64,000 nucleotides of DNA, taken from the NCBI RefSeq assembly GCF_011009015.1, contig NZ_CP048878.1, forward strand, positions 919,501-983,500, read 5' to 3'. The translations under genes and the position numbers were made by a program. This document shows, in pieces, positions 1 through 64,000 of the stretch. Numbering within the stretch: position 1 is the stretch's first letter; every line of letters begins with the position of its first letter. The notes beneath the pieces were generated by a model, which was given only the letters and a program-made list of their open reading frames with translations, was not told the origin of the DNA and searched no databases. Source of the stretch: Spartinivicinus ruber. GTDB taxonomy: Bacteria; Pseudomonadota; Gammaproteobacteria; Pseudomonadales; Zooshikellaceae.

Positions 1-918
1 TTCTGAAATTGTGTCACCTAATTTACTCCAGGTTTCTGCTTCAAATAAGTCGGCTTGATCATCTATCCAATCTGATGAGCCGGCGTAAAGTCCTTCACCA
101 CCACTGAGGGCGATTGACATATAACCATAGGTTTCCCATTGCCCCTGAAACTCCGACATTTGTTTTACAGTGTCACGGTAGGCACCATCAAGCTTCATTT
201 CTAATGCTTCACGCAAACTGGCGATCTTTTTTTCTAAGCCTGGCTGGCGTTGAAAATCAACCTGAGCACTACCAATTGGCAAGCTTTCTATAAATGCAAC
301 GCCAGGTTCTTTTGCAGTGGTACGAGCTTCATCAATATTGCTAGCGATAGAGTTTATTCCAATGCCTTTATTGAGTGTTACTTTGTCATTGATTAAATTA
401 CTCATGATGCTCAGCTGGACATTTTCTGCAGGCAATGGTGTGTTCCAAGCATCATCATAGTTAGCTTGTATTTTTAACCAATTGGGAAACTCTATGTCAG
501 TATCAGCCAAAGACTTATCTTGATTATCCGCTTTTAGCTCAGCAGCATCTTTTTGAAGTTGGTCAATTGATTTGTAGTTTTGAGTCGTTGGGATATGTTT
601 CTTTTCTCTCACAACAAAAGGCATGAGTATGGACTCTTTATTGCTGGCAATATAGAGCCGGTTCCATTCTACAGCTTCGACAAATCGGTCTTCTAGTTCT
701 TGTTCTGAAGCACTAAAACCGAGCAAATACTCCATTATCCTTATGCCATCAAGCGTACCATTTGGTGATCTGCTAGCGGAAGAAACACACTCTTGAAAGA
801 ACTCGCGAATTTCTCTTTCACTGCAAAGTCCTATAGGGTTGAAGCCTTCGCTAGGTTCTTCAATGGACGTGTAAAGCTCGTATATGCTGCCACGAAAGGT
901 TTTGATTCGATAGGTCAT
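1..918 (-). CDS. Unidentified large protein, C-terminus off the left edge
   Basis: A reading frame of 306 codons runs leftwards from an ATG at 918 to base 1 without a stop, so the C-terminus lies outside the window. An AGGAG-type ribosome site sits about a dozen bases before the ATG. The protein starts MTYRIKTFRGSIYELY and is hydrophilic, with no signal peptide or membrane segment in the visible part. I do not recognise the family. The last visible part (SSDWIDDQADLFEAETWSKL) vaguely recalls the body of large secreted effectors, but that is weak. The small plus-strand frame at 793-975 is its shadow. Confidence 0.65.
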   Translation of the reverse strand, partial: MTYRIKTFRGSIYELYTSIEEPSEGFNPIGLCSEREIREFFQECVSSASRSPNGTLDGIRIMEYLLGFSASEQELEDRFVEAVEWNRLYIASNKESILMPFVVREKKHIPTTQNYKSIDQLQKDAAELKADNQDKSLADTDIEFPNWLKIQANYDDAWNTPLPAENVQLSIMSNLINDKVTLNKGIGINSIASNIDEARTTAKEPGVAFIESLPIGSAQVDFQRQPGLEKKIASLREALEMKLDGAYRDTVKQMSEFQGQWETYGYMSIALSGGEGLYAGSSDWIDDQADLFEAETWSKLGDTISE

Positions 919-1132
919 TTTAGGGCTGGCTCTCCTCAGAAACATCAATATACAACAAGGCCAGTATGTTTCTAATAAGAGTAGACGAAATTGTGAGGGG
1001 AGAATGGAGGGGGTAACCCAGAGAAGTTCTGTTACAACTCCCTAACAGGACTGGAGCCTACTTTTGTTTTCAAGAGTCTAAGTGGCTTTCCAACACATCT
1101 CTTATCTTATCAGATGTCATTAGGGCAAGAAG

Positions 1133-1476
1133 CCGGACCCAGAATCCAAAAGGGCGTGAAAAAGCACTCATCCTCCCCCCCTGGGGGTTTTGCGTCATTA
1201 GCATTTTGTGAAATCAAAAGTGATGCAGTGGTGTGACTTCAGAGCCCGCTGTATATGGGGGCTAGGTGTTAACTGCTAATTTCACAAAATGCAAAAAAGT
1301 GAAAGGAAGTGCAACGGAGTGAAAAGTTGTGCAATGCCTATCGAAGAGGGCATTTGATAGTCCTGATCTGTTCGAAATTTAGTTGGATGGGTTCGACAGC
1401 GGCCAATCAATAGTTATTGGCTGACTTTGATTTGTAATAAAAGTGTGACTTGGTTAAAATATATTCGGCTGTTATG
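1133..1476. repeat. Dispersed intergenic repeat, copy R1
   Basis: This element fills most of the gene-free stretch 919-1595. A core (AAAAAGCACTCATCCTCC, a C-run, then GGGTTTTGCGTCAT) is followed by a perfect 14-bp inverted repeat (1201-1214 and 1279-1292, GCATTTTGTGAAAT and its complement). A conserved tail runs to GGCTGTTAT near 1476. Closely similar copies lie at 8598-8963 and, shorter, at 48274-48455. No reading frame is conserved. I see nothing else in 919-1595. Confidence 0.8.
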
Positions 1477-1595
1477 TGGCAGTGTGACGTATATTAATAG
1501 CTTTCATTAAACTGCTAGCGGCAAGTGCATAACAAAAGGTTTAATCTGATACTTGGTGGTGAAGATTACCCAAGTGCTACGTGTTTCGAGTAAAT

Positions 1596-2078
1596 ATGCG
1601 AAAAGCAGAAGTTACTGATATTGAAGATTTATATGAAATCTACTCAGATGAATCTGTAGCTCCCAATATGGGTTTTGATCCATGTTCTAGACAAGAGTTC
1701 GATGAAATATATTTAGAGCTCATCAGTGGGGGAGAACTCATTGTAGAAGAAGGTTCAATGGGCATAGAGGTTGTGTGCAAAGTAATACGGCGAACTCGTC
1801 GGCTGAATCATTCTGTGTATATTGGCTCTTTGGCAGTAAATCCGAAATTTCAGGGAAAGGGCATCGGTAAGAAGTTCTTTAGTGAATTATTAAGTAAATT
1901 AAAGGGTGAGGGGTATACAAGAATTGAGCTTTTGGTGGCTTCTGACAATCAGCGGGCACTTAGCTTTTTTCGTTCTTTTGGTTTTGAAATTGAGGGTACG
2001 TTAAGAAATTATTTTTCAAGGGCAGGTTCTGAAAAGTTGTTTAATGAAAATATTATGGCATGGGTGCCGAACACGTAA
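1596..2078 (+). CDS. GNAT family N-acetyltransferase
   Basis: The product (about 160 aa) is a single GNAT domain that would transfer an acetyl group from acetyl-CoA to an amine; the substrate is unknown. The acetyl-CoA loop is visible as VNPKFQGKGIGKKFF (Q/RxxGxG/A type), followed by the typical ELLVASDNQRALSFFRSFGFE motif near the C-terminus. I start at ATG 1596 (MRKAEVTD); a GTG at 1581 would add five residues and neither has a clear ribosome site. It stands alone just downstream of repeat R1, consistent with a mobile or accessory gene. Confidence 0.8.
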   Translation: MRKAEVTDIEDLYEIYSDESVAPNMGFDPCSRQEFDEIYLELISGGELIVEEGSMGIEVVCKVIRRTRRLNHSVYIGSLAVNPKFQGKGIGKKFFSELLSKLKGEGYTRIELLVASDNQRALSFFRSFGFEIEGTLRNYFSRAGSEKLFNENIMAWVPNT

Positions 2079-2334
2079 GTAACTATGTTCTTTGGAAAAA
2101 GTCAGATTTTGCTATTGAAGCAATGATAGAGCCACTATCCCATCCATGGGGGCGGTTATGTATATGAATGTGTGACTACCAGACAGATAGGAGATTTTGA
2201 AGGTCCTCATTGCTTTATTATTTAGTGTTGTTTGAGTTTGCGTATAATTTAAAATGTCTTGGTAAGGGATTAATAAATGATTTGCTAGAGTTTATTAATC
2301 TACCCCACCAGAAATCCATATTGAGCCAACGAAG

Positions 2335-2817
2335 TTATTTCATTTTTATAAAATCAAGTTGAGTATACATGGTTAAATAATCTCCAGAACCCCAGTGTTC
2401 TACTAATTTACCATCTTTAAAATGCAATATATCAACAGCACTTATACTGAAAGTTTTACCTGAGCCAGGCTTACCTATTATTTCTCCTTTATGTGTGCCA
2501 GTAACATTCAGATATACAGCCACTTTATCACCATCAGCCATCATAAATTTTATATTATGTTTACGGTCAGGAAAAACCTTTCCTGTATTAGCAAAAAACA
2601 GTTTCATTCCTTCTTTAGTTGGAGGAACGCCAGGTACAACTTCATGCTCAACATAATTATCGATAAATAGTCTGTCAATGACATCATAATTTTTATTATC
2701 TACCTCAGCATAAAACTCTTTTGTTAGCTTTTTATTTTGTTCTTCTGTTGAAGTCATGTCAGCAATAGAACTTACACTTAAAAAAGTAAAAGATACTAGT
2801 ATAGTTTTTTTTAACAT
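2335..2817 (-). CDS. Secreted SnoaL-like (NTF2-fold) protein
   Basis: The protein is 160 aa. Residues 1-19 form a signal peptide (MLKKTILVSFTFLSVSSIA), so the mature protein is probably periplasmic or secreted. The rest is a SnoaL/ester-cyclase-like NTF2 fold: KEFYAEVDNKNYDVIDRLF, then NYVEHE, FPDRKHNI and the DILHFKDGKLVEHW ending typical of SnoaL proteins. The family includes polyketide cyclases and many uncharacterised members, so the reaction cannot be told. An AAGGAAAA ribosome site precedes the start. It is transcribed away from the response-regulator remnant and is apparently monocistronic. Confidence 0.75.
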   Translation of the reverse strand: MLKKTILVSFTFLSVSSIADMTSTEEQNKKLTKEFYAEVDNKNYDVIDRLFIDNYVEHEVVPGVPPTKEGMKLFFANTGKVFPDRKHNIKFMMADGDKVAVYLNVTGTHKGEIIGKPGSGKTFSISAVDILHFKDGKLVEHWGSGDYLTMYTQLDFIKMK

Positions 2818-3064
2818 TCTGTTTTCCTTAATTAAAAGCGGTAAAAATAAGTGTTATTTTAAAGTATAACCCAAGTATGGGAAGTATTTATTAGCTGGTT
2901 TGCCTATGCTTTTTCAAACACAAGGCGCCATTTTCCGTTAAAGCGATAGGTGCCCTCTGGCCAATGGCTAGCTTTTTAGGCTAATATTGAAAAAAGACAT
3001 ACCCTTCTCTTGTCCTTGTAGTTGTCCACAAAGAATAAATGATAAGTAAATAAATCAGTAATTT

Positions 3065-3487
3065 CTAAAACAGAGAGTATTGTTGAAGAGGAGGTGCGCG
3101 TGCTGGTTGTGCAGTTAAGGCCACTGGGAAGTGACTTAAAATAGTTGAAATAATCAGCGGATATTCGATACAAGTAATAATTCGCACAGACCCCTGGTGG
3201 CATTGAGGGAACTGGGAGGTATCAATGCTGAAGACGCGTTTAAGGCGTTCCATCGACATTTGATCACGAGCAGTCAACATCAAAATAGGTGTATCATTAC
3301 CGCTAACCCGTAATCGCTGATAAACAATCAAGCCATCCAGGCGGGGTAAATTCAGATCTAATAATAAAGTGTTGAAATAGTGCTGACCCTTTAGCTTAGG
3401 CCCATCCACCCTATTACTGGCATAATTACAACGGATATCTTCCAGTTCTAAATCCTTATCATCTTCTACCAATAAAAAAGTTAACAT
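3065..3487 (-). pseudogene. Decayed response regulator (receiver domain remnant)
   Basis: The N-terminus MLTFLLVEDDKDL is a receiver-domain start with the acidic pair. LLLDLNLPRLDGL carries the phospho-acceptor Asp and ILMLTARDQ the conserved Thr. Between the acidic pair and the Asp the spacing is irregular and the sequence unrelated. After about residue 90 the frame continues as non-homologous sequence instead of the lysine motif KPF, and no DNA-binding domain follows. This looks like an OmpR-type regulator broken by an internal rearrangement and a frameshift. No sensor kinase is present nearby. Confidence 0.65.
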
Positions 3488-3952
3488 ACTACTTTTTTTC
3501 TCTTGAGTCTGTATATAAATTTATAGATCACTACTAACAACATTCCACTTGTTCAACTGAGGCAGCCGTTATCTTCATTTTGGTGTAGGCTAGAGTAGTC
3601 CAAAAAAACTTTGTTATTACTTCGGTAATTTTATAGAAGGAAGGGTTAAGGAAGGGTTAATAAAATTTTATTTATCATCTTCAATTGGGTAAATTGAGAT
3701 TGTAGGGCTTTCACAGAAAATACTTTCATGCAGACAACGGTCATTATATAAACCTTCTTTTGACCCTCTGGTATCTTTCAGAAAAGTATCTAGTGAACAA
3801 AACAATTTATTTATGAATTATCAAGAAAATATGTATGCTTAATAACAATTGCTAACAGGAAGTTCAACCAAGGACGCACTGAAAGTGTTGCATAGCTTGG
3901 CATTATGCCTTACGGATTGACAGCAGCACTCATTGAGGAATAGAATCTCACC
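3488..3952. other. Gene-free stretch upstream of the histidine leader
   Basis: I see no credible gene here. At 3917-3946 there is a promoter-like TTGACA, an 18-base spacer and TAGAAT pointing right. It would place the transcript start at about the leader ATG (3953), so either the leader is translated leaderless or a weaker promoter upstream is used. A GAGGA sequence at about 3934-3938 could be a distant ribosome site. Confidence 0.4.
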
Positions 3953-4033
3953 ATGTTTATATTCAAATGCACCTCAGTTCATATTCATCACTCACAGCCA
4001 CATATTTGGCTGGGGGAGCTATTGCTTGGATGA
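3953..4033 (+). CDS. Histidine-rich leader peptide of an attenuator
   Basis: A 26-codon frame begins at ATG 3953 and ends at TGA 4031. Its middle reads VHIHHSQPH, giving four histidine codons (3980, 3986, 3989, 4001) within eight. It lies between a promoter-like sequence and a set of mutually exclusive stems, and precedes a histidyl-tRNA-synthetase-like gene. This is the arrangement of classical amino-acid attenuation leaders such as hisL. Ribosomes stalling at the His codons would cover the first stem arm (3995-3999). The peptide itself probably has no function. Confidence 0.8.
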   Translation: MFIFKCTSVHIHHSQPHIWLGELLLG

Positions 4034-4083
4034 ATACTAAGCCCATTCACTAAGAAAGCTCTCCCAGCCTGGCTGCGAGGGCT
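3995..4083 (+). promoter_or_regulatory. Histidine attenuator with antiterminator and terminator
   Basis: Four RNA segments can be seen. Segment 1 (3995-3999, CAGCC) pairs with the start of segment 2 (4008-4012, GGCTG). Segment 2 in full (4008-4020, GGCTGGGGGAGCT) pairs over 13 positions, one of them a G-U pair, with segment 3 (4057-4069, AGCTCTCCCAGCC). Segment 3 also pairs with segment 4 (4071-4083, GGCTGCGAGGGCT), which is followed by six T's. Stalling in the leader would free 2 to pair with 3 and allow read-through; normal translation would let 3:4 terminate. The logic is inferred from base pairing; the geometry matches his/leu/trp attenuators. Confidence 0.85.
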
Positions 4084-4088
4084 TTTTT
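4057..4088 (+). terminator. Attenuator terminator before the HisRS-like gene
   Basis: The stem is formed by 4057-4069 and 4071-4083, with one C-C mismatch and one wobble pair, and runs straight into TTTTTT (4083-4088). It lies 27 bases before the ATG of the downstream gene, so it controls that gene rather than ending an upstream one. Confidence 0.85.
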
Positions 4089-4114
4089 AATGTGAAAAAT
4101 TTGAGTGATGTAGC

Positions 4115-4747
4115 ATGGAATATAAAATTGATGCCCAGGCCAGAGGGGTTAGGATAATATCTGGCGAAGAAGCGAAGCAAAGGCGAGAACTACTGAACCG
4201 GCTTATTAATGTTGCCGAAGAGTATGGCTTTTCTGAAATTGTGCTTCCAAGTATTGAACCTACTACGGTTTATACAGATAAGGCAGGTCCAGAGATTTTA
4301 GGGCAAATGTATGCATTCCCTGATAAAAAGGGGCGTGAGCTATGTTTAAGGCCCGAAGGAACCGCAACTATCCAGCTTTTAGCAGATAAACACTTTAAAA
4401 GAAAAAAGGATGTCAAGTTTTGGTATTTTGAGCGTTGCTGGCGATATGAGCGTCCTTCCTTAGGTCGGTATCGTGAATTCTTCCAGTTTGGATTAGAGAT
4501 TCTCAATCCAAGCGATAAAAACATTGCGACAAACGAGTTGATTGTGATTGCTCAAAAAATGATTTCAGTTAAAACATCTGAATATGAGTTAGATTCCGCG
4601 GTAAAAAGAGGCCTTGATTACTACACTGAAGATGGTTTCGAAATCTCTGTGCCTGGTCTGGGAGCCCAAAAACAGATATTAGGTGGAGGGGCTTATAGAC
4701 AAGGTGTGGGGTTTGCCATTGGTTTTGATAGACTTATGTTAAGTTAA
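4115..4747 (+). CDS. Compact histidyl-tRNA-synthetase-like enzyme
   Basis: The 210-aa protein is a class II aminoacyl-tRNA synthetase core of the HisRS/HisZ type. LRPEGTATIQLLA (78-90) is the HisRS-type segment before motif 2. Motif 2 is around 110-128 (RYERPSLGRYREFFQFGLE). The histidine-binding signature RGLDYYT is at 165-171 and motif 3 GFAIGFDRLM at 199-208. Canonical HisRS is over 400 aa; here the insertion domain and the whole C-terminal anticodon-binding domain are absent. It could activate histidine without charging tRNA in the normal way, or act as a regulator. The upstream histidine attenuator supports a true link with histidine or tRNA-His. No partner gene with an obvious function follows. 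Confidence 0.8.
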   Translation: MEYKIDAQARGVRIISGEEAKQRRELLNRLINVAEEYGFSEIVLPSIEPTTVYTDKAGPEILGQMYAFPDKKGRELCLRPEGTATIQLLADKHFKRKKDVKFWYFERCWRYERPSLGRYREFFQFGLEILNPSDKNIATNELIVIAQKMISVKTSEYELDSAVKRGLDYYTEDGFEISVPGLGAQKQILGGGAYRQGVGFAIGFDRLMLS

Positions 4748-4842
4748 TTAAGCTGTAAAGTTGGGGCTTGTGACATTAAAAAATATCAAGCAAGCCCTGG
4801 TTTAGCTGAGTGTTATAACCCGATGGAAATCTGTACAAAACT

Positions 4843-5163
4843 ATGAAACTGAGCAATGATTTTAGTGGTGCATTACGAACATTTGCCTATTTTATGGCAA
4901 GTGGTACCCACTCCATGTTAGAAGACGTTGAGTACTTGGATCTTTATGGCTCAGAGCCGAGCGCAATTGAAATGGTTTTTGCTATATTTGCAAATGTCAT
5001 AGAGCTTGATGAAGAAGGAAATGTTTTAAACTTCACGCATGCTCAAAAGCGAGCAACTGACTATTTAAAATCATATTGCGATCCATCATATGAGGTGTCA
5101 CCACCATATGAAGACTGGGAGATAGAATTATATGGTGCGCCTGTTTTTCAAGACAAAATATAG
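4843..5163 (+). CDS. DUF7677-like small protein
   Basis: This 106-aa acidic soluble protein starts at ATG 4843. LSNDFSGALRTFAYFMASGT, the central GSEPSAIEMVFAIFANV and the end CDPSYEVSPPYEDWEIELYG match my recollection of the DUF7677 family, small uncharacterised proteins common in accessory regions and near polymorphic toxins. It opens a run of small same-strand genes. Function is unknown; an orphan immunity role is possible but only inferred. Confidence 0.6.
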   Translation: MKLSNDFSGALRTFAYFMASGTHSMLEDVEYLDLYGSEPSAIEMVFAIFANVIELDEEGNVLNFTHAQKRATDYLKSYCDPSYEVSPPYEDWEIELYGAPVFQDKI

Positions 5164-5229
5164 TGTTATAACAAAGCCATCGAAAATTGTACTTTCGGTG
5201 CTGAACCTGCAACAAGTTGCTTGAATTTT

Positions 5230-5646
5230 ATGGCAACATGGGCAGTCATTGAAAATGAGAAAAAGATACTATTGATTAGGCGTAGCCTTAAAACGTCTCG
5301 ATCGGGTCAATGGTGTTTCCCAGGTGGTGGGATTAAAGAGAATGAGTCACCGGAAGAAGCCTGTATTAGGGAAGTAAAAGAAGAAACAAGTTTAGATATT
5401 AAAGCTTGTCACCTAGTCGCCAAGATTAATGGTAATAATTACTTTAGGTGTCAACTATCGGATCAAAATCAAAAAATATGCTTAAAGCTAGATGAATGTG
5501 ATGAGTTTTTATGGGTTTCACCATCTAAAATATTGGAAGTAGGAACTATTATGGATCTCAAAAATGTGTATCGCATTCTATCTTCAATGAGCTATATGAT
5601 TGAGCTGAATGATGAAGCTAGGCAAATTATCGGCTTAAAAAATTAG
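5230..5646 (+). CDS. NUDIX hydrolase
   Basis: The product (about 138 aa) carries a complete Nudix box: GGGIKENESPEEACIREVKEE, in which G, the REV and the EE are the metal- and fold-defining residues. It would hydrolyse a nucleoside diphosphate linked to another group; the substrate cannot be told. I prefer ATG 5230 (MATWAVIENEKK) to the TTG at 5221, because the domain begins immediately. The gene stands between two unrelated small genes with no shared operon function. Confidence 0.85.
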   Translation: MATWAVIENEKKILLIRRSLKTSRSGQWCFPGGGIKENESPEEACIREVKEETSLDIKACHLVAKINGNNYFRCQLSDQNQKICLKLDECDEFLWVSPSKILEVGTIMDLKNVYRILSSMSYMIELNDEARQIIGLKN

Positions 5647-5717
5647 TCAAGGTTTGGAGCGGCGTAGTTTATTAAAGTGTTGGACATATTAGTTAATTAA
5701 AAAATAGGCATAAATAA

Positions 5718-6089
5718 GTGAATAAAGATTTCTCTAACTTGGAACTACAGCCTTTACGTATTCCTGCTGGTTGGTTTATAAATTACAACAATGGTTTTTG
5801 GGAGATTGATCCTGATGACTGCCTAATTCCTGAAGATGACCGATGGTGGATTTTTAAGGAAGACATGCTTCAAATGTACCATAAGAATTATAACTGCTTA
5901 CTGGATCTTGGGTGGTATCCTGAAGGCGATTTAATCAATGGCTCTTATAAGTTGCAAGTTTTTGACGGTGACTTTCATGGTAATCAGCTAGCCGAACTAC
6001 GTTCTAAAGGTAGGTCAATCGTAGTGTCCAAAATTGAAAATATACTTAAATTGGTAGCTGAAGGTAAGCTTGATAAGATACGTGGCTAA
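5718..6089 (+). CDS. Hypothetical protein, possible orphan immunity
   Basis: This 123-aa soluble acidic protein is rich in Trp and Asp (GFWEIDPDD, DDRWWIFKEDMLQ, LGWYPEGD). It starts at GTG 5718; the next in-frame ATG is well inside the conserved part. The composition recalls small immunity proteins kept near Rhs and T6SS toxins, but I do not recognise a named family. Its end overlaps the possible TTG start of the next frame. Confidence 0.55.
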   Translation: MNKDFSNLELQPLRIPAGWFINYNNGFWEIDPDDCLIPEDDRWWIFKEDMLQMYHKNYNCLLDLGWYPEGDLINGSYKLQVFDGDFHGNQLAELRSKGRSIVVSKIENILKLVAEGKLDKIRG

Positions 6090-6141
6090 CAAGGAAGTCA
6101 AGCTGACAACTGGTCATGTAGCTAAAAGCATTAAGTATTTT

Positions 6142-6438
6142 ATGAACATCAACCATGTATTAAGCGTTGAAGAATTAAGAGATGGTGGCTCTCTAATTAT
6201 TAGCTTTCAGTCAGATGATTCCTGTGAATATTGGCTAATGCTCACAAAATTCAGTGATTCTGGTAAAGGTGTCATACATGGCTCCCCTGTGCTAATAAAT
6301 AGAACTACGAGTGTTGAAGTTAGCTTAGACTGGAATGCTGCTAATGTTTGGCTGCATAAGCTAGAAGCGTACATCACCAATAGTGAGCAGCTAGGTATAA
6401 TAGAAAAGATGAAGAGTGTAATAGGTGCCCACACTTAA
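6142..6438 (+). CDS. Hypothetical protein of the small-gene array
   Basis: I use ATG 6142 (MNINHVLSVEEL), giving 98 aa; a TTG at 6070 in the same frame would overlap the previous gene and lacks a ribosome site. The protein is soluble, with a beta-rich middle (GSLIISFQSDDSCEYWLML). No family recognised. It sits in the run of orphan immunity-like genes on the plus strand. Confidence 0.5.
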   Translation: MNINHVLSVEELRDGGSLIISFQSDDSCEYWLMLTKFSDSGKGVIHGSPVLINRTTSVEVSLDWNAANVWLHKLEAYITNSEQLGIIEKMKSVIGAHT

Positions 6439-6503
6439 TAAGAAACTGCAGCGGATCAATTTATGTCACCTGCTGAGCAGAGAAGTAATGTGTTAAAGAT
6501 ATC

Positions 6504-6794
6504 ATGAAACCAGAAAATAATATTTGGATATTTATTGGAGAAGGTGGAAGATTTCCATCATCAGCCTTCACTGAAATAAAAAAAGCTGAAGAGTGGATGT
6601 CTAAACATCAATTAACAGGTATGCTTAGTGCTATGCCAATAAATCAAGGGCTATTTGAATGGGCTGTGGAAAATGATCTTTTGAATATAAAACCAGAGAA
6701 ACTCGTAATCAAGCAAAATGATCCTGATTTTATTGGTACATTCACCACAGCAACTTTAGATCATTATCATTATAAAAATGGTATTAAAGAGTAA
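6504..6794 (+). CDS. DUF7710-like small protein
   Basis: This 96-aa protein begins NNIWIFIGEGGRFPSSAFTEIKKAEEWMSKHQLTG and ends FIGTFTTATLDHYHYKNG. That pattern (an aromatic beta strand, GEGGRFPS, an AEEWI helix, a terminal HYHY) fits the DUF7710 family of uncharacterised proteins frequent among immunity-type genes. It is soluble, and no catalytic motif is evident. Confidence 0.65.
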   Translation: MKPENNIWIFIGEGGRFPSSAFTEIKKAEEWMSKHQLTGMLSAMPINQGLFEWAVENDLLNIKPEKLVIKQNDPDFIGTFTTATLDHYHYKNGIKE

Positions 6795-6823
6795 ATATAT
6801 AACAAATTTCTGTTTGGTATCCA

Positions 6824-7081
6824 ATGAGCAAATTTAAATTCCAGGTGAAATGGAAAGAAGAGCTAATTGTGATAGGCGAAGGAGGCCAGTTCATACTTGA
6901 GCTACCAATGGGAGTACTCTCTGTATATTTACCTTCAGAAAGTACCTGGCAACTCAAGGCACCTGAATGGGCAAGAAATAGTTATATTGAGCTAAAAGAT
7001 GAGCTTGAAAGTTGGTGCATCGAAAACAAAGCAAAACTTATTATTGAAGAAACGGCTAGTGTTGACTTTGATGGAAAGTGA
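6824..7081 (+). CDS. Hypothetical small protein
   Basis: This 85-aa protein has an N-terminal beta-rich half (FQVKWKEELIVIGEGGQFILELPMG) and a helical end. It lies 29 bases after the previous gene and just before a truncated phage spike copy. It resembles genes found next to VgrG or Rhs loci, which suggests an immunity or accessory role, but no named family is recognised. Confidence 0.55.
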   Translation: MSKFKFQVKWKEELIVIGEGGQFILELPMGVLSVYLPSESTWQLKAPEWARNSYIELKDELESWCIENKAKLIIEETASVDFDGK

Positions 7082-7098
7082 TTATAAATACCTAATAA

Positions 7099-7548
7099 GC
7101 AAAGGCCCAAACCAGTCAAACGGCAGTCGCTGAGCATAGCACCGAAACGATTGGCGGCACTAAAACCATAGAGGCGATGGGCTCATTAAAACTACACTCG
7201 GGCGGTACAACTGAACTAGCCGCTATCGATAACCTAAAAATAGCGACAGGCAACGACAGTCATACCGTCGTAGGTAATGATATGCAGGAACATATTAACG
7301 GCATTAAACACAGCCTGGCCAAACTCAAACAAATTACTCAAGTTAAAGACGGCGGCAAGGTCTGGTTGGGAAATGAAAGTGATAATGTCCTGCAACTGCT
7401 GTCGGAGTTTATGGCTGTGGTTGAACATGCATTTTTAGACCTTTCAACGCATGGTCATACGCCAGCAGGGCCGACTAATAAACCCAGTCTTATACAACAG
7501 GCAGGCAAGGTAAATCAGCAGAATTCTGATTTAAAGGTAATGCTTTAG
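7099..7548 (+). pseudogene. 5'-truncated copy of the prophage spike gene (fragment A)
   Basis: From about 7099 the DNA matches the 3' part of the baseplate spike gene at 45399-46349, in the same frame, with about 90% protein identity by eye. ATG 7177 (MGSLKLHSGG) corresponds to an internal Met of the parent. The fragment retains the native C-terminus (LDLSTHGHTPAGPTNK ... NSDLKVML) but lacks the OB-fold and first half. Downstream sequence is unrelated to what follows the intact gene. Either it is dead, or it acts as a recombination donor like orphan toxin-tip modules. Confidence 0.85.
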
Positions 7549-7566
7549 GGCAACTTGCAATCTATG

Positions 7567-8124
7567 CTATTGATTTACAGGGGGCTGAACGCATAAGTTA
7601 TCTATATGAGTCTGGATGATTTCTTGTGGACTGTTCAGCTTTTGATTATTAATCTTAAAGTGTTGATGCTTCCCTTTACCGCTATTAAATAGACTTAGAG
7701 ATTTCTTATATTTTTGACAAGCTGCAGGTAATTTATTCAAAGCTCGATATGCTTGTCCAATTTCAAATAGTACCTTTGAAGCTTGTATATTTTCCTCCAA
7801 AGATAAAAAGCCTGAAGCAGAAGAGGTTAAATGTTCTAATGACTTATTCAAAAACCTTTCAGTTGGCACATTTTTCCAATTAGATTTATATTTATAAAAA
7901 ATTCCCAAGAAAAAATTTGCTTCAGATTGACCGAATACATCTTTATTTAAAGTAAATATTTTTAATGACTCTTTAGCTAGTTTCTCAGCAGGTATTGGAC
8001 GATTCATTAAAACTAGCTCATTTGCTTGAGCTAGTTTTTTACCAGGATCAGAAGTATAGATAACTCCAGCTGCAGAACACCCTGTTATGATGATAATCAA
8101 TATAATCACAAACAAAATACGCAT
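7567..8124 (-). CDS. Lipoprotein with TPR-like repeats
   Basis: I start at ATG 8124, which has TTAGGAG at the right distance. The product is then about 185 aa with a lipoprotein signal (MRILFVIILIIIITGC, lipobox ITGC). The mature part is helical with TPR-like pairs (LAQANELVLMNRPIPAEKLAKESLK; FEIGQAYRALNKLPAACQKYKKSL). It faces the spike fragment tail-to-tail, ending 18 bases from it. Cargo behind a spike fragment plus an envelope location suggests an immunity or accessory role; this is inference. Confidence 0.65.
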   Translation of the reverse strand: MRILFVIILIIIITGCSAAGVIYTSDPGKKLAQANELVLMNRPIPAEKLAKESLKIFTLNKDVFGQSEANFFLGIFYKYKSNWKNVPTERFLNKSLEHLTSSASGFLSLEENIQASKVLFEIGQAYRALNKLPAACQKYKKSLSLFNSGKGKHQHFKINNQKLNSPQEIIQTHIDNLCVQPPVNQ

Positions 8125-8597
8125 TTTTACTCCTAACAAGTATTACTCTTTTTGCGGGAAGCTGATTAGTTAAGCATCGTTACCAATTTAGGTATTAGCT
8201 TTCACTACCCTATTGGTAACGATACGAATATTACTTATAAACAATATTTAAGATACTAAAATAATAGAAGTATCATATTTTAATACCTTATATTGAAATA
8301 TGTAAAACTAGTTATTGATGAACGTTACTCTGACGCACAACTGTGGTTGCATTCTGAACTCTTCTGTGGTGTATAAATCTAAGCCACAAGGTTATAAGAT
8401 CTACTGAGTGATCCATTATCAACTTACCCCCCCCTTCAAAACTGGTCCCAAAACCGGAAATGCCCAGTCTCTACTCACTAGATACCTCACTTAAACTCGC
8501 AATCATCCCTAAGCCCCTGACAGGGCGTTAGTCCGCTTTTTACTCCTATCTATTCAACTGCATTAGTGGTGTCTCAAACTCATTCCTAATCCGTTGT

Positions 8598-8963
8598 CAT
8601 TGCGACAAAAAATTCTGACCCGGAATCCAGAGGAGCGGAAAAAAGCACTCATCCTCCCCCCCCCTTCGGGTTTTGCGTCATAAGTATTTTGTGAAATTAA
8701 AAGTGATGCAGTGATGTGACTCTAGGCCCCACTGTATATGGTGGCTAGGTACTAACTGCTAATTTCACAAAATGCAAAAAAGTGAAAGGAAGTGCAAAGA
8801 AGTGAAAAATTGTGCAATACCTATCAATGGAGGCCATTTGATAACCCTAGTCTGTTTGAAATGTAGTCGAATGGAGTTGGGAACAGCTAATCAGTAGTTA
8901 TTGGCTGATTTTGTTTTGTAATAAAAGGGTGGCTTGGTTAAAATGTATTCGGCTGTTATACGT
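8598..8963. repeat. Dispersed intergenic repeat, copy R2
   Basis: This is the second full copy of the R1 element: the AAAAGCACTCATCCTCC core, an inverted repeat at 8686-8698 and 8761-8773 (ATTTTGTGAAATT and its complement), the GTGAAAGGAAGTGCAAAG block and the GGCTGTTAT tail. It occupies most of the gene-free stretch 8125-9027. The remainder (8125-8597) contains an A/T-rich leader region of the lipoprotein gene and nothing else I can identify. Confidence 0.8.
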
Positions 8964-9027
8964 CAACGTAAAGGGATGTATTACGCTAGAGTGAGACTTA
9001 CTCATAGCAATGGTTTGAAGGTTTGCA

Positions 9028-9507
9028 GTGAAGAATCCAACAGGTAAGAAAATAGGAAAGAGAGGCTCATTTTTCGGTGGAGGAATGAACCATGTTCGCT
9101 ATGATCACAAGAGTCGGCCAGCTCAGATAGATATTAAGTGTTTTAAATGCGATGGTTTGGCCATTGCCCAAGATACACTCGCTAACCCAGACTTTGAGCT
9201 TGTGGGGGATATGTCCCCGAGCTGGCGACAGTCCCCATTTTTGGTGACTTGTACAGAGTGCGGCTATAGAAAGAATAGTCTCTGTTATCTAGATTTGACT
9301 GAACCGTATTATCAAATACAAGGTCGTGGTGAAGTGCTTTGGGCTTGGAACAAAAAACACTTGGATATGATATATAAATACTTACAGGGTTTGAGCATTA
9401 CTGATCATCCTTATAAGTTCTATCAAACATATATTCATGGTGACTGGAAGAAGTATCGTAAGTCATATATAAAACGGATTGCAAAGTATATTGACTACTC
9501 GCAATAA
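9028..9507 (+). CDS. Hypothetical zinc-ribbon-like protein
   Basis: The 159-aa product starts at GTG 9028. Two Cys pairs, KCFKCDG near residue 40 and TCTECGY near residue 75, form a likely zinc ribbon. The C-terminal half is aromatic and basic (KKYRKSYIKRIAKYIDYSQ). No named family is recognised. It begins the second half of the small-gene array, directly after repeat R2. Confidence 0.6.
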   Translation: MKNPTGKKIGKRGSFFGGGMNHVRYDHKSRPAQIDIKCFKCDGLAIAQDTLANPDFELVGDMSPSWRQSPFLVTCTECGYRKNSLCYLDLTEPYYQIQGRGEVLWAWNKKHLDMIYKYLQGLSITDHPYKFYQTYIHGDWKKYRKSYIKRIAKYIDYSQ

Positions 9508-9574
9508 GGCAATTAAATTCGCGATGGCTGTAGGCCCTCATTGGATGCAGTAAAGCTGGGCAGTTTTAAATATT

Positions 9575-9907
9575 ATGAGTAATCCAACACGTTCAAATTT
9601 AGTTCCCTATACTTGTTTTAACTGCCGGAGCACATATAAACGCCCATTTGAGGGTGTACTTTATCGTAAGTGCCCTACCTGTGGTGGTCAGTCATTATCA
9701 ATGGACATAAGATTTCGTCCGCCAAAAAAGTCCAATGATAAGCAGTGGAAAAAAGTTCAGTTTCTAGTAGAGAATGGCTTTAATTTTCAAAAGGTATACC
9801 GTAAAGAAGGTTCTGTCTGGCAGCGGGAACGATATCCACAAAATCTAGAGCAAGCTAAAGAGTTTGTTATTAAATTTAAGGACCAAGCATATGATTTCAA
9901 CATTTAA
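9575..9907 (+). CDS. Hypothetical zinc-ribbon protein
   Basis: This 110-aa basic protein has YTCFNC and YRKCPTCGG at its N-terminus, a zinc ribbon resembling rubredoxin-type or Zn-finger regulator folds. The rest (KKVQFLVENGFNFQKVYRK) is helical. The function is unknown. The following spacer (9908-9978) contains imperfect complementary stretches but no definite site. Confidence 0.6.
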   Translation: MSNPTRSNLVPYTCFNCRSTYKRPFEGVLYRKCPTCGGQSLSMDIRFRPPKKSNDKQWKKVQFLVENGFNFQKVYRKEGSVWQRERYPQNLEQAKEFVIKFKDQAYDFNI

Positions 9908-9978
9908 CAACTAAATATAAGTAGCACACTTCATGTGCTGGAGCGTTGTTCTTGATAAAAGCGTTAGTCTTATAAAGC

Positions 9979-10536
9979 ATGAATATCAATGAGTCGAACA
10001 TAAGAAAAATTGTAGGGAGGTATCCGGTTGGTGACTTCCCGCCTTTTTCTAATTCAGATACTAAAGCCTGTAATCAATATGCTAGGAAACTATGCAACAA
10101 AATTGAGAGCAGCAAAGTGTTGGAGGTAATATTAGAACCTGATAGTTATGGTTCTGGTTATGCTTCATATTTTGATTTATTCATTACGAAGAAAGATAAA
10201 AGCTTTTATGTGCAAAAAGATGGTTATATAGAGATAAAAGGCATTAGCCTTTATATTTCTCGTCTTGCTCCAATTGCGGTATTTGGTGAGGGTGAAAAAG
10301 CAATAAATGAAACTGATGGTTTTGCTTCCCATTTTTTGGACTGTTCATGTATCTCGTCATATCCAGTAGGGGATTGGAGCATCGAGTTAAATGAGGTGCG
10401 AAATTTTCTGAATATATACAAATATACGCTGCTTTTAAAGAAAGAAGTTCTAAAGCCTCTATGGTTTTCAGTCGAGATACCTACAATACTGGATTCAGAG
10501 CATGTTTTTGATGCACTGTTTTATTGGGAAGACTAA
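9979..10536 (+). CDS. Hypothetical protein, possible immunity type
   Basis: The 185-aa soluble protein has alternating strands (FDLFITKKDKSFYVQKDGYIEIKGISLYISRLAP) and ends in an acidic aromatic tail (LFYWED). The style resembles polymorphic-toxin immunity proteins; no named family is recognised. It overlaps only the upstream extension of the next frame, whose true start is 10614. Confidence 0.5.
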   Translation: MNINESNIRKIVGRYPVGDFPPFSNSDTKACNQYARKLCNKIESSKVLEVILEPDSYGSGYASYFDLFITKKDKSFYVQKDGYIEIKGISLYISRLAPIAVFGEGEKAINETDGFASHFLDCSCISSYPVGDWSIELNEVRNFLNIYKYTLLLKKEVLKPLWFSVEIPTILDSEHVFDALFYWED

Positions 10537-10613
10537 ACATCATAGAGCCATTAACTGCGTTCTTATGGACGTTGAGTTATCTATTTCCACTCTTACGAAT
10601 AAAGGAGAAAAGC

Positions 10614-11015
10614 ATGGGTGCATGGTCCCACGAACCGTTTGGAAATGATACTTCCTGTGACTGGAAATATGATCTTGAAGAATATAGCGATCTACGATTT
10701 TTAGAGCAAACGATTGATAAAGCATTGAGCGCAGATCAGGACTATTTAGAGGCATCGGAAGGTGAAGAAGCAATAGCTGCTGTCGAGGTTATTGCTAAAA
10801 TTCTTGGTAGAGGAACTCAATCTGATGCTTATACAGCAGATGTAGATAATTGGGTGAAGAATATTGGCTTAAAGCCAAGTAGTGAACTGATTGCAAAAGC
10901 AAATAAAGTATTAATTTTAGTAATGTCAGATAAGTCAGAGCTTGTAGAGCTATGGGAAGGCCAGGACAAGTGGAAAAGAACGATTGAAAAATTAACAGAA
11001 GCTATCAATGCTTAA
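10614..11015 (+). CDS. DUF4259 domain protein
   Basis: The start is ATG 10614, preceded by AAAGGAG at ideal distance. The 133-aa product opens MGAWSHEPFGNDTSCDWKYD, the diagnostic beginning of DUF4259, followed by the helical AAVEVIAKILGRG core. Family members are small, uncharacterised and common in accessory regions. The longer frame back to 10524 is not supported by a ribosome site. Confidence 0.75.
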   Translation: MGAWSHEPFGNDTSCDWKYDLEEYSDLRFLEQTIDKALSADQDYLEASEGEEAIAAVEVIAKILGRGTQSDAYTADVDNWVKNIGLKPSSELIAKANKVLILVMSDKSELVELWEGQDKWKRTIEKLTEAINA

Positions 11016-11027
11016 TAAAAGGGTCAT

Positions 11028-11543
11028 ATGAAGTTACGGATAGCCATCACAGTACTTATTTTTTGCTGCTTTGCTGTTATGTACTTAACGCATAGTATCA
11101 GTGCATACTTGCTTGTTGGTAATTGGACAGCGGGAGTTACCGATCAATATTGGTGGATCTATATTATTACGTCGGTACTCTTATGCCTCATATCTTGTTT
11201 CCACCCTAAATTTCGTAACTTGCTTTTAGTTGTAATTGCACCATTGCTCGTGACACTCATTTGTAAATCACTTTCGGTAATTTTTATTCTAATTTTCCAG
11301 CAACTGTCTTTTCTGACATTGGCTACGGCACTATCGGGACTACTGTTGGCTTATTTATTCTTTGTTTTGTACTGGCAGCTTGGCGCTGATTTTTATCAAA
11401 GTATTTTAGTCGCAGTAATAATTACTATCGGGTTGTCTCCAGTTGCTTATGAGTTTACTCAACAAATGCTAGAGCAACCCTTAACAAGTCAAGTCAGCAA
11501 TGTTACTTCGTGGCTGAGTATGCTAGCGTACACTACTGATTGA
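11028..11543 (+). CDS. Small multi-spanning membrane protein
   Basis: The 171-aa product has about five hydrophobic segments from residue 3 to the end (for example ITVLIFCCFAVMYL, LLLVVIAPLLVTLIC, LLLAYLFFVLYW). It is an inner-membrane protein of unknown function, lying 12 bases after the DUF4259 gene and probably co-transcribed. A membrane immunity protein against a pore-forming or lipid-targeting toxin would fit, but nothing shows this directly. Confidence 0.6.
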   Translation: MKLRIAITVLIFCCFAVMYLTHSISAYLLVGNWTAGVTDQYWWIYIITSVLLCLISCFHPKFRNLLLVVIAPLLVTLICKSLSVIFILIFQQLSFLTLATALSGLLLAYLFFVLYWQLGADFYQSILVAVIITIGLSPVAYEFTQQMLEQPLTSQVSNVTSWLSMLAYTTD

Positions 11544-11559
11544 AGTGTTAAGACTCAAC

Positions 11560-11730
11560 ATGAATATTGATGATATAAACAAGAGAGCGAAGTTATTGAT
11601 AGATGAAACTTGGCAAGATAGTTCCAAGTGGCATCAAAATTTTGATGAAGCAAAAAAATTACTTGAAGGTGTCTTAGATACAAGTCCAAATGATGAATCT
11701 ACCCTTATAAACTATGGAACTATCGGCTAG
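11560..11730 (+). pseudogene. Truncated TPR-like gene remnant
   Basis: Starting at ATG 11560 the frame gives DDINKRAKLLIDETWQD and EAKKLLEGVLDTSPNDEST, a first TPR-like unit. After LINYGTIG it stops instead of continuing with further repeats. The next gene begins within or just after it in another frame. This looks like the 5' stub of a longer TPR protein cut by recombination. Confidence 0.45.
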
Positions 11731-11737
11731 GAAGTTT

Positions 11738-12109
11738 ATGTATCCCAATATAGAGTTAGTAAAAAACTCGATCGAAAAAATGGCGAATGAAATGGGCTGT
11801 GAACCTTTGCCAGAAGAAAAAGCAGAACTGCTCATAGAGCATGTGTTGTATGATGGTATTTGGAAAGGTGTAGAAGGAAAAGATGGCTGGCGTTCTTTTG
11901 AGGCAATGCTAATTACTGAAAGAGAGATTAGAAATCTCTTAATGCAGCACTCACGCACTAAAATTGCAAAATTCAACGGTAAATGTGAATTTGACTTGGC
12001 TTGCCCATTTACGAAAACGGTTTGCCAATCCTTTGAAATTGCTCTTCTAGGTAGGTTGGCGAAGCTGAGTGGAGATGAAAACCTTGATTACTGGGAAGAA
12101 ACTGCATAA
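11738..12109 (+). CDS. Hypothetical protein
   Basis: Using ATG 11738 (MYPNIELVKNS), the product is 123 aa, soluble and helical, with the central piece YDGIWKGVEGKDGWRSFEAML. A start at 11714 is possible but overlaps the truncated TPR frame. No family recognised. It belongs to the array of short genes before the Rhs fusion. Confidence 0.5.
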   Translation: MYPNIELVKNSIEKMANEMGCEPLPEEKAELLIEHVLYDGIWKGVEGKDGWRSFEAMLITEREIRNLLMQHSRTKIAKFNGKCEFDLACPFTKTVCQSFEIALLGRLAKLSGDENLDYWEETA

Positions 12110-12234
12110 TAAATCGATCAATTCTACATGTATTGCTTCGTTTCATTTCTCGGTATGCTTCCTTCTATATTACTGAAAGTTTGACTTCCGCAACGCAGTT
12201 AAATTACCACAGTGTTATGTGTCGTTACCTAATT

Positions 12235-12525
12235 ATGAATAGACCAAGATTAAAAGTAGATTTCAATGAAATGGTACAAGAAAATCTTGTACTACTTTCA
12301 AAAGTAGATGATGTGATTGACTCAGAGGGTAAATCTTTAAAGTTAAGCGAGGGTTTACCTATTTCTATCTATGAATATAACGAGTATTTGGACGGTACAA
12401 AGGAATATTTGTTAGCAGATGGTTTCGTAGAGTTAAATAATCCCAATATTAATGGTTTGTGGAGCAAGGCAGCTAAATGGTGCTGTCGTATAAATGAGAA
12501 CGGCATTGTTTTTAAAAATACATAA
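12235..12525 (+). CDS. Hypothetical protein of an immunity-like family
   Basis: I use ATG 12235 (MNRPRLKVDFNEMVQENLVLLSK), giving 96 aa. The family pattern is an RPRLKVDFNEM start, a GLPISIYEYNEYLDG middle and WSKAAKWCCRINENG near the end. I have seen such short proteins in accessory and toxin-immunity loci, but they have no assigned function. The upstream ATG 12217 is possible. Confidence 0.55.
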   Translation: MNRPRLKVDFNEMVQENLVLLSKVDDVIDSEGKSLKLSEGLPISIYEYNEYLDGTKEYLLADGFVELNNPNINGLWSKAAKWCCRINENGIVFKNT

Positions 12526-12569
12526 CAATTTGCATCACAAAAAATGCCTCTTCGTGGCTCGAACCTCCG

Positions 12570-12701
12570 AGTGAAATTAAAGACGAGTGCCTTAACTACC
12601 AGCTAGATACGCTAAACCAACAAACAAAAGCCCAAACCAGTCAAACGACAGTCGCGGAGCACAGCACGGAAACGATTGGTGGTACTAAAGCCATAGAGGC
12701 G
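12570..12701 (+). repeat. 5' end of spike-gene homology upstream of the Rhs fusion
   Basis: From about 12570 the same frame as the downstream gene reads SEIKDECLNYQLDTL and then QTSQTTVAEHSTETIGGTKA, matching the spike gene around 45860-45975. There is no ATG in this frame before 12702, and the frame is closed by a stop at 12513. The gene therefore lost its 5' half, and this stretch is a homology arm rather than a translated region. Confidence 0.75.
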
Positions 12702-13610
12702 ATGGGGAGCCTTAAACTACACTCGGGTGGTACAGCTGAATTAGTAGCCGCCGTGGATAACCTCAAAGTCGCCACTGGCAATGATAGTCATATTGTCGTA
12801 GGTAACGATATGCAGGAACATATCAACGGGATTAAACACAGTCTGGCTAAGCTAAAGCAAATCACCCAGGTAAAAGACGGCGGCAAGGTCTGGCTGGGGA
12901 ATGAAAGTGATAATGTACTGCAACTGCTATCAGAGTTTATGACTGTGGTTGAGCAATTAACCCAAGACCCGAAAGCGGCGACTAACCGCCGTGGTTTTAC
13001 AGGCCATGTGCAAGACCGTGACCTGGGCTTGGTGTACATGCAAGCACGCTATTACGACCCTGTGTTGGGTCGGTTTATGGCGATTGATCCGGTGGATGTG
13101 CTGGATTATATCAAAAAGGATAACCCTGTTTTTGGGTTTAACAGATATGCTAATAATAATCCATACGGGTACATTGATCCTGACGGGCTAGAAATAAAAA
13201 TCATTGGAAGTTCTTCTGTAATGGAAGATGTTTTAAAAGATGCTCTAAATACTCTTAGAAAAAACTCTGCGAATGCCGATCGTATAGTTAAAGACATTGA
13301 AAAAAGTAAAGAAGTTGTTGTTATAACTGATGGACCTGTAAACAAATATGATCCCGACGAGAATCTGTTACAGTACAACCGCTACTTTAAATCTAAGAGG
13401 CCAGATATGCAAATACCACCTGAGATTATCCTTGGACACGAATTAATTCATGCTAAAAGAGATTTAGAAGACGATACTAGTTTTACAAGATTCTTTGAGG
13501 AGAGAGAAACAGTAGGAAGTTGGCCATTTGAGGGTAGTGACACAGAAAATCAGATTAGAGAAGATTATAGAGAAAATGGAATTGATGTTCCTTCAAGAGA
13601 TGGATATTAA
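12702..13610 (+). CDS. Spike-Rhs-M91 metalloprotease toxin fusion
   Basis: This 302-aa fusion has three parts. Residues 1-85 are the C-terminal module of the prophage baseplate spike (GGTAELV ... FMTVVEQ). Residues 95-162 are an Rhs core end (RGFTGHVQDRDLGLVYMQ, ARYYDPVLGRFMAIDP, NPYGYIDPDG). Residues 163-302 are a toxin domain with HELIH at 246-250, EERETVG at 266-272 and TENQIRE at 281-287. These are the zinc-protease signature and downstream motifs of the M91/NleD-like effector peptidases. The N-terminal OB-fold of the spike is missing, so the gene may be an orphan tip awaiting recombination. A probable immunity gene follows after 3 bases. Confidence 0.85.
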   Translation: MGSLKLHSGGTAELVAAVDNLKVATGNDSHIVVGNDMQEHINGIKHSLAKLKQITQVKDGGKVWLGNESDNVLQLLSEFMTVVEQLTQDPKAATNRRGFTGHVQDRDLGLVYMQARYYDPVLGRFMAIDPVDVLDYIKKDNPVFGFNRYANNNPYGYIDPDGLEIKIIGSSSVMEDVLKDALNTLRKNSANADRIVKDIEKSKEVVVITDGPVNKYDPDENLLQYNRYFKSKRPDMQIPPEIILGHELIHAKRDLEDDTSFTRFFEERETVGSWPFEGSDTENQIREDYRENGIDVPSRDGY

Positions 13611-13613
13611 AAT

Positions 13614-14093
13614 ATGTTCTATAAATTTAGAATACTAGTCTTAGCAATTTGTGTTTTATTTTTGTCAGTATTTGCTAACGCTGCTAATAGTAGCAGGCTA
13701 ATAAGTACTACACTTCTTTCTAAGAGTAATCTGGAAAAGTCTGAAAAAACACTCAAAGTTTTTAAAATGAGACCACCGTATTTTGAATTAACAGGGTTGA
13801 AGCATGATCACATAGTTCAAAATTTTAGTGGGTTAGTGGAGTCTAATAAAGTTGATTTTCTAGAAGACCAAAAATACCATGTGCAGTTATTTGGTAGCTC
13901 AAGATGGTTTATAGGTAAGAAAGTGGTAGCAATTGCAGTCTGTGATAGCTACGTTCAAAAGCTTATTATGCTAGGTTTTGGAAAAACTCCTAAAGAAGTG
14001 CTTTCAAAACCGAGACTTGTTTTTGATGGGCAAGGGTGCTTTTTATACGCATTTTATAATATGGAAGGTGAGCTTATAGAAGTTCTAAATTAA
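13614..14093 (+). CDS. Putative immunity protein with signal peptide
   Basis: This 159-aa protein has an N-terminal signal sequence (residues 1-23, FRILVLAICVLFLSVFANA), so it is probably periplasmic. It begins 3 bases after the stop of the toxin fusion, the usual place of a cognate immunity gene. The body is beta-rich and has no recognised domain. Immunity to the M91-like toxin is inferred from position only. A periplasmic site would mean the toxin acts or is intercepted there. Confidence 0.6.
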   Translation: MFYKFRILVLAICVLFLSVFANAANSSRLISTTLLSKSNLEKSEKTLKVFKMRPPYFELTGLKHDHIVQNFSGLVESNKVDFLEDQKYHVQLFGSSRWFIGKKVVAIAVCDSYVQKLIMLGFGKTPKEVLSKPRLVFDGQGCFLYAFYNMEGELIEVLN

Positions 14094-14292
14094 ATTATTA
14101 AGCATTTTTTAGTAATTACTAAAGAGTTAGCTCGTTCAGGTGTTTTTATTTTTCAAGGGATTTACTTGAATGAGCAGCTATATAGACTAAATTTCATTCA
14201 TGCATATACATTTTTCGGTAGTTGTTGCTAAATCGCTTCTAAAGTAGCCTATTCAAAGTATACCTGAAACCAAATCTTAACATTCCAACTCC

Positions 14293-14377
14293 TTGACACC
14301 TAACACACCCCAGATGTAGCCTTAAATCACTAGAACCAAAAAGCGGTATCCGCACCCGATAGATTTGCGGTTTTTTT
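14293..14377 (+). ncRNA. C4-like antisense leader RNA, copy 1
   Basis: A TTGACA box at 14293-14298 is followed about 50 bases later by a stem CCGCA (14350-14354)/TGCGG (14366-14370) and seven T's, giving a short terminated RNA upstream of the antirepressor gene. Layout and sequence (GATTTGCGGTTTTTTTGTGCC) resemble the leaders ahead of phage antirepressor and Icd-like genes that encode C4-type antisense RNA. Downstream, a CCGGGTGGAG / GCGCCCGG pair could be the regulated region. Identification is by resemblance only. Confidence 0.4.
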
Positions 14378-14554
14378 GTGCCTGTAATTTGAGCACAATT
14401 ATAGTTTTGCCATGCATGTTTGTTATGCCGGGTGGAGAGGCGTTAATAAAATACCCTTTCAGGGAAATAGCGCCCGGAGCACCTTTTTGGGCTCTAGTTG
14501 ACACCCGGCTTTCCCAAAAGCCACGCAGATACTTAAACCAAAAAGGAGGCCAGG

Positions 14555-15133
14555 ATGGCTACTTTAAATGCAAGTACTCCCTTTCAGCTAGTACCAAACC
14601 CTTATCATATTGTCCCCAATCCCTTTGAATATAACCGCGCTAAAATCCGCACAGCTCTACATCATAGTGGTGAGATTTGGTTTTGTGCTAAGGATGTGTG
14701 TGAAGCGGTGGGGCTACGTTGGCAGGGGGTAGGTAAATCCCTGCGGAATATTCCAGCCGAGTGGATTAGTATTGCCAGCTTGCCCGATGGTGAGTTTAAG
14801 CAAGACATGTATATTATTTGCGAGCCAGCTTTATACCGATTGGTGTTTCGTTCGAATAAATCCCTGGCGATAGATTTTACCAATTGGGTGTGCTGTGAAA
14901 TTATCCCTACCATTCGTAAGCAAGGCTGTTATGACCAGGTAAGCAGGGAAGAGCAAGTTAACATCACTAAAACCATCGTGAAATTAGTGAAGGAATTAAG
15001 CCATACCCAAGATGCATTTATTTTTGATTTATTAAAACGTCGTTTAACAAGCTTGTGTAATTGCTTAGGTGAGCCTATGCCTAACCTAGAATTATTAGGG
15101 CAAAACCGTAATCAATTAGGGCTAGGGGTGTAA
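14555..15133 (+). CDS. BRO-N domain antirepressor, copy 1
   Basis: The 192-aa protein has a BRO-N domain at about 25-120 (IRTALHHSGEIWFCAKDVCEAVGL, then CEPALYRLVFRSNKSLA, FTNWVCCEIIPTIRKQG), the DNA-binding fold of phage antirepressors. The C-terminal 70 residues are helical and lack a KilA-C or ANT domain I can name. AAGGAGG precedes the ATG. It is followed 5 bases later by a small partner. The second copy at 54638 differs at only a few residues. It probably counteracts the prophage repressor (inference). Confidence 0.8.
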   Translation: MATLNASTPFQLVPNPYHIVPNPFEYNRAKIRTALHHSGEIWFCAKDVCEAVGLRWQGVGKSLRNIPAEWISIASLPDGEFKQDMYIICEPALYRLVFRSNKSLAIDFTNWVCCEIIPTIRKQGCYDQVSREEQVNITKTIVKLVKELSHTQDAFIFDLLKRRLTSLCNCLGEPMPNLELLGQNRNQLGLGV

Positions 15134-15138
15134 CGATA

Positions 15139-15468
15139 ATGGAAGCGATTCAATTAACCCCGGAACAAGAACAAGCCTTAGCTGCAGGTAAAATCCAGGT
15201 AGTCGGTCAAAATAAAGTGTATTGGTTGTGTGAGGCAGAGCTACACGAATTAAATCCCTTTATTCAGCTGTCAGTAAAAGATGCAATTGCTCAGGCTGAA
15301 ACCCTGAATTTCTTGCTGCAAACTTTGCTGGGTGAACAGGAAGCAGATGGGAATATTATTAATTATGCTGTCGCTGATCGGGAAGGGATGACCTTGGTGA
15401 TTGATTATATTATGAAGCTAATGCAGTTTTTAGCAATCAAACATCCGGCTGAGACTACCACCTTTTAG
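15139..15468 (+). CDS. Antirepressor-linked small protein, copy 1
   Basis: This 109-aa acidic protein begins MEAIQLTPEQEQALAAGKIQ, has a WLCEAELHELNPF segment and ends in helices. It is probably translated with the BRO gene (5-base gap) and is duplicated with it at 55222. The family has no name I recognise; it may be an adaptor or regulator of the antirepressor. Confidence 0.6.
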   Translation: MEAIQLTPEQEQALAAGKIQVVGQNKVYWLCEAELHELNPFIQLSVKDAIAQAETLNFLLQTLLGEQEADGNIINYAVADREGMTLVIDYIMKLMQFLAIKHPAETTTF

Positions 15469-15502
15469 CGTTACTTTTTAATTCTGCTTTTTTGTGTCAA
15501 TC

Positions 15503-15540
15503 AATACCCAATTGCTTCTTTAGCTGTTGGGTATTTTTTT
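15503..15540 (+). terminator. Terminator of the antirepressor operon, copy 1
   Basis: AATACCCA (15503-15510) pairs with TGGGTATT (15528-15535), followed by a run of T's, 35 bases after the partner gene's stop. Confidence 0.85.
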
Positions 15541-15724
15541 ATCCGATCTTTTGTCAACTGTCTTAGGGGTATGTAGATATTTACCTATTTTAACCTTATT
15601 TAACTGATATTGACTGAAATAGGTTAAATTTTACATCGGTCTTTTTTTAGTCGTTAGTGCAATGATAATTAATGGGGTTATAAGGGCAATAAATAAACAG
15701 GGGATTTAATGGGCGTTTTTAAAC

Positions 15725-15749
15725 AAAAAAGCCGACATAAGCCGGCTTT
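15725..15749 (-). terminator. Minus-strand terminator, relic of tRNA transcription
   Basis: AAAGCCG (15728-15734) pairs with CGGCTTT (15743-15749), and the A-run on its left gives a T-run on the minus strand. In the intact copy the same hairpin lies downstream of the tRNA gene, so here it is left over from the duplicated end. The rest of the gene-free stretch 15541-15887 holds no other feature I can name. Confidence 0.7.
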
Positions 15750-15887
15750 GTAATAACCATCTCGGTGCGTTAGTCGAGATAATTGGGTAACCCCGGGTCA
15801 GGGCTGACACTTTGTTGACACACCCGTGATTTGGGCGATTTGTTAGTGTCTTGTTACAACAAGAAGCTTGTTCTTATTGATGCAAAC

Positions 15888-15935
15888 TGGTGGGCCCACC
15901 AGGACTTGAACCTGGGACCTGCCGATTATGAGTCG
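15888..15935 (-). repeat. Attachment site attL: 3' half of tRNA-Ile(CAU)
   Basis: These 48 bases equal the 3' part of the tRNA at 55976-56052, from the CCA end to the anticodon stem, and then diverge. Identity is complete over the segment. Duplicated tRNA 3' ends are the hallmark of tyrosine-recombinase integration. A tyrosine recombinase gene lies 2.4 kb inside the element. Confidence 0.85.
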
Positions 15936-15956
15936 AGAAGTAAGCTAAAAAAGCAA

Positions 15957-15982
15957 ATAAAAAGCCCCGATATAATGGGGCT
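15957..15982 (-). terminator. Terminator of the cystatin-like gene
   Basis: AGCCCC (15963-15968) pairs with GGGGCT (15977-15982); the A-rich left flank gives the T-run on the minus strand. It lies 14 bases after the stop of the minus-strand gene at 15996. Confidence 0.75.
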
Positions 15983-15995
15983 CGGTTGCGGTTTG

Positions 15996-16367
15996 TTACT
16001 GGATATCGTTGATTGACATGATCTTTGGATCACCATGTAAGGACTGGTGAATATTAATCACCACTGCTGTTGGAGCAGCGCCAGGAGCAACAGGCTCACC
16101 ATTACAAATGAACCGGTAGTTAGTTCCAGCAACAACTTGTGTAGATACGGCGATTGGAGTGTACTTAACACCCACGGAATAACGTAAAGCTTCACTAAAC
16201 ACAAAGTACTCATTCATACTAAGGTCGCTTCTAAATAGTGACCAGCCACCAGGAATTACATTAGTTGCTAGTGGGTTAGCCTCATTAGATAGTTGATAAT
16301 CTGAATATTGTTGAGATAGAGCGATACCTGGTAGCAGGCAAAGTAGTAGTAAGAGTCGTTTAATCAT
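15996..16367 (-). CDS. Secreted cystatin-like protease inhibitor
   Basis: The 123-aa precursor has a signal peptide (residues 1-18, MIKRLLLLLCLLPGIALS). The mature part contains YTPIAVSTQVVAGTNYRFIC, in which QVVAG is the cystatin QxVxG loop that enters the active site of papain-like proteases, followed by the typical NYRF strand. PGGWS near residue 40 sits where cystatins carry their N-terminal Gly. It would be periplasmic or extracellular. It is cargo between attL and an older att relic. Bacterial cystatin-like proteins exist but are little studied, so the target protease is unknown. Confidence 0.7.
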   Translation of the reverse strand: MIKRLLLLLCLLPGIALSQQYSDYQLSNEANPLATNVIPGGWSLFRSDLSMNEYFVFSEALRYSVGVKYTPIAVSTQVVAGTNYRFICNGEPVAPGAAPTAVVINIHQSLHGDPKIMSINDIQ

Positions 16368-16533
16368 ATCAAATTCCTTTTTGTGTTGAGTGATTGACGA
16401 GACTTAGACTAATACAAAATGTTTACTGAAATTTGACTGATAGCGACGGTAAGTTGATTTAAAACAAGGAATGTAAACTAATTTCCGTTGATAAAATAAG
16501 CTTGTTCATATTGTTGTACTTTGATGAGCCTTT

Positions 16534-16569
16534 CAGGACTTGAACCTGGGATCTACTAGTCATTCGTTG
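16534..16569 (-). repeat. Decayed tRNA 3'-end relic (older attachment site)
   Basis: CAGGACTTGAACCTGGGA (16534-16551) is identical to the T-arm part of the tRNA-Ile 3' end. The neighbouring anticodon-arm region is recognisable but mutated. The bases to its left (AAGCTTGTTC and TATTG spacing) also align with the flank of the two intact att sites, so it is a third, degraded copy rather than chance similarity. Confidence 0.65.
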
Positions 16570-16571
16570 AG

Positions 16572-16600
16572 AAAAAGCCCCCATTCTGAGGAGCTTTAAG
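16572..16600 (-). terminator. Probable terminator of the nhaD gene
   Basis: An imperfect stem between AAAGCCCCC and GAGGAGCTTT with an A-run at its left (T-run on the minus strand) lies 14 bases after the nhaD stop. Its position after a tRNA relic mirrors that of the cystatin terminator. Confidence 0.5.
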
Positions 16601-16613
16601 GTTCTAGTTAGTC

Positions 16614-18011
16614 TCATCCATTCAATAGAATATGTACCCAAATACTTGCACCATAGCCAAGCGCAATTATTGGTGTCCATTTCAGGTGACTAAAGAAAGT
16701 ATACTGGCCCCGAGCTTGTCCCATAAGTGCTACACCTGCAGCTGATCCAATAGATAACAGGCTGCCGCCAACACCTGCAGTTAAAGTAACAAGCAGCCAT
16801 TGAGTGTGTGACATTTCAGGATTCATAGTAAGTACTGAAAACATCACGGGAATATTATCAACTATGGCGGAGAGTATACCGACCAGCACGTTAGCATAGG
16901 TTGGGCCTAACTGCCCGTAGATGATTTCTGAGACTAAACTTAAATAGCCGATAAATCCAAGTCCCCCAACAGCTAGAATGACGCCGTAAAAAAAGAAAAG
17001 TGTATCCCACTCGGCGTGAGCAATTCTGGTAAAAACATCGAAGTTAAATGGATCGTCTGTTGAGCCTGGTGGGTTTTCTGTACTGTGAGTCCAGGTTTTT
17101 GATTTACGTCGTAAGTAATAGCCATAAAATTTCAAATAAGCTAACCCTGCCATCATCCCAAAAACTGGTGGTATATGTAAGTAATTGTGAAAACTCACTG
17201 CAGTGATGATGGTAAGTAAAAATAAAATTACGATCGGTATACCTCCAACCTTAAGTAGCCTTTCTTGTGTTCTTGAAGGGGGAGGACAACCGTTAGGCAA
17301 TACTAACTGCATGATGAGTGCGGGCAACAGAAAATTTACTAAGGAGGGAACGAAAAGAGTAAAGAATTCACCGAATTCTACAATACCCTTTTGCCATACC
17401 ATCAACGTTGTGATGTCACCAAAAGGACTGAAAGCACCGCCGGCATTAGCAGCAACAACGATATTGATGCAAGCGATAGCAACAAACTGGGGTTTACCAT
17501 CACCAACGGCTAACACTACAGCACACATAATTAATGCAGTTGTTAGATTGTCCGCAATGGGGGATATAAAAAATGCAAGTAGGCCGGTCAACCAAAAGAG
17601 GGCTTTATAGCTAAAGCCTTTTGTTACTAGCCAACTTCGTAAAGCTTCAAAAACTCCTCTCTCTAGCATGGCGTTGATATACGTCATAGCAACTAACAAG
17701 AAGAAAAAAAGCTCTGCATATTCAAGAAAATTATGGCGTATTGAAGACTCCACCACGTCAGTTAACTGGTGGTTATGGTACATCAATGCTATTAGAGCCC
17801 AAATGATGCTTGCTGCTAATAAGACGGGTTTAGACTTTCTTAAATGTAGCTTTTCTTCAAAAATGACTAGTATATAAGCGATTATAAAAACAGCTAATGC
17901 TGTAATTCCCACCCAGCTTTGCGTTAAGTTTAGAGTGACTACTTTGCTTTCACTGGACCATGCTGGTGAGGTCAGTAACATTAAAAAAGTAAGTAGTGGA
18001 ATATTCTTCAC
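16614..18011 (-). CDS. nhaD: NhaD-type sodium/proton antiporter
   Basis: The 465-aa integral membrane protein has a signal-like N-terminus and about eleven hydrophobic segments. Recognisable NhaD features are SPIADNLTTALIMCAVVLAVGDG, NAGGAFSPFGDITTLMVWQKG and, in the second half, AIVDNIPVMFSVL and GSLLSIGSAAGVALMGQARG. It would export Na+ (or Li+) in exchange for protons at the inner membrane. It is full length and intact, lies between the att relic and the integrase on the minus strand, and is therefore prophage cargo. A decayed NhaA gene occurs near the other end of the same element. Confidence 0.9.
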   Translation of the reverse strand: MKNIPLLTFLMLLTSPAWSSESKVVTLNLTQSWVGITALAVFIIAYILVIFEEKLHLRKSKPVLLAASIIWALIALMYHNHQLTDVVESSIRHNFLEYAELFFFLLVAMTYINAMLERGVFEALRSWLVTKGFSYKALFWLTGLLAFFISPIADNLTTALIMCAVVLAVGDGKPQFVAIACINIVVAANAGGAFSPFGDITTLMVWQKGIVEFGEFFTLFVPSLVNFLLPALIMQLVLPNGCPPPSRTQERLLKVGGIPIVILFLLTIITAVSFHNYLHIPPVFGMMAGLAYLKFYGYYLRRKSKTWTHSTENPPGSTDDPFNFDVFTRIAHAEWDTLFFFYGVILAVGGLGFIGYLSLVSEIIYGQLGPTYANVLVGILSAIVDNIPVMFSVLTMNPEMSHTQWLLVTLTAGVGGSLLSIGSAAGVALMGQARGQYTFFSHLKWTPIIALGYGASIWVHILLNG

Positions 18012-18316
18012 TGATATCCTTTCCTGTTAATGTATTTATTAGTCGGCTGCATCTATGCCAGTTATAAATCAGGGTGTTTTTATCACAAAAATTTTATTGG
18101 GGCATAATGAATTTAAAAGTTGCTAGTAATGGCTCGGTTTTGTTTGCTTTATCTGCTTTTTTAGTATTAAAGTACTATGTTGCTGGACTGAAACTCTATG
18201 ATCCTAAGAGTTAAAATTTTATATAAAAATAAGTTTGTGTTTACTGTTATTTTTAATGTTTTTAATGAGGTGAATAGGTATTAATTGATACTTTTTAATA
18301 TTGAATCATCCTAAAG
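18012..18316. other. Gene-free stretch between nhaD and the integrase
   Basis: This is very A/T-rich sequence with no reading frame of interest. It must contain the nhaD promoter (minus strand, right of 18011) and the end of the integrase message. I can point to no clear terminator or boxes. Confidence 0.4.
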
Positions 18317-19501
18317 TTACACTTCGGGCAACAGCTCAGCCACTTCCGCTTGATCTACCTTACGGGTATTAAAGTACAACATGGTAGTTGCCAAGCTGCT
18401 ATGGTCCGCCAGTTGTTGTACTTTATGAGGCTCAGCACCGTTTAAGAGTAAATGGGTGATCATGGTGGCCCGCATCCCCCAATGAAAGGGTTTAATCGCA
18501 GGCAACCCACATTCCTTACAGAGTTTGGTCGCAAACTTCGAGATATCACTTTTATCGGCATACCAGGGTTGGCCTTTACCGTTATCTAAAAAATACCGCT
18601 CTTGTGGTGGACGAGTGGCTAAGTCGGCCATTAAAAAACTGAATAAGTGCTGGTTAATTGGTTTATTTGGCCACTTCAGTTTTTTAGGTTTCCAGTCTAA
18701 TTCCAGGTTATCCTGAATTCGGATTAACTTACTGTCTAAATCAATCCACTCTAATTTCATCGCCCATATGGCCCCAATGCGCAGTAATGATTGGGTGGCC
18801 ATCTTATAGGCCCGTAGCATGTTAGCTAAGTGACGATGTTCTCGGGTAGTCTGTGCATGGGTTAAGCGAGATTCAATATGCTTACCTAAGCGCTCCAGTA
18901 ACTCAATATCGAGGGTTTCCATATCCTTCTGGGGTTGTACTGCCTTTTTTAATTGATGCCGCTTGTTAATGATCTCATGCTCATAGGCCCACATTAAAAA
19001 CGCATTGAGCTGGCGCATATGGTAATTTTGAGTCGCCGCACTGAGGGTACCCCCATTGGGTGAGGGCATCGCCTGTAAATAATTAAAAAAGGTAATGTTA
19101 TGGCGACGGCTAAACTGTCGTAGGACATGATTACCACAAGCGGCTAAATATAAATCGATGGTCCGCTTATAATTCCGGTAAGTCTTGGGGTTATTGGTGG
19201 CTAATATCTCAGCTAACCATTGTTTACCGGCATCCTTCACCGTCATTTTTTGTCGGATTAATGTTTGTTGTTTATCCTGGGCTTCTTGTTTTAATTGGTC
19301 ATGCCGTATAGCCTTTTCCTTTGTCACATACAGCGCTTGCAGTCTTTTAATGCGTTCCTCGTTTTTCATGCCCCGCAATTCATCGACTTTACATAACCGC
19401 CGTCTTAACCCTCGTTTTGATGCCTGAAAACCAATCTCCGCATCATGGGGGAACTCCCCGATAAAATGTTCCCCCTGAATAAATACTTTCTGTCTTGCCA
19501 T
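18317..19501 (-). CDS. Tyrosine recombinase (phage integrase)
   Basis: The 394-aa protein has an N-terminal basic region, a SAM-like core-binding domain (about 90-185, KTYRNYKRTIDLYLAACG) and a catalytic domain. Catalytic residues are visible: Arg in SLLRIGAIWAMKLEW, H340-W-G-M-R343, H367 in LADHSS and the nucleophile Tyr376 in TTMLYFN. It would join attP to the 3' end of the tRNA gene. Its ATG overlaps the repressor stop (TAATG), so integrase and repressor are translated together. It is the only integrase in the element. Confidence 0.92.
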   Translation of the reverse strand: MARQKVFIQGEHFIGEFPHDAEIGFQASKRGLRRRLCKVDELRGMKNEERIKRLQALYVTKEKAIRHDQLKQEAQDKQQTLIRQKMTVKDAGKQWLAEILATNNPKTYRNYKRTIDLYLAACGNHVLRQFSRRHNITFFNYLQAMPSPNGGTLSAATQNYHMRQLNAFLMWAYEHEIINKRHQLKKAVQPQKDMETLDIELLERLGKHIESRLTHAQTTREHRHLANMLRAYKMATQSLLRIGAIWAMKLEWIDLDSKLIRIQDNLELDWKPKKLKWPNKPINQHLFSFLMADLATRPPQERYFLDNGKGQPWYADKSDISKFATKLCKECGLPAIKPFHWGMRATMITHLLLNGAEPHKVQQLADHSSLATTMLYFNTRKVDQAEVAELLPEV

Positions 19502-20124
19502 TACAACTTGCCACTACGCCATATGACTTTAGCGATTAAATTAATTTGTTGGTGCTGATCAGGGTGCAATTCAACATTCTTATACGCACTGTTATCGGTG
19601 ATTAACTCAATTGACCCATCAATTTCGTACGCCAACCGCCGTATCATCACCACCCCATTCGCTTCCAGTAAAAACAGCCCATTGGATTTACTGAATTTCT
19701 TGGTGGCTAACACCGTATCTTCGGGGTGTAAGGTGGGTGACATGGCATCGTCTGGCACATCAAAACGCACCAAATCATCATTGGAGGCTTTCAATGCGTA
19801 GAGTAGGGTAGTGCTGAACGCCATATCATCATGAGGGTGGCCTTTCACATCATCAATAAAACACAAGGTGCTGGATACAAAGGGCAACTGGTCATGATTA
19901 GCGGAGCCTTCTCCAGTGAGTAACCAGTGTGCATTGATCTGCGCCGCCGTCGCAATCTGCTCAATCCGTTTCACGGTCGGCTTGGAATGGCCGGCTGAAT
20001 AGCGGTTCAGCTGAGACGTTGAAATCCCTGATAACTTCGATAATTCCAAGGTGCCCACCTTATCCTGCACATAGCGAATCCGCTGTTCTAGCGTGCTGGG
20101 CATAGCAATAGCTGTGGATGACAT
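19501..20124 (-). CDS. CI-like phage repressor with inactive S24 peptidase fold
   Basis: The 207-aa product has an XRE helix-turn-helix at about 25-65 (LELSKLSGISTSQLNRYSAGHSKPT) and a LexA/CI-type S24 domain at 115-200. In active members the dyad is Ser in GDSMEPT and Lys in LLVKRL. Here the same positions are Ala127 (DDAMSPT) and Arg162 (VMIRRL), so self-cleavage appears impossible. Repression of the rightward promoter at 20162 is expected. It shares an operon with the integrase by a TAATG overlap. Release from repression may need the BRO antirepressor (inference). Confidence 0.85.
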   Translation of the reverse strand: MSSTAIAMPSTLEQRIRYVQDKVGTLELSKLSGISTSQLNRYSAGHSKPTVKRIEQIATAAQINAHWLLTGEGSANHDQLPFVSSTLCFIDDVKGHPHDDMAFSTTLLYALKASNDDLVRFDVPDDAMSPTLHPEDTVLATKKFSKSNGLFLLEANGVVMIRRLAYEIDGSIELITDNSAYKNVELHPDQHQQINLIAKVIWRSGKL

Positions 20125-20161
20125 GACCGATGAGTCCTTTTTTGTTGATGGTTTATAGTTG

Positions 20162-20202
20162 TTGACAGACCCTCTTTGTGCGTTAATATGATTCTAAGAG
20201 GG
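20162..20202 (+). promoter_or_regulatory. Early rightward promoter and operator
   Basis: TTGACA (20162-20167), a 16-base spacer and TAATAT (20184-20189) form a near-consensus sigma-70 promoter towards the excisionase gene. An inverted repeat CCCTCTT (20170-20176) / AAGAGGG (20196-20202) overlaps it and is a likely repressor operator, since it lies in the divergent region next to the repressor gene. Confidence 0.75.
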
Positions 20203-20290
20203 TTGGTTGACGTAATTATACCTGTTTTTACCTACTTTAACGGAATTTACCCATTTCCTTCTTAAAAATTAAAACATAAAAGGAGCGGAT

Positions 20291-20554
20291 ATGCGAATGG
20301 ATATAAGCAAGGATGAGCTTTTTACGCAGGAAGAACTCTGCGACAAGCTCAAGGTGACCCGCCAAACATTCCATAAGTACAAGAAGAAAGGCCTAGTGCC
20401 CCCTCACATTGAGGTGTTAGGGCGCGAGCGTTACCCAGTCAATATCGTCAATGAGTGGTTAAAGCAAAACAACCCCTCATTGGACATGACTGGCCCGATA
20501 GACGAGTCACTGATCAACGTGGCGCAAATAGACAGTGTGTTTAAAGACGAATAA
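20291..20554 (+). CDS. Excisionase/AlpA-like DNA-binding protein
   Basis: The 87-aa protein has a MerR/AlpA-type winged helix (FTQEELCDKLKVTRQTFHKYKKKGLVPP, then a strand and VNEWLKQ). Such proteins direct excision or act as Cro-like regulators in P2-like phages (Cox role). AAAGGAG precedes the ATG (MRMDISK). It is the first gene after the early promoter and is followed 16 bases later by the primase-helicase. Confidence 0.75.
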   Translation: MRMDISKDELFTQEELCDKLKVTRQTFHKYKKKGLVPPHIEVLGRERYPVNIVNEWLKQNNPSLDMTGPIDESLINVAQIDSVFKDE

Positions 20555-20570
20555 TAAGGAAGGTAAGTCA

Positions 20571-23252
20571 ATGGTCGAACAAAAAAAGCTAGACGCCATC
20601 ATCCAGCGTCTAACCCAAGATCAAGAATTTCGTTTTCAATTAAACCAAACCAAGCGTTACTTTGAAAAGGGGGTATGCCCAAATTGTCGTAAACGTTCAG
20701 TGTTTATTTCCTATCGTAATCCCTATCAACTGAAGTGTAATCATGAGAACAAATGCGGTTGGCAACAAACAACTTTTGAGCGCTACCGGGACAGCTTAGG
20801 GGATAGCAGTGATATAGCCCCACCCACGGAAGAAGACCCGAATGCCACCGCTAAATTTTTTCTTAATAACCGGGGCTTTGATATTGCAAAATTGTCTGGT
20901 TGGTATGAACAACACCGTCCCCGCTTTTTAGTGGATAGCAACACCCAACAGTATCTGTATGCCAGTACGGTGCGTTTCTATTTAGATGCTGAAAGAACTC
21001 GCTGGTGGGAACGGCTGTTAGACAATACCGCCATCCGTAGGCTCAATAAAAAAGCCCACTTCGGGGGTAAACGCAAAGCTGATGGTAGTTTATACCGTAA
21101 TGATGGTTGGACTCCACCAGGCCAACAGATAAACCCCAAAGACACGGTATTTATTGTTGAGGGAATCTTTCATGCCATTGCGTTTTATTTAACAGGTAAA
21201 AAAGCCATCGCGGCGTTTAGCTGTAAAAACTTACCTAATGAACTGATTAACCAACATAAACAAGACCAAATACATTGGGTGTTGGCTTATGACGATGATA
21301 AAGCTGGACGAAATGCAGCATTAAAATATTACCAGCAATTAAAACAACAAAAACAATCGGTGTGTATTGCCTTAACCGGCAATGAAGATCTGGATTGGGA
21401 TGACTGCTATCAACGACAAAAGCTCACGGATGACTTTATCGAGGACTGTATTAGTCGGGGTAATATTTTTAAGGCTAAAACCCCGGAAGAACGAGCTTAT
21501 TATTGTTATCTACAAAAGCCGATTAAACATCGGGTGTTTGAATTTAATAATAAAGTCTACAGTGCCAAGGTCAGTGATAAACTCAATGAAGAATTAGAAG
21601 AGGGCGATATTGCGATTGATTCACGGGAAGGGCGCAGTAAGTTCTATGGCAATGTTAATCTACGGGAAATCAGTAATTGTTACCCCGAATTCTTATACAT
21701 CGAACAAAATGCTTTAACTCAGGAGCAAAAATACTTTTTTCTGGTCAAGCACGCCAAGCAGAATGCCCCGCAAAAAGTACCGTTAGACGGGCAATCACTG
21801 GAATCCCCCAGCAGTTTTAATAAAGCCTTATTAGCCAGAACGGCCGGCGGAACCTTTGACGGTGCTCATTACGAACTAAAAAAACTCAGGGATCAGTGGT
21901 TTAGCCGCCAGGTGCATTATGTGAGGACGGTGGATTATATCGGTTATGACCGGGAATCAGGCATTTATATTTTTGATCAGTTTGGGTTTTATCAAGGGCA
22001 ATTACTCCGTTACAACGAGTTTGATTTTATTACCGCGAATCAACATAAACTCAAAACCAACGTCAAAAATTACCAGGTAAAACTACAACCGCAGTTTGAG
22101 CCTAGCTGGTTTAATGACTTCGTGACCTGTTTTGATTTAAATGGCGTAGCCGCGTTAGCGTTTTGGTTTGGGACTTTATTTGCCGAACAAATCCGCGCCG
22201 AGTTTGAATCCTGGCCCTTTTTAGAATTAACCGGGGAGCATGGCGCGGGTAAATCCACCTTGCTGGAATTCTTATGGCGGTTAGTGGGTATTGAAAACTA
22301 TGAAGGGTTTGACCCGGTAAAAGCCACCCCAGCCAGCCGGGCGCGTAATTTTATGCGGGTCAGTAATTTGCCGGTGGTATTAATCGAAGGGGATCGGGAA
22401 AACGATAAAGCCAAACAGCGTAGTTTTGATTTAGAGGAATTAAAAACGGCGTTTAATGGCCGGGGGATTCGGGCAATTGGGGTAAAAACTCAAGGCTCAG
22501 AAACTATTGAACCACCTTTTAGAGCGGCAGTGGTGATAGCCCAAAATGCCCAGGTAGACGGCACCAAAGCCCTGTTATCGCGGATAGTGTATTTGCATTG
22601 CACCAAAGAGCACCATACGCCAGAAACACGACAGATCGCGACTAACTTGCACCGGATGGGCAGTGATGAATTAGCCGGGTTTTTATTTCAAGCGTTGTTA
22701 AAAGAGCGAGGGATATTACAGGCTTTTAGGCAAGCCTACCCAGAATATTCAGAACGCTTGTCGCAGGCTAAACAAATCCAGGAATACCGGGTAATCCAGG
22801 TGCATGCCAAAGTGTTAGCCGCTGCAAAGGCTTTACAGCAGGTCATTCCCCAGTTGGATAACGCCTTATTAGAAAGGCTGTATCAGCATCTTTATAAAAG
22901 GGCTGTGTATCAAGACCAACGCTTAGGGGGAGATCACCCGACAGTAGAGTTGTTTTGGGAGCTGTATGACCTACTCAACGAGGCAGAAGAGCAACAACCG
23001 GGAATGGTTGGCCCGAATATCGTTACCCGGCAACGACTTAACCATAGCTTGGATAGCCGCGTGATTGCGATCAACCTCAATGAGTTTAATCAGCTTTGCC
23101 AAACCGCACGGGTAGAAACCATTACCACCCGGGAATTAAAAGCCGTCTTACCCAACTCACAACGCCATCAATTTATCAAACAAGCAGCGATTAAAAGTGC
23201 CATCACTGGCAAAGGTAAGTGGTGTTGGTTATTCAGCAAAGGAGCACAGTAA
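20571..23252 (+). CDS. Phage primase-helicase (zinc ribbon, TOPRIM, P-loop ATPase)
   Basis: I start at ATG 20571 (MVEQKKLDAI) after AAGGAAGG; an earlier start at 20535 would overlap the previous gene. The 893-aa protein has a zinc finger (CPNC at about 36 and a second Cys/His cluster near 60). A TOPRIM domain lies around 205-275 (VFIVEGIFHAI, VLAYDDDKAGRNAA). A helicase domain has Walker A GEHGAGKST near 555 and VVLIEGDRE as a Walker-B-like strand. It would prime and unwind phage DNA, and its neighbour is a candidate origin. It replaces the rolling-circle gpA of classical P2 phages. Confidence 0.85.
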   Translation: MVEQKKLDAIIQRLTQDQEFRFQLNQTKRYFEKGVCPNCRKRSVFISYRNPYQLKCNHENKCGWQQTTFERYRDSLGDSSDIAPPTEEDPNATAKFFLNNRGFDIAKLSGWYEQHRPRFLVDSNTQQYLYASTVRFYLDAERTRWWERLLDNTAIRRLNKKAHFGGKRKADGSLYRNDGWTPPGQQINPKDTVFIVEGIFHAIAFYLTGKKAIAAFSCKNLPNELINQHKQDQIHWVLAYDDDKAGRNAALKYYQQLKQQKQSVCIALTGNEDLDWDDCYQRQKLTDDFIEDCISRGNIFKAKTPEERAYYCYLQKPIKHRVFEFNNKVYSAKVSDKLNEELEEGDIAIDSREGRSKFYGNVNLREISNCYPEFLYIEQNALTQEQKYFFLVKHAKQNAPQKVPLDGQSLESPSSFNKALLARTAGGTFDGAHYELKKLRDQWFSRQVHYVRTVDYIGYDRESGIYIFDQFGFYQGQLLRYNEFDFITANQHKLKTNVKNYQVKLQPQFEPSWFNDFVTCFDLNGVAALAFWFGTLFAEQIRAEFESWPFLELTGEHGAGKSTLLEFLWRLVGIENYEGFDPVKATPASRARNFMRVSNLPVVLIEGDRENDKAKQRSFDLEELKTAFNGRGIRAIGVKTQGSETIEPPFRAAVVIAQNAQVDGTKALLSRIVYLHCTKEHHTPETRQIATNLHRMGSDELAGFLFQALLKERGILQAFRQAYPEYSERLSQAKQIQEYRVIQVHAKVLAAAKALQQVIPQLDNALLERLYQHLYKRAVYQDQRLGGDHPTVELFWELYDLLNEAEEQQPGMVGPNIVTRQRLNHSLDSRVIAINLNEFNQLCQTARVETITTRELKAVLPNSQRHQFIKQAAIKSAITGKGKWCWLFSKGAQ

Positions 23253-23643
23253 TAAGAATGCAATACTTTTATTTAATCCCTTATTTTCAAAAAGTAGGGT
23301 GTGTATCGGAAAAACCTGACTTTCATGACCACGCCCAAAAAGTACCGAAAAACCTAACTAAAACAGAAGCTTATAGTAAACCTAAAAACCTGACTTTTAC
23401 CTGACCAAAACCTGATTAGTCAGGTTGTTACTGAAGGCTTAATAGTCTTGTTTGGTCATGAATATAAAGCTAAGAAAATCAATTAGTTATGGAAAATGGT
23501 TAGGAATGGTCATGAAAATTCCATGACCCTAAAACCCTATAGAAAACAGTAAGTTACAAACGAAAATCGGCCAGGTCATGAAGGTCAGGTTTTTCCGATA
23601 CCTGGGTCGAGCAAACCGCTAAAACAATGAAAAAGGACCTTTG
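23253..23643. other. Candidate replication origin region with iterons
   Basis: A 28-bp arm at 23303-23330 is repeated in inverse orientation at 23574-23601 with a single mismatch. Inside lie a perfect hairpin AACCTGATTAGTCAGGTT near 23412-23429, the palindrome GGTCATG/CATGACC at 23508-23528 and further GGTCATGAA boxes near 23454 and in both arms. The stretch is A/T-rich, has no credible gene and directly follows the primase-helicase. Origins with iterons beside the replication gene are common in phages and satellites; origin function here is inferred. Confidence 0.6.
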
Positions 23644-23946
23644 ATGAACAAAAAAGATACAACGAGTGAAGACTATAAGTTGGCCTGCCTAGCACGGCAC
23701 TTACTCAAACAGGATAAGACCACCATTAGCACCTTTATGAGTAAGCAAACCCCTGCCATGCAAGTGGCAATGAAAGAGCGGATGCGCCAGGAACTCACCC
23801 GGCAAGTATTGGCTTTACCGGTTGCACAACGGGCGGTGTATATGAAGGGATTACCCCAAGCACTGCGACACGACATCAGTCGTCGGTTGGCTGAGCAGTA
23901 TAACAGTCAGGTATTACCAACACAGACAACAACCAACCAGGAATAA
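23644..23946 (+). CDS. Small early protein, paralogue 1
   Basis: This 100-aa basic helical protein starts at ATG 23644 with AAGGA upstream. Its pattern (DYKLACLARHLLKQ, QTPAMQVAMKERMRQEL, VAQRAVYMKGLP, ISRRLAEQY) is shared by the gene right after it, so the two arose by tandem duplication. The role is unknown; it is an early gene of the replication block. Confidence 0.65.
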   Translation: MNKKDTTSEDYKLACLARHLLKQDKTTISTFMSKQTPAMQVAMKERMRQELTRQVLALPVAQRAVYMKGLPQALRHDISRRLAEQYNSQVLPTQTTTNQE

Positions 23947-23959
23947 AGAAGGGAGTGTT

Positions 23960-24235
23960 ATGGAAATGACCCGTTCGGCCACAGACTTTCGAGTGGCTTG
24001 TTTATTACCGTATCTGGTCCGTAAAAAACCAGGGAGCATCCGAAGCTATATCAATAAGCAACCACCCGCGATGCGAACGTATTTAAAAGAGCAAATTTAT
24101 CGAGAAGTGATGGCATTAAGCCCTGCACAACGGGCGGTGTATATGCAACGGTTACCGCGCTTTCTTAAATACTACATCGGTCGTCGAATCGCGGCTGAGT
24201 ATCTACCCGGTAAGACATTGATTATTAATCAATAA
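23960..24235 (+). CDS. Small early protein, paralogue 2
   Basis: This 91-aa protein is homologous to the preceding one (DFRVACLLPYLVRK, KQPPAMRTYLKEQI, PAQRAVYMQRLPRFL, IGRRIAAEYL). It lies 13 bases downstream with a GGGAGTG ribosome site, clearly in one operon. Function unknown. Confidence 0.65.
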   Translation: MEMTRSATDFRVACLLPYLVRKKPGSIRSYINKQPPAMRTYLKEQIYREVMALSPAQRAVYMQRLPRFLKYYIGRRIAAEYLPGKTLIINQ

Positions 24236-24267
24236 CAGGAACTACTCACTAACAACAAGGAGAAACC

Positions 24268-24495
24268 ATGCTTTTTAAACTCTGTGCGAAGCTACGGCCT
24301 AGCTCTAAATACTATGAACAAGGACTCGATCGAAACGGTCAACCTCGACTCATGCAGGTGACCCAAATCGAAAAGGATTTAAATGGCTATCACTTTTGGT
24401 GCTTAGGGCCTTTGGTCAGTGATTGCTACCGTCGGGAAGACCTGGAATTTTACGCCTGTGGCAATCAAGGCATAAAGGTAGTGCAATTAAGTTAA
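24268..24495 (+). CDS. Small phage hypothetical protein
   Basis: This 75-aa protein follows 32 bases after the paralogous pair with AAGGAG before its ATG. Sequence such as GYHFWCLGPLVSDCYRREDLEFY suggests a compact beta-rich fold. No family recognised. It closes the early operon; the hairpin-rich DNA after it ends the transcript. Confidence 0.6.
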   Translation: MLFKLCAKLRPSSKYYEQGLDRNGQPRLMQVTQIEKDLNGYHFWCLGPLVSDCYRREDLEFYACGNQGIKVVQLS

Positions 24496-24522
24496 AACCA
24501 GGCCCTTATCCGATCGCCACAA

Positions 24523-24622
24523 TCCTATAAGGGCCCTGACAACCAACAAACGTTGCTCTTTTAGTGTAAAAGCCTGTCACTGAAGGAGCAACCTAACGTA
24601 AATCATCCGGCTTTTTTTTGGT
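24523..24622. repeat. Left copy of a duplicated regulator 3' end
   Basis: AAGGGCCCTGACAACCA and, further on, the sequence that on the minus strand encodes KKKPDDLR and a stop are repeated at 25718-25773, at the end of the HTH gene. The left copy has about 50 extra bases that include a hairpin (GTTGCTC/GAGCAAC). It is a detached 3' end of a second allele of the regulator. The rest of the gene-free stretch 24623-24885 is A/T-rich and carries the upstream region of the next gene. Confidence 0.65.
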
Positions 24623-24885
24623 AACGCCTAAAGGTGTGTTTTTCTTATTTATTATTTTTGCCCATGTTTTCCTCGAATGCTACAACACATTTCAAGTGGA
24701 TGTAGACCGAAAAATATGACATCTAATATTTATAAATACTCAGCTTCTGTTGTATAAAATAAAAGTGAGTGATCGCCTTTAGATGTTATCATTTAAGTCC
24801 GTATTGACTATTTGAATACAGTATTAGAGCATCGACTTGGCGCCATTTTTATATGGAGTATTTCAGTTATTATAAGGAGAAATAT

Positions 24886-25410
24886 ATGAAAGAATTATCA
24901 TTAATGGCAGGTTTGGTTTTAGTAGCAACTTCCGTTTATGCAAATGATCAAAACTTAGCCTCGAATTTAGAAGTACACATGGATACAGATGCAAGTGTTA
25001 TTGTTATATTGAGTATACCAAATACAACAATGACACTAGTTAATGCGAGTGCTTTTGCATTTGGTGACAATACTGATAACGTAACTTTCAGCTGGGATTC
25101 TAATGGAGACAATGTATTTGACGATGCTAAAGGTAGTTTTGTAAATTTTGATTATACTATAAATGGTGCGGCGGAAGCATTTGATGATAAAAGCAACCTT
25201 CCCAAATTATCTGTAAAAGCTACGGCAACCGATGGGACTACAGCAACAATTTCAAGGGTTCCGTTTAACTTGTGTATTGAGCGGCGTGATTATTACTTAG
25301 AACGATATAATATATGTATGTCAACTGATTCCAGAGGACATGACTACTGTGTTGCTTGGATGGGGTGCTGGGGAACGGTTTCTGGAAATATTAAATATCC
25401 CTTTCATTAA
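24886..25410 (+). CDS. Secreted protein of unknown function (prophage cargo)
   Basis: The start is ATG 24886 with AAGGAG seven bases before it; a frame from 24853 lacks this. The 174-aa precursor has a signal peptide (MKELSLMAGLVLVATSVYA). The mature part is Asp/Asn-rich with beta character (SWDSNGDNVFDDAKGSF, PKDK-less) and ends in a four-Cys region (CIERRDYYLERYNIC ... CVAWMGCWG), probably disulphide-bonded. No domain recognised. It is flanked by a duplicated regulator end, as expected of a moron inserted between host-phage genes. Confidence 0.6.
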   Translation: MKELSLMAGLVLVATSVYANDQNLASNLEVHMDTDASVIVILSIPNTTMTLVNASAFAFGDNTDNVTFSWDSNGDNVFDDAKGSFVNFDYTINGAAEAFDDKSNLPKLSVKATATDGTTATISRVPFNLCIERRDYYLERYNICMSTDSRGHDYCVAWMGCWGTVSGNIKYPFH

Positions 25411-25717
25411 GCTTTGAATTGAAGCATGATCACTTGCGCGCCATTCCTGATTTAGGGATGGCTTTTGAAGCAAACAAGAGCTATCACAATAAACAACTGT
25501 CTTTACTAATACGCTATGTAAATTATCAAGCCTTAGAACGTGTTTTAAAAATAGTGAATGCATACCGTTTAGCCATTAACCTATCTTACTTCAGCGAATC
25601 AAAGTTAATACTTGCTTTTACACTATAAATCAAAATCCCACCCTCACATGAGATGACTCATAGATTGCAAACCAAACATTATTTGAGTGAGTTCTACATT
25701 TTTTTATTGTTAAAACA

Positions 25718-25773
25718 TGTTCTAAGGGCCCTGACAACCAGCAACCTAGCGTAAGTCATCTGGCTTTTTTTTC
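25718..25773. repeat. Right copy of the duplicated regulator 3' end
   Basis: This matches the left copy at 24523-24622 without its internal insertion, and includes the stop and last codons of the minus-strand HTH gene. The stretch 25411-25717 between the secreted gene and this repeat contains only a weak 69-codon frame (25419-25628) with no recognisable product. Confidence 0.65.
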
Positions 25774-26087
25774 TGCCGATACCCCGCTATTTTATTATCC
25801 CGATTATCTTGGCGTAGTGATTCAATTAAACGCACCACGGATTGTTGTTGTTCCTTCGTTAAACCCTTTAAAAAATACCACTCATCGCCGGTCAGTAGCC
25901 AATCCGTTGATAATGATAATAAATCACAGATGTGGATAAGGTGAGTGACTTTAATTTCTTTACCTTGTCGCCAGTGTGATACGGCAGTGGAAGAGACTTT
26001 GATTTTTTGGGCCAAATCTTTATTCGAAATTTCCCGAGTGCGCATGGCTTTCGTTAAGCGTTGGCCGCGTCTTTTATCTATATACAT
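25746..26087 (-). CDS. XRE-family transcriptional regulator
   Basis: The 113-aa protein has an N-terminal helix-turn-helix at about 12-60 (MRTREISNKDLAQKIKVSSTAVSHWRQGKEI, HICDLLSLSTDWLLTG) and a short C-terminal tail ending KKKPDDLR. There is no peptidase domain. It is divergently oriented to the gene at 26344, and the palindromes between them are probable operators. It may be a second repressor or a Cro-like switch of the late-activator region. Confidence 0.8.
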   Translation of the reverse strand: MYIDKRRGQRLTKAMRTREISNKDLAQKIKVSSTAVSHWRQGKEIKVTHLIHICDLLSLSTDWLLTGDEWYFLKGLTKEQQQSVVRLIESLRQDNRDNKIAGYRQKKKPDDLR

Positions 26088-26113
26088 ATTATTTTACTTC
26101 TCTTTACGGCATG

Positions 26114-26241
26114 TTAAGTAATACTTAATTTCACCCCTCAATCAGTAAGGAGCACTTCATGGTTGAGACTACATTTAAGACAACAGTTGTGATATATATA
26201 TCACTTGAAAATAAATAATAATTATCGCGCGGCTAAGCGCG
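26114..26241. promoter_or_regulatory. Palindromic regulatory region beside the XRE gene
   Basis: Three palindromes lie in the divergent spacer: TTAAGTAATACTTAA (26114-26128, perfect), GTGATATATATATCAC (26189-26204, perfect) and the hairpin CGCGC/GCGCG (26226-26241). The first two have the size and symmetry of repressor operators. Confidence 0.6.
26159..26218 (+). CDS. Possible 19-codon small ORF
   Basis: ATG 26159 is preceded by AAGGAG at seven bases and opens a 19-codon frame (MVETTFKTTVVIYISLENK) that overlaps the GTGATATATATATCAC palindrome. The strong ribosome site is the only evidence. It could be a leader peptide or a stub of a lost Cro gene. Confidence 0.25.
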   Translation: MVETTFKTTVVIYISLENK

Positions 26242-26343
26242 AAGACCTATATTGTTGAGCGCTATTTCCTCCTGTTGAAATAGTGGAAATTGAATCATCC
26301 ATACAACCTCATTAATCATCAGTACCGAAAGGAGTACAACGGA

Positions 26344-26571
26344 ATGCCTGTAATGGACGATATAACACAATTAACAAATGAACTTGAAAAATATAAAATG
26401 GAAAACCAACAATACCGGGAGCAGCTTACCCGGAATTATTTTCGATTATTGATCTTTCAATCATTATTTTCTGATATCCCGCCGGATGAAGACTGCAAAA
26501 TCGTCAGTCGGCCAGAGGCACAAGGCTTATGTTACTGCCTGAATGATGCCATGAACGATTGTAAAACGTAA
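26344..26571 (+). CDS. Small phage protein with coiled-coil start
   Basis: I start at ATG 26344 (MPVMDDITQLTNELEKYKMENQQYREQL), which has AAAGGAG upstream; the frame extends back to 26290 without support. The 75-aa product has an N-terminal heptad helix and a Cys-containing end. Function unknown; it sits just before the Ogr-like gene, which converges on it. Confidence 0.5.
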   Translation: MPVMDDITQLTNELEKYKMENQQYREQLTRNYFRLLIFQSLFSDIPPDEDCKIVSRPEAQGLCYCLNDAMNDCKT

Positions 26572-26589
26572 TCGAAAAAAGTGGAGACC

Positions 26590-26844
26590 TTAACGGGTCT
26601 CTGCTAACGCTTTAGTGATCGCTTGCTTTTTTTGTTTAGGTAATTCCCGAATAAATTCAATCACTATTTGGTCCATAAGTTTCGCCGGTGGGCTTAATGT
26701 ATGGCTAAAGGCCAGTTTCATCACGAAGGAATGGCTGCAATGCACATTGGTACATTGACAATATAAATCCGAGACTTCCTTACTGAGACTGGCGCGTGAC
26801 TTAATAATCGCTTTTCTTTCACAGCTGGGGCAGATAACCCGCAT
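26590..26844 (-). CDS. Ogr/Delta-like late gene activator
   Basis: With ATG 26844 (MRVICPSC) the product is 84 aa, the normal size of P2 Ogr. The zinc finger CPSCERKAIIKSR ... YCQCTNVHCSHSFVMKL has the Ogr spacing (CxxC and CxxxxC), followed by the LSPPAKLMDQI tail. Ogr proteins recruit RNA polymerase to late phage promoters. It lies upstream of portal on the same strand and would drive the head and tail operons. An upstream ATG at 26877 adds 11 residues without benefit. Confidence 0.85.
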   Translation of the reverse strand: MRVICPSCERKAIIKSRASLSKEVSDLYCQCTNVHCSHSFVMKLAFSHTLSPPAKLMDQIVIEFIRELPKQKKQAITKALAETR

Positions 26845-26931
26845 CGGAAAATCCCCCTGTTTATTGTTCGATTCCATTAAACCTGTAGTATACCATAAAC
26901 TGTCATAAGGTGTTGATAAATAATAAAAAAA

Positions 26932-27939
26932 TCATAAATCAAAGTGAATAGCTGCTGTACTTAAATAATCGTTGAGCTGTAAAAAAATTTCCGATAATGG
27001 ACGAATTTCATTATCTGTATACACCAGAGAAATTTTTTCAATATCCCCAAAGCCACCGGTATTTTCTGGCATAATCCCCGCCAACGCCGGCGGCATTCGC
27101 CAGGCACTGATAATGTCATTGCGGCTAATATTTTTAATTCGCTCGAATTCATCTTTGGTGGCAATATCCCCGACCGGGATAATTTTGACGGAATGCTCTG
27201 TGCCACCTGGGATATGGAGAAACAAACTCCGAAAATTCCCCACCCCTTTCGAGCGTTGGATTTTCTCTTGCAAGACGTCTTTGCTTTCCGGGGATAAACC
27301 CGGGTCATTGGTATAAAAGATAAATCCCGCATGGGCGCCATTATTGTAATAACGGCGGCGGAATAACGTGGAAGCCTCATTCAATAAAATAGAATGCATG
27401 GCACTGAAATACTCGGGTAACCCATATAACTGTTGACACACGTCGTATTCCATCAATCGGATAATTTCCCCTTTTTTAAACCAAGTAACGGTCTGATCCG
27501 GTTGCACCCATACATAGCGATCTGGCTGCACCCCTTGGCGGATATTAATCGCTGGCACATGTTGTAATCGAATTGTTTGCTTAAACGGATTTAATACCCG
27601 CTTAAAATAACAATGGCCAAACACCAGAAAGTCATAGCAGGCGCGATGTAAATCAGCGCGATGTAATCTGTCGGTTGGCACATAATGCTTGACCAACATA
27701 TTACGCTTAAACCCCGCACATGCCCCGTGGTGGGGATTAGCCCGTAACAATTTGGCTAACCCGGTTTGACTAACAGGGGGCTCGTAATACTCCCCATTGG
27801 GTTGGATAAATACCCCTAACCGGTCGTGTAAGTGATCCATCAACACCGATTCTGGTTCCCCAAAACTAAACACCGTCAAGTCTTGGGGCGGTGTTGGGGT
27901 TTTAATTGATGCAACAGATGGGGTCGATTTTTTGCGCAT
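26932..27939 (-). CDS. Phage portal protein (P2 gpQ-like)
   Basis: The 335-aa protein is a PBSX/P2-family portal: FSFGEPESVLMDHLHDRLGVFI near the start, then FLVFGHCYFKRVLN, YYNNGAHAGFIFY and the terminal DIISAWRMPPALAGIMPENTGGFGDIEK, all typical of gpQ. It would form the dodecameric DNA gate of the capsid. It follows the terminase by six bases in the same minus-strand operon. Confidence 0.92.
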   Translation of the reverse strand: MRKKSTPSVASIKTPTPPQDLTVFSFGEPESVLMDHLHDRLGVFIQPNGEYYEPPVSQTGLAKLLRANPHHGACAGFKRNMLVKHYVPTDRLHRADLHRACYDFLVFGHCYFKRVLNPFKQTIRLQHVPAINIRQGVQPDRYVWVQPDQTVTWFKKGEIIRLMEYDVCQQLYGLPEYFSAMHSILLNEASTLFRRRYYNNGAHAGFIFYTNDPGLSPESKDVLQEKIQRSKGVGNFRSLFLHIPGGTEHSVKIIPVGDIATKDEFERIKNISRNDIISAWRMPPALAGIMPENTGGFGDIEKISLVYTDNEIRPLSEIFLQLNDYLSTAAIHFDL

Positions 27940-27944
27940 ATTAA

Positions 27945-29696
27945 TTAATCCTCAAAGGCCCAGGTCGAGGTCTGTTGATACTCGGTATTAATCGGCTCAT
28001 TAAATAAAGCGTGTAAAATGGCAAAGGCCACATCCGCATGGCCGGTTTCTTGAGTGCGGTTAGCGCTATAAGTCATTTGGCCACTGGGGGTCGTGGTTTG
28101 TTTAATGGTCAAAAAGGCATGGGGAATATCGGTCATCTCAATATCCCAGGCTATCCGATTTTTACGGACCACATCCAAGCCTTTTAACACCAACTGGTTT
28201 TTGCTATCGACGCTGTAATGAATGGCTTGGGTATTGGGAAAAAAGCCTTTCACTAACTCATAGACGCCGCGACCAATCCCGGTAATATCAATGCCAATGT
28301 ACTGCACATTAAACCGCTGAGTGAGGGCTTTAATTTGCTGGGCTTGATAAGAAAAGTCTGCGTTATACCACTGGTGTTTTTCCAATACCCGAAACCGGTC
28401 GCCATATTCCGGGTCAGGGGGCGCCATTACCACACAGGTGGCCGCGTCCTGGGTACGACTGGGATCAAAGCCAATCCACACCGTTTTGTCGCCAAATGGC
28501 CGGCTATGGTGGGGCTCAAAATCCAGCCACAAGGTGCGATCAGAACAACACTGCTCAAGCTCATTTAACTTGAAGACACTTTGTTTATCATCAATAAACT
28601 GACACATCAGCAAGTTATTGAATTCATCCTCGGAATATTCCAAGCGCAATTGGTCAAGATCAAATAAATCACAGCCGCCGGTGATAGCATCTTCAATGGT
28701 AATGATTTGCCGGTATTGGCCATCGGGACATAAGGCCCCCTCACTTAATTCGGCCTGGCTGGGAAATTCAATGTCTTTATTTTGCTTTTTAAAGGCTTCC
28801 CCCATCCAGAACGGGTAAGCCTCATGGCCCATCGCACTGGGTGTGGAAAAATACGTCTTGCGCCAATCTTTTTGCATGGCCATACCCGAGGCCACCGAAT
28901 TAATCTTTTTAAACTTGGGTATCCAGAAATACTCATCGGTGTACACATGGCCGTGATAACTTTGGGCGGTGCTGGCATTCGTAGAAACAAAGCGCAATTC
29001 AGCCCCATTGCTTAACACAATGGGATCACCTTTTAATTCAATATCAAACCATGTCTTTGCAAACTGGGTAATGTAACTGCGAAAGACTTCGGCCTGGGAA
29101 CGGCTGGCCGATAAAAAGATTTGGTTATCACCGGTTAACACCGCATCTTCGAATGCTTCCCCAGCAAAATAATAGGTCAGGCCAATTTGCCGGCTTTTTA
29201 AAATATTGCGAATCCGGTTTAGCTGACGATTGCTTTTCACCTCACGTAATGCCCGCTGGTAATCAAATAATTGGCTAACAAACTTCTCTTCAAAATCCTG
29301 GGCAGTTAAGCTACTGATATCATTTTTAATCGATTTACGCTTTTTACGGGGCTTATCGGATCGATGACTAGGCAATGAATTATCGGCTAAAGCTGTCTGT
29401 GATAACTCGGCACAGGCTTTATTCTTTTGCAGCTTAGCCAACTGGCTAACCAGCCGGTCCATTTCGTTAAGTTCGCGATCGGTTTTAGCTTCTCGGACTG
29501 ATAAAATAATTAGCCGCCGGGCTAAGGCCGATTCTGCCGTTTCGCTTTGGATTAAATCGGTCCAGCCTTCTTGCGCCGCCCAATAATAAATAATCCGTTT
29601 CGATGCAATGCCCAATTGTTTGGCAATTTCCGGCACCTTGTGTCGTTGTAAATACAACTGTTTGGCTTGTTGTTTGAGGTCGTCTGAATATTTCAT
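27945..29696 (-). CDS. Terminase large subunit (P2 gpP-like ATPase)
   Basis: The 583-aa protein has an N-terminal helix-turn-helix (YLQRHKVPEIAKQLGIASKRIIYYWA), an ATPase domain with LKSRQIGLTYYFAGEAF as the adenine/Walker region and VYTDEYFWI as Walker B. The C-terminal nuclease has WIGFDPSRTQDAAT and YIGIDITGIGRGVYE. It packages DNA together with the small endonuclease subunit at 31743. It is transcribed divergently from the scaffold gene across a 173-base spacer, the classic P2-like arrangement. Confidence 0.92.
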   Translation of the reverse strand: MKYSDDLKQQAKQLYLQRHKVPEIAKQLGIASKRIIYYWAAQEGWTDLIQSETAESALARRLIILSVREAKTDRELNEMDRLVSQLAKLQKNKACAELSQTALADNSLPSHRSDKPRKKRKSIKNDISSLTAQDFEEKFVSQLFDYQRALREVKSNRQLNRIRNILKSRQIGLTYYFAGEAFEDAVLTGDNQIFLSASRSQAEVFRSYITQFAKTWFDIELKGDPIVLSNGAELRFVSTNASTAQSYHGHVYTDEYFWIPKFKKINSVASGMAMQKDWRKTYFSTPSAMGHEAYPFWMGEAFKKQNKDIEFPSQAELSEGALCPDGQYRQIITIEDAITGGCDLFDLDQLRLEYSEDEFNNLLMCQFIDDKQSVFKLNELEQCCSDRTLWLDFEPHHSRPFGDKTVWIGFDPSRTQDAATCVVMAPPDPEYGDRFRVLEKHQWYNADFSYQAQQIKALTQRFNVQYIGIDITGIGRGVYELVKGFFPNTQAIHYSVDSKNQLVLKGLDVVRKNRIAWDIEMTDIPHAFLTIKQTTTPSGQMTYSANRTQETGHADVAFAILHALFNEPINTEYQQTSTWAFED

Positions 29697-29869
29697 GCCT
29701 TAATCATAAAAGGCTATTCACAAAAAATAAGCGGGTTTTATTGCGCATTTTTCCTAAACTACCCACCGTAGGAAAATCCCGTAAATCAAGCCGTTGCTCC
29801 TGATAAAAACCCTGATTATCTTTAAAACCACCACCACGCCACAATTGAAAAACGTAAGAGAAAACGAAT

Positions 29870-30733
29870 ATGCCAACAATCACGGATTGGCTTTGTATCA
29901 TGAAAAGCGGCCCGACAGTGGATGGGCGCACCATTGAGGCCCAGGCCATTTTGGATATGGCGGCTGCCTATAATCCGGCAGAATACACCGCGTTGTTATG
30001 GTATGAACATTTTCGTTTTTACGGCAATTTTGGTCAGGTGGTTGAATTAAAAACCGAAGTGGATGATCAAGACCGACAGTGTTTATTCGCCAAAATAAAA
30101 CCCAATAAACGGTTATATGAATTAAACGAACAGCAACAACAATTATTTTTTTCCGGGGAAATTCTGCCCAACTTTGCGAATACGGGTAAAGCCTATTTAT
30201 TGGGCCTGGCCATTACCGACCAACCCGCCAGTGTGGGCACCTCACAATTACACTTCAGTCACCGCCGCCAATCGGCCGACAGTTATTTTAGTCAACCCAT
30301 TCAGTGGTGTGTTGACGACATGAGCGAACAACCCGGCTTATTCAGTCGCTGGTTTAGTAAACCCAAAGACACCCAGGAACAGGGCAACCCGATGGATAAA
30401 GAGCAATTTAATCAAATGCTGGAAAACCAGCAAAAACAAACGGAGGCGATCACCCAGCTGACGACGACGCTAGCTAAACTACATACGTCGTCTGAGGAAG
30501 AGGGTGATAATAAAAACACACCGGCTGACAATAATCCCCCGGCAGATAAAAACACGCCACCGGAAAATAATACTGATAATACGACTGGTGTATCAGCCGA
30601 AGATTTTAATGGATTAAAAACCGCGATTGAACACTTAAGCCAACAATTCACCGAGCTAAGCCAGCAAGCCGTACCAGGCACTCAAACCCCAGCAGGCGAA
30701 GGCCCTGCTGATGAACACATTGAGGTGTTGTAA
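29870..30733 (+). CDS. Capsid scaffolding protein with serine protease (gpO-like)
   Basis: This 287-aa protein is a gpO-type scaffold and protease. The triad expected from P2 is visible as Asp18 (VDGRT), His46 (WYEHF) and Ser94 (LFFSGEI). LLGLAITDQPASVGTSQLHFS closes the protease domain. The second half is a Glu/Asn/Pro-rich linker plus helical scaffold (residues 175-287, MDKEQFNQMLENQQK and TAIEHLSQQFTELSQQA). It directs capsid assembly and cleaves the capsid protein. It starts the plus-strand structural operon and touches the capsid gene. Confidence 0.88.
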   Translation: MPTITDWLCIMKSGPTVDGRTIEAQAILDMAAAYNPAEYTALLWYEHFRFYGNFGQVVELKTEVDDQDRQCLFAKIKPNKRLYELNEQQQQLFFSGEILPNFANTGKAYLLGLAITDQPASVGTSQLHFSHRRQSADSYFSQPIQWCVDDMSEQPGLFSRWFSKPKDTQEQGNPMDKEQFNQMLENQQKQTEAITQLTTTLAKLHTSSEEEGDNKNTPADNNPPADKNTPPENNTDNTTGVSAEDFNGLKTAIEHLSQQFTELSQQAVPGTQTPAGEGPADEHIEVL

Positions 30734-31743
30734 TGCGCAGCGATACCCGAGAATTATTTACAACGTTAAAAACCAATATGGCTGCCACCTATGGGGTGGA
30801 TGATGTGGCCGAGCAATTTAATGTGACACCATCGGTTGAGCAAAAATTGCATGACGCGATTGTAGACAGTAACCCTTTTTTACAAAAAATTAATGTGGTG
30901 CCGGTGGATGAATTGCAGGGTGAAAAAGTCTTTTTAGGTGTCAGCGGTTCGGTCACCGGACGCACGAATGTCAAAGAAAAAGACCGTGAACCCCGCAATG
31001 TGGCCCAACTGGATAATGATGGTTACCAGTTGTATGAAACGGATTCCGATGTCTGTTTAACCTATGCCCAAGTGGATACCTGGGCCAAGTTTAAAGATTT
31101 TAGCGCTCGCTACAGTAAAGCCGTCCAACATCAAATTGGGGTGGATCGAGTTAAAGTCGGTTGGTACGGCAAAGAAGTAGCCACCGAAACCAATCCTGAT
31201 GACAACCCGTTATTAGAGGATGTGAATAAAGGCTGGTTGCAAATCATGCGGGAGAAAAAGCCCGGGCAAATCCTCCATAAGTCGGATAATAAACCCATTG
31301 TGCTAGGGGACGATTACCCGAACTTGGACGCCTTGGTGGTGGATTTACGTTATTTAATTAATCCCATTTTTCAGGGTGACCCGGATTTAGTGGCGTTATT
31401 GGGCAGTGATTTATTAGGCCATTACCATATGCGCTTATACCAGGCTCATGGTGAAACCCCCTCCGAAAAACAAAAAATTGAAGGGCAACAGGTGATTCAA
31501 ACCATTGGCGGATTACCGGCGTTTAATTTTCCGGGGATGCCCCAACGGTTAGCCATGGTCACCAGCTTTTCTAATTTATCCCTTTATGTGCAACGGGGCT
31601 CCTGGCGTAAACAAGTCATTGATAATCCCAAGCGGAAGCGGGTAGAGGATTACAACTCACGCAATGAAGGCTATGTGGTGGAGCAGTACGAAAAAGTCAG
31701 CTTTGTGGAACCTGCCGAACTGAAATTTAAAGGTGAAACCTAA
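30733..31743 (+). CDS. Major capsid protein (gpN-like)
   Basis: The 336-aa protein fits the P2 capsid family: MRSDTRELFTTLKTNMAATYGVDDV at the start (the region removed by the scaffold protease), INVVPVDELQGEKVFLGVSGSVTGRTN, and the end YNSRNEGYVVEQYEKVSFVE. Its ATG overlaps the scaffold stop and its own stop is followed immediately by the terminase small subunit, consistent with coupled translation. Confidence 0.9.
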   Translation: MRSDTRELFTTLKTNMAATYGVDDVAEQFNVTPSVEQKLHDAIVDSNPFLQKINVVPVDELQGEKVFLGVSGSVTGRTNVKEKDREPRNVAQLDNDGYQLYETDSDVCLTYAQVDTWAKFKDFSARYSKAVQHQIGVDRVKVGWYGKEVATETNPDDNPLLEDVNKGWLQIMREKKPGQILHKSDNKPIVLGDDYPNLDALVVDLRYLINPIFQGDPDLVALLGSDLLGHYHMRLYQAHGETPSEKQKIEGQQVIQTIGGLPAFNFPGMPQRLAMVTSFSNLSLYVQRGSWRKQVIDNPKRKRVEDYNSRNEGYVVEQYEKVSFVEPAELKFKGET

Positions 31744-32426
31744 TGTTAAGTTTGGCGATGCAGCAACGGCAACGGTTAGCACAAGCGGCGACTTATCCCC
31801 GCGAACCGGTGCCTTACAGTGCAGAAAATGCCTTTGCCACTGTGGAAAATGCTAAGCAGTTATGCCAGGTGCAATTACGCGCCTTGCGAGGTGACCTGGC
31901 GATTTTATCTGACATGCGTAACCGTCCGGATAAAGTGGCGTATAAGCGTGAAACACTTATTCCTAAATACCAGGATTATATTGATCGCTATATTGAATCT
32001 GGTCTGCAGCACCCGAATGAAGTTTTTAGCTATTTTGTGGTGTGGCATTTTGATACCGGTGAATTGGAAACGGCTTTTACATTAGCCTTAATCGCGATTG
32101 ACCAGCAACAACCGATGCCAGACCGATTTAAACGCCGGGATGTGGTGACCTTTGTTTGTGACGAAATACTGCGGGCGTTGGATTTTCGGGTGGATCAGGC
32201 CGAGACGATTTTTCAGCAAGCCTTGTCGTTAATCGAAACGGACGCATGGGCCGTGATCCCGGAAATAAAAGCCAAGTTTTTTAAAGTGGCGGGCACGCAG
32301 GCAGAAATGAATAAAGCGATTGAAACCGCTGTGGCCTATTACGAAAAAGCCGACGCTTGCTGGGGTAAAGCCCAGGTAAAAACCAAGCTGGATAAATTAC
32401 GCAAACAACTGGAAAAAGGCGACTAG
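31743..32426 (+). CDS. Terminase endonuclease subunit (gpM-like)
   Basis: The 227-aa protein matches the P2 gpM family: MQQRQRLAQAATYP at the start, a LRALRGDLAILSDMRNRPDKVAYK helix and VFSYFVVWHFDTGELETAFTLALIAI. It makes the cos or packaging cut with the large ATPase subunit. It begins one base inside the capsid stop. Confidence 0.88.
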   Translation: MLSLAMQQRQRLAQAATYPREPVPYSAENAFATVENAKQLCQVQLRALRGDLAILSDMRNRPDKVAYKRETLIPKYQDYIDRYIESGLQHPNEVFSYFVVWHFDTGELETAFTLALIAIDQQQPMPDRFKRRDVVTFVCDEILRALDFRVDQAETIFQQALSLIETDAWAVIPEIKAKFFKVAGTQAEMNKAIETAVAYYEKADACWGKAQVKTKLDKLRKQLEKGD

Positions 32427-32543
32427 CTCCCCCACCCAGGTCGGGCCGCCCAATAAAAAAAGCAATGGTATTTTACTTTTTGATTGGGCTGTGCCCTGAC
32501 CTTTTTTAAACGACTACTAGCGAACAAAGCAGAATTAAATAAG

Positions 32544-33002
32544 ATGAGTATTCACGACAGTCTATATCAACCGGCGACGGGTACCATTACCAGTGATGAC
32601 TTTTTCCCTGCGGTGTCGGTGGGGGAATTTCAACAGCTTTACCGGCTGCATGAATACACGGAAGATTTAATCGAAAGTGAATTAATCCAAGCGGTAATTG
32701 CGATCAACAGTCAGTTAGATAATTTTAAAGCGACTTTGCAAGCAAAAGGGATTAATCAATTAGCCGATAAAGCTAGCCCCAACGTTGGTGGACAACATCG
32801 AGATAGCTTTTTATATCAACGGGCAGTAATGAGTTTGGCCAAAGCCAATGTGCTGCAGCAATACCAGGTAATTTTTACCAGTGAAAAAGCCGAGCATGTC
32901 GCCAAAACCAATGAGGAAACCTATGACTTTTGGTTAGCGGTGTCGCAGCGGGCATTGAGTCAATTACAAGACCAGCCGTTAATTACTGTTGAATTATTAT
33001 GA
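32544..33002 (+). CDS. Head completion protein (gpL-like)
   Basis: I start at ATG 32544 (MSIHDSLYQ), since the frame back to 32484 has no ribosome site and gpL proteins begin here. The 152-aa product has DDFFPAVSVGEFQQLYRLHEYT and a helical body (SFLYQRAVMSLAKANVLQQY). It stabilises the filled head. It overlaps the next gene by four bases (ATGA). Confidence 0.82.
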   Translation: MSIHDSLYQPATGTITSDDFFPAVSVGEFQQLYRLHEYTEDLIESELIQAVIAINSQLDNFKATLQAKGINQLADKASPNVGGQHRDSFLYQRAVMSLAKANVLQQYQVIFTSEKAEHVAKTNEETYDFWLAVSQRALSQLQDQPLITVELL

Positions 33003-33454
33003 ATAAGTTGAATGCCTTAAAAAATTATTTAATTCAACTGCGCCTGGTGACCTCGGAAAAAATCGAGGCTTACCCGGAAAATGGCCGCATGGATATTATC
33101 AGTAAACCGGGCAAACAAGGCTTGGAAATTACCCAGGTTTATTATGATGGGATTATCGAATTAACCGAAGTGAAAGCGTCTTTTCATCATATTGCAGCGA
33201 TTATAAGCGCTTGGCTAGTGGAACAGGACCATGACCGATTTACCCGGTTTGAGTTGGATAATCCTGAATTTGATTATGATCTAAAAAGCGATCACACCAC
33301 AGATATACAACTGACTATTCCTTTTTGTGAGTCGGTCTATTTAGTTGAAAACACTGACGGCCCGATTGCTTACGATAACCAACGTTATGATACGGGCGAT
33401 TATGATTTATGGGTCGCAGAAACCGGTGAGGTGACCGATGCCAGCACCCGCTAG
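32999..33454 (+). CDS. Tail completion protein (gpR-like)
   Basis: This 151-aa protein sits where P2 gpR lies, between head completion and gpS, and has the expected features: an N-terminal helix (MNKLNALKNYLIQLRLV), ASFHHIAAIISAWLVEQD and a beta-rich end with DIQLTIPF. It is needed to finish the tail tip at the head-tail interface. Confidence 0.8.
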   Translation: MNKLNALKNYLIQLRLVTSEKIEAYPENGRMDIISKPGKQGLEITQVYYDGIIELTEVKASFHHIAAIISAWLVEQDHDRFTRFELDNPEFDYDLKSDHTTDIQLTIPFCESVYLVENTDGPIAYDNQRYDTGDYDLWVAETGEVTDASTR

Positions 33455-34100
33455 TCCGATTCGACTCCAACACAATGGCTTGTCTGCAATCCAGCAATTA
33501 GAACTACTGCAGTTGCCGGCCAATAAAAAACGCAAATTATTATGGAAGGCGGGTAAGGCCGTCCAAAAAAATAGTCGGGCTCGCATTCGCCAGCAAAAAG
33601 ATTTAACCGGTCGATCCTTTAAAGCCCGTAAAAACAAACGCAAGCGTAAAAAAATGTTGCGGGGATTAGGCAGAACCTTGGGTGTAAAAGCCAATGCCCA
33701 ACAAGCCGAGGTGGGTTGGCAAAATCCATTAAGTGGACAAATTGCCAAGCGGCAACAGGAAGGCTTGCCGCAAACCATGACGAAGCAACAACTGCCGGCG
33801 ATTCCCCGGTCTACTTATGATGGGGCTTGTAGCAAAGCAATGGCTAAAGCATTAATCCGGGCAGGCTATACCATTAAGCGTCAGCGGGGCAGTGGACGAA
33901 AACGGCCCACCATTGCTTGGATCACTCAACATTTAACGTTTGGGATAGCAGGGGCCATTTTACGGGAGTTATTAAATAAACCGCAGCAATCCCGTTGGCG
34001 TATTCCACTTGAAGCTAGGCCCTTTTTAGGGGCAACGAATCAAGAAATTAACCAACTGTTAGCGGACCAATTACAACAGTTAATGCACGCAATGAGGTAA
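33438..34100 (+). CDS. Virion morphogenesis protein (gpS-like)
   Basis: The 220-aa very basic protein carries DLTGRSFKARKNKRKRKKMLRGLGRTL near residue 55, the hallmark of gpS-type proteins, and ends in PLEARPFLGATNQEINQLL. Members help complete the tail. It overlaps gpR by 17 bases. The very high Lys/Arg content is normal for the family. Confidence 0.82.
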   Translation: MPAPASPIRLQHNGLSAIQQLELLQLPANKKRKLLWKAGKAVQKNSRARIRQQKDLTGRSFKARKNKRKRKKMLRGLGRTLGVKANAQQAEVGWQNPLSGQIAKRQQEGLPQTMTKQQLPAIPRSTYDGACSKAMAKALIRAGYTIKRQRGSGRKRPTIAWITQHLTFGIAGAILRELLNKPQQSRWRIPLEARPFLGATNQEINQLLADQLQQLMHAMR

Positions 34101-34104
34101 TCAC

Positions 34105-35220
34105 ATGGCACTGGGACGGGTCACGGTTAATAATTTAAATCTTTATCAGGGACCAATTACAGCAATTGAGCGTACTTTTTTATTTATTGGTGCTGCTTCC
34201 CAACGACACGGTGAAGTGTTATCCATTAACACCCAAACCGAGTTGGATAATTTGCTGGGTAGCAGCGATTCGGATTTAAAAACCCAATTAACAGCGGCAC
34301 AAGCCAATGGCGGCCAACATTGGGCGGCTTATGCCGTCCCGTTAAAAGATGGGGATACCTGGCAAGCGGGCTTTGAATTAGCCATGACTCAGGACGTGTC
34401 ACCCGAGGCGGTGGTGATTACCACCCCAGTGACCAATAAAACGGATTTACAAGCCATGCACGCGGCTTCATTAAGTGCAATCAATCAATACGGCCGACGG
34501 GTGATTATGATCGCAACGACATCCAGCATTACCCCCGAACAGTCGTGGTCTGAGTATTTAGTGGCGCAAAAAAAATTAGTCAATGAGGTGGCCGCCCCTC
34601 GGGTCTGTGTGGTGCCGCAATTACACGGTAATAACGTAGGGGTGTTAGCCGGACGGTTATGTAACAGCAAGGTGAGTATTGCCGATAGCCCGATGCGGGT
34701 GGCGACCGGGCCATTAATTTTATTAGGCCCAGTACCTTCAGATAAAGAAGGCCAATCATTGCCCACGGCTATTATTACCGAGCTGGATAAAATACGGCTT
34801 TCAGTACCCCAGACTTATCCCGATTACCCGGGAACTTATTGGGGCGATGCCAATTTATTGGAGCAACCCGGCGGTGATTATCAGGTGATGGAACACCTAC
34901 GGATTGTGGATAAAGCCGCCCGTAAAATACGCCTACTGGCGATTAGTCGGATTGGTAACCGGTTATTAAATAGCACGGACGCCTCCATTGCTGCCAATAA
35001 ATCCTTTTTTATGCGACCTCTACGCAAAATGAGTAAATCGGTGCGGTTTATGGATCAAGTCTTTCCCGGGGAAATTCACCAACCCAGTGAGGGGGATATT
35101 GAAATTATCTGGAAAAGTAAAAAAGACGTCGAAATTTATTTAAGTCTACAGCCTTATAACGCCCCTAAATCCATCACCGTCAATATTGCGCTGGATTTAT
35201 CAACCGAAAAGGAAACCTAA
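34105..35220 (+). CDS. Contractile tail sheath protein (DUF2586, HP1/K139 type)
   Basis: The 371-aa product begins MALGRVTVNNLNLYQGPI and has EAVVITTPVTNKTDLQAMHA in the middle and KYKS-like sheath ending (PSEGDIEIIWKSKKDVEIYLSLQPYN). This is the DUF2586 family, which replaces P2 gpFI as sheath in HP1- and K139-like phages of marine and Haemophilus hosts. It polymerises around the tail tube. The tube gene follows after three bases. Confidence 0.82.
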   Translation: MALGRVTVNNLNLYQGPITAIERTFLFIGAASQRHGEVLSINTQTELDNLLGSSDSDLKTQLTAAQANGGQHWAAYAVPLKDGDTWQAGFELAMTQDVSPEAVVITTPVTNKTDLQAMHAASLSAINQYGRRVIMIATTSSITPEQSWSEYLVAQKKLVNEVAAPRVCVVPQLHGNNVGVLAGRLCNSKVSIADSPMRVATGPLILLGPVPSDKEGQSLPTAIITELDKIRLSVPQTYPDYPGTYWGDANLLEQPGGDYQVMEHLRIVDKAARKIRLLAISRIGNRLLNSTDASIAANKSFFMRPLRKMSKSVRFMDQVFPGEIHQPSEGDIEIIWKSKKDVEIYLSLQPYNAPKSITVNIALDLSTEKET

Positions 35221-35223
35221 GCC

Positions 35224-35682
35224 ATGCATATTTCTGGCAAAAGTTTTGATATTCACATTGGTGACTTTATGGTGCACGTCAATAAAGCCACTTTGGATAT
35301 TACCGATAACCGTAGCCCAACTTATACCCGGGGTGTGCCTGACGGTTATGTGGATGGTGACGTGTCTGCTTCCGGTGAAGTGGAACTGGATAGCGTGAAT
35401 TTTCAGTTAGTCCTGGATGCCGCCAAACAGCAAGGTAGCTTTAAAGGCTTGGAACCGTTTGACATGGTGTATTTTGCTAAATCCGGCGACAACGAATTAA
35501 AGGTCGAGGTGTTCGGCTGCCTGTTTAAAATCTCCAGCCTGTTAGATATCGACAGCAAAGGCGGGGAAAAATCCTCCATTAAATTACCCTATGAAGTCAC
35601 TGACAGTGATTTTGTGCGAATTAATGGCGTACCGTATTTACGCCCAGAAGAAACTGAGCATATTGTGCAATCTGATTCGTAA
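35224..35682 (+). CDS. Tail tube protein (DUF2597, HP1/K139 type)
   Basis: The 152-aa protein (MHISGKSFDIHIGDFMVHVNKATLDITDN, then GVPDGYVDGDVSASGEVELD) belongs to DUF2597, which takes the place of the P2 tube gpFII in HP1-like phages. It forms the inner tube. Its coupling to the sheath gene supports the call. Confidence 0.82.
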   Translation: MHISGKSFDIHIGDFMVHVNKATLDITDNRSPTYTRGVPDGYVDGDVSASGEVELDSVNFQLVLDAAKQQGSFKGLEPFDMVYFAKSGDNELKVEVFGCLFKISSLLDIDSKGGEKSSIKLPYEVTDSDFVRINGVPYLRPEETEHIVQSDS

Positions 35683-35715
35683 TCCATTGCTGAATAAAAA
35701 ATCATAAAGAAGAAA

Positions 35716-36114
35716 ATGGAAACTGTTAAAACCATAAATCACCCCTGGCCGTATTTTTCTAGACATGAATTAGCTTGTCGTTGTGGCTGTGGTCAATGCG
35801 TAATGCAACCGGCTTTTATGGAACGGCTCATTACTTTACGGGAAGCGTGTAATTTTCCGCTGCCCGTGACCAGTGGCTACCGCTGTGCGAATCACCCGGC
35901 AGAAAAACATAAAACCCATCAGGGTACCCATCAATTAGGCGAAGCGGTGGATATCCGTTGCCGAGGGCAACAAGCGCTGCAGGTGATTCAACAGGCCCTG
36001 GTGTTAGGTTTTACCGGGGTTGGTATCCAACAAAAAGGCAGCAGTCGCTTTATTCATTTGGATGCTTCTACCGCGACAGTCTATCGGCCACGACCCTTTA
36101 TTTGGAGCTATTAA
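35716..36114 (+). CDS. M15-family peptidase endolysin
   Basis: The 132-aa protein is a peptidase M15A-type D-Ala-D-Ala or L-Ala-D-Glu peptidase. Zinc residues are visible as H in THQLGEAVDIRC (H and D) and the final H in SRFIHLDAS. TSGYRCANHPA is the conserved turn. It has no signal peptide, so it depends on the holin that follows two bases later. It forms the lysis cassette with the next two genes. Confidence 0.82.
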   Translation: METVKTINHPWPYFSRHELACRCGCGQCVMQPAFMERLITLREACNFPLPVTSGYRCANHPAEKHKTHQGTHQLGEAVDIRCRGQQALQVIQQALVLGFTGVGIQQKGSSRFIHLDASTATVYRPRPFIWSY

Positions 36115-36115
36115 T

Positions 36116-36595
36116 ATGTTTAGCGCTATCTTAAAAAAAATGGCTGATTTAACCAGTAGCGGTTTAGTGGATAAACTGGTGGATACGGCGGTGAAATATT
36201 TTCCGCCGGATATAACCCCCGAGCAAAAAACACAGTTTGAATTAGCGTGTCGTGAACTCCAAATAAAGCACGCCCAGCAGACGCAACGACTGATTAATCA
36301 AGCTGAAAAACTATTAACTGAACGCATTAGCCAACTGGAAGGGACCGCCAAAGATTTATTGTCGTTACCTGTATTAGGTCGGTTATTACTTTTTTTACGG
36401 GGTGCCCAACGTCCGGTGTGGGGTTTTGCCACGTTATATTTAGACTGGTGCTGGTTTGCTTTCTGGCAGCTGAGTGAACAACAAGAAAAGGCACTGACCA
36501 TTATTAATTTACTGGTGTTAGGGTTTTTATTCGGGGAGCGGGCCATACAAAACGTGATGCCTTTTTTTAATCAGGTAAGCCGCCATGCTAAGTAA
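36116..36595 (+). CDS. Holin-like protein of the 3TM phage family
   Basis: ATG 36116 gives 159 aa; the longer frame from 36020 runs through the lysin gene. The N-terminal half is helical and charged. The second half has two or three hydrophobic segments (LPVLGRLLLFL, PVWGFATLYLDWCWFAFW, TIINLLVLGFLFG), as in the 3TM holin family of transducing particles and phages. It would open the inner membrane for the endolysin. Confidence 0.75.
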   Translation: MFSAILKKMADLTSSGLVDKLVDTAVKYFPPDITPEQKTQFELACRELQIKHAQQTQRLINQAEKLLTERISQLEGTAKDLLSLPVLGRLLLFLRGAQRPVWGFATLYLDWCWFAFWQLSEQQEKALTIINLLVLGFLFGERAIQNVMPFFNQVSRHAK

Positions 36596-36851
36596 TCACC
36601 CTGAATTAAAACATAAATTAGCCGTGTCAATCGTGGTGTTATTACTCGGTAATTTAGTGACCTGGAATATTTATTTATATAACAAAGTCGCCACCAATGA
36701 GCGGGAAGTGTTAAACCTCAAAGTGTGGGTGGCTGAAAACTACGCCAAAAAAACCGATATCACCACCTTAGATAGCAAATTAACCACGATTCAGAAGCGC
36801 CTGGATCAATTATTTAACCATCTTATTAAACAAGGAAAACCACATGAGTAA
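36585..36851 (+). CDS. Small membrane protein of the lysis region
   Basis: The 88-aa protein overlaps the holin stop by 11 bases. It has one membrane segment at about 12-30 (LAVSIVVLLLGNLVTWNIYLY) and a coiled-coil tail (REVLNLKVWVAENYAKK, TTIQKRLDQLFNHLIKQ). An inner-membrane spanin subunit or antiholin fits the position, but no outer-membrane spanin frame was noticed. Confidence 0.6.
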   Translation: MLSNHPELKHKLAVSIVVLLLGNLVTWNIYLYNKVATNEREVLNLKVWVAENYAKKTDITTLDSKLTTIQKRLDQLFNHLIKQGKPHE

Positions 36852-37128
36852 CCAAACCTTTACCTTAACGATCGGTGAACAAGACCTGACGTTTACCATT
36901 ACCCTGGATGAATATAACCGCTTCGTGAATGGGGTATCCCATAAAAATAAAGTGGCCATGGCTTATAACTTTTGTATGCAAACGGTGGTGGCTGACGATA
37001 AAGACCGCTTAAGACAGTTACTCAAACAACCTGCTGCAGAAATACAAATTGCGACGGCTTTAATGGAAGCCTATGTGCCGGAATTAAACATTGTGGTAAA
37101 GCCTGTAGTGACTACAGCAACCACCTAA
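36844..37128 (+). CDS. Tail assembly chaperone
   Basis: The 94-aa protein (NQTFTLTIGEQDLTFTITLDEYNRFVNG ... NFCMQTVVADDKDRLRQLL) matches the HP1/K139-type phage tail assembly chaperone family. It lies just upstream of the tape measure gene, as such chaperones do. A second conserved-looking piece follows in the -1 frame, as in gpE/gpE' systems where frameshifting makes an extended chaperone. Confidence 0.78.
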   Translation: MSNQTFTLTIGEQDLTFTITLDEYNRFVNGVSHKNKVAMAYNFCMQTVVADDKDRLRQLLKQPAAEIQIATALMEAYVPELNIVVKPVVTTATT

Positions 37129-37292
37129 CCGAAAACCATTTATTGCAATTGCAGTGGCTGGCGAAAAAACATTTTCCCCATGAGCCGGTCACGACGGAAA
37201 CCATGGGCGCCGCCTGTTTTTTTGAACACGATTATTGGCAAAAAATGCAAATCGCGGTGGCCAATGGGATAGCGAAAGCCTTTAAAGGGTAA
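37098..37292 (+). CDS. -1 frame extension of the tail chaperone or separate small gene
   Basis: In the frame one base back from the chaperone, codons stay open past its stop and encode HLLQLQWLAKKHFPHE ... YWQKMQIAVANGIAKAFKG, ending at TAA 37290. There is no ATG near its start, so a programmed -1 shift within the last chaperone codons (GGTAAAG at 37095-37101 or ATTAAAC at 37083-37089 are candidate slip sites, neither canonical) or a non-ATG start is required. Gene position matches the gpE' extension of other P2-like phages. Confidence 0.55.
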   Translation, partial: KACSDYSNHLTENHLLQLQWLAKKHFPHEPVTTETMGAACFFEHDYWQKMQIAVANGIAKAFKG

Positions 37293-37335
37293 TTGATATT
37301 AACAGGCTAATGATACTGAAAAGGGTAATTGCAGT

Positions 37336-39507
37336 ATGGCAAACGCCGCCACCGGTCGATTAAATTTTATTATTTCCTTAACCGACCGGCTGACCTCACC
37401 GATAGCAGGTTTACAAAATCGCCTTGACCAGTTATCAAGCGGTGCCACCCAAGCCTTTGCCAATGTTGGGGTGGGGATTGCTGGATTAATGGGGGTTGGT
37501 TATACGCTGAAAGCCGCCTTAGAGCCGGCCATTGATATGGATCGGGCATTAGGGGAAGTGAAATCACTGGGCGTTATCGACAGTGATTTAGCCCAATTAA
37601 AAAATACGGCCCTGGATTTTTCGGTGGAATACGGCAAGTCGGCCTCGGAGTTTGTGCGGGCCAGTTACGATATTCAGTCAGCCATTAGTGGCTTAACCGG
37701 TGAGGAGTTAGGTCAATTCACCAAAGCCAGTGGGGTATTAGCGGCGGCCACTAAATCCGATACGGCCACTATTACCAGTTATATGGGCACCATGTACGGT
37801 ATTTTCAGTGAGCAAGCCGAAGTCATGGGCAATGCCAACTGGGTGAATACCGTGGCAGGTCAAACGGCCAGTGCGGTGCAAATGTTTAAAACCACCGGCG
37901 GCGAAATGGCGGGGGCTTTTACTGCATTGGGCGCTAATGCGACGGCAGCGGGTATTGCTATGCATGAACAAATGGCGATTTTAGGTCGGTTGCAAGCCAC
38001 CATGTCCGGCTCGGAAGCAGGGACTAAATACAAAGCCTTTTTATCTGGGGTAGGCATTGCCCAAGACAAGTTGGGCCTGAAATTTACCGATAGCCAAGAC
38101 CGCTTATTACCCATGGCGGATATTCTCGACAAGCTCAAAGGAAAATTTGGTGACACCTTGGAGGTTGCCGAGTCTGATGCACTCAAAAAAGCCTTTGGCT
38201 CCGATGAAGCCGTTAGTTTAATTAAATTATTAATGAAGGATATCGACGGGCTTAATAGCAATATTAATCAGCTGGGTGAGATTAAAGGCTTAGACAAAGC
38301 GGAAATGATGGCCAGGGCCCAGGTGGATGCCTGGGAGCGGTTTGGTGCCGCCGTGGATGCGGTATTAATTGGCTTTGGTTCTACCTTGCTACCGGTGATT
38401 AATCCCGTCATTGATCGATTGGCGGATATGGGGCAAACCTTACAACGCTGGACCCAATTATTTCCGAATGTTACCCGCTGGGTGGGGTATTTCTTTTTAG
38501 GCATCATGGGGCTTATTGCAGGGATGGCCACCTTAACCTTAATCAGTGGATTAGTGTATGGCTCATTAATGGGACTTAAGCTATTAATTCCGATCTTAAC
38601 CGGCTTATTCACCTTATTAAAATGGGCCTTTTATGCGGTGAGTTTTGCGGGTAAGGTCTTGCAATTTACCCTGGTGATTTTACCCGGTTTGTTCGGCATT
38701 TTAGGCGTTGTGGTCAGTGGGGCTCTATCCGCGATGGGGGCGGCGCTAACGTTTTTATTAAGCCCGATTGGATTAATTATTGCGGCTGTCGCCTTAATCA
38801 GCTTCGGCGTTTATAAAATGATTCAGCACTGGGATACCTGTAAACAAGTGCTGATTGCTGTGGGTAAAGCGATTTTAGATGTGCCCCTGGGCTGGTTTAA
38901 TTCCGCTGTCAGTTGGACGACAGACGCCATAGAGTGGCTAGTGAATGGCTGGCAATGGTTATTAGACGTACTGGCCAATACCGTCGTCTTTCAAATCCTG
39001 CGACAGGTTTTATCTTTTTTAAGTCCAGCCATCGGCTTGCTCAGCCAGGGCTTTAATTGGTTAGGGGCATTATGGCAACGTTTTACCACCCACTTAGCCG
39101 AGGTGGGTGTTTTTCAAGTCATAATGGAAGTGCTGGGTTTTTTAAGCCCGGGCATTGGATTATTAATTAAAGGGTTTCAACAATTAGGTGAATGGTGGGA
39201 CAAACTCAAAAAGACCTTTGCGGATATTGGGGTATTTGAATTTTTAGGCAGCATTGTGGATTGGGTGATCGATAAAATCAATATGATCCCCGGCATTCAT
39301 ATTGAAATCGATAAAGCCGAGCTCACACCACAAATGCCGAAGTTAAAACAGCCATTGCAATCCCAAGTACCGGTGGGTGGTTTATCAAGCACCATTAACA
39401 ACAATCAGCAACAACATAACCAAAATAATTATCAAACCAATCATATTTATACCCAATCGGTGGACAGTCAATTTTTAGCAAATGAATGGATAATGGCCGC
39501 GCCCTAA
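37336..39507 (+). CDS. Tail tape measure protein
   Basis: The 723-aa protein starts with helices (LNFIISLTDRLTSPIAGLQNRL) and a TP901/PhiAC-type tape measure core (SVEYGKSASEFVRASYDIQSAISGL, GEMAGAFTALGANATAAGIAM). Hydrophobic segments at about 390-500 and Gly/Trp-rich repeats follow. Its length sets tail length and it is ejected into the cell. The Gln/Asn-rich end (NNNQQQHNQNNYQ) is unusual in composition. The stop overlaps the next start (TAATG). Confidence 0.88.
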   Translation: MANAATGRLNFIISLTDRLTSPIAGLQNRLDQLSSGATQAFANVGVGIAGLMGVGYTLKAALEPAIDMDRALGEVKSLGVIDSDLAQLKNTALDFSVEYGKSASEFVRASYDIQSAISGLTGEELGQFTKASGVLAAATKSDTATITSYMGTMYGIFSEQAEVMGNANWVNTVAGQTASAVQMFKTTGGEMAGAFTALGANATAAGIAMHEQMAILGRLQATMSGSEAGTKYKAFLSGVGIAQDKLGLKFTDSQDRLLPMADILDKLKGKFGDTLEVAESDALKKAFGSDEAVSLIKLLMKDIDGLNSNINQLGEIKGLDKAEMMARAQVDAWERFGAAVDAVLIGFGSTLLPVINPVIDRLADMGQTLQRWTQLFPNVTRWVGYFFLGIMGLIAGMATLTLISGLVYGSLMGLKLLIPILTGLFTLLKWAFYAVSFAGKVLQFTLVILPGLFGILGVVVSGALSAMGAALTFLLSPIGLIIAAVALISFGVYKMIQHWDTCKQVLIAVGKAILDVPLGWFNSAVSWTTDAIEWLVNGWQWLLDVLANTVVFQILRQVLSFLSPAIGLLSQGFNWLGALWQRFTTHLAEVGVFQVIMEVLGFLSPGIGLLIKGFQQLGEWWDKLKKTFADIGVFEFLGSIVDWVIDKINMIPGIHIEIDKAELTPQMPKLKQPLQSQVPVGGLSSTINNNQQQHNQNNYQTNHIYTQSVDSQFLANEWIMAAP

Positions 39508-39833
39508 TGAACTACATTGACTTATTAATTGAAAATAATGACCTGGCATTAACCATCGCGGGTGAACCGCAATTAATCAGTGATAGAGCCAGTATAGCGC
39601 AAGACATACAACATGCGATCCGGGAAAGCGGTTTATTGGTGGAAATGATTGGCGAGCGTCACCCAGAAAAACGCCAGGGATTAATTCAGCAACTCACCTT
39701 ATTAATTGAAGACGACGAGCGATTAATACCGGGCACCATTGTGTTTCATGAATCCAGCCAAGGCCGTTATTTATTAACAGCAGACACTTATGACTATGGA
39801 CCGGTTGAGGTACCCGATGCGCTCGCTCTTTAA
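39507..39833 (+). CDS. DUF2590-type baseplate protein
   Basis: ATG 39507 (MNYIDLLIENNDLALTIAG) overlaps the tape measure stop. The 108-aa product (DRASIAQDIQHAIRESGLLVEMIGER ... LIEDDERLIPGTIVFHES) fits DUF2590, the gpW/gp25-like baseplate wedge component of HP1-like phages. It overlaps the gpJ start by a few bases. Confidence 0.75.
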   Translation: MNYIDLLIENNDLALTIAGEPQLISDRASIAQDIQHAIRESGLLVEMIGERHPEKRQGLIQQLTLLIEDDERLIPGTIVFHESSQGRYLLTADTYDYGPVEVPDALAL

Positions 39834-40989
39834 ACGCCTGGTGGCGGATGCCAATATACCCACCGAAGAACACCAATTAAAAAACCGGTTTAACCAATTG
39901 GCCAAAGCGGATGGTAGCCAATTAAGCAATGACAGCCGCTATTCCCCATTCTGGCGAATTATTACCGCTTTAGTTACAAAACCGGTGTTGTGGCTAATTG
40001 ATTTATTGATTGACCAGGTACTGCCGAATGCGTTTTTACAACATGCCCGGGGCCGCTATTTAGATATTTTAGCCTGGGCGGTGCATATTGAACGCAAGCC
40101 CGCCACAAACGCTGAAGGGGTAATCGAATTTCACCGAGCAAATACCCAAGCCGCCATTACCATTCCACAAAATACAGCCGTTCAATCTGTTGCTATTAAT
40201 GGCATTATTTATGAGGTGAAAACCACAACAGCCACCACTTTTGCAGAAGGGGAATTAATTACTAAAGCGCCAGTAAAAGCCACCGAACCCGGTAAAGCCT
40301 ATAACCTGGCCCCGGGCTATTATGCGATTTTACCCAATCCCATTAATGGCATTACCCAGGTGACCAACCCGGATGGGTGGTTGACGACACCTGGTGCCGA
40401 TGAAGAAACCGACGAGGCATTGCGCTGGCGTGCCCGTAATCAATTTGGCGCAGTCAATCAGTGGCATACCGATAGTGTCTACCGGAGTTTAATTGCGCAG
40501 TTTGCTGGGATTGATAGCCGTCATATTTATTTTGAGCATAACGCACCGCGTGGGCCAGGTACGGCGAATGCCTTTATTTTATTTGCGGCGGATACCCCTG
40601 CAGATGAATACCTGGAAAAAATAAACCAGTATATTCAGTCGGAAGGTAATCACGGTCATGGGGATGACCTGCAGGTATTTGCACTGCCAGAAAAAGCCTT
40701 TGATATCAAACTGAATGTGTGGCCGAATACCTTTTTAACAGAAGGCAATAAACAACAATTAAAAACCAATATTGAACACTTTATTAAAGCGGCTTTTCGG
40801 GAAAGCACCACCGATAATTATCAACCTACCCAAGTGAGTCCACGCAGCCGGTTTAGTTTTTCGAAACTCACCCAGGAATTACACCGACAATTTGCCGATA
40901 TTGATTCGTTACATTTTGAGAATACCGATATTGTCAGCGAGTTATGGTTGCCCCAAATTAACAGCTTAACGGTGGTACTCCATGATTAA
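39817..40989 (+). CDS. Baseplate wedge protein J (gp47 family)
   Basis: I start at ATG 39817 (MRSLFKRLVAD), which has GAGG upstream. The 390-aa product contains ARGRYLDILAWAVHIERKPA, the GVIEFHRANTQAAITIP strand and DEETDEALRWRARNQFG, all characteristic of baseplate J/gp47 proteins. It forms the wedge with gpI (next) and the small gp25-like protein before it. Confidence 0.88.
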   Translation: MRSLFKRLVADANIPTEEHQLKNRFNQLAKADGSQLSNDSRYSPFWRIITALVTKPVLWLIDLLIDQVLPNAFLQHARGRYLDILAWAVHIERKPATNAEGVIEFHRANTQAAITIPQNTAVQSVAINGIIYEVKTTTATTFAEGELITKAPVKATEPGKAYNLAPGYYAILPNPINGITQVTNPDGWLTTPGADEETDEALRWRARNQFGAVNQWHTDSVYRSLIAQFAGIDSRHIYFEHNAPRGPGTANAFILFAADTPADEYLEKINQYIQSEGNHGHGDDLQVFALPEKAFDIKLNVWPNTFLTEGNKQQLKTNIEHFIKAAFRESTTDNYQPTQVSPRSRFSFSKLTQELHRQFADIDSLHFENTDIVSELWLPQINSLTVVLHD

Positions 40990-41578
40990 ATTAACATTAC
41001 CCTTTTGGTTAGGTGGGCCGGAATTAGCCAAGCTCACCAATAGCTGTGAGCAATTTTATTCGGAAGTGGAAGACTGGTTACGTTGGCCACTTTCGCAATT
41101 AGACCCGGGCACCTGTAGCGAAGGGGTGTTAAATCTTTTAGCCTGGCAACGGGACATTAGCCGGTTTAAAGAGGAGCCGTTAAGCCTGTTTCGAAAGCGG
41201 GTGCAGTATGCCTTTATCAATAATGTTGATGCCGGTTCAACCGCAGGCATTAAACGAATACTCGAACGGTTGGGGGTTGGCTATTGTGAAGTGGACGAAC
41301 GCACCCCGGGACTGGACTGGGATATTATTACCCTGAAATTATCCGATAGTCAGCTCGCCCAACACCCGGAATTACTTAGCATTATTTTACAGATGTATGG
41401 CCGTACCTGTCGGCGTTATGTGTTTAGCACCATTACCCCGGTGAAATTATTTATTGGCGTTAATGAATTTAGTCATGACCAGATGACCCAAGTTGCACAA
41501 TTACATAATACCGCCCATTTATACGGCCAAAGTCAATTACTAGACCACTCACAACAAGTGTTATGTGCTCAGTTATAA
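40982..41578 (+). CDS. Tail protein I-like baseplate component
   Basis: The 198-aa protein overlaps gpJ by eight bases, as usual. It has LDPGTCSEGVLNLLAWQRDISRF and RKRVQYAFINNVDAGSTAGIKRILERLG, the helical LAW..D pattern of gpI proteins. It links baseplate wedge to the tail fibre. Confidence 0.85.
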   Translation: MIKLTLPFWLGGPELAKLTNSCEQFYSEVEDWLRWPLSQLDPGTCSEGVLNLLAWQRDISRFKEEPLSLFRKRVQYAFINNVDAGSTAGIKRILERLGVGYCEVDERTPGLDWDIITLKLSDSQLAQHPELLSIILQMYGRTCRRYVFSTITPVKLFIGVNEFSHDQMTQVAQLHNTAHLYGQSQLLDHSQQVLCAQL

Positions 41579-41608
41579 AGAAAAATGCAGAAATAAAAGG
41601 AAAATAAA

Positions 41609-43324
41609 ATGCCTGTCATAACCCATGCCGGCGAGCGATTGATTGCCGAAAAACAAGGGATGCAACGTCCGCTGATTATTAAACAATTTGTGTTGGCTAA
41701 TCTACCGGATTTAAATGACACTGATCCAGAAAATCGGCACGAGCCGTTGCCGAGTGATGATTTAATTCAATACCAAGCCCCAGTGACCCAAGCCGGGTTT
41801 ATTAATCCCAATGCCGTTGTTTACTCCCTGGTGATGGATACCTCGGTGGGTGACTTTGAATTTAATTGGCTGGGCTTAGTGTCGGATGATAATACTCTCG
41901 TCGCCGTCAGTTATGTACCCAAACAATGGAAACGCAAAACCCAGGGTAGCCAGGCGGGGAACAGTTTAACCCGTAATTTTATGTTGGCCTTCAGCGGCGC
42001 CCAGGATATTACCCAAGTCGATGTTAACGCCGACACCTGGCAAATTGATTACACTGCAAGGTTAAATGGTATTGATGAACGACAACGGCTAGCCAATCTG
42101 GATTTATACGGCCATGACGTGTTTTTTAGTGAGGGATTTAAAGTCATTCGACAGGATGCTCATTATTTAATTACGGCGGGTGTGGGGTATGTGGGCGGTG
42201 TTCGGGTCACCACGGAAAAACATTTAATAAAAGTCACCGAAAAGCCCACAGCGATTTGGGTGGATGTCTGCCAACAAGGCAGTGTCACCAGTGATATTGA
42301 AACGGTAGTGGAGTTTAAAGTAACTGCTGAACTAACCGACTATACGGATCGGTTTGAACGCCGTCATTGGGTCGCAAAATTAGCCGAAATTAATAGCCAG
42401 GGGGAAGTGATTGATACCCGACGGGTCACCGATGGCTTTGCCGAGCATTTTATTAGTGATAACCCCCATAATCAGTATTTAACAAAATCGTTGGCGTTAC
42501 AGCTGCCTATTATGCCGGAAGTCTTAACCCCTACCAATCGGTTAGCGGTCATTATTGAGCACCAACAATTAACGATTTTGTCGGATCAAGTTATTCGCTG
42601 GCGAGGCTGGCAAGATTTTAATACCGCTAGTTATTCAGAAAATCAGCGGCAATTTTTTATTGATGAAAGTAAAGTCTATCATTTGAGGTGGTCGCCACTA
42701 GGTGGGTTTGATTTAAAGGATTTAAATGATACTCCCTATAATCCAAATAATTTAGCTGAACATGATGTGCAGTTTGATACCTCTTATGATGATGTGTTGA
42801 TTGGTAAAGTTGAAAACGGTGATTATTACCCTGCCATTATCGCCACTAAACGTTTATATCGTCCACAAATTTCCGGCAATGGTACGCTATGGTTGCCGCT
42901 AGGTTATCGTGATCGTTCTTTTCGTTTATTAGTCACAATTAGAAATCAACTGCAGCAGGGAAATGTTTTGTTTAAATCAGTTGATAAAGCACATACTGCA
43001 TTATTTACCATGAGAGGAAACAATCATGGTGACAACATGAATGTTGAATTAGATAGTGATGATGAATTTTGGTTGACAAGCAATAATAGTAACGGTGAAG
43101 TCAGTATTAGTACATTAACCGGCGATATCATTGATGACTTGCTGTATATGCAAAACCATCAAAGCGAATATGTGAAAAAAATTCAACCAGGCAATACGAT
43201 TGATGGTGATGAAGAGCTTTTTTCGATGGGAATAAAGCGTTTAACGACTGAAGACGTTCAAAAAGGGTTACCACTGGATTATGCAAATATTGAAAGTGCT
43301 TCAATCGTATTTGAAGTGTTTTAA
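41609..43324 (+). CDS. Tail fibre protein (collar N-terminal domain)
   Basis: The 571-aa protein begins with the phage tail-collar fibre domain (VITHAGERLIAEKQGMQRPLIIKQFVLANLPD, DTSVGDFEFNWLGLVS), which anchors fibres to the baseplate; the rest is a beta-rich receptor-binding shaft. The last third (from about codon 360) is more A/T-rich than its neighbours, suggesting exchange of the receptor-binding end. A tip-assembly candidate follows directly. Confidence 0.85.
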   Translation: MPVITHAGERLIAEKQGMQRPLIIKQFVLANLPDLNDTDPENRHEPLPSDDLIQYQAPVTQAGFINPNAVVYSLVMDTSVGDFEFNWLGLVSDDNTLVAVSYVPKQWKRKTQGSQAGNSLTRNFMLAFSGAQDITQVDVNADTWQIDYTARLNGIDERQRLANLDLYGHDVFFSEGFKVIRQDAHYLITAGVGYVGGVRVTTEKHLIKVTEKPTAIWVDVCQQGSVTSDIETVVEFKVTAELTDYTDRFERRHWVAKLAEINSQGEVIDTRRVTDGFAEHFISDNPHNQYLTKSLALQLPIMPEVLTPTNRLAVIIEHQQLTILSDQVIRWRGWQDFNTASYSENQRQFFIDESKVYHLRWSPLGGFDLKDLNDTPYNPNNLAEHDVQFDTSYDDVLIGKVENGDYYPAIIATKRLYRPQISGNGTLWLPLGYRDRSFRLLVTIRNQLQQGNVLFKSVDKAHTALFTMRGNNHGDNMNVELDSDDEFWLTSNNSNGEVSISTLTGDIIDDLLYMQNHQSEYVKKIQPGNTIDGDEELFSMGIKRLTTEDVQKGLPLDYANIESASIVFEVF

Positions 43325-43326
43325 TC

Positions 43327-44205
43327 ATGAAGGCTATCCATATTAAAACTCCAATGACATTGGGAAATGTAAAAGAAAAACAAGCTGCCGTTATAGTAAA
43401 GGCCAACGCCCCATTACAGGCGTTGGCCTCTAAAGTAATGCTCTTACACGATAATTATATTGAAAATAAAAATAAAGCTTCTGCTCAGACTATTTTGGAC
43501 TTAAGAGTCGCCTTTAATAAACACTTACAGCAAAACATCCATTGTTGTGTTGTGCACCCCTACCAACATACGGTAGGTGAAGGGGAGGGGCATCACCGGT
43601 ATTTATCCGCACCCAATGCGATTAAAGCGTTACAGCAAAAATACCAGGACAAACGCGACCTGCAGCAGCCACACAACAGCCAGGCGGCCATTGTGGTATT
43701 AGTCACTGCCTCGCATTTAACGCCGTTCTACCAAACCCTAACGGCATTTAACCAGGTGATGCCGATACCGGAATTACAACAACTCACCCGGCGCGTAAAA
43801 GCGTTAATTGAGTTGGAGACCACTAAATGGGAGCAACCCAAAGCACCCCAGATGCCGTATTGGCGGCAATTACAATTGACCCAGTGGCAAAGCCCGCAAA
43901 ATTATTTAAAGCAACTGGGGGCAACTCAGGCAGCGATAGAAGCGATGGCCGATGATCAATCACCCAAAGCGATCTTAACTGAACTGATTACTAAAAAACG
44001 CCAATACCTCACCCAGCTTAATCAAACCTGGCAACAAACCACACAAACCCTACAAGATGTAGTAGGGCAGTACTTAATGGGGAATATCAGCCAGCAATTA
44101 ACCCAACTGAGCGTACCGGGCCATGATCAGGTATTAACGGCAGGTGTTTTACTTGCTGGTACGACAGACGCCTTACAGCCGCTCAAGGAGGCGTTTAACT
44201 TATGA
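43327..44205 (+). CDS. Phage tail-region protein of unknown function
   Basis: The 292-aa protein lies between the fibre and the gpU-like gene. Its N-terminus (KTPMTLGNVKEKQAAVIVKANAP) is followed by helical Gln-rich sequence. In HP1/K139-type phages a gene of similar size occupies this slot, probably a baseplate or tip component, but I cannot name the family. The first 200 bases are more A/T-rich than the rest, like the end of the fibre gene, so an exchanged segment may run into it. Confidence 0.6.
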   Translation: MKAIHIKTPMTLGNVKEKQAAVIVKANAPLQALASKVMLLHDNYIENKNKASAQTILDLRVAFNKHLQQNIHCCVVHPYQHTVGEGEGHHRYLSAPNAIKALQQKYQDKRDLQQPHNSQAAIVVLVTASHLTPFYQTLTAFNQVMPIPELQQLTRRVKALIELETTKWEQPKAPQMPYWRQLQLTQWQSPQNYLKQLGATQAAIEAMADDQSPKAILTELITKKRQYLTQLNQTWQQTTQTLQDVVGQYLMGNISQQLTQLSVPGHDQVLTAGVLLAGTTDALQPLKEAFNL

Positions 44206-44780
44206 TGATTGGTGACTATCAGGTCCAAGGTAGCAACCTGCAGGTCGTGGGGAGTTTACGGATCAGCAATGAAGAGTTAAGCGGTGCCAGTAGCGCCACC
44301 GACCGTGCTCATAAAGGGTTTAAACCCAAAACCCTAACCGTGTCTCTACAGATCAAACAAAGCCAACCCGAGCAATTAACCCGATTGATTGAGTTAGCCG
44401 AGGGCATGGATAAAGCTGGTAAACAAACGGTCTATACCCTGGTGGATAATACCGCTAAAGCGATGAATATCCGCCAGGTGCAGTTTAACGACAATTTGAG
44501 TGCGCGAGAATCCGCTGATAAACGCTTATGGCAGGTGCAATTTACCTTAGCGGAATACCGCTCTGTGCCGGAAAAGGTTGAGCAACGCCAACCGAAAAAA
44601 GACCCGAAAAAACAACAAGCCGATGGCCAGCCCATTGGACCAGACAACCAAGCAAGCAATGAACCGGAATTAACCGAGTTTGAACAGCTGTTAAAACAAA
44701 TAGACGAGCAAATAGGTCCCCGTGAAACTGAAAAGCCAACTGATGATCAATCAGCAGATAATACCGCTAGTGCGGCATGA
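44202..44780 (+). CDS. Baseplate complex protein (gpU-like)
   Basis: The 192-aa protein has a beta-rich N-terminus (GDYQVQGSNLQVVGSLRISNEELSGASSATDRAHKGFKPKTL) and a charged Gln/Pro-rich C-terminal tail (residues 130-190). This matches the baseplate complex proteins found before the gpD-like gene of K139-type phages. It overlaps the previous stop by four bases. Confidence 0.7.
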   Translation: MMIGDYQVQGSNLQVVGSLRISNEELSGASSATDRAHKGFKPKTLTVSLQIKQSQPEQLTRLIELAEGMDKAGKQTVYTLVDNTAKAMNIRQVQFNDNLSARESADKRLWQVQFTLAEYRSVPEKVEQRQPKKDPKKQQADGQPIGPDNQASNEPELTEFEQLLKQIDEQIGPRETEKPTDDQSADNTASAA

Positions 44781-45405
44781 TATCCGCTTGGCCTTAAATA
44801 CGCCCGGTCGTGCCACCTTTGTGGTACGGCCTAAAGTCCCATTAACAGCAAAAACCGTAGTAAAAATGGCCATGGGGTATGGTGATAATTTACAGCAGGT
44901 ATTTGTAGGCTATATCGAAAAAATCACCCCAGTGGATAAACATCAGCAGCAATTATTTTGTAGGGAATTAACCGGTATATTGCATTACCCGCTATCCATG
45001 AATTTACGGCATGTGCATTTAAATGACGTGTTAAACCAAATCGCTAAACAAACCCGACTGACGTTTATTACTCCCGAGCAAGTCTATTGCACCACTAAAA
45101 TCCCTTATTTTTACAGCCTGAATAATGGGCTGTTTGCCATGAGTTCAATAGCGCAGGCTTTTAACATCAATGATTATTGCTGGCAACAGCAAGGGAATGG
45201 TCAGGTGTATGTGGGGAGTTGGCAGCACAGTTATTGGCAAAATAAACCAATAAAAATCCCTGAACAGTTTTTTATTAATCACCAATCCCATAACAGTGCC
45301 CAAATTGCAGCAATACCCCAAATACGCCCAGGGGTGCTATTGGAAGATGGCAACCGGATAAAACAAACTCAGATTAATAATAACCAAATGGTCATATCAT
45401 GGTAG
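44722..45405 (+). CDS. Baseplate hub protein (gpD-like)
   Basis: The 227-aa protein overlaps the gpU-like gene and resembles the gpD hub family in layout: a beta-barrel start (LMINQQIIPLVRHDIRLALNTPGRATFVV), GYIEKITPVDKHQQQLF and LNDVLNQIAKQTRLTF. It is shorter than P2 gpD, as in HP1-like phages. It forms the hub beneath the spike, whose gene overlaps by seven bases. Confidence 0.7.
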   Translation: MKLKSQLMINQQIIPLVRHDIRLALNTPGRATFVVRPKVPLTAKTVVKMAMGYGDNLQQVFVGYIEKITPVDKHQQQLFCRELTGILHYPLSMNLRHVHLNDVLNQIAKQTRLTFITPEQVYCTTKIPYFYSLNNGLFAMSSIAQAFNINDYCWQQQGNGQVYVGSWQHSYWQNKPIKIPEQFFINHQSHNSAQIAAIPQIRPGVLLEDGNRIKQTQINNNQMVISW

Positions 45406-46349
45406 AGGCTATTAAACGTATCGTTTTAAGTTTATTTCCAGAGTTGGCAGGGAAATACCATTTACCCCGCTTTGGTCGTGTAGTGGCCATCAGTGATTTA
45501 CCTGAGAAAGGGAGTCTCTGTGATGAGTTTAGGCCTCATTATGCGGTAGATATCGAAGTATTAAACGCACAAGGCAAACCCGATAAACAATTACCCATCT
45601 TGCACAGTCTAACTGTCCCTATGGCGATTGCAGGTCAGGAACAGGGTTTATATGGCTTACCAGAGGTTGGCACCTGGGTGGTGGTCGGGTTTGCGTATGG
45701 GTTGCCGAATAAGCCCTTTATACAACAGTTATTACCGAATGGTTTATCATTCCCTAACCTTGAGCAAAAAGAACAACGTTGGCAGCCTAATCCGTCAAGC
45801 TACCAACGTTGCGATCACAAGGGCGCCTGGGAACGAATCTCAGACAGTAGTATCAGGGATGAGAGTTTAAGTTATCAGCTGGAAACCCTACACCAGGAAA
45901 CCAAAACACAAACCAGCCAAACGACAGTAGCTGAGCACAGCACTGAAACAATTGGTGGCACCAAAGCTATAGAGGCGATGGGGAGCCTTAAACTGCATTC
46001 CGGTGGTACAGCTGAATTAGCCGCTATTGATAATCTCAAGGTAGCGACAGGCAATGATAGTCATACTGTCGTGGGTAATGACATGCAGGAACACATTAAC
46101 GGGATTAAACACAGCCTGGCTAAGCTAAAGCAAATTACCCAAGTGAAAGATGGCGGTAAGGTCTGGCTAGGTAACGAAAGTGATAATGTGCTGCAGTTGC
46201 TGTCAGAATTTATGACAGTGGTTGAGCAGGCCTTTTTAGACCTTTCCAGTCATGAACACACGCCAGCTGGGCCGACTAATAAACGTAATCTGATAAAGCA
46301 GGCAGGTAGTGTTAGTCAACAAAACTCTGACTTAAATGCTATGCTTTAG
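45399..46349 (+). CDS. Baseplate spike protein (gpV-like), parent of the fragments
   Basis: The 316-aa protein has a gpV-type OB-fold in the first half (FGRVVAISDLPEKGSLCDE, VDIEVLNAQGKPDKQLPI, GLPEVGTWVVVGFAYGLPNKPF). The second half is a beta-helix-like C-terminal module (TIGGTKAIEAMGSLKLHSGG ... WLGNESDNVLQLLSEFM) ending THEHTPAGPTNK-like. It is the membrane-piercing tip of the contractile tail. The C-terminal half is present in two more places (7099-7548 and 12570-12957), in one fused to a toxin. It is the last gene of the structural operon. Confidence 0.85.
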   Translation: MVEAIKRIVLSLFPELAGKYHLPRFGRVVAISDLPEKGSLCDEFRPHYAVDIEVLNAQGKPDKQLPILHSLTVPMAIAGQEQGLYGLPEVGTWVVVGFAYGLPNKPFIQQLLPNGLSFPNLEQKEQRWQPNPSSYQRCDHKGAWERISDSSIRDESLSYQLETLHQETKTQTSQTTVAEHSTETIGGTKAIEAMGSLKLHSGGTAELAAIDNLKVATGNDSHTVVGNDMQEHINGIKHSLAKLKQITQVKDGGKVWLGNESDNVLQLLSEFMTVVEQAFLDLSSHEHTPAGPTNKRNLIKQAGSVSQQNSDLNAML

Positions 46350-46489
46350 AGCTTAAGTTTTTAAGATAGCGCAAACCAAAAGCCTACAGGAAATGATTTT
46401 ACGCACTAAAGCTCTAATTGTTAGCTGGATTGAGTGGATTCTATACAAAATTAAGCCAGACTTTGGATTGGTATTAATTAATAGATAGT

Positions 46490-46912
46490 TTAGACATAAC
46501 TATCTATTAATTTTTTAGCTATTACATCTAGTTTATTTAGCTCAGGGTAATTTTTGTAACCTTTAATGGCGTGTTCAGCATTAAAGTACTCAAAGCCTTT
46601 TTTCGAGTATATTTTGTTAGCAAATTTTAACACTTTGTACTCATCTTTATTTAATAGTTTAAAATCCTCTTTTAGTGCGTCATAACATTTTTTCAAGTTA
46701 TGGCTAAACTTATCTTTTACTGCTTTTTTAGTATCACCATGAAGATGCCTTGCTTTAAGTGTCAACTCTATTGACCTGCAAAGCAAGAAATATGGTACAG
46801 GTGAAAATTTTGATGGGCTTTGAAAATCTTGCTTACATTTATAGTAGTGGTTTGCCCAAAGCTGGAATGCATCTGGAGATAAATTTACATATGCACACTT
46901 AATTGTGATCAT
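46490..46912 (-). CDS. HEPN-like protein
   Basis: The 140-aa helical protein has PVPYFLLCRSIELTLKARHLHGD and KDKFSHNLKKCYDALKE, the pattern of HEPN-type proteins of unknown specificity. The Rx4-6H catalytic motif of HEPN ribonucleases is not obvious, although RHLHG is suggestive. It lies on the strand opposite to and just behind the spike gene, the place where phage cargo, often anti-phage, is found. Confidence 0.55.
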   Translation of the reverse strand: MITIKCAYVNLSPDAFQLWANHYYKCKQDFQSPSKFSPVPYFLLCRSIELTLKARHLHGDTKKAVKDKFSHNLKKCYDALKEDFKLLNKDEYKVLKFANKIYSKKGFEYFNAEHAIKGYKNYPELNKLDVIAKKLIDSYV

Positions 46913-46950
46913 GTTTTATCCTTTCTTGTTTGTCTAGAAATCATAGAAGT

Positions 46951-47181
46951 CTAGTTGCATCTAACCCTTATTTCTTTACGGTTAATTCCAGCATACTCAG
47001 ATAATGTTATATAGCCATTAGAGCACTCTTTTTTTGCTCTCTCATGACAAATCGAAAACGATAGCGCTGCACCACACTCAATAAGCAGAGCTTCTCTACC
47101 ATTTTTTTCGTATACTTTGCTAGAATTAGTACATCCATATAAAAATGTGATAATACTTACAAGAAGGTAAAGTCTTGTCAT
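46951..47181 (-). CDS. Small lipoprotein
   Basis: The 76-aa product has a lipoprotein signal (LYLLVSIITFLYGC, lipobox LYGC) and a Cys-containing mature part. It is in the same orientation as the HEPN-like gene, 39 bases upstream of its start. Function unknown; phage lipoproteins of this size often exclude superinfecting phages, which is only a possibility here. Confidence 0.55.
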   Translation of the reverse strand: MTRLYLLVSIITFLYGCTNSSKVYEKNGREALLIECGAALSFSICHERAKKECSNGYITLSEYAGINRKEIRVRCN

Positions 47182-47341
47182 ATTTTGATTTCCTACTCAA
47201 AGCTAAGGTAGTTATTAAGAAGTATATGACAGATTGGTTATTAGCTTGGTCTTGACTGAATCTTATATTGAGTAAGCTGGGGAAAACTAGCACATTTTTT
47301 AATTATAATTTTGATATCTAGTTCCCGTTATTAAATGACTT

Positions 47342-47995
47342 TTAACCAATCCTTTGTTTGACCTCTCGATATGCATTGCGCAACATATTTCCTAGCGGAG
47401 TTACTTGGTAATAAATTTCACCACTATCATTCCATGCTTTTCCTCCTATTGACTTTGTAAGCCCAGCTGATGCCAAACGTTGCATCCAATCCTCCTTTGA
47501 TTGCTCTGGTTCTGATTCGCTATTCACAAGGAGTCCAAGATCCTCGGCGTAAGACATATCGATAGCTTGCGACATGAGGCGAAGGTCACTATACGGGAAA
47601 CTCTCATTCAGATAAGCGATAAACACTAAACCAAGGATTTCAGGTTTATCAACATCGGCTAAACGATCAATGACTAAAAATAGAGTTTCACCAACTTTTT
47701 TTGCTTCTTCTTGGTTTTGCTGGAGCTTTTCCAGGAAACGTTGCCTTTCATCATCTGAAAGTTCACTTAAAGGATTGGCAAATCTCTCCAACTTCATAGC
47801 AAAGGCTTTATCACGAACCGATTCGGCAGCCTTGAATATTTTAAAAGCAGTACCTACGAAAGGAATATTAGAAAGAACTTCATTAGAAGTTAGGGCGTCA
47901 ATTAAAGCCTCTGAAGTTTCAAGGCTAGCTTCGAGTACTGGCCGCTCTTTCAAGACCTGCTCCTTTTCTATATTAACATTTAATGAATCGTACAA
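47342..47995 (-). CDS. Hypothetical protein, cargo gene
   Basis: The 217-aa mainly helical protein contains IPFVGTAFKIFKAAESVRDKAFAMKLERFANP, LSDDERQRFLEKLQ and VGETLFLVIDRLADVDKPEILGLVFIAYL. I have seen the DKP-centred pattern in unnamed prophage and accessory proteins but cannot name the family. No signal peptide; a short hydrophobic stretch near residues 45-55 might touch the membrane. Confidence 0.55.
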   Translation of the reverse strand: MYDSLNVNIEKEQVLKERPVLEASLETSEALIDALTSNEVLSNIPFVGTAFKIFKAAESVRDKAFAMKLERFANPLSELSDDERQRFLEKLQQNQEEAKKVGETLFLVIDRLADVDKPEILGLVFIAYLNESFPYSDLRLMSQAIDMSYAEDLGLLVNSESEPEQSKEDWMQRLASAGLTKSIGGKAWNDSGEIYYQVTPLGNMLRNAYREVKQRIG

Positions 47996-48273
47996 AACCT
48001 TGTTTTGCTATATCTATTAATTAAAGACTTCCCCATAGTGCACCTTGTGAAGTCTTTAAAGTCTATTCCGATGTTTGCCTATATGAATATATTTGTTTGA
48101 TTATAGTATTGCCTTGCATCTTAGCAATCTATGTTGAGTAACCCATAGCTTTTCTTAACTTAAGCATTATCCTGCTATTTCACTAGCATCTGTCTCTACC
48201 TGCGTCAGATTATTTTCTTATTTATGTAACACCACTTCCATCCAGCCGAAGACTGAGACCGCTATGGAAGAGG

Positions 48274-48455
48274 GTCCCGGAATCCCAGGGACCGGAAAAA
48301 AGCACTCATCCTCCCCCCTGCGGGTTTTGCGTCATAAAAGTTTTGTGAAAATGAAATCAGTGCAGTAATAAGCGGCTAGCCCTTACAGATCAAGAAGTAT
48401 GTCGGTGGGTGGTTTTTTCACAAAGTGCAAAACTGTGTAATAAAGAGCAAGTAAA
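48274..48455. repeat. Dispersed intergenic repeat, copy R3 (short)
   Basis: This third copy shares the AAAAAGCACTCATCCTCC core, the GGGTTTTGCGTCATAA box and the inverted pair TTTTGTGAAAA (48341-48351) / TTTTCACAAA (48415-48424) but lacks the tail of R1 and R2. It lies in the gene-free stretch 47996-48719, which otherwise holds A/T-rich DNA and the upstream region of hflK with no definite boxes. Confidence 0.7.
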
Positions 48456-48719
48456 TGTAATCATTAACAGAGTCAGTAATAAGTCTGTGCAATATTGGCG
48501 ATCTGCAATAGTCAAGAAATAAATTAAATCCATTGTTAAATTCATTATTATCCCCTTCATACAGCAGTGTAATCATTCTGTATTAACTCTTTTCTCTAGG
48601 ATTGTTTCTAATTAAAGTGCATACACTATTCTATTAAGATAGAAAGTAGTTTAGTTTGTTGAAAGTGTTCAGAGTCACTACAAAAAGATCCCTTCCACAA
48701 CAAGTAGGTCAATACAGCG

Positions 48720-49763
48720 ATGGCATCAAACAATGGCGGAAGCGACACAGATGACCCTTGGAAAAAAAAGGCCACACTTATCCAACAAAGGCAGAACTGG
48801 CCCCGTCAGTTGATGGCAAATGGTGTTCCCTATGGTGCTGTCATCTTGGCTGTCATTGGGCTTGTAGGACTGGTTATTTGGACAGCCTATTATACCGTGC
48901 CAAGCGACTCTGTTGCTGTTGTCCAGCGGTTTGGTAAGTATTTAAAAAATGTACCACCTGGATTGCATTTTAAACTACCGATGGGTATTGACAAGGCAAC
49001 AATTGTTCCCGTTAAACGGCAGTTGAAGCAGGAATTTGGTTTTACGACGCCCGGTGCTAATGACCCATACCAAAGCCCTCGTCCTAATGAGGAAAAGCGA
49101 GAAACGCAGATGGTAACAGGTGATCTGAACGCTGCCTTAGTGGAATGGGTTGTTCAGTATCGCATCTCTGATCCAGTTAAATTCTTATTTGAAGTGCGTG
49201 AGCCAAGTGAAACGCTTCGATATGTTTCTGAGTCAGTCATGCGCGAAGTGGTTGGTGATCGCACCGTAGATGAAGTTATTACTATTGGTCGACAGGAAAT
49301 TGAAACAGAAGCATTAACTAAGATGCAAGCATTATCAATTAAGTATGTAATGGGCATTAGTATTGACCAAGTTCAGTTGAAAAATATCAATCCTCCCCAA
49401 GCGGTACAGGAGTCGTTTAATGAGGTCAATCAGGCTCAACAAGAAAAAGAAAAACTTATTAACGAAGCACGACGAGATTACAATAAGGTCATTCCTTTAG
49501 CTGAGGGGGAGAAAGACCAACGAATTCGTGAGGCTGATGGATATCGACTTAAACGGATTAATGAGGCTAAAGGCGATGTAGCTCGATTCAATGCGTTGTT
49601 AGCGGAATATATTAAAGCGCCGGAAGTGACGCAACGTCGTATCTATATTGAAACGATGCAGGAAATCATGCCTGGTATACGCTCTAAAATTATTGTGGAT
49701 GAGCAAGCAAAAAATATTTTGCCACTATTAAATCTTAATGCTTATAAGAGAAGTAAACCATGA
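48720..49763 (+). CDS. hflK: HflK-like SPFH protease modulator
   Basis: The 347-aa protein has one membrane segment at about 36-57 and an SPFH/band-7 domain (VPSDSVAVVQRFGKYLKNVPPG, GDLNAALVEWVVQYRI), then a coiled coil (QAQQEKEKLINEARRDYNKVI). It forms the ring complex with HflC that regulates FtsH proteolysis at the inner membrane. It is shorter than E. coli HflK (419 aa) and lacks the Gly-rich N-terminus, so it is a second-type paralogue. It overlaps hflC by ATGA. Confidence 0.85.
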   Translation: MASNNGGSDTDDPWKKKATLIQQRQNWPRQLMANGVPYGAVILAVIGLVGLVIWTAYYTVPSDSVAVVQRFGKYLKNVPPGLHFKLPMGIDKATIVPVKRQLKQEFGFTTPGANDPYQSPRPNEEKRETQMVTGDLNAALVEWVVQYRISDPVKFLFEVREPSETLRYVSESVMREVVGDRTVDEVITIGRQEIETEALTKMQALSIKYVMGISIDQVQLKNINPPQAVQESFNEVNQAQQEKEKLINEARRDYNKVIPLAEGEKDQRIREADGYRLKRINEAKGDVARFNALLAEYIKAPEVTQRRIYIETMQEIMPGIRSKIIVDEQAKNILPLLNLNAYKRSKP

Positions 49764-50752
49764 ATGGCTTTAAGCAGCTTACATTTTTAGCAATTTTTTT
49801 CATTGTTATTTATGTGGTAAAGAGTTCTATTTACACTGTGAGTGAAGTTGAACAAGTGATTATCACCCAGTTTGGCAAACCAGTAGGCTTACCTGTAACC
49901 AATGCTGGACTCAAGTTTAAGCTTCCTTTTATTCAGGATGTTAATCCGATTGATAAGCGAGTACTTGAGTGGGACGGAACACCATCAGATATGCCAACCA
50001 AAGACAAGCTATATATTTCAGTTGACCTATATGCTCGATGGAGAATTACTGCGCCCTTACAGTATTTTTTGCGATTACGCGATGAACGCAGTGCTCAATC
50101 CCGTTTGGACGATATATTAGGCAGCGAAACACGAAACGCTGTGGCAAAGCATGAATTAATTGAAATTATTCGTACTACCAAAAATCGCGAGCCACTACGA
50201 GATGAATTGCTGACTGAAACAGAACGGGAACAGAAACTTGGTGCGTTAGTACCAATCAACAAAGGTCGCAAATTAGTTGAACAGGAAATTTTTAAAGCTG
50301 CTGCTGAAAAAGTACATGTATTTGGTATTGAACTGCTCGATATACGGTTTAAACGAATTAATTATAATGCCAGTGTACGCCCAAAAATTTACGACCGAAT
50401 GATAAGTGAGCGCCGTCAAATTGCTGAACGCTTTCTATCAGAAGGCAATGGTGAAGCAGCTAGAATCCGTGGTAATCGCGTACGTGATCTGAACAAAATC
50501 CAATCTGAAGCTTATCATCAAGTTGAACAAATTCGTGGATTAGCTGATGCCAAAGCAACTGAAATTTATTCAAGTGCGTATAACCAGAGCCCTGAAGCTA
50601 TTGCTTTTTATGAGTTTACCCGCATGATGCAATCCTATAAGTCTATTATTGGCAAAAATACAACCCTCGTTTTATCCACTGACAGTGACCTATTCAAGTT
50701 TCTAAAAGGTATGAGTCCTGATAATAACGTAAGTATAAACATTAAAGAGTAA
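49760..50752 (+). CDS. hflC: HflC-like SPFH protease modulator
   Basis: The 330-aa partner of the preceding gene has an N-terminal membrane anchor (LTFLAIFFIVIYVVKSSIY), the band-7 core (VEQVIITQFGKPVGLPV, YISVDLYARWRI, RLDDILGSETRNAV) and the HflC region ISERRQIAERFLSEGNGEAARIRGN. It acts with HflK on FtsH. Translation is coupled (ATGA). Downstream come decayed ion-transport genes, so this pair is the intact part of a stress-type cargo block. Confidence 0.85.
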   Translation: MNGFKQLTFLAIFFIVIYVVKSSIYTVSEVEQVIITQFGKPVGLPVTNAGLKFKLPFIQDVNPIDKRVLEWDGTPSDMPTKDKLYISVDLYARWRITAPLQYFLRLRDERSAQSRLDDILGSETRNAVAKHELIEIIRTTKNREPLRDELLTETEREQKLGALVPINKGRKLVEQEIFKAAAEKVHVFGIELLDIRFKRINYNASVRPKIYDRMISERRQIAERFLSEGNGEAARIRGNRVRDLNKIQSEAYHQVEQIRGLADAKATEIYSSAYNQSPEAIAFYEFTRMMQSYKSIIGKNTTLVLSTDSDLFKFLKGMSPDNNVSINIKE

Positions 50753-50853
50753 TACTGTACCGGATAAAATTATTAAAGGTGCTCTTAAGAGAGTCTTTTA
50801 ATTTATTTTTATTTTGAAGTTATTTTTTCGAATGATTGTCTGATATAAAAAAT

Positions 50854-52198
50854 ATGAAAAGCGATAACCAACTTAATGATAGAGGGCATCCAACTCAACT
50901 TCCCAAAGAACTCATTGACTGGTTAGCTAGGCCAGTAAAGCGGTTTTTGCACATTGAAACAGCTGTGGGCTGGGTACTTTTATTATTTACTATTGCGGCA
51001 CTCGTACTTTCTAATTCTTCTTGGAGCCATATTTTTATGGCAATATGGGAAATTCCAATAGGTATTCATATTGGTTCGCTAGAATTCAGTCGCTCACTAC
51101 GTGAATGGATCAATGAAGCTTTAATGACATTGTTTTTTTTTCTTATTGCACTAGAACTTAAACGGGAGCTTGTGCTCGGTGAGTTACGTACCCCATGTAT
51201 GGCAGCCTTACCAATAGCGGCGGCACTGGGAGGTAGTTAATACCAGCTACCATTTATTTAATGCTGCAACTAGGTCAGCCAGGCCAGAATGGCTGGGGTA
51301 CCGTAATGGCAACGGATACAGCGTTTGTTATTGGGTGTCTGGCATTACTGGGGGCTCGCATTCCCCAGAGTTTACGAATATTTATGCTGTCACTAGCTAT
51401 TGTTGATGATATTGGCGCTATCCTAGTTGTAAGCATTGGTTATGGTAGTCGCATTCATTGGGAAATCCTTGCCTTATCTGCTATCGGCGTTGTTATTGTG
51501 AGGGTTATGACATTGCTTGGTGTTCGAAGCATAACTCTCTATTTTCTAATAGGTGGGATAATTTGGCTCATAATTGATGCATCCGGAGTACATGCAACAA
51601 TTACTGGTATCATCCTTGGCTTGATGACACCAACCGTTAAATGGGTAACTGATAAACATCTGCATACCATTTTGGACAGTGTGGGAGTGATGCCAGAAGC
51701 TCATCATAAAAAAAAGCCACGAATCACCGAATGGCATTACGAACAGCGGAGGCTGCAGCACGTGAAGCACTATCACCAGTCGAGCGATTGGAAGCGTTGT
51801 TACACCCATGGGTTGGATTCGTTATTATGCCACTTTTTGCTTTTGCTAATGCTGGAATATTAATAAATTTCACAGATTTTGGAAACTCCATTACCTTAGC
51901 TGTTTTTTTGGGGTTTACACTAGGTAAACCGATAGGAGTACTTATCTTCAGTTGGATAGTTGTATTTACAGGTATAGCTTCACGCCCAGCGAACTTAAGC
52001 TGGTTATTATTATTGGCGGGAGGCTTTTTGGCAGGTATTGGCTTTACAATGGCGTTGTTTATTGCCAATTTAGCTTTTAGCCCAACCCTAATCAATTCTG
52101 CCAAGCTGGGGATTTTTTCAGCGTCATTGTTTTCTGCAATATTAGGTATCTCACTGTTGAGTTTATGGGCTGCTTTTGAAAAAAAACTGGATAATTAA
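50854..52198 (+). pseudogene. nhaA: Frameshifted NhaA sodium/proton antiporter
   Basis: Three frames together encode NhaA. The first (to a stop at 51238) carries LHIETAVGWVLLLFTIAALV and FFFLIALELKRELVLGEL. The second (to about 51740) has GTVMATDTAFVIGCLALLGARIPQSLRIFMLSLAIVDDIGAI, including the ion-binding Asp pair. The third (to 52198) has LEALLHPWVGFVIMPLFAFANAG and GFLAGIGFTMALFI. Two frameshifts, near 51228-51245 and near 51720-51740, break it. Unless these are sequencing errors, no full protein is made. Confidence 0.85.
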
Positions 52199-52293
52199 GT
52201 GGGTTACTAACTTAGTAAGGTTTTAATTCGGCATAGTACGTACCATACCCACCTGTAAATACCCATTCATTATATCGAATAGGTGATATCAAA

Positions 52294-52689
52294 ATGTTGC
52301 TTATAACTTCTAGCCATCCACAATCTCAAGGAGAAGAAATTGTAAACAGCATCAGTCACGGAATCGGTTTGATTGCGGTATTGATTGGAGCCCCATTTCT
52401 TAAATATGGCGATGTTGGTATTATTGTTGGTGTTAGCATCTTTCTTTCGAGAGTTATACTGCTTTACCTTTCATCTACACTTTATCATTCACTACCCATT
52501 GGCAAGAGTCCGGCTCCATTAGACCTGAACATACAATGCCAGATATCGCTTTGTCTTGGCGGGGGATACAGTCGGAGTCATTTTTTTGCCACAGGCTCGT
52601 GCTTAAAGTTTGGCCACTTCATCTGACATTTATTTGTTTTAGCAGGTACGACATGTCATTATTTCTCAGTACTTGGGTATGTGATTTAA
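52294..52689 (+). pseudogene. Decayed hemolysin III (YqfA-like) gene
   Basis: The first frame starts MLLITSSHPQSQGEEIVNSISHGIG and reaches LYLSSTLYHSLPIG, the conserved HlyIII opening. After that comes a large internal deletion. A later piece in another frame reads KFGHFI, a stop in place of Trp, then HLFVLAGTTCHYFSVLGYVI and TAA at 52687, the conserved HlyIII end. So the gene has lost its centre and acquired a nonsense codon. It is the final gene of the decayed transport pair behind HflKC. Confidence 0.8.
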
Positions 52690-52811
52690 TAAACAAATTT
52701 ATGTTTGTTCAAATGTTTTAAACTATATGGAATAGCAAATAGAAACAACTTGGTTAAAAAGCTATAAGCTTTAACAGCTAATAAAAAATACTGTATTGCG
52801 AGATAAAAACT

Positions 52812-53099
52812 CTATTTTTCATTGTCTAATTTTTCCATTTCTTCTTTAATCCAGTGGTAAACCTTTGATTGAGATATATTGTTAGCATGAAAATTTCTCT
52901 TGATTAGCTTCTCGATCATTAAAGCTTCATCTTTTGAGTAACCTTCTGATTGCGCAATCTTGTTAATAAGGTTTAGAACTTCATAACCTTCATTTTTATT
53001 GAATAAATCCATCCCTAAGTTTCCTTTTAGTCTAGAATCATTAGATTTTGTTTTCCAATGATATATATAATTTAACTCTCTTTTATTGATTACTGACAT
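52812..53099 (-). CDS. Hypothetical small protein
   Basis: The 95-aa basic, helical, soluble protein (YEVLNLINKIAQSEGYSKDEALMIEKLIKRNF, YHWIKEEMEKLDNEK) has no recognised family. It is isolated on the minus strand with its upstream region facing the next plus-strand gene. Confidence 0.45.
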   Translation of the reverse strand: MSVINKRELNYIYHWKTKSNDSRLKGNLGMDLFNKNEGYEVLNLINKIAQSEGYSKDEALMIEKLIKRNFHANNISQSKVYHWIKEEMEKLDNEK

Positions 53100-53305
53100 G
53101 AGAACACCTATTTTATTGACCTTAAAATATTTGTGGGGAAAGTTAAGTTACTTATTTAAGTATATGCTAATAAATGAACTTTTAGCAAAAGGGTTAGACT
53201 AATATACAAGTCTAACTAGAGTGAATTATGTAAAACAGCTTCAAGTTTAAATATAGTGAAATGTAATTTATTTTGATTTTTCAATATCCTGTAGGAACTT
53301 TATAT

Positions 53306-53638
53306 ATGGAACTGCAATCAACGAAAAAGCTACAAAGTGATGATGTGCAAGCTATTCTTAGCTTTTTAGATAGTTACTTTATTACTCAGATTGAAGAAAA
53401 AAGAGGAGGAAATTTGGATAGTGCTGCAAGAATAGCATGTGCGAGTATCCTACTAGATATGAGTATGTACTTACATGAAATATCTGAAGATACCAAATAT
53501 AACCATGCATTATGTTGGTTAAACAAGAAGATTTTGGCTGAAATTAGCTCTCATATAAAATACCAAGATTACTACCCTAATCGTTTATTGATAAATAATA
53601 TCAAGTCGTTGCAAATGGGGATTGATGCAAGTAAGTAA
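53306..53638 (+). CDS. Hypothetical small protein
   Basis: I use ATG 53306 (MELQSTKKLQSDDVQAIL), which has TAGGA upstream, rather than TTG 53273. The 110-aa product is a helical soluble protein (SFLDSYFITQIEEKRGGNLDSAARIACASIL) with no named family. It lies in the accessory segment before the duplicated right end of the element. Confidence 0.45.
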   Translation: MELQSTKKLQSDDVQAILSFLDSYFITQIEEKRGGNLDSAARIACASILLDMSMYLHEISEDTKYNHALCWLNKKILAEISSHIKYQDYYPNRLLINNIKSLQMGIDASK

Positions 53639-53726
53639 ATAAAAGTCTGTTTTTTTAATAAGTTCGAAATATTTGTAGATTCTTTGCATAAGGTTTCTGA
53701 TACGTTAAGTAACTATAGGGTGAACT

Positions 53727-54173
53727 ATGTTTTCCATGCTTAAAACTATTATATTATCAGCTGGATTATTTATCAGTGTAACAACATTTTCTGAAACCAT
53801 TGAGTTGGTAGATGGAACTATAATTGTAGGAGATGTCACTTCACTCAATGGTGGGGTTTATTTAATCAATACGTCTAGCTTAGGGCAAGTGCGGATAGAG
53901 CAAAGTAAGGTTCGCTCAATCAGCAAAGGGAAAGTTGTCTCTAGTTCAGGAAATGATTTATCAATCAATTCTATTGTTAATATCCCTAAAGCAATGACAG
54001 CTATTCAAACGCTACAGAATGACCCACAGATAAAAGCTATTCTTGCTGATCCGGAGCTTATGCGTCTTATTAGCAGTGGTGATCTTAATGCACTGCAAAG
54101 CAACCCTAAGATACAAGGATTAATGGCTAATCCTAATGTTAGATCTATTACGACTGAAATAATTGGAAAGTAA
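53727..54173 (+). CDS. Secreted protein with LSm-like and STI1-like parts
   Basis: The 148-aa precursor has a signal peptide (LKTIILSAGLFISVTTFS). A small beta domain (ETIELVDGTIIVGDVTSLNGGVYLINTSSLGQVRI) recalls LSm-like folds. The C-terminus NDPQIKAILADPELMRLISSGDL and SNPKIQGLMANPNV repeats the DP pattern seen in STI1-type motifs. Its function is unknown; it would be periplasmic or secreted. Confidence 0.55.
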   Translation: MFSMLKTIILSAGLFISVTTFSETIELVDGTIIVGDVTSLNGGVYLINTSSLGQVRIEQSKVRSISKGKVVSSSGNDLSINSIVNIPKAMTAIQTLQNDPQIKAILADPELMRLISSGDLNALQSNPKIQGLMANPNVRSITTEIIGK

Positions 54174-54382
54174 CTGGTAGTGAGCATGAAATCATTTTCA
54201 ATTTTAGGAGGGTGAGTATTTTTTATTTTATGTGAATCGATTATCGTTTGGAATATTTATTATATAGGTACTTTTATTTGTTGAAATATAAATATTGGTT
54301 GGAACCAGTTACAAGGAAAGAGGAGTAGAGTAAGTGATTCATAGTTTATAAAAATTAAATTAAACCTTCACACTCCAACATC

Positions 54383-54468
54383 TTGACACCTAACACACCT
54401 CAGGTGTAGCCTTAAATCACTACTAAATACCAAGCGGTTTCCGCACCCGTCAGATTTGCGGTTTTTTT
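54383..54468 (+). ncRNA. C4-like antisense leader RNA, copy 2
   Basis: TTGACA (54383-54388) overlaps a perfect palindrome ACACCTCAGGTGT (54395-54407), a likely operator that is degenerate in copy 1. CCGCA (54441-54445) pairs with TGCGG (54457-54461) before seven T's, ending a short RNA. The form resembles the leader of phage antirepressor operons under C4-type antisense control; this is by resemblance only. Confidence 0.4.
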
Positions 54469-54637
54469 GTGCCTGTTGTTTGCGCACAATCCTGCTTTGC
54501 CATGCATGTTTGTTATGGCGGGTGGAGAGGGGTAAATATAATACCATTCTATGGGAATAGCCCCCGCCGTCTTGGTACGGTAGTTGACACCTGCCTTTCC
54601 CGAAAGGCTTTTAAACTAAAATACCAAGGAGGCCAGG

Positions 54638-55216
54638 ATGGCTACTTTAAATGCAAGTACTCCCTTTCAGTTAGTACCTAACCCTTATCATATCGTCCCT
54701 AATCCCTTTGAATATAATCGCGCTAAAATCCGTACTGCCTTACATCACAGTGGTGAGATTTGGTTTTGTGCTAAGGATGTTTGTGAGGCGGTGGGGTTAC
54801 GTTGGCAGGGGGTAGGTAAATCCCTGCGGAATATTCCAGCCGAGTGGATCAGTATTGCCAGCTTACCGAATGGGGATTTTCAACAGGATATGTATATTAT
54901 TTGCGAGCCGGCTTTGTATCGGTTGGTGTTTCGCTCGAATAAATCCCTAGCCGTAGATTTTACCAATTGGGTGTGCTGTGAAATTATCCCTACTATTCGT
55001 AAGCAAGGTTGTTATGACCAGGTGAGCCAACAAGACCAAGTTAAAATCACTAAAACCATTGTGAAATTAGTGAAAGAATTAAGCCATACCCAAGATGCGT
55101 TTATTTTTGATTTATTAAAACGTCGCTTAACAAGCTTGTGTAATTGCTTAGGTGAACCCATGCCTAACCTGGAATTGTTAGGGCAAAACCGTAATCAATT
55201 AGGGCTGGGGGTATAA
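54638..55216 (+). CDS. BRO-N domain antirepressor, copy 2
   Basis: The 192-aa protein is nearly identical to the one at 14555; visible changes are NGDFQQ for DGEFKQ, AVDF for AIDF and SQQDQVK for SREEQVN. The BRO-N DNA-binding fold covers about residues 25-120. AAGGAGG precedes the ATG. As the copy inside the complete element, it is the more likely functional antirepressor for the cleavage-deficient repressor at 19501 (inference). Confidence 0.8.
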   Translation: MATLNASTPFQLVPNPYHIVPNPFEYNRAKIRTALHHSGEIWFCAKDVCEAVGLRWQGVGKSLRNIPAEWISIASLPNGDFQQDMYIICEPALYRLVFRSNKSLAVDFTNWVCCEIIPTIRKQGCYDQVSQQDQVKITKTIVKLVKELSHTQDAFIFDLLKRRLTSLCNCLGEPMPNLELLGQNRNQLGLGV

Positions 55217-55221
55217 CGACA

Positions 55222-55551
55222 ATGGAAGCGATTCAATTAACCCCTGAACAAGAAAAAGCCTTAGCTGCCGGTAAAATTCAGGTAGTCGGTAAAAATAAAG
55301 TGTATTGGTTGTGTGAGGCTGAGCTACACGAATTAAATCCCTTTATTCAGCTGTCAGTAAAAGATGCAATTGCTCAGGCTGAAACCCTGAATTTCTTGCT
55401 GCAAACTTTGCTGGGTGAGCAGGAAGCAGATGGGAATATTATTAATTATGCCGTAGCTGATCGGGAAGGGATGACCCTGGTGATTGATTATATTATGAAG
55501 CTGATGCAGTTTTTAGCAATCAAACAACCGGCTGAGACGACCACCTTTTAG
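55222..55551 (+). CDS. Antirepressor-linked small protein, copy 2
   Basis: This 109-aa protein differs from copy 1 at three residues (EKA for EQA, GKNK for GQNK, KQPAE for KHPAE). It follows the BRO gene by five bases and ends 35 bases before a terminator. Conservation of both copies suggests selection on the pair. Function unknown. Confidence 0.6.
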   Translation: MEAIQLTPEQEKALAAGKIQVVGKNKVYWLCEAELHELNPFIQLSVKDAIAQAETLNFLLQTLLGEQEADGNIINYAVADREGMTLVIDYIMKLMQFLAIKQPAETTTF

Positions 55552-55585
55552 CGTTACTTTTTAACTCTGCTTTTTTGTGTCAATC

Positions 55586-55623
55586 AATACCCAATTGCTT
55601 CTTTAGCTGTTGGGTATTTTTTT
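55586..55623 (+). terminator. Terminator of the antirepressor operon, copy 2
   Basis: AATACCCA and TGGGTATT form the stem, followed by a T-run, in the same position relative to the upstream gene as in copy 1. The gene-free stretch 55624-55975 further contains only the minus-strand tRNA terminator. Confidence 0.85.
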
Positions 55624-55810
55624 ATCCGCTTTTTTGTCAACTGTCTGCATTACTAGTGTAATAGGGGTATGTAAATATTTACCTATTTTAACTGATATTG
55701 ACTGAAATAGGTTAAATTTTACATCGGCCTTTTTTTAGTTGCTAGCGCAATGGTGATTAATGGGTTTATAAGGGCAATAAATAAACAGGGGATTTAATGG
55801 GTATTTTTAA

Positions 55811-55836
55811 ACAAAAAAGCCGACATTAGCCGGCTT
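55811..55836 (-). terminator. Terminator downstream of tRNA-Ile
   Basis: AAAGCCG/CGGCTTT with an A-run on its left makes a minus-strand terminator about 140 bases after the tRNA 3' end. Confidence 0.65.
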
Positions 55837-55975
55837 TGTAATAACCATCTCGGTGCGTTAATCGAGATAATTGGGTAACCCCGGGTTAGGGCTGACACTT
55901 TGTTGACACACCCGTGATTTGGGCGTTTTGTTAGTGTCTTGTTACAACAAGAAGCTTGTTCTTATTGCTGTAAAC

Positions 55976-56052
55976 TGGTGGGCCCACCAGGACTTGAACC
56001 TGGGACCTGCCGATTATGAGTCGGACGCTCTAACCAACTGAGCTATGGGCCC
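55976..56052 (-). tRNA. tRNA-Ile2 (anticodon CAT), integration target
   Basis: The 77-base cloverleaf on the minus strand starts GGGCCCATAGCTCAG, has the anticodon loop CTCATAA and the T-arm GGTTCAAGTC, and encodes CCA. The CAT anticodon allows Met or lysidine-modified Ile. The acceptor pairs C4-G69 and C5-G68 with discriminator A73 are the TilS recognition set, and the GACTCATAATC arm matches ileX-type genes, so tRNA-Ile2 is preferred. Its 3' 48 bases (55976-56023) are attR, repeated at 15888. Confidence 0.88.
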
Positions 56053-56686
56053 GGAATGGAGGCAGGATTATACCCGGATGACTTTTACTTGGCTATAGCC
56101 AAATTGAAAAAAATAAGTGAGGGTTATTTATTAAGATAATATGTCTACTCTTTGTTCACTATATTCTAGTGCGCAACCAATAGTATTTTCATCTTAAGTC
56201 TAATAGCTTGTTTAAAAGATAACTGTTAGAAAATTGTGTTTCCTTTTATTTACGTCAGAGGCTCCCCCAGCAAGGTAGAGTTGTACTACTTTTAATGATT
56301 AAGTGAGTGCTTTTTAGTCAGTCGATTCAGCTGAAATGTGCATTTTTAATCAATATGTTGAATAATTGCTGCTGCCTTTAAGAAGTGTGAATTATAAGAC
56401 AGTTTCTCGCTACGGCTGATAACAAAGCAGGCTTTTCGCTACTTTGCCAGTTTAAGGAAGCAGATGTAGGCTTTATCATGAAGTGGAATAAACAGGCAGC
56501 TGTTTTTAGCTTTTTCGTCAAACCTAGAGGGTGTTGCAATACTATTACGCTTACTAGCCAGGCACTGAAAAACGGCGCTCATTATTTATTCGGTGGTAAT
56601 CAGCAGTGCTTTTTATTCGGCTCTCGCCTTGTGGTTGGGCTTGTAAATCTTTGTAACATTCTCATCAGAAGTAAGGGATCAGAAAC
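56053..56686. other. Gene-free stretch between tRNA and the T6SS operon
   Basis: Only short frames such as 56478-56708 occur here, without a ribosome site or recognisable product, and the last overlaps the next gene. The stretch must hold the tRNA promoter (right of 56052, minus strand) and the T6SS operon promoter; I can define neither with confidence. Confidence 0.5.
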
Positions 56687-58810
56687 ATGGAGCTGTTGCT
56701 TCTTGTAGTAAGTGCTCAAAAACATGAAATGGGTTCTGAGGCCAGCCGTTTGTTTCAAACCTCTGGTGGTACAGTGGGGCGATCTGCTGGTTGTGACTGG
56801 GTGTTGCCAGATAAACAACGTCATCTTTCTGGTAAGCATTTATCCATCAACTATCGTGATGGGGCCTTTTATCTCACTGACACAAGTACTAATGGTGTAT
56901 TTATCAATGGTTCTGTAGAACCGCTTGGGCGTGAGAATCAATATCAACTCAGGCATGGTGACAGGCTTCAACTTGCCGACTTTGAAATGGTGGTTGAAGT
57001 CAGAGACGATGCCCACCGTATACCCCATAACTTTGATAAAACAGAATTTACAGGGGGGGACTTTGGCCATCCCGCAGCAGGTTTTGGCCAAGATAACCTA
57101 ATTCAATCAGCTGTGGACCAAGACCGTTTTGATCCAGTTTCAGCCTTTGGTGATGAAAAACCAGCAGAGTCTTCATCGTTTGGTGGTTTTGGTGGAGATG
57201 ACTTATTAAATGGCTTTGGGAGTGGTGGTAGCCATGATCCTTATAAAGGCTTTTTAAGTGATGATGGATTACAAAAAGATCATGACTCAGTGATGGACTC
57301 ATACTTCGAGCCACCTAAACCCCAAGAAAGCCAATGGGAAAACTTTAACGCCAGTTTAGATAACCCCCCACCAGAGCAAAGCAGCGAAGAAAGTTTTGAG
57401 AGTTTTTCTGCGCTTGATCCAGACCCTTATAACTTACCACAGCCAGCTGAGGGAAAACCCCATGAAGATATTTTAGCTGGCTTTGGTGGTGCCACCGAGC
57501 AGCAGAAAACAGAGCCACCGACTGATTATTTTGCTGGTCAACCAGAACCCCAGTCGCAAGAGCCAGCTGATGACTTTGCTGCTAAAAAAGACTCATTCCC
57601 AGACTTTGAGGAGCCACAACAACCAACCTTCTCTGAAGATTTTAAGCAACGGCCAGAGTTAGAACAGGCAGCGCCAGAAGAGCCTATCTTTCCGTTTGAT
57701 GAACAACAGTCTTCTAGTAATGACAGCTTTTCTGGGGAGAGCTTCAGCGCGTTTGACCAATTTACTACTGAGTCTTTTCAAGAGGTACCCGCAGATATAC
57801 CTGATCAAGATATCTCTGCTCAGCCAGAACCAAGCAGCGAGTCTACTGAAAATGGCGGGTTTGGGCTAACCATGTTTGGCTTTGTTGATAAGCCAGAAAC
57901 AGAGGAAGACCCAACAGAAAAAAGTCCATTTGCAGAGGAGTCTTTCAACTCTTTTGAACAAAAAGAGCCAGAAATGTCCTTTGCAAATCAGACACCACTG
58001 GAACAGCTAAAACCAGACATACCTCAGTCGTCATCGTTTGAGGTAGAGCCATCTGCTAGTTCAGTATCAGAGCCACCAGCTAGCTCAAGACCACAACAAC
58101 CAGCCCAGCCCAGCCACCAAGAGCCGGTAATTAGACAATACCAAAACCACAACCAGCCAGCTGCCCAGTCATCACCACCACCGCAACCAACTGTTCCTCA
58201 AGCACCAGTGAAAATGGATAAAGCATTTTTAATGTTGCTGGATGAGCTTGGTATTGACCCAGATGCGGTTTCACCTCAGCAGCTGCAAGTGTTGCCAAGA
58301 ATTATTGGCCAAATCACCCGAAAAACCATCGGTGGGTTGATTCAATTATTAATGAGTCGGGCTAATCTGAAGAATGAGTTTCGGATGTCAGTCACCATGA
58401 TTCAAACTCAAGAAAATAATCCGTTGAAGTTTTGTGTGAATGAAGAACAAGCCATTAAGCAAATGCTGGTTAATCCAATGATAGGCTATCTTGATCCTGT
58501 TGAAGCAGTGGAAGAAGCGCTAAATGACTTTCAAATACATCAGTTGGCGGTTATGTCTGCGACGCGTTCGGCACTCAACTATATGTTAAAACGGCTTGAC
58601 CCTGAGCGGTTGGAGCAGAAATTTGAAGATTCAAAAAGCAAAGGGATGGTGTTAGGTAATAAACGTGCCCGTTATTGGGAAGCCTACAAAGAGTTTTATC
58701 AAGACATTTTAGAAGAAGAAAATGTTTTTCAGTCTTTATTTGGTAATGAATTTGCCAATGCCTATGAAAAACAAGTGCAAGCCTATTTAAACGGTAAGAA
58801 AGGAGGTTAG
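56687..58810 (+). CDS. tagH: T6SS FHA-domain protein TagH
   Basis: The 707-aa protein has an N-terminal FHA domain (20-105; GGTVGRSAGCDWVLPD, SGKHLSINYRDG, DTSTNGVFING) that binds phosphothreonine. About 380 residues of acidic Pro/Gln/Ser/Phe-rich linker follow, and then the TagH/ImpI C-terminal domain (505-700; LDELGIDPDAVSPQQL, GGLIQLLMSRANLKNEFRMSVTMIQ, YWEAYKEFYQDIL). It links threonine-kinase signalling to T6SS assembly. No PpkA/PppA gene is in the window. It starts the operon. Confidence 0.9.
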   Translation: MELLLLVVSAQKHEMGSEASRLFQTSGGTVGRSAGCDWVLPDKQRHLSGKHLSINYRDGAFYLTDTSTNGVFINGSVEPLGRENQYQLRHGDRLQLADFEMVVEVRDDAHRIPHNFDKTEFTGGDFGHPAAGFGQDNLIQSAVDQDRFDPVSAFGDEKPAESSSFGGFGGDDLLNGFGSGGSHDPYKGFLSDDGLQKDHDSVMDSYFEPPKPQESQWENFNASLDNPPPEQSSEESFESFSALDPDPYNLPQPAEGKPHEDILAGFGGATEQQKTEPPTDYFAGQPEPQSQEPADDFAAKKDSFPDFEEPQQPTFSEDFKQRPELEQAAPEEPIFPFDEQQSSSNDSFSGESFSAFDQFTTESFQEVPADIPDQDISAQPEPSSESTENGGFGLTMFGFVDKPETEEDPTEKSPFAEESFNSFEQKEPEMSFANQTPLEQLKPDIPQSSSFEVEPSASSVSEPPASSRPQQPAQPSHQEPVIRQYQNHNQPAAQSSPPPQPTVPQAPVKMDKAFLMLLDELGIDPDAVSPQQLQVLPRIIGQITRKTIGGLIQLLMSRANLKNEFRMSVTMIQTQENNPLKFCVNEEQAIKQMLVNPMIGYLDPVEAVEEALNDFQIHQLAVMSATRSALNYMLKRLDPERLEQKFEDSKSKGMVLGNKRARYWEAYKEFYQDILEEENVFQSLFGNEFANAYEKQVQAYLNGKKGG

Positions 58811-58813
58811 AAA

Positions 58814-59311
58814 GTGAAGCTTGCAGTTAGAGAGAGCATTATTGCTAAAAAATATCTTGGGCAGCTGTTAGCAAAGTGGCTGATGCTGCTTTCAGCAGTT
58901 TTTTTGTTAAGTGCTTGTATGCCCTCAAACGAAACCAAGTTAGATTTAAAGTATATAGTAGCGTCGGATGTAAACCCAGACCATAATCAGCGCCCATCGC
59001 CAGTGGTTATACGACTGTTTGAGTTAACAACACCCACCGTATTTGAAAATGCAGAGTTTTTTGGTTTATATCAGCAGCCGCAACAAATCTTGGGTAGCAG
59101 TCTGTTAAATCAGGAAGAGCATGAATTTAGCCCAGGCACCCAAGTAGAACACCGGCTGCTACTGCACCCTAATACTCATTTTGTCGCAGTGCTGGCAGCC
59201 TATCGAGACATTGAAAATGCTAACTGGCGCTTGGTTATACCAGTGAAACCCAAAGAGCGTAGTTCCGCTACCTTATTGGTTAACCGGTTAAGTATTAATT
59301 TAACTCAATAG
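58814..59311 (+). CDS. tssJ: T6SS outer-membrane lipoprotein TssJ
   Basis: The 165-aa precursor starts at GTG 58814 with AAAGGAGG ahead. The signal ends in the lipobox LLSAC (Cys about 35). The mature domain is a transthyretin-like sandwich with PSPVVIRLFELTTPTVFENAEFF, the TssJ signature loop, and ends in LLVNRLSINL. It anchors the TssM periplasmic part to the outer membrane. It follows tagH by three bases. Confidence 0.9.
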   Translation: MKLAVRESIIAKKYLGQLLAKWLMLLSAVFLLSACMPSNETKLDLKYIVASDVNPDHNQRPSPVVIRLFELTTPTVFENAEFFGLYQQPQQILGSSLLNQEEHEFSPGTQVEHRLLLHPNTHFVAVLAAYRDIENANWRLVIPVKPKERSSATLLVNRLSINLTQ

Positions 59312-59322
59312 CATTCTGTCAG

Positions 59323-59357
59323 GAGGCTGTTGCAAAAGCAGCTTTTGCAACAGCCTC
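59323..59357. repeat. Perfect 17-bp hairpin between tssJ and tssK
   Basis: GAGGCTGTTGCAAAAGC (59323-59339) and its exact complement (59341-59357) are separated by one base. No T-run follows, so it is not a simple terminator. It may be an RNA processing or stability element within the operon, or a solo repeat of a mobile family. Confidence 0.85.
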
Positions 59358-59378
59358 AAGAAGTTAAGGAACACATCA

Positions 59379-60716
59379 ATGCCCATGCAGGATAAAGTCA
59401 TTTGGTCAGAAGGCATGTTTTTACGGCCACAGCATTTTCAGCAACATGACCGTTTTTATGATTTTCAACTAAAAGAGCGATTACGTAGTTGTTTGGCTTA
59501 CAGTTGGGGGGTGAAAAACTTAAGTATTGACCAGCAACACTTGGCTCTGGGGAAAATTGTTATAAATAGCTGTGATGGGGTGCTACCTGATGGCACTCTT
59601 TTTTCAGTGCGTAATACGGCTAATGGGCAGCTGGCATTGGATGTGCCAGAAAATATCCAAGAAAAGATGGTTTATTTGGTTTGCCCTTTATCATCGGTGG
59701 ATGATATCGAAGCAGATCAAAACTCCGATGATCAACTTGTTGCCAGGTTCACTCATAACCAAACTGTCGTACACGACAGTAATGCAGGTGATGACACGAT
59801 TGCTGAGATTAAAACCGGGCAATTAAGGCTGACCTTGAAGCTAGAAGATGATGTGGAAGGGGCTTATGTCAAACTTGGAGTTTGCAAGATCATTGAGTCT
59901 CGTCCAGATAAAAGTATCGTGCTGGATGAAGACTATATTCCTCCCTGCGTTGATATTAAGGCAGTTCCCAAACTGGTAAGTTATTTAAGTGAAGTACAAG
60001 CATTATTAAATCACCGTGGAGAAGCATTAGCAGCTAGGTTACAAGGGGCTGCCAAACAAGGGATGTCGGATATCGCTGACTTTTTAATGTTGCAGTTGGT
60101 TAATCGACATGAGCCTTATTATAAGCATGTTGCCAGTTTAGATATTTTGCACCCTCAAACATTTTATACCCATTTAGTGATGCTAGCTGGTGAACTGGCT
60201 ACTTTTACCACTAAACAAAAACGGCCAACCGATTTACCTACCTATCAGCACGATGATCTAGAAACCACTTTTATGAAAGTCATGGCTGATTTGCGTCAAT
60301 CACTCAGCACAGTATTGGAACAAAATGCCGTGCGACTTGATCTGCAAGATCGTGGTTATGGGGTTCGAGTGGCTACGGTTAATGATCGTAACTTGTTCCG
60401 CTCAGCAGTTTTCATTCTGGCAGCAAAAGCCAGTGTGGCTAACGAAATTATTCGCAGCCGTTTTCCATCACAGGTAAAAATAGGCACCGTGGAGCAAATC
60501 GAGCAGTTGGTTAAACTACAGTTGCCTGGTATTCGTATTTCCCCATTAAATGTGGCACCGCGCCAAATTCCCTATCATGCTGGTTTTTGCTACTTCCAGC
60601 TGGATCCTCATTCAGATATCTGGCCAAGCATTGCTAAATCTGGTGGTTTCGCCTTCCATGTGGCAGGGGATTTTCCTGGCTTAGAGTTAGAGTTCTGGGC
60701 AATTAAACAGCAGTAA
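59379..60716 (+). CDS. tssK: T6SS baseplate protein TssK
   Basis: The 445-aa protein begins KVIWSEGMFLRPQHFQQHDRFYD, the TssK signature, and includes LQGAAKQGMSDIADFLMLQLVNRHEPYYKHV and the C-terminal neck and head region (IRISPLNVAPRQIPYHAGFCYFQLD). TssK trimers connect the baseplate to the TssLM membrane complex. An AAGG site precedes the ATG at 59379. Confidence 0.93.
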   Translation: MPMQDKVIWSEGMFLRPQHFQQHDRFYDFQLKERLRSCLAYSWGVKNLSIDQQHLALGKIVINSCDGVLPDGTLFSVRNTANGQLALDVPENIQEKMVYLVCPLSSVDDIEADQNSDDQLVARFTHNQTVVHDSNAGDDTIAEIKTGQLRLTLKLEDDVEGAYVKLGVCKIIESRPDKSIVLDEDYIPPCVDIKAVPKLVSYLSEVQALLNHRGEALAARLQGAAKQGMSDIADFLMLQLVNRHEPYYKHVASLDILHPQTFYTHLVMLAGELATFTTKQKRPTDLPTYQHDDLETTFMKVMADLRQSLSTVLEQNAVRLDLQDRGYGVRVATVNDRNLFRSAVFILAAKASVANEIIRSRFPSQVKIGTVEQIEQLVKLQLPGIRISPLNVAPRQIPYHAGFCYFQLDPHSDIWPSIAKSGGFAFHVAGDFPGLELEFWAIKQQ

Positions 60717-60731
60717 AACAGAGGCATTGGC

Positions 60732-61718
60732 ATGGATGGATTCGACGAGAATTCGGATAAAACAGTAGTTAATTTTCATCAATCTTCTGGTCAGCCAGTC
60801 AAACCTACCCCTGGTCGTCGTAATCGGGGGATGGCCCAGCAGCCTATGGCTCCTTCTGGTCAACCTGATATTGCCTATCAGCAACAACCGGCAACTTTCA
60901 GTGATGAGTGGCGACAAGTTGTTAGTCGTGAAGTAACAGGTGTTAATTCCCTAGTAAATGCGGCTTCCCCCCTGATTAATATGGGAATTCGGCTGCGTAA
61001 TCAAGCACAGGAAAGCAATGTTGAGCAGTTGCGGGATATGCTTTGCCAGGAAATAAAAAACTTCGAAATGAAAGCGCGCCAACAAAATATTGAAGAAAAA
61101 GTAGTAGGCGCCTCCCGTTATGTGCTTTGCACTTATCTGGATGAAACCATTGCCCTTACTCCATGGGGTAGCCAGGCTCAGTGGAGTAAACGTAGCTTGT
61201 TGAGTATTTTTCATGGTGAAACCTGGGGCGGTGAAAAATTCTTTGTTTTATTAGAGCGGCTGCGTTCTGATGCACATCGTAATCAAGACTTACTCGAACT
61301 GATGTATATTCTGATTAGCCTGGGTTTTGAAGGTAAATATCGTGTTATCGACCGGGGTAATGTCAAGCTGGAAGAGTTGCGTGATGATTTATACCGGCAG
61401 TTGCGGATGCTAAAAGGTGATCATGAGCGTGAGCTGTCTACCCAGTGGAAAGGCATTCAAGATCGTCGAAATGTTTTAATACGTTTTGTGCCATTGTGGG
61501 TGGTGGCAGTGGTTGGTGCAGTGATTGTGTTGGGTATGTACTCTGGCTTTGCTTACTTCCTTAATAAAGAAACAATCGCATTAGAAACTGGCTTTAAACC
61601 TTTGGTAAAAGAAGGGCGGGTTATCCCTGAAGAAACTGAGTTTGAAGAGCAGCAGCCAGCAGCAACAATTGAGGAACAACCTGCAGCAACTGAAGAAGAG
61701 ACTGCCACTGAAGAGTGA
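60732..61718 (+). CDS. tssL: T6SS inner-membrane protein TssL (DotU-like)
   Basis: The 328-aa protein has a Pro/Gln-rich N-terminus and a DotU domain (60-245; NSLVNAASPLINMGIRLRNQ, YVLCTYLDETIALTPWG, SIFHGETWGGEKFF, LISLGFEGKYRV). One membrane segment follows at about 256-280 and a Glu/Ala-rich tail. No peptidoglycan-binding domain follows, so it is the short TssL type. It contacts TssK in the cytoplasm and TssM in the membrane. Confidence 0.92.
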   Translation: MDGFDENSDKTVVNFHQSSGQPVKPTPGRRNRGMAQQPMAPSGQPDIAYQQQPATFSDEWRQVVSREVTGVNSLVNAASPLINMGIRLRNQAQESNVEQLRDMLCQEIKNFEMKARQQNIEEKVVGASRYVLCTYLDETIALTPWGSQAQWSKRSLLSIFHGETWGGEKFFVLLERLRSDAHRNQDLLELMYILISLGFEGKYRVIDRGNVKLEELRDDLYRQLRMLKGDHERELSTQWKGIQDRRNVLIRFVPLWVVAVVGAVIVLGMYSGFAYFLNKETIALETGFKPLVKEGRVIPEETEFEEQQPAATIEEQPAATEEETATEE

Positions 61719-61763
61719 GCCAATAACCGGAAAAGTGTGCTGTTTTTTTAATGGATAGTATTC

Positions 61764-64000
61764 ATGAAGCGATTCATAGAGTTTATTAAGCAAAAATGGG
61801 TAATCACCTTAATTGGAGTGGTTGCTTTATGTATTTTAATCTGGTTCGTTGGCCCTTTAATTGCCATTGCTGAAAAGAAACCATTAGCAGGTGAAGTAGT
61901 TCGGTTGCTGATTATAATGGCGATTTTAATCTTATGGGGGCTTAATAATGTCCGCCTCTCAATGAAGGCGAAAAAAGAAAATAATGAGTTTATCCAAGGT
62001 ATCCAAGAGGATGCTGCGTCTCAACAATTTGATACGGGCAATGAATCAGAAGAAGAGTTAGGTATATTACAAGAGCGCTTTGCTGAAGCGCTGGAAGTGC
62101 TGAAAAAAACTGAAGGTAGTAAAGGCCAGGGGCTTTATGAACTGCCTTGGTATATTATTATTGGCCCCCCAGGATGTGGTAAAACCACTGCACTGGTGAA
62201 TTCAGGCTTGGAATTTCCATTAGCTGAGAGGTTTGGTAAAGAAGCTTTAAAAGGAATAGGGGGCACTCGCCACTGTGATTGGTGGTTTACCGATCAAGCA
62301 GTACTAATTGATACCGCAGGGCGTTATACCACCCAAGATAGTCATGCAAGTGTTGATGCTACGGCTTGGCTAGGCTTTTTGGATATGTTAAAGAAAAACC
62401 GTCGGCGCCGTCCAATTAATGGCGTGGTTTTAGCGATTAGCCTGCAGGATTTAGCTGCCCAAAGCGAAGTAGAAACCACAACCCATGTCAAAGCAGTTAA
62501 AGCACGGTTACAAGAGTTAAATAAGCGGTTAGGCATTAAAATTCCTGTTTATTTGATGTTTACCAAGTGTGACTTAATTACTGGCTTTAATGAGTTCTTT
62601 GAAGATTTAGGTCGAGAAGAACGTGCTCAGGTGTGGGGAACCACTTTCCCAGAAAAAGATGAATTTAATGTTGTTGAACTATTTAATCAGGGGTTTGAGC
62701 AGCTTATCAAACGACTTGATGAGCAAATGTTGACAAAAATTCATCAAGAACGAGATGTTAACCGTCGTGGCAGAATTTTAACCTTTAGCCAGCAAATACA
62801 GCAGTTAAAGCCAGTTGTTAGTGATTTTATTGAAAAAGTATTCTCTGGCTCTCGTTTTCATGACAAGCCATATATCCGTGGCTTCTACTTCACCAGTGGT
62901 ACCCAGAATGTCACTATGATTGACCGGGTGGTTGATAGTTATGCCAATCAAATGGGTATGGCTGCGCAGCCAAATGCAGCAGGCACTGGACGAAGCTATT
63001 TCATCACTCGTTTGCTTAACGATTTAATTTTTGCTGAGGCAGGACTAGTCGGACTTAATAGGCGTTATGAAAGTAGCCGTTTGTGGGTACAAAGGGCTTC
63101 ATATGGGGCTGTAGTCGGTACAGCGGCTCTGGGGGCTTTTGCTTGGTCCACTAGTTTTACGCAAAATGAGTTGAAATTAAATGATGTTGAAGATCAGTTA
63201 GAAGGATTTGAAAAAGGCAAAAAGCAACTGACTCGGCATTATGGTGAGGTAGATACAATTCCGGTTATTTCACCTTTAAAAGAAGCGATTGGTGTGTTTG
63301 ATACGGATAATATCGCTTTTACCGAAAGGCTGGGGTTATATCAGGGGAATCGAATTAAACCGGTTACTCGGCAGGCTTATTATAATCAATTAGAAGAAGT
63401 TTATTTGCCTTCGATAAAAAGGCGATTAGAAGAGCAAATGCGCAGTGGCTTTAATGAACCAGAATATTTATTGCTGGCCCTAAAAGCCTATTTAATGTTA
63501 GGTATGCCAGAGCGGCGCAATGAAGACTTTATTAAAAACTGGATGGCACTGGACTGGGAGGCAACGTTGCCGGGGCAAGCTAATGAACAAAATACCCTTA
63601 AGGAATATTTGGATGATTTAATTGCGGGCGGCTTTGAGCCTGTAGAGTTGGATAATGACTTAGTTGAACGTGCTCGCTACGAGTTGCGAAAAATCCCTTT
63701 ACCAGTACAAGTTTATTCACAAATTAAAAAAGATTATATCAAGCCTGATCGTTATCGTAGTTTTGAAGATGTATTGGGTAAAGAAATTAACAAAATATTT
63801 ACCAATACAGATCATAAAATACCTAACCTGTACACCTATGATGGTTATTATCGTACCTTTAAACCAGAGAGCTTAAAGTATTTAACTGAGCTAGCTAAAG
63901 ATAACTGGGTATTGGGTACTTCAAAAACTGATTATAGCCCAGCAGATATCAAGAAATTTCATGATCAAGTACAGAGTTTGTATTTTAAAGACTACAACAA
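61764..64000 (+). CDS. tssM: T6SS inner-membrane protein TssM (IcmF), 5' part
   Basis: From ATG 61764 the frame stays open to the window end (745 complete codons). The N-terminus has two membrane segments (VITLIGVVALCILIWFVGPLIAIA and VVRLLIIMAILILWGL). A cytoplasmic NTPase-like domain has Walker A GPPGCGKTTAL near residue 134 and LIDTAGRY as Walker B, with IPVYLMFTKCDLI. A third membrane segment lies near 450-470 and the periplasmic part begins. The C-terminal portion that binds TssJ lies beyond the window. Confidence 0.93.
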   Translation, partial: MKRFIEFIKQKWVITLIGVVALCILIWFVGPLIAIAEKKPLAGEVVRLLIIMAILILWGLNNVRLSMKAKKENNEFIQGIQEDAASQQFDTGNESEEELGILQERFAEALEVLKKTEGSKGQGLYELPWYIIIGPPGCGKTTALVNSGLEFPLAERFGKEALKGIGGTRHCDWWFTDQAVLIDTAGRYTTQDSHASVDATAWLGFLDMLKKNRRRRPINGVVLAISLQDLAAQSEVETTTHVKAVKARLQELNKRLGIKIPVYLMFTKCDLITGFNEFFEDLGREERAQVWGTTFPEKDEFNVVELFNQGFEQLIKRLDEQMLTKIHQERDVNRRGRILTFSQQIQQLKPVVSDFIEKVFSGSRFHDKPYIRGFYFTSGTQNVTMIDRVVDSYANQMGMAAQPNAAGTGRSYFITRLLNDLIFAEAGLVGLNRRYESSRLWVQRASYGAVVGTAALGAFAWSTSFTQNELKLNDVEDQLEGFEKGKKQLTRHYGEVDTIPVISPLKEAIGVFDTDNIAFTERLGLYQGNRIKPVTRQAYYNQLEEVYLPSIKRRLEEQMRSGFNEPEYLLLALKAYLMLGMPERRNEDFIKNWMALDWEATLPGQANEQNTLKEYLDDLIAGGFEPVELDNDLVERARYELRKIPLPVQVYSQIKKDYIKPDRYRSFEDVLGKEINKIFTNTDHKIPNLYTYDGYYRTFKPESLKYLTELAKDNWVLGTSKTDYSPADIKKFHDQVQSLYFKDYN

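Follow-up and report, generated by a model that had tools for sequence, protein, structure and literature searches.

The window analyzed here, the whole stretch of 64,000 nucleotides of Spartinivicinus ruber DNA, contains a gene for a 210-residue protein with the catalytic core of histidyl-tRNA synthetase (mini-HisRS), preceded by the anatomy of a ribosome-mediated histidine attenuator; in many relatives of this gene the N-terminal part and the body of the protein lie in different reading frames that meet at a His codon, where a +1 frameshift is predicted. Taken jointly, a His attenuator in the window, an accessory back-up mini-HisRS and a frameshift in relatives form a reading that we regard as likely. 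Comparison among relatives supports the attenuator as a genuine regulatory element, and its expected response would be to the level of charged tRNA-His. The features of the locus are as follows.

3917..3946, forward strand: sigma-70-like promoter, TTGACA-18-TAGAAT, matching the consensus at 11 of 12 positions
3953..4033, forward strand: leader peptide ORF of 26 codons with His at codons 10, 12, 13 and 17; orthologues also have His-rich leaders
3995..4012, forward strand: weak 1:2 hairpin CAGCC/GGCTG of 5 bp, with 80% paired cells among 7 sequences
4008..4020, forward strand: segment 2, the 5' arm of the antiterminator, in the last codons of the leader ORF
4057..4069, forward strand: segment 3, common to antiterminator and terminator
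4055..4088, forward strand: 3:4 hairpin of the intrinsic terminator and its six T, with 93.4% paired cells among 7 sequences
4115..4747, forward strand: mini-HisRS gene, 210 aa, HisRS catalytic core

The first-pass annotation of this DNA, made from the sequence without database searches, had described a histidine-type attenuator with a 26-codon leader carrying four His codons in eight. Such a leader is present at 3953-4033: it begins ATG TTT ATA TTC, ends with TGA, encodes MFIFKCTSVHIHHSQPHIWLGELLLG, and has its four His codons within eight codons. The antiterminator proposed there, a 2:3 stem of 13 pairs (4008-4020 with 4057-4069), was found exactly as described, and the proposed terminator with T-run corresponds to a hairpin at 4055-4085 followed by T residues at 4083-4088 (-16.6 kcal/mol). 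The 1:2 pairing in the same proposal exists (3995-3999 with 4008-4012) but is weak, being only 5 bp long with 80% of cells paired in clade A, the clade of the window gene. As a whole, RNA 3950-4095 outdoes 200 of 200 dinucleotide shuffles in folding (z -3.88). An Rfam search that included T-box and amino-acid leaders gave no match to the leader at the gathering score, the only hit in the window being a tRNA at another place; among amino-acid leaders only Phe_leader was listed, at 14.9 bits against a cut-off of 55.

The position at which the annotated element began, 3917, coincides with the -35 box of the promoter-like site, and only 6 nt separate the -10 box from the leader ATG. Because 2 sites matching at least 9 of 12 positions were found in the 501-base stretch where 1.4 are expected by chance, the promoter box in the window is by itself little proof; taken at face value, its placement would make the leader mRNA leaderless or nearly so.

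The his operon attenuator of enterobacteria combines a His-rich leader peptide, alternative 2:3 and 3:4 hairpins and an intrinsic terminator, and the window element resembles it in all of these. It differs in preceding a mobile mini-HisRS gene rather than a biosynthetic operon, in having segment 2 inside the leader ORF together with a weak 1:2 hairpin, and in a promoter-like site placed for a leaderless, or nearly leaderless, leader mRNA. In the mechanism that we propose, the start of transcription would coincide with the leader ATG or lie just upstream of it. With ample His-tRNA, the ribosome would cross segment 2 to reach the stop codon, 2:3 would be blocked, 3:4 would form and transcription would end; when His-tRNA is scarce, the ribosome would wait at His codons 10-13, 2:3 would form and the mini-HisRS gene would be transcribed.

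Folding of the window RNA with a ribosome footprint, which the first-pass annotation had suggested as a check, gives the expected switch at three of the four His codons. The footprint was modeled by blocking all bases up to 12 past the first base of the A-site codon. With the ribosome stalled at His 10, 12 or 13, arm 3 is found in 2:3 (0.91), and with the ribosome at the stop codon it is found in 3:4 (0.89), while a stall at His 17, the last of the four, favors the terminator (0.72). Since 2:3 is preferred (0.91) when no ribosome is present, untranslated window mRNA would read through. Among relatives, L022 and L030 move from a terminated ground state to 2:3 at the first three and four His codons, respectively, and L036 does so at His 12 and 13; full switching is seen only at His 13 in L003 and only at His 10 in L291, and no switch at equilibrium is seen with footprint folding in L145 and L172.

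Conservation of the anatomy was evaluated with a fixed scan for a short ORF having at least 3 His in 10 codons, followed by a terminator within 130 nt. With near-duplicates retained, 25 of the 98 family loci have both elements in this order, other genera included; a search upstream of orthologues was among the checks proposed in the first-pass annotation. The same scan gives 0/69 for ordinary hisS upstreams (69 of the 75 non-member loci met scan conditions) and 9/3000 for random 350-mers from the family loci and the window. No amino acid other than His is clustered in every one of the 25 positive leaders; Arg comes next (15). In clade A seven of the eight bacterial members are positive (the window, L003, L022, L030, L031, L033 and L034), as are all 14 intact members of clade B, which comprises Paraburkholderia, Burkholderia and Chitinimonas (L023, L024, L035-L043, L046-L048), and four phage loci (L145, L152, L156, L172). 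Members found later and scanned in the same way were positive for L272 and L291 and negative for L290. No His leader was detected by the scan in L032 (clade A) or L290, both near relatives of the window gene, in the phage members grouping with clade A (L110, L111, L113-L115, L117, L130, L139, L140), or in most other phage members; most in-frame phage members have neither leader nor frameshift. Neither is found in L004, a very divergent short homologue (45% identity) on a long branch. A decayed copy on a Paraburkholderia caribensis plasmid (L025) retains the leader and is missing both terminator and N-terminal part.

The leaders of clades A and B are unrelated in sequence and follow the same plan: in both, the antiterminator has its 5' arm close to where the leader ORF ends. 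A ribosome finishing the ORF would melt this arm, so that a strong 1:2 hairpin would be needless. The proportions of paired cells are 87.9% for 2:3, 93.4% for 3:4 and 80.0% for 1:2 in the 7 sequences of clade A, and 98.9%, 99.1% and 100%, respectively, in the 14 of clade B. Of the two kinds of support named in the first-pass annotation, His codons are indeed kept in orthologous leaders, contrary to its refuting condition of leaders that have none. For the stems, which differ between clades, covariation is almost nil, with one compensatory pair in the 3:4 stem of each clade, because within a clade there is hardly any variation in the arms; as proof of the stems it was set aside as uninformative.

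Promoter placement was compared across 27 family leaders by taking the best promoter-like pair with a -10 box ending 3-10 nt before the ATG; L030 and L031 have two possible leader starts, of which the one giving the shorter leader was used. Pairs with at least 8 of 12 matches precede 19 of the 27 leaders, the same loci giving 9.7% for 3375 other ATGs; for at least 10 of 12 matches the values are 5 of 27 and 0.15%. In 22 of the 27 leaders the best-scoring -10 box lies 6-7 nt upstream of the ATG, which suggests that transcripts may start at or near the leader ATG and that the peptides are possibly made from leaderless mRNA.

Matches of the 210-aa product to PF13393 and the hisS model are confined to the core. 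The protein scores 164.8 bits with TIGR00442 (the hisS equivalog) against a cut-off of 286.75, with an incomplete domain set, and 97.4 bits with TIGR00443 (HisZ) against 271.65; from these scores and the domain set, both HisZ and an ordinary copy of hisS were rejected as identifications. Alignment to E. coli HisRS spans residues 15-147 and 250-313, the insertion between the two blocks and the C-terminal domain being missing; these parts we take to be the insertion domain and the anticodon-binding domain, and the core motifs that remain to be motifs 1, 2 and 3 and RGLDYY. Columns invariant among 36 chosen members correspond to E. coli HisRS E83, T85, R113, Q127, E131, R259, Y264 and R311, all of which presumably have active-site roles. 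Mini-HisRS is thus like HisRS, HisZ and the laboratory HisRS Urzymes in its class II motifs and histidine-site residues, and differs from these in being a natural protein of about 210 aa that lacks insertion and anticodon-binding domains and falls under the hisS and hisZ cut-offs.

The same genome carries a full-length HisRS gene elsewhere (L002, a 428-aa frame). Among the matches listed for 114 other relatives, a short homologue aligned over its full length was found in two (G072 and G065), and two genomes of the same genus and two of the same family gave ordinary hisS matches only, again among the matches listed; the phylum sample contributed one more homologue among 397 others and the class sample two more among 368. 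Since few relatives have the short homologue, the gene is accessory, in agreement with the first-pass description of an attenuator placed before an accessory HisRS-like gene. Other copies are found on Pseudomonas and Paraburkholderia plasmids, in Massilia, Pleionea, Burkholderia and Chitinimonas genomes, and in phage records and predicted viral contigs, the longest of 608 kb. A PHROG search returned no match for mini-HisRS, and a defence-system assignment was rejected, the 210-aa protein having no PADLOC match. A tRNA gene lies within about 4 kb of 37 of the 69 unique phage genes, and the nearest is most often tRNA-His (12/37). At this distance tRNA-His accompanies 15 of 21 shifted vs 9 of 48 unshifted unique phage genes, and among tRNAs within 500 nt, 13 of 70 are tRNA-His where 6.5 are expected (p about 0.007). 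The gene appears to be horizontally mobile and to encode a catalytic-core-only synthetase with predicted charging activity. The simplest reading, and the most likely, is that mini-HisRS would act as a back-up enzyme restoring His-tRNA when it runs short.

In many relatives the same condition would be sensed a second time, or instead, by a +1 frameshift of the RF2 type. At 37 loci the RG-containing N-terminal part is out of frame with the body of the protein, in every case by +1 and never by +2; removal of duplicates and addition of L272 gave 36 unique loci. Further viral scans, which turned up mainly contigs already known, yielded no additional shifted gene. The shifted members belong to Paraburkholderia-type bacteria and predicted large phages, and the window gene itself is not shifted. 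Five loci stand outside the 37: the RG motif was not found in L025, L148, L158 and L164, and L183 is cut by its contig end. L164 has a deletion with frame change, the N-terminal part of L158 was not found, L148 is cut by a contig end, and L223 (the same as L266), on another contig and likewise left out, has lost its C-terminal part; broken copies lacking the His-codon step therefore do exist, being of the sort represented by L025, L164, L158 and L223.

In the predicted layout a Shine-Dalgarno (SD)-like stretch is followed, after a spacer of 3 nt, by CTT or GTT as the P-site codon and His as the A-site codon; with the His codon empty, the P-site tRNA would slip by +1, and only then would the enzyme be made. 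The slip codon is CTT in 28 of 36 and GTT in 8 of 36, and slipping of GTT to TTC would presumably entail a first-position mismatch, given the anticodons that we assume. No RF2-dependent stop codon was found in the A site, which is occupied by His in all 36 (CAT 30, CAC 6). At least 4 Watson-Crick anti-SD pairs precede the 3-nt spacer in 27 of 36 (33 of 36 if G-U is included) compared to 298 of 2270 control CTT/GTT codons (13.1%); no SD-like run of 4 was found in L116, L123 and L143 even with G-U allowed. His codons are absent from the zero frame between the RG motif and the slip codon (0/937), and [CG]TT-CAY does not occur in the first 90 codons after the RG motif in the in-frame loci (0/61); in the open frames of the shifted loci CTT/GTT codons preceding His amount to 199/4609 (4.3%). 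The two frames overlap by as little as 5 nt in L136 and 14 nt in L131, L132, L137 and L149, and these short overlaps pin the step to the CTT/GTT-His site.

Both reading frames are under selection. For clade B the N-terminal part has dN/dS of 0.096 in frame 0 (91 pairs; L272 dropped because of length) against 2.5 in the other frame, and the first 50 body codons have 0.024 in frame +1 (105 pairs) against 2.6. In clade C (19 unique phage members) the N-terminal part gives 0.32 vs 0.99 in the other frame; the value for the body is undefined because synonymous sites are saturated (0.792 differ vs 0.201 of others). The tree comprises 91 sequences, and because its long branches meet, only the starred local groups were used. 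L110 groups with clade A (99/93), apart from the other 35 shifted rows (which fall in a 40-row group, 100/99), and its CTT-CAT lies about eight codons earlier than in other shifted members, with CTC as the next codon; L118 groups with the in-frame L119 and L126 (100/94) and has CTT-CAT near residue 79, followed by CCC. The same dicodon at other places in L110 and L118 argues that the His codon itself is selected. Several phage members within the shifted clade (L119, L121, L126, L141, L112) are in frame and have no His leader.

The +1 break may accordingly be described as a candidate natural hungry-codon frameshift, the slip itself being predicted from the nucleotide sequences. It is likely, in our estimate, that such a shift at a hungry sense codon makes mini-HisRS, and that one mobile family has several separate sensors of the same tRNA, two of them stacked in the Paraburkholderia-type members.

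Several other explanations bear on these readings. That the leader is a chance ORF ahead of an ordinary terminator is barely credible: a His cluster alone does turn up in 187 of 3000 random pieces, but leader and terminator recur together in several genera and some phages, with a promoter-like site at similar spacing before the family leaders. The +1 interruptions might reflect decay or sequencing errors, or be bypassed by an internal start in the body frame, and in public records the genes of Sinorhizobium phage Phosso and Paraburkholderia are indeed annotated from internal starts; truly broken copies exist as well, as described above. This explanation is nonetheless highly improbable, as all 37 loci are shifted by +1 and every one has the His codon, clade B shows purifying selection on both N-terminal part and body, and the frames overlap so briefly; moreover, in 11 of 36 the body frame offers no ATG, GTG or TTG until after the motif-1 proline, and an ATG precedes that proline in only 5 of 36. 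A frameshift that senses a stop codon, and hence the level of RF2 as in prfB, with the His codon incidental, would fit the stop codons that follow His in 28 of 36 (TGA 22, TAA 6). We consider it improbable, since the following codon is sense in 8 of 36, whereas His is present in 36 of 36; CAC replaces CAT in six members of two groups even though this changes Ile to Thr in the +1 frame; and in L110 and L118 the codons after CTT-CAT are CTC and CCC.

A different kind of doubt concerns the protein, which might not charge tRNA even if the switch is real, acting instead as a HisZ-like regulator or transferring histidine to something else. The absence of an anticodon-binding domain and the score well below the hisS cut-off are compatible with this, and two Paraburkholderia members are named 'ATP phosphoribosyltransferase regulatory subunit' in their records. 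On the other side, the aligned catalytic residues are invariant in the 36 chosen sequences, the hisZ model scores below the hisS model (97.4 vs 164.8 bits), and tRNA genes, most often tRNA-His, lie near 37 of 69 unique phage members; in addition, HisRS Urzymes that have no anticodon-binding domain acylate tRNA-His in vitro (PMC4082485). We regard a non-charging protein as possible though doubtful, and charging of tRNA-His by mini-HisRS remains the preferred reading.

There is precedent for an attenuator that serves a hisS paralogue: one survey predicts His leader peptides upstream of Bacillus hisS* and hisZ, and describes the leaders of these Firmicutes paralogues as unlike proteobacterial ones (PMC2965389). 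The present element is like that of Bacillus hisS* in placing a His leader on a hisS paralogue, and differs from the hisS* and hisZ cases in serving a catalytic-core-only protein of Proteobacteria, plasmids and phages through attenuators of several unrelated sequences. For the frameshift the nearest parallel is prfB, whose motif approaches AGGGGG, three nucleotides, CTTT (PMC12421855); the slip site of L133 is CGGGGG-TAT-CTT-CAT, and an early +1 shift with an SD-like stretch 3 nt before CTT is common to both (PMC12421855, PMC5009743). Unlike prfB, the relatives have a His sense codon rather than UGA in the A site, GTT is also used, and the product would make the missing His-tRNA and not a release factor. 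Frameshifting at hungry codons in starved cells has a long history of study, and a review that describes it states of starvation-specific trans-frame proteins that 'no examples are known' (Atkins et al. 2016, PMC5009743). No word beginning 'histid' occurs in the part of the PRFect paper that was searched (PMC10885494), and among the matches listed from titles and abstract starts of the open-licence literature there was neither a hungry-codon frameshift in a synthetase gene nor a mini-HisRS.

Considered alone, the window attenuator is a new case of a known mechanism; viewed alongside its family, it suggests a new variant of programmed frameshifting. If correct, this would be the first natural example of hungry-codon regulation, together with a natural near-Urzyme synthetase. 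The 36 candidate cassettes, most with the RF2 layout and with His in the A site, make the hungry-codon question testable with reporters. That natural selection keeps a catalytic-core-only HisRS in bacteria and phages bears on minimal synthetases, and the family bears on why phages carry tRNA-His together with a mini-HisRS gene.

Several further features surround the locus in the window. Upstream of the leader and divergent from it, an ORF at 3065-3487 on the reverse strand has a receiver domain of the response-regulator type as its sole Pfam domain. A NUDIX protein at 5221-5646 matches the PADLOC candidate model PDC-S07 (2.7e-18). The mini-HisRS stretch is flanked by a repeat pair (1127-1475 and 8608-8959), 82-88% identical and about 7.5 kb apart. 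Two further copies of a sequence (7094-7427 and 12619-12955), 85% identical, lie at the start of ORFs 7177-7548 and 12702-13610; the segment following the second copy we take to be an Rhs-like core end, and the region may therefore be of the polymorphic toxin/immunity type.
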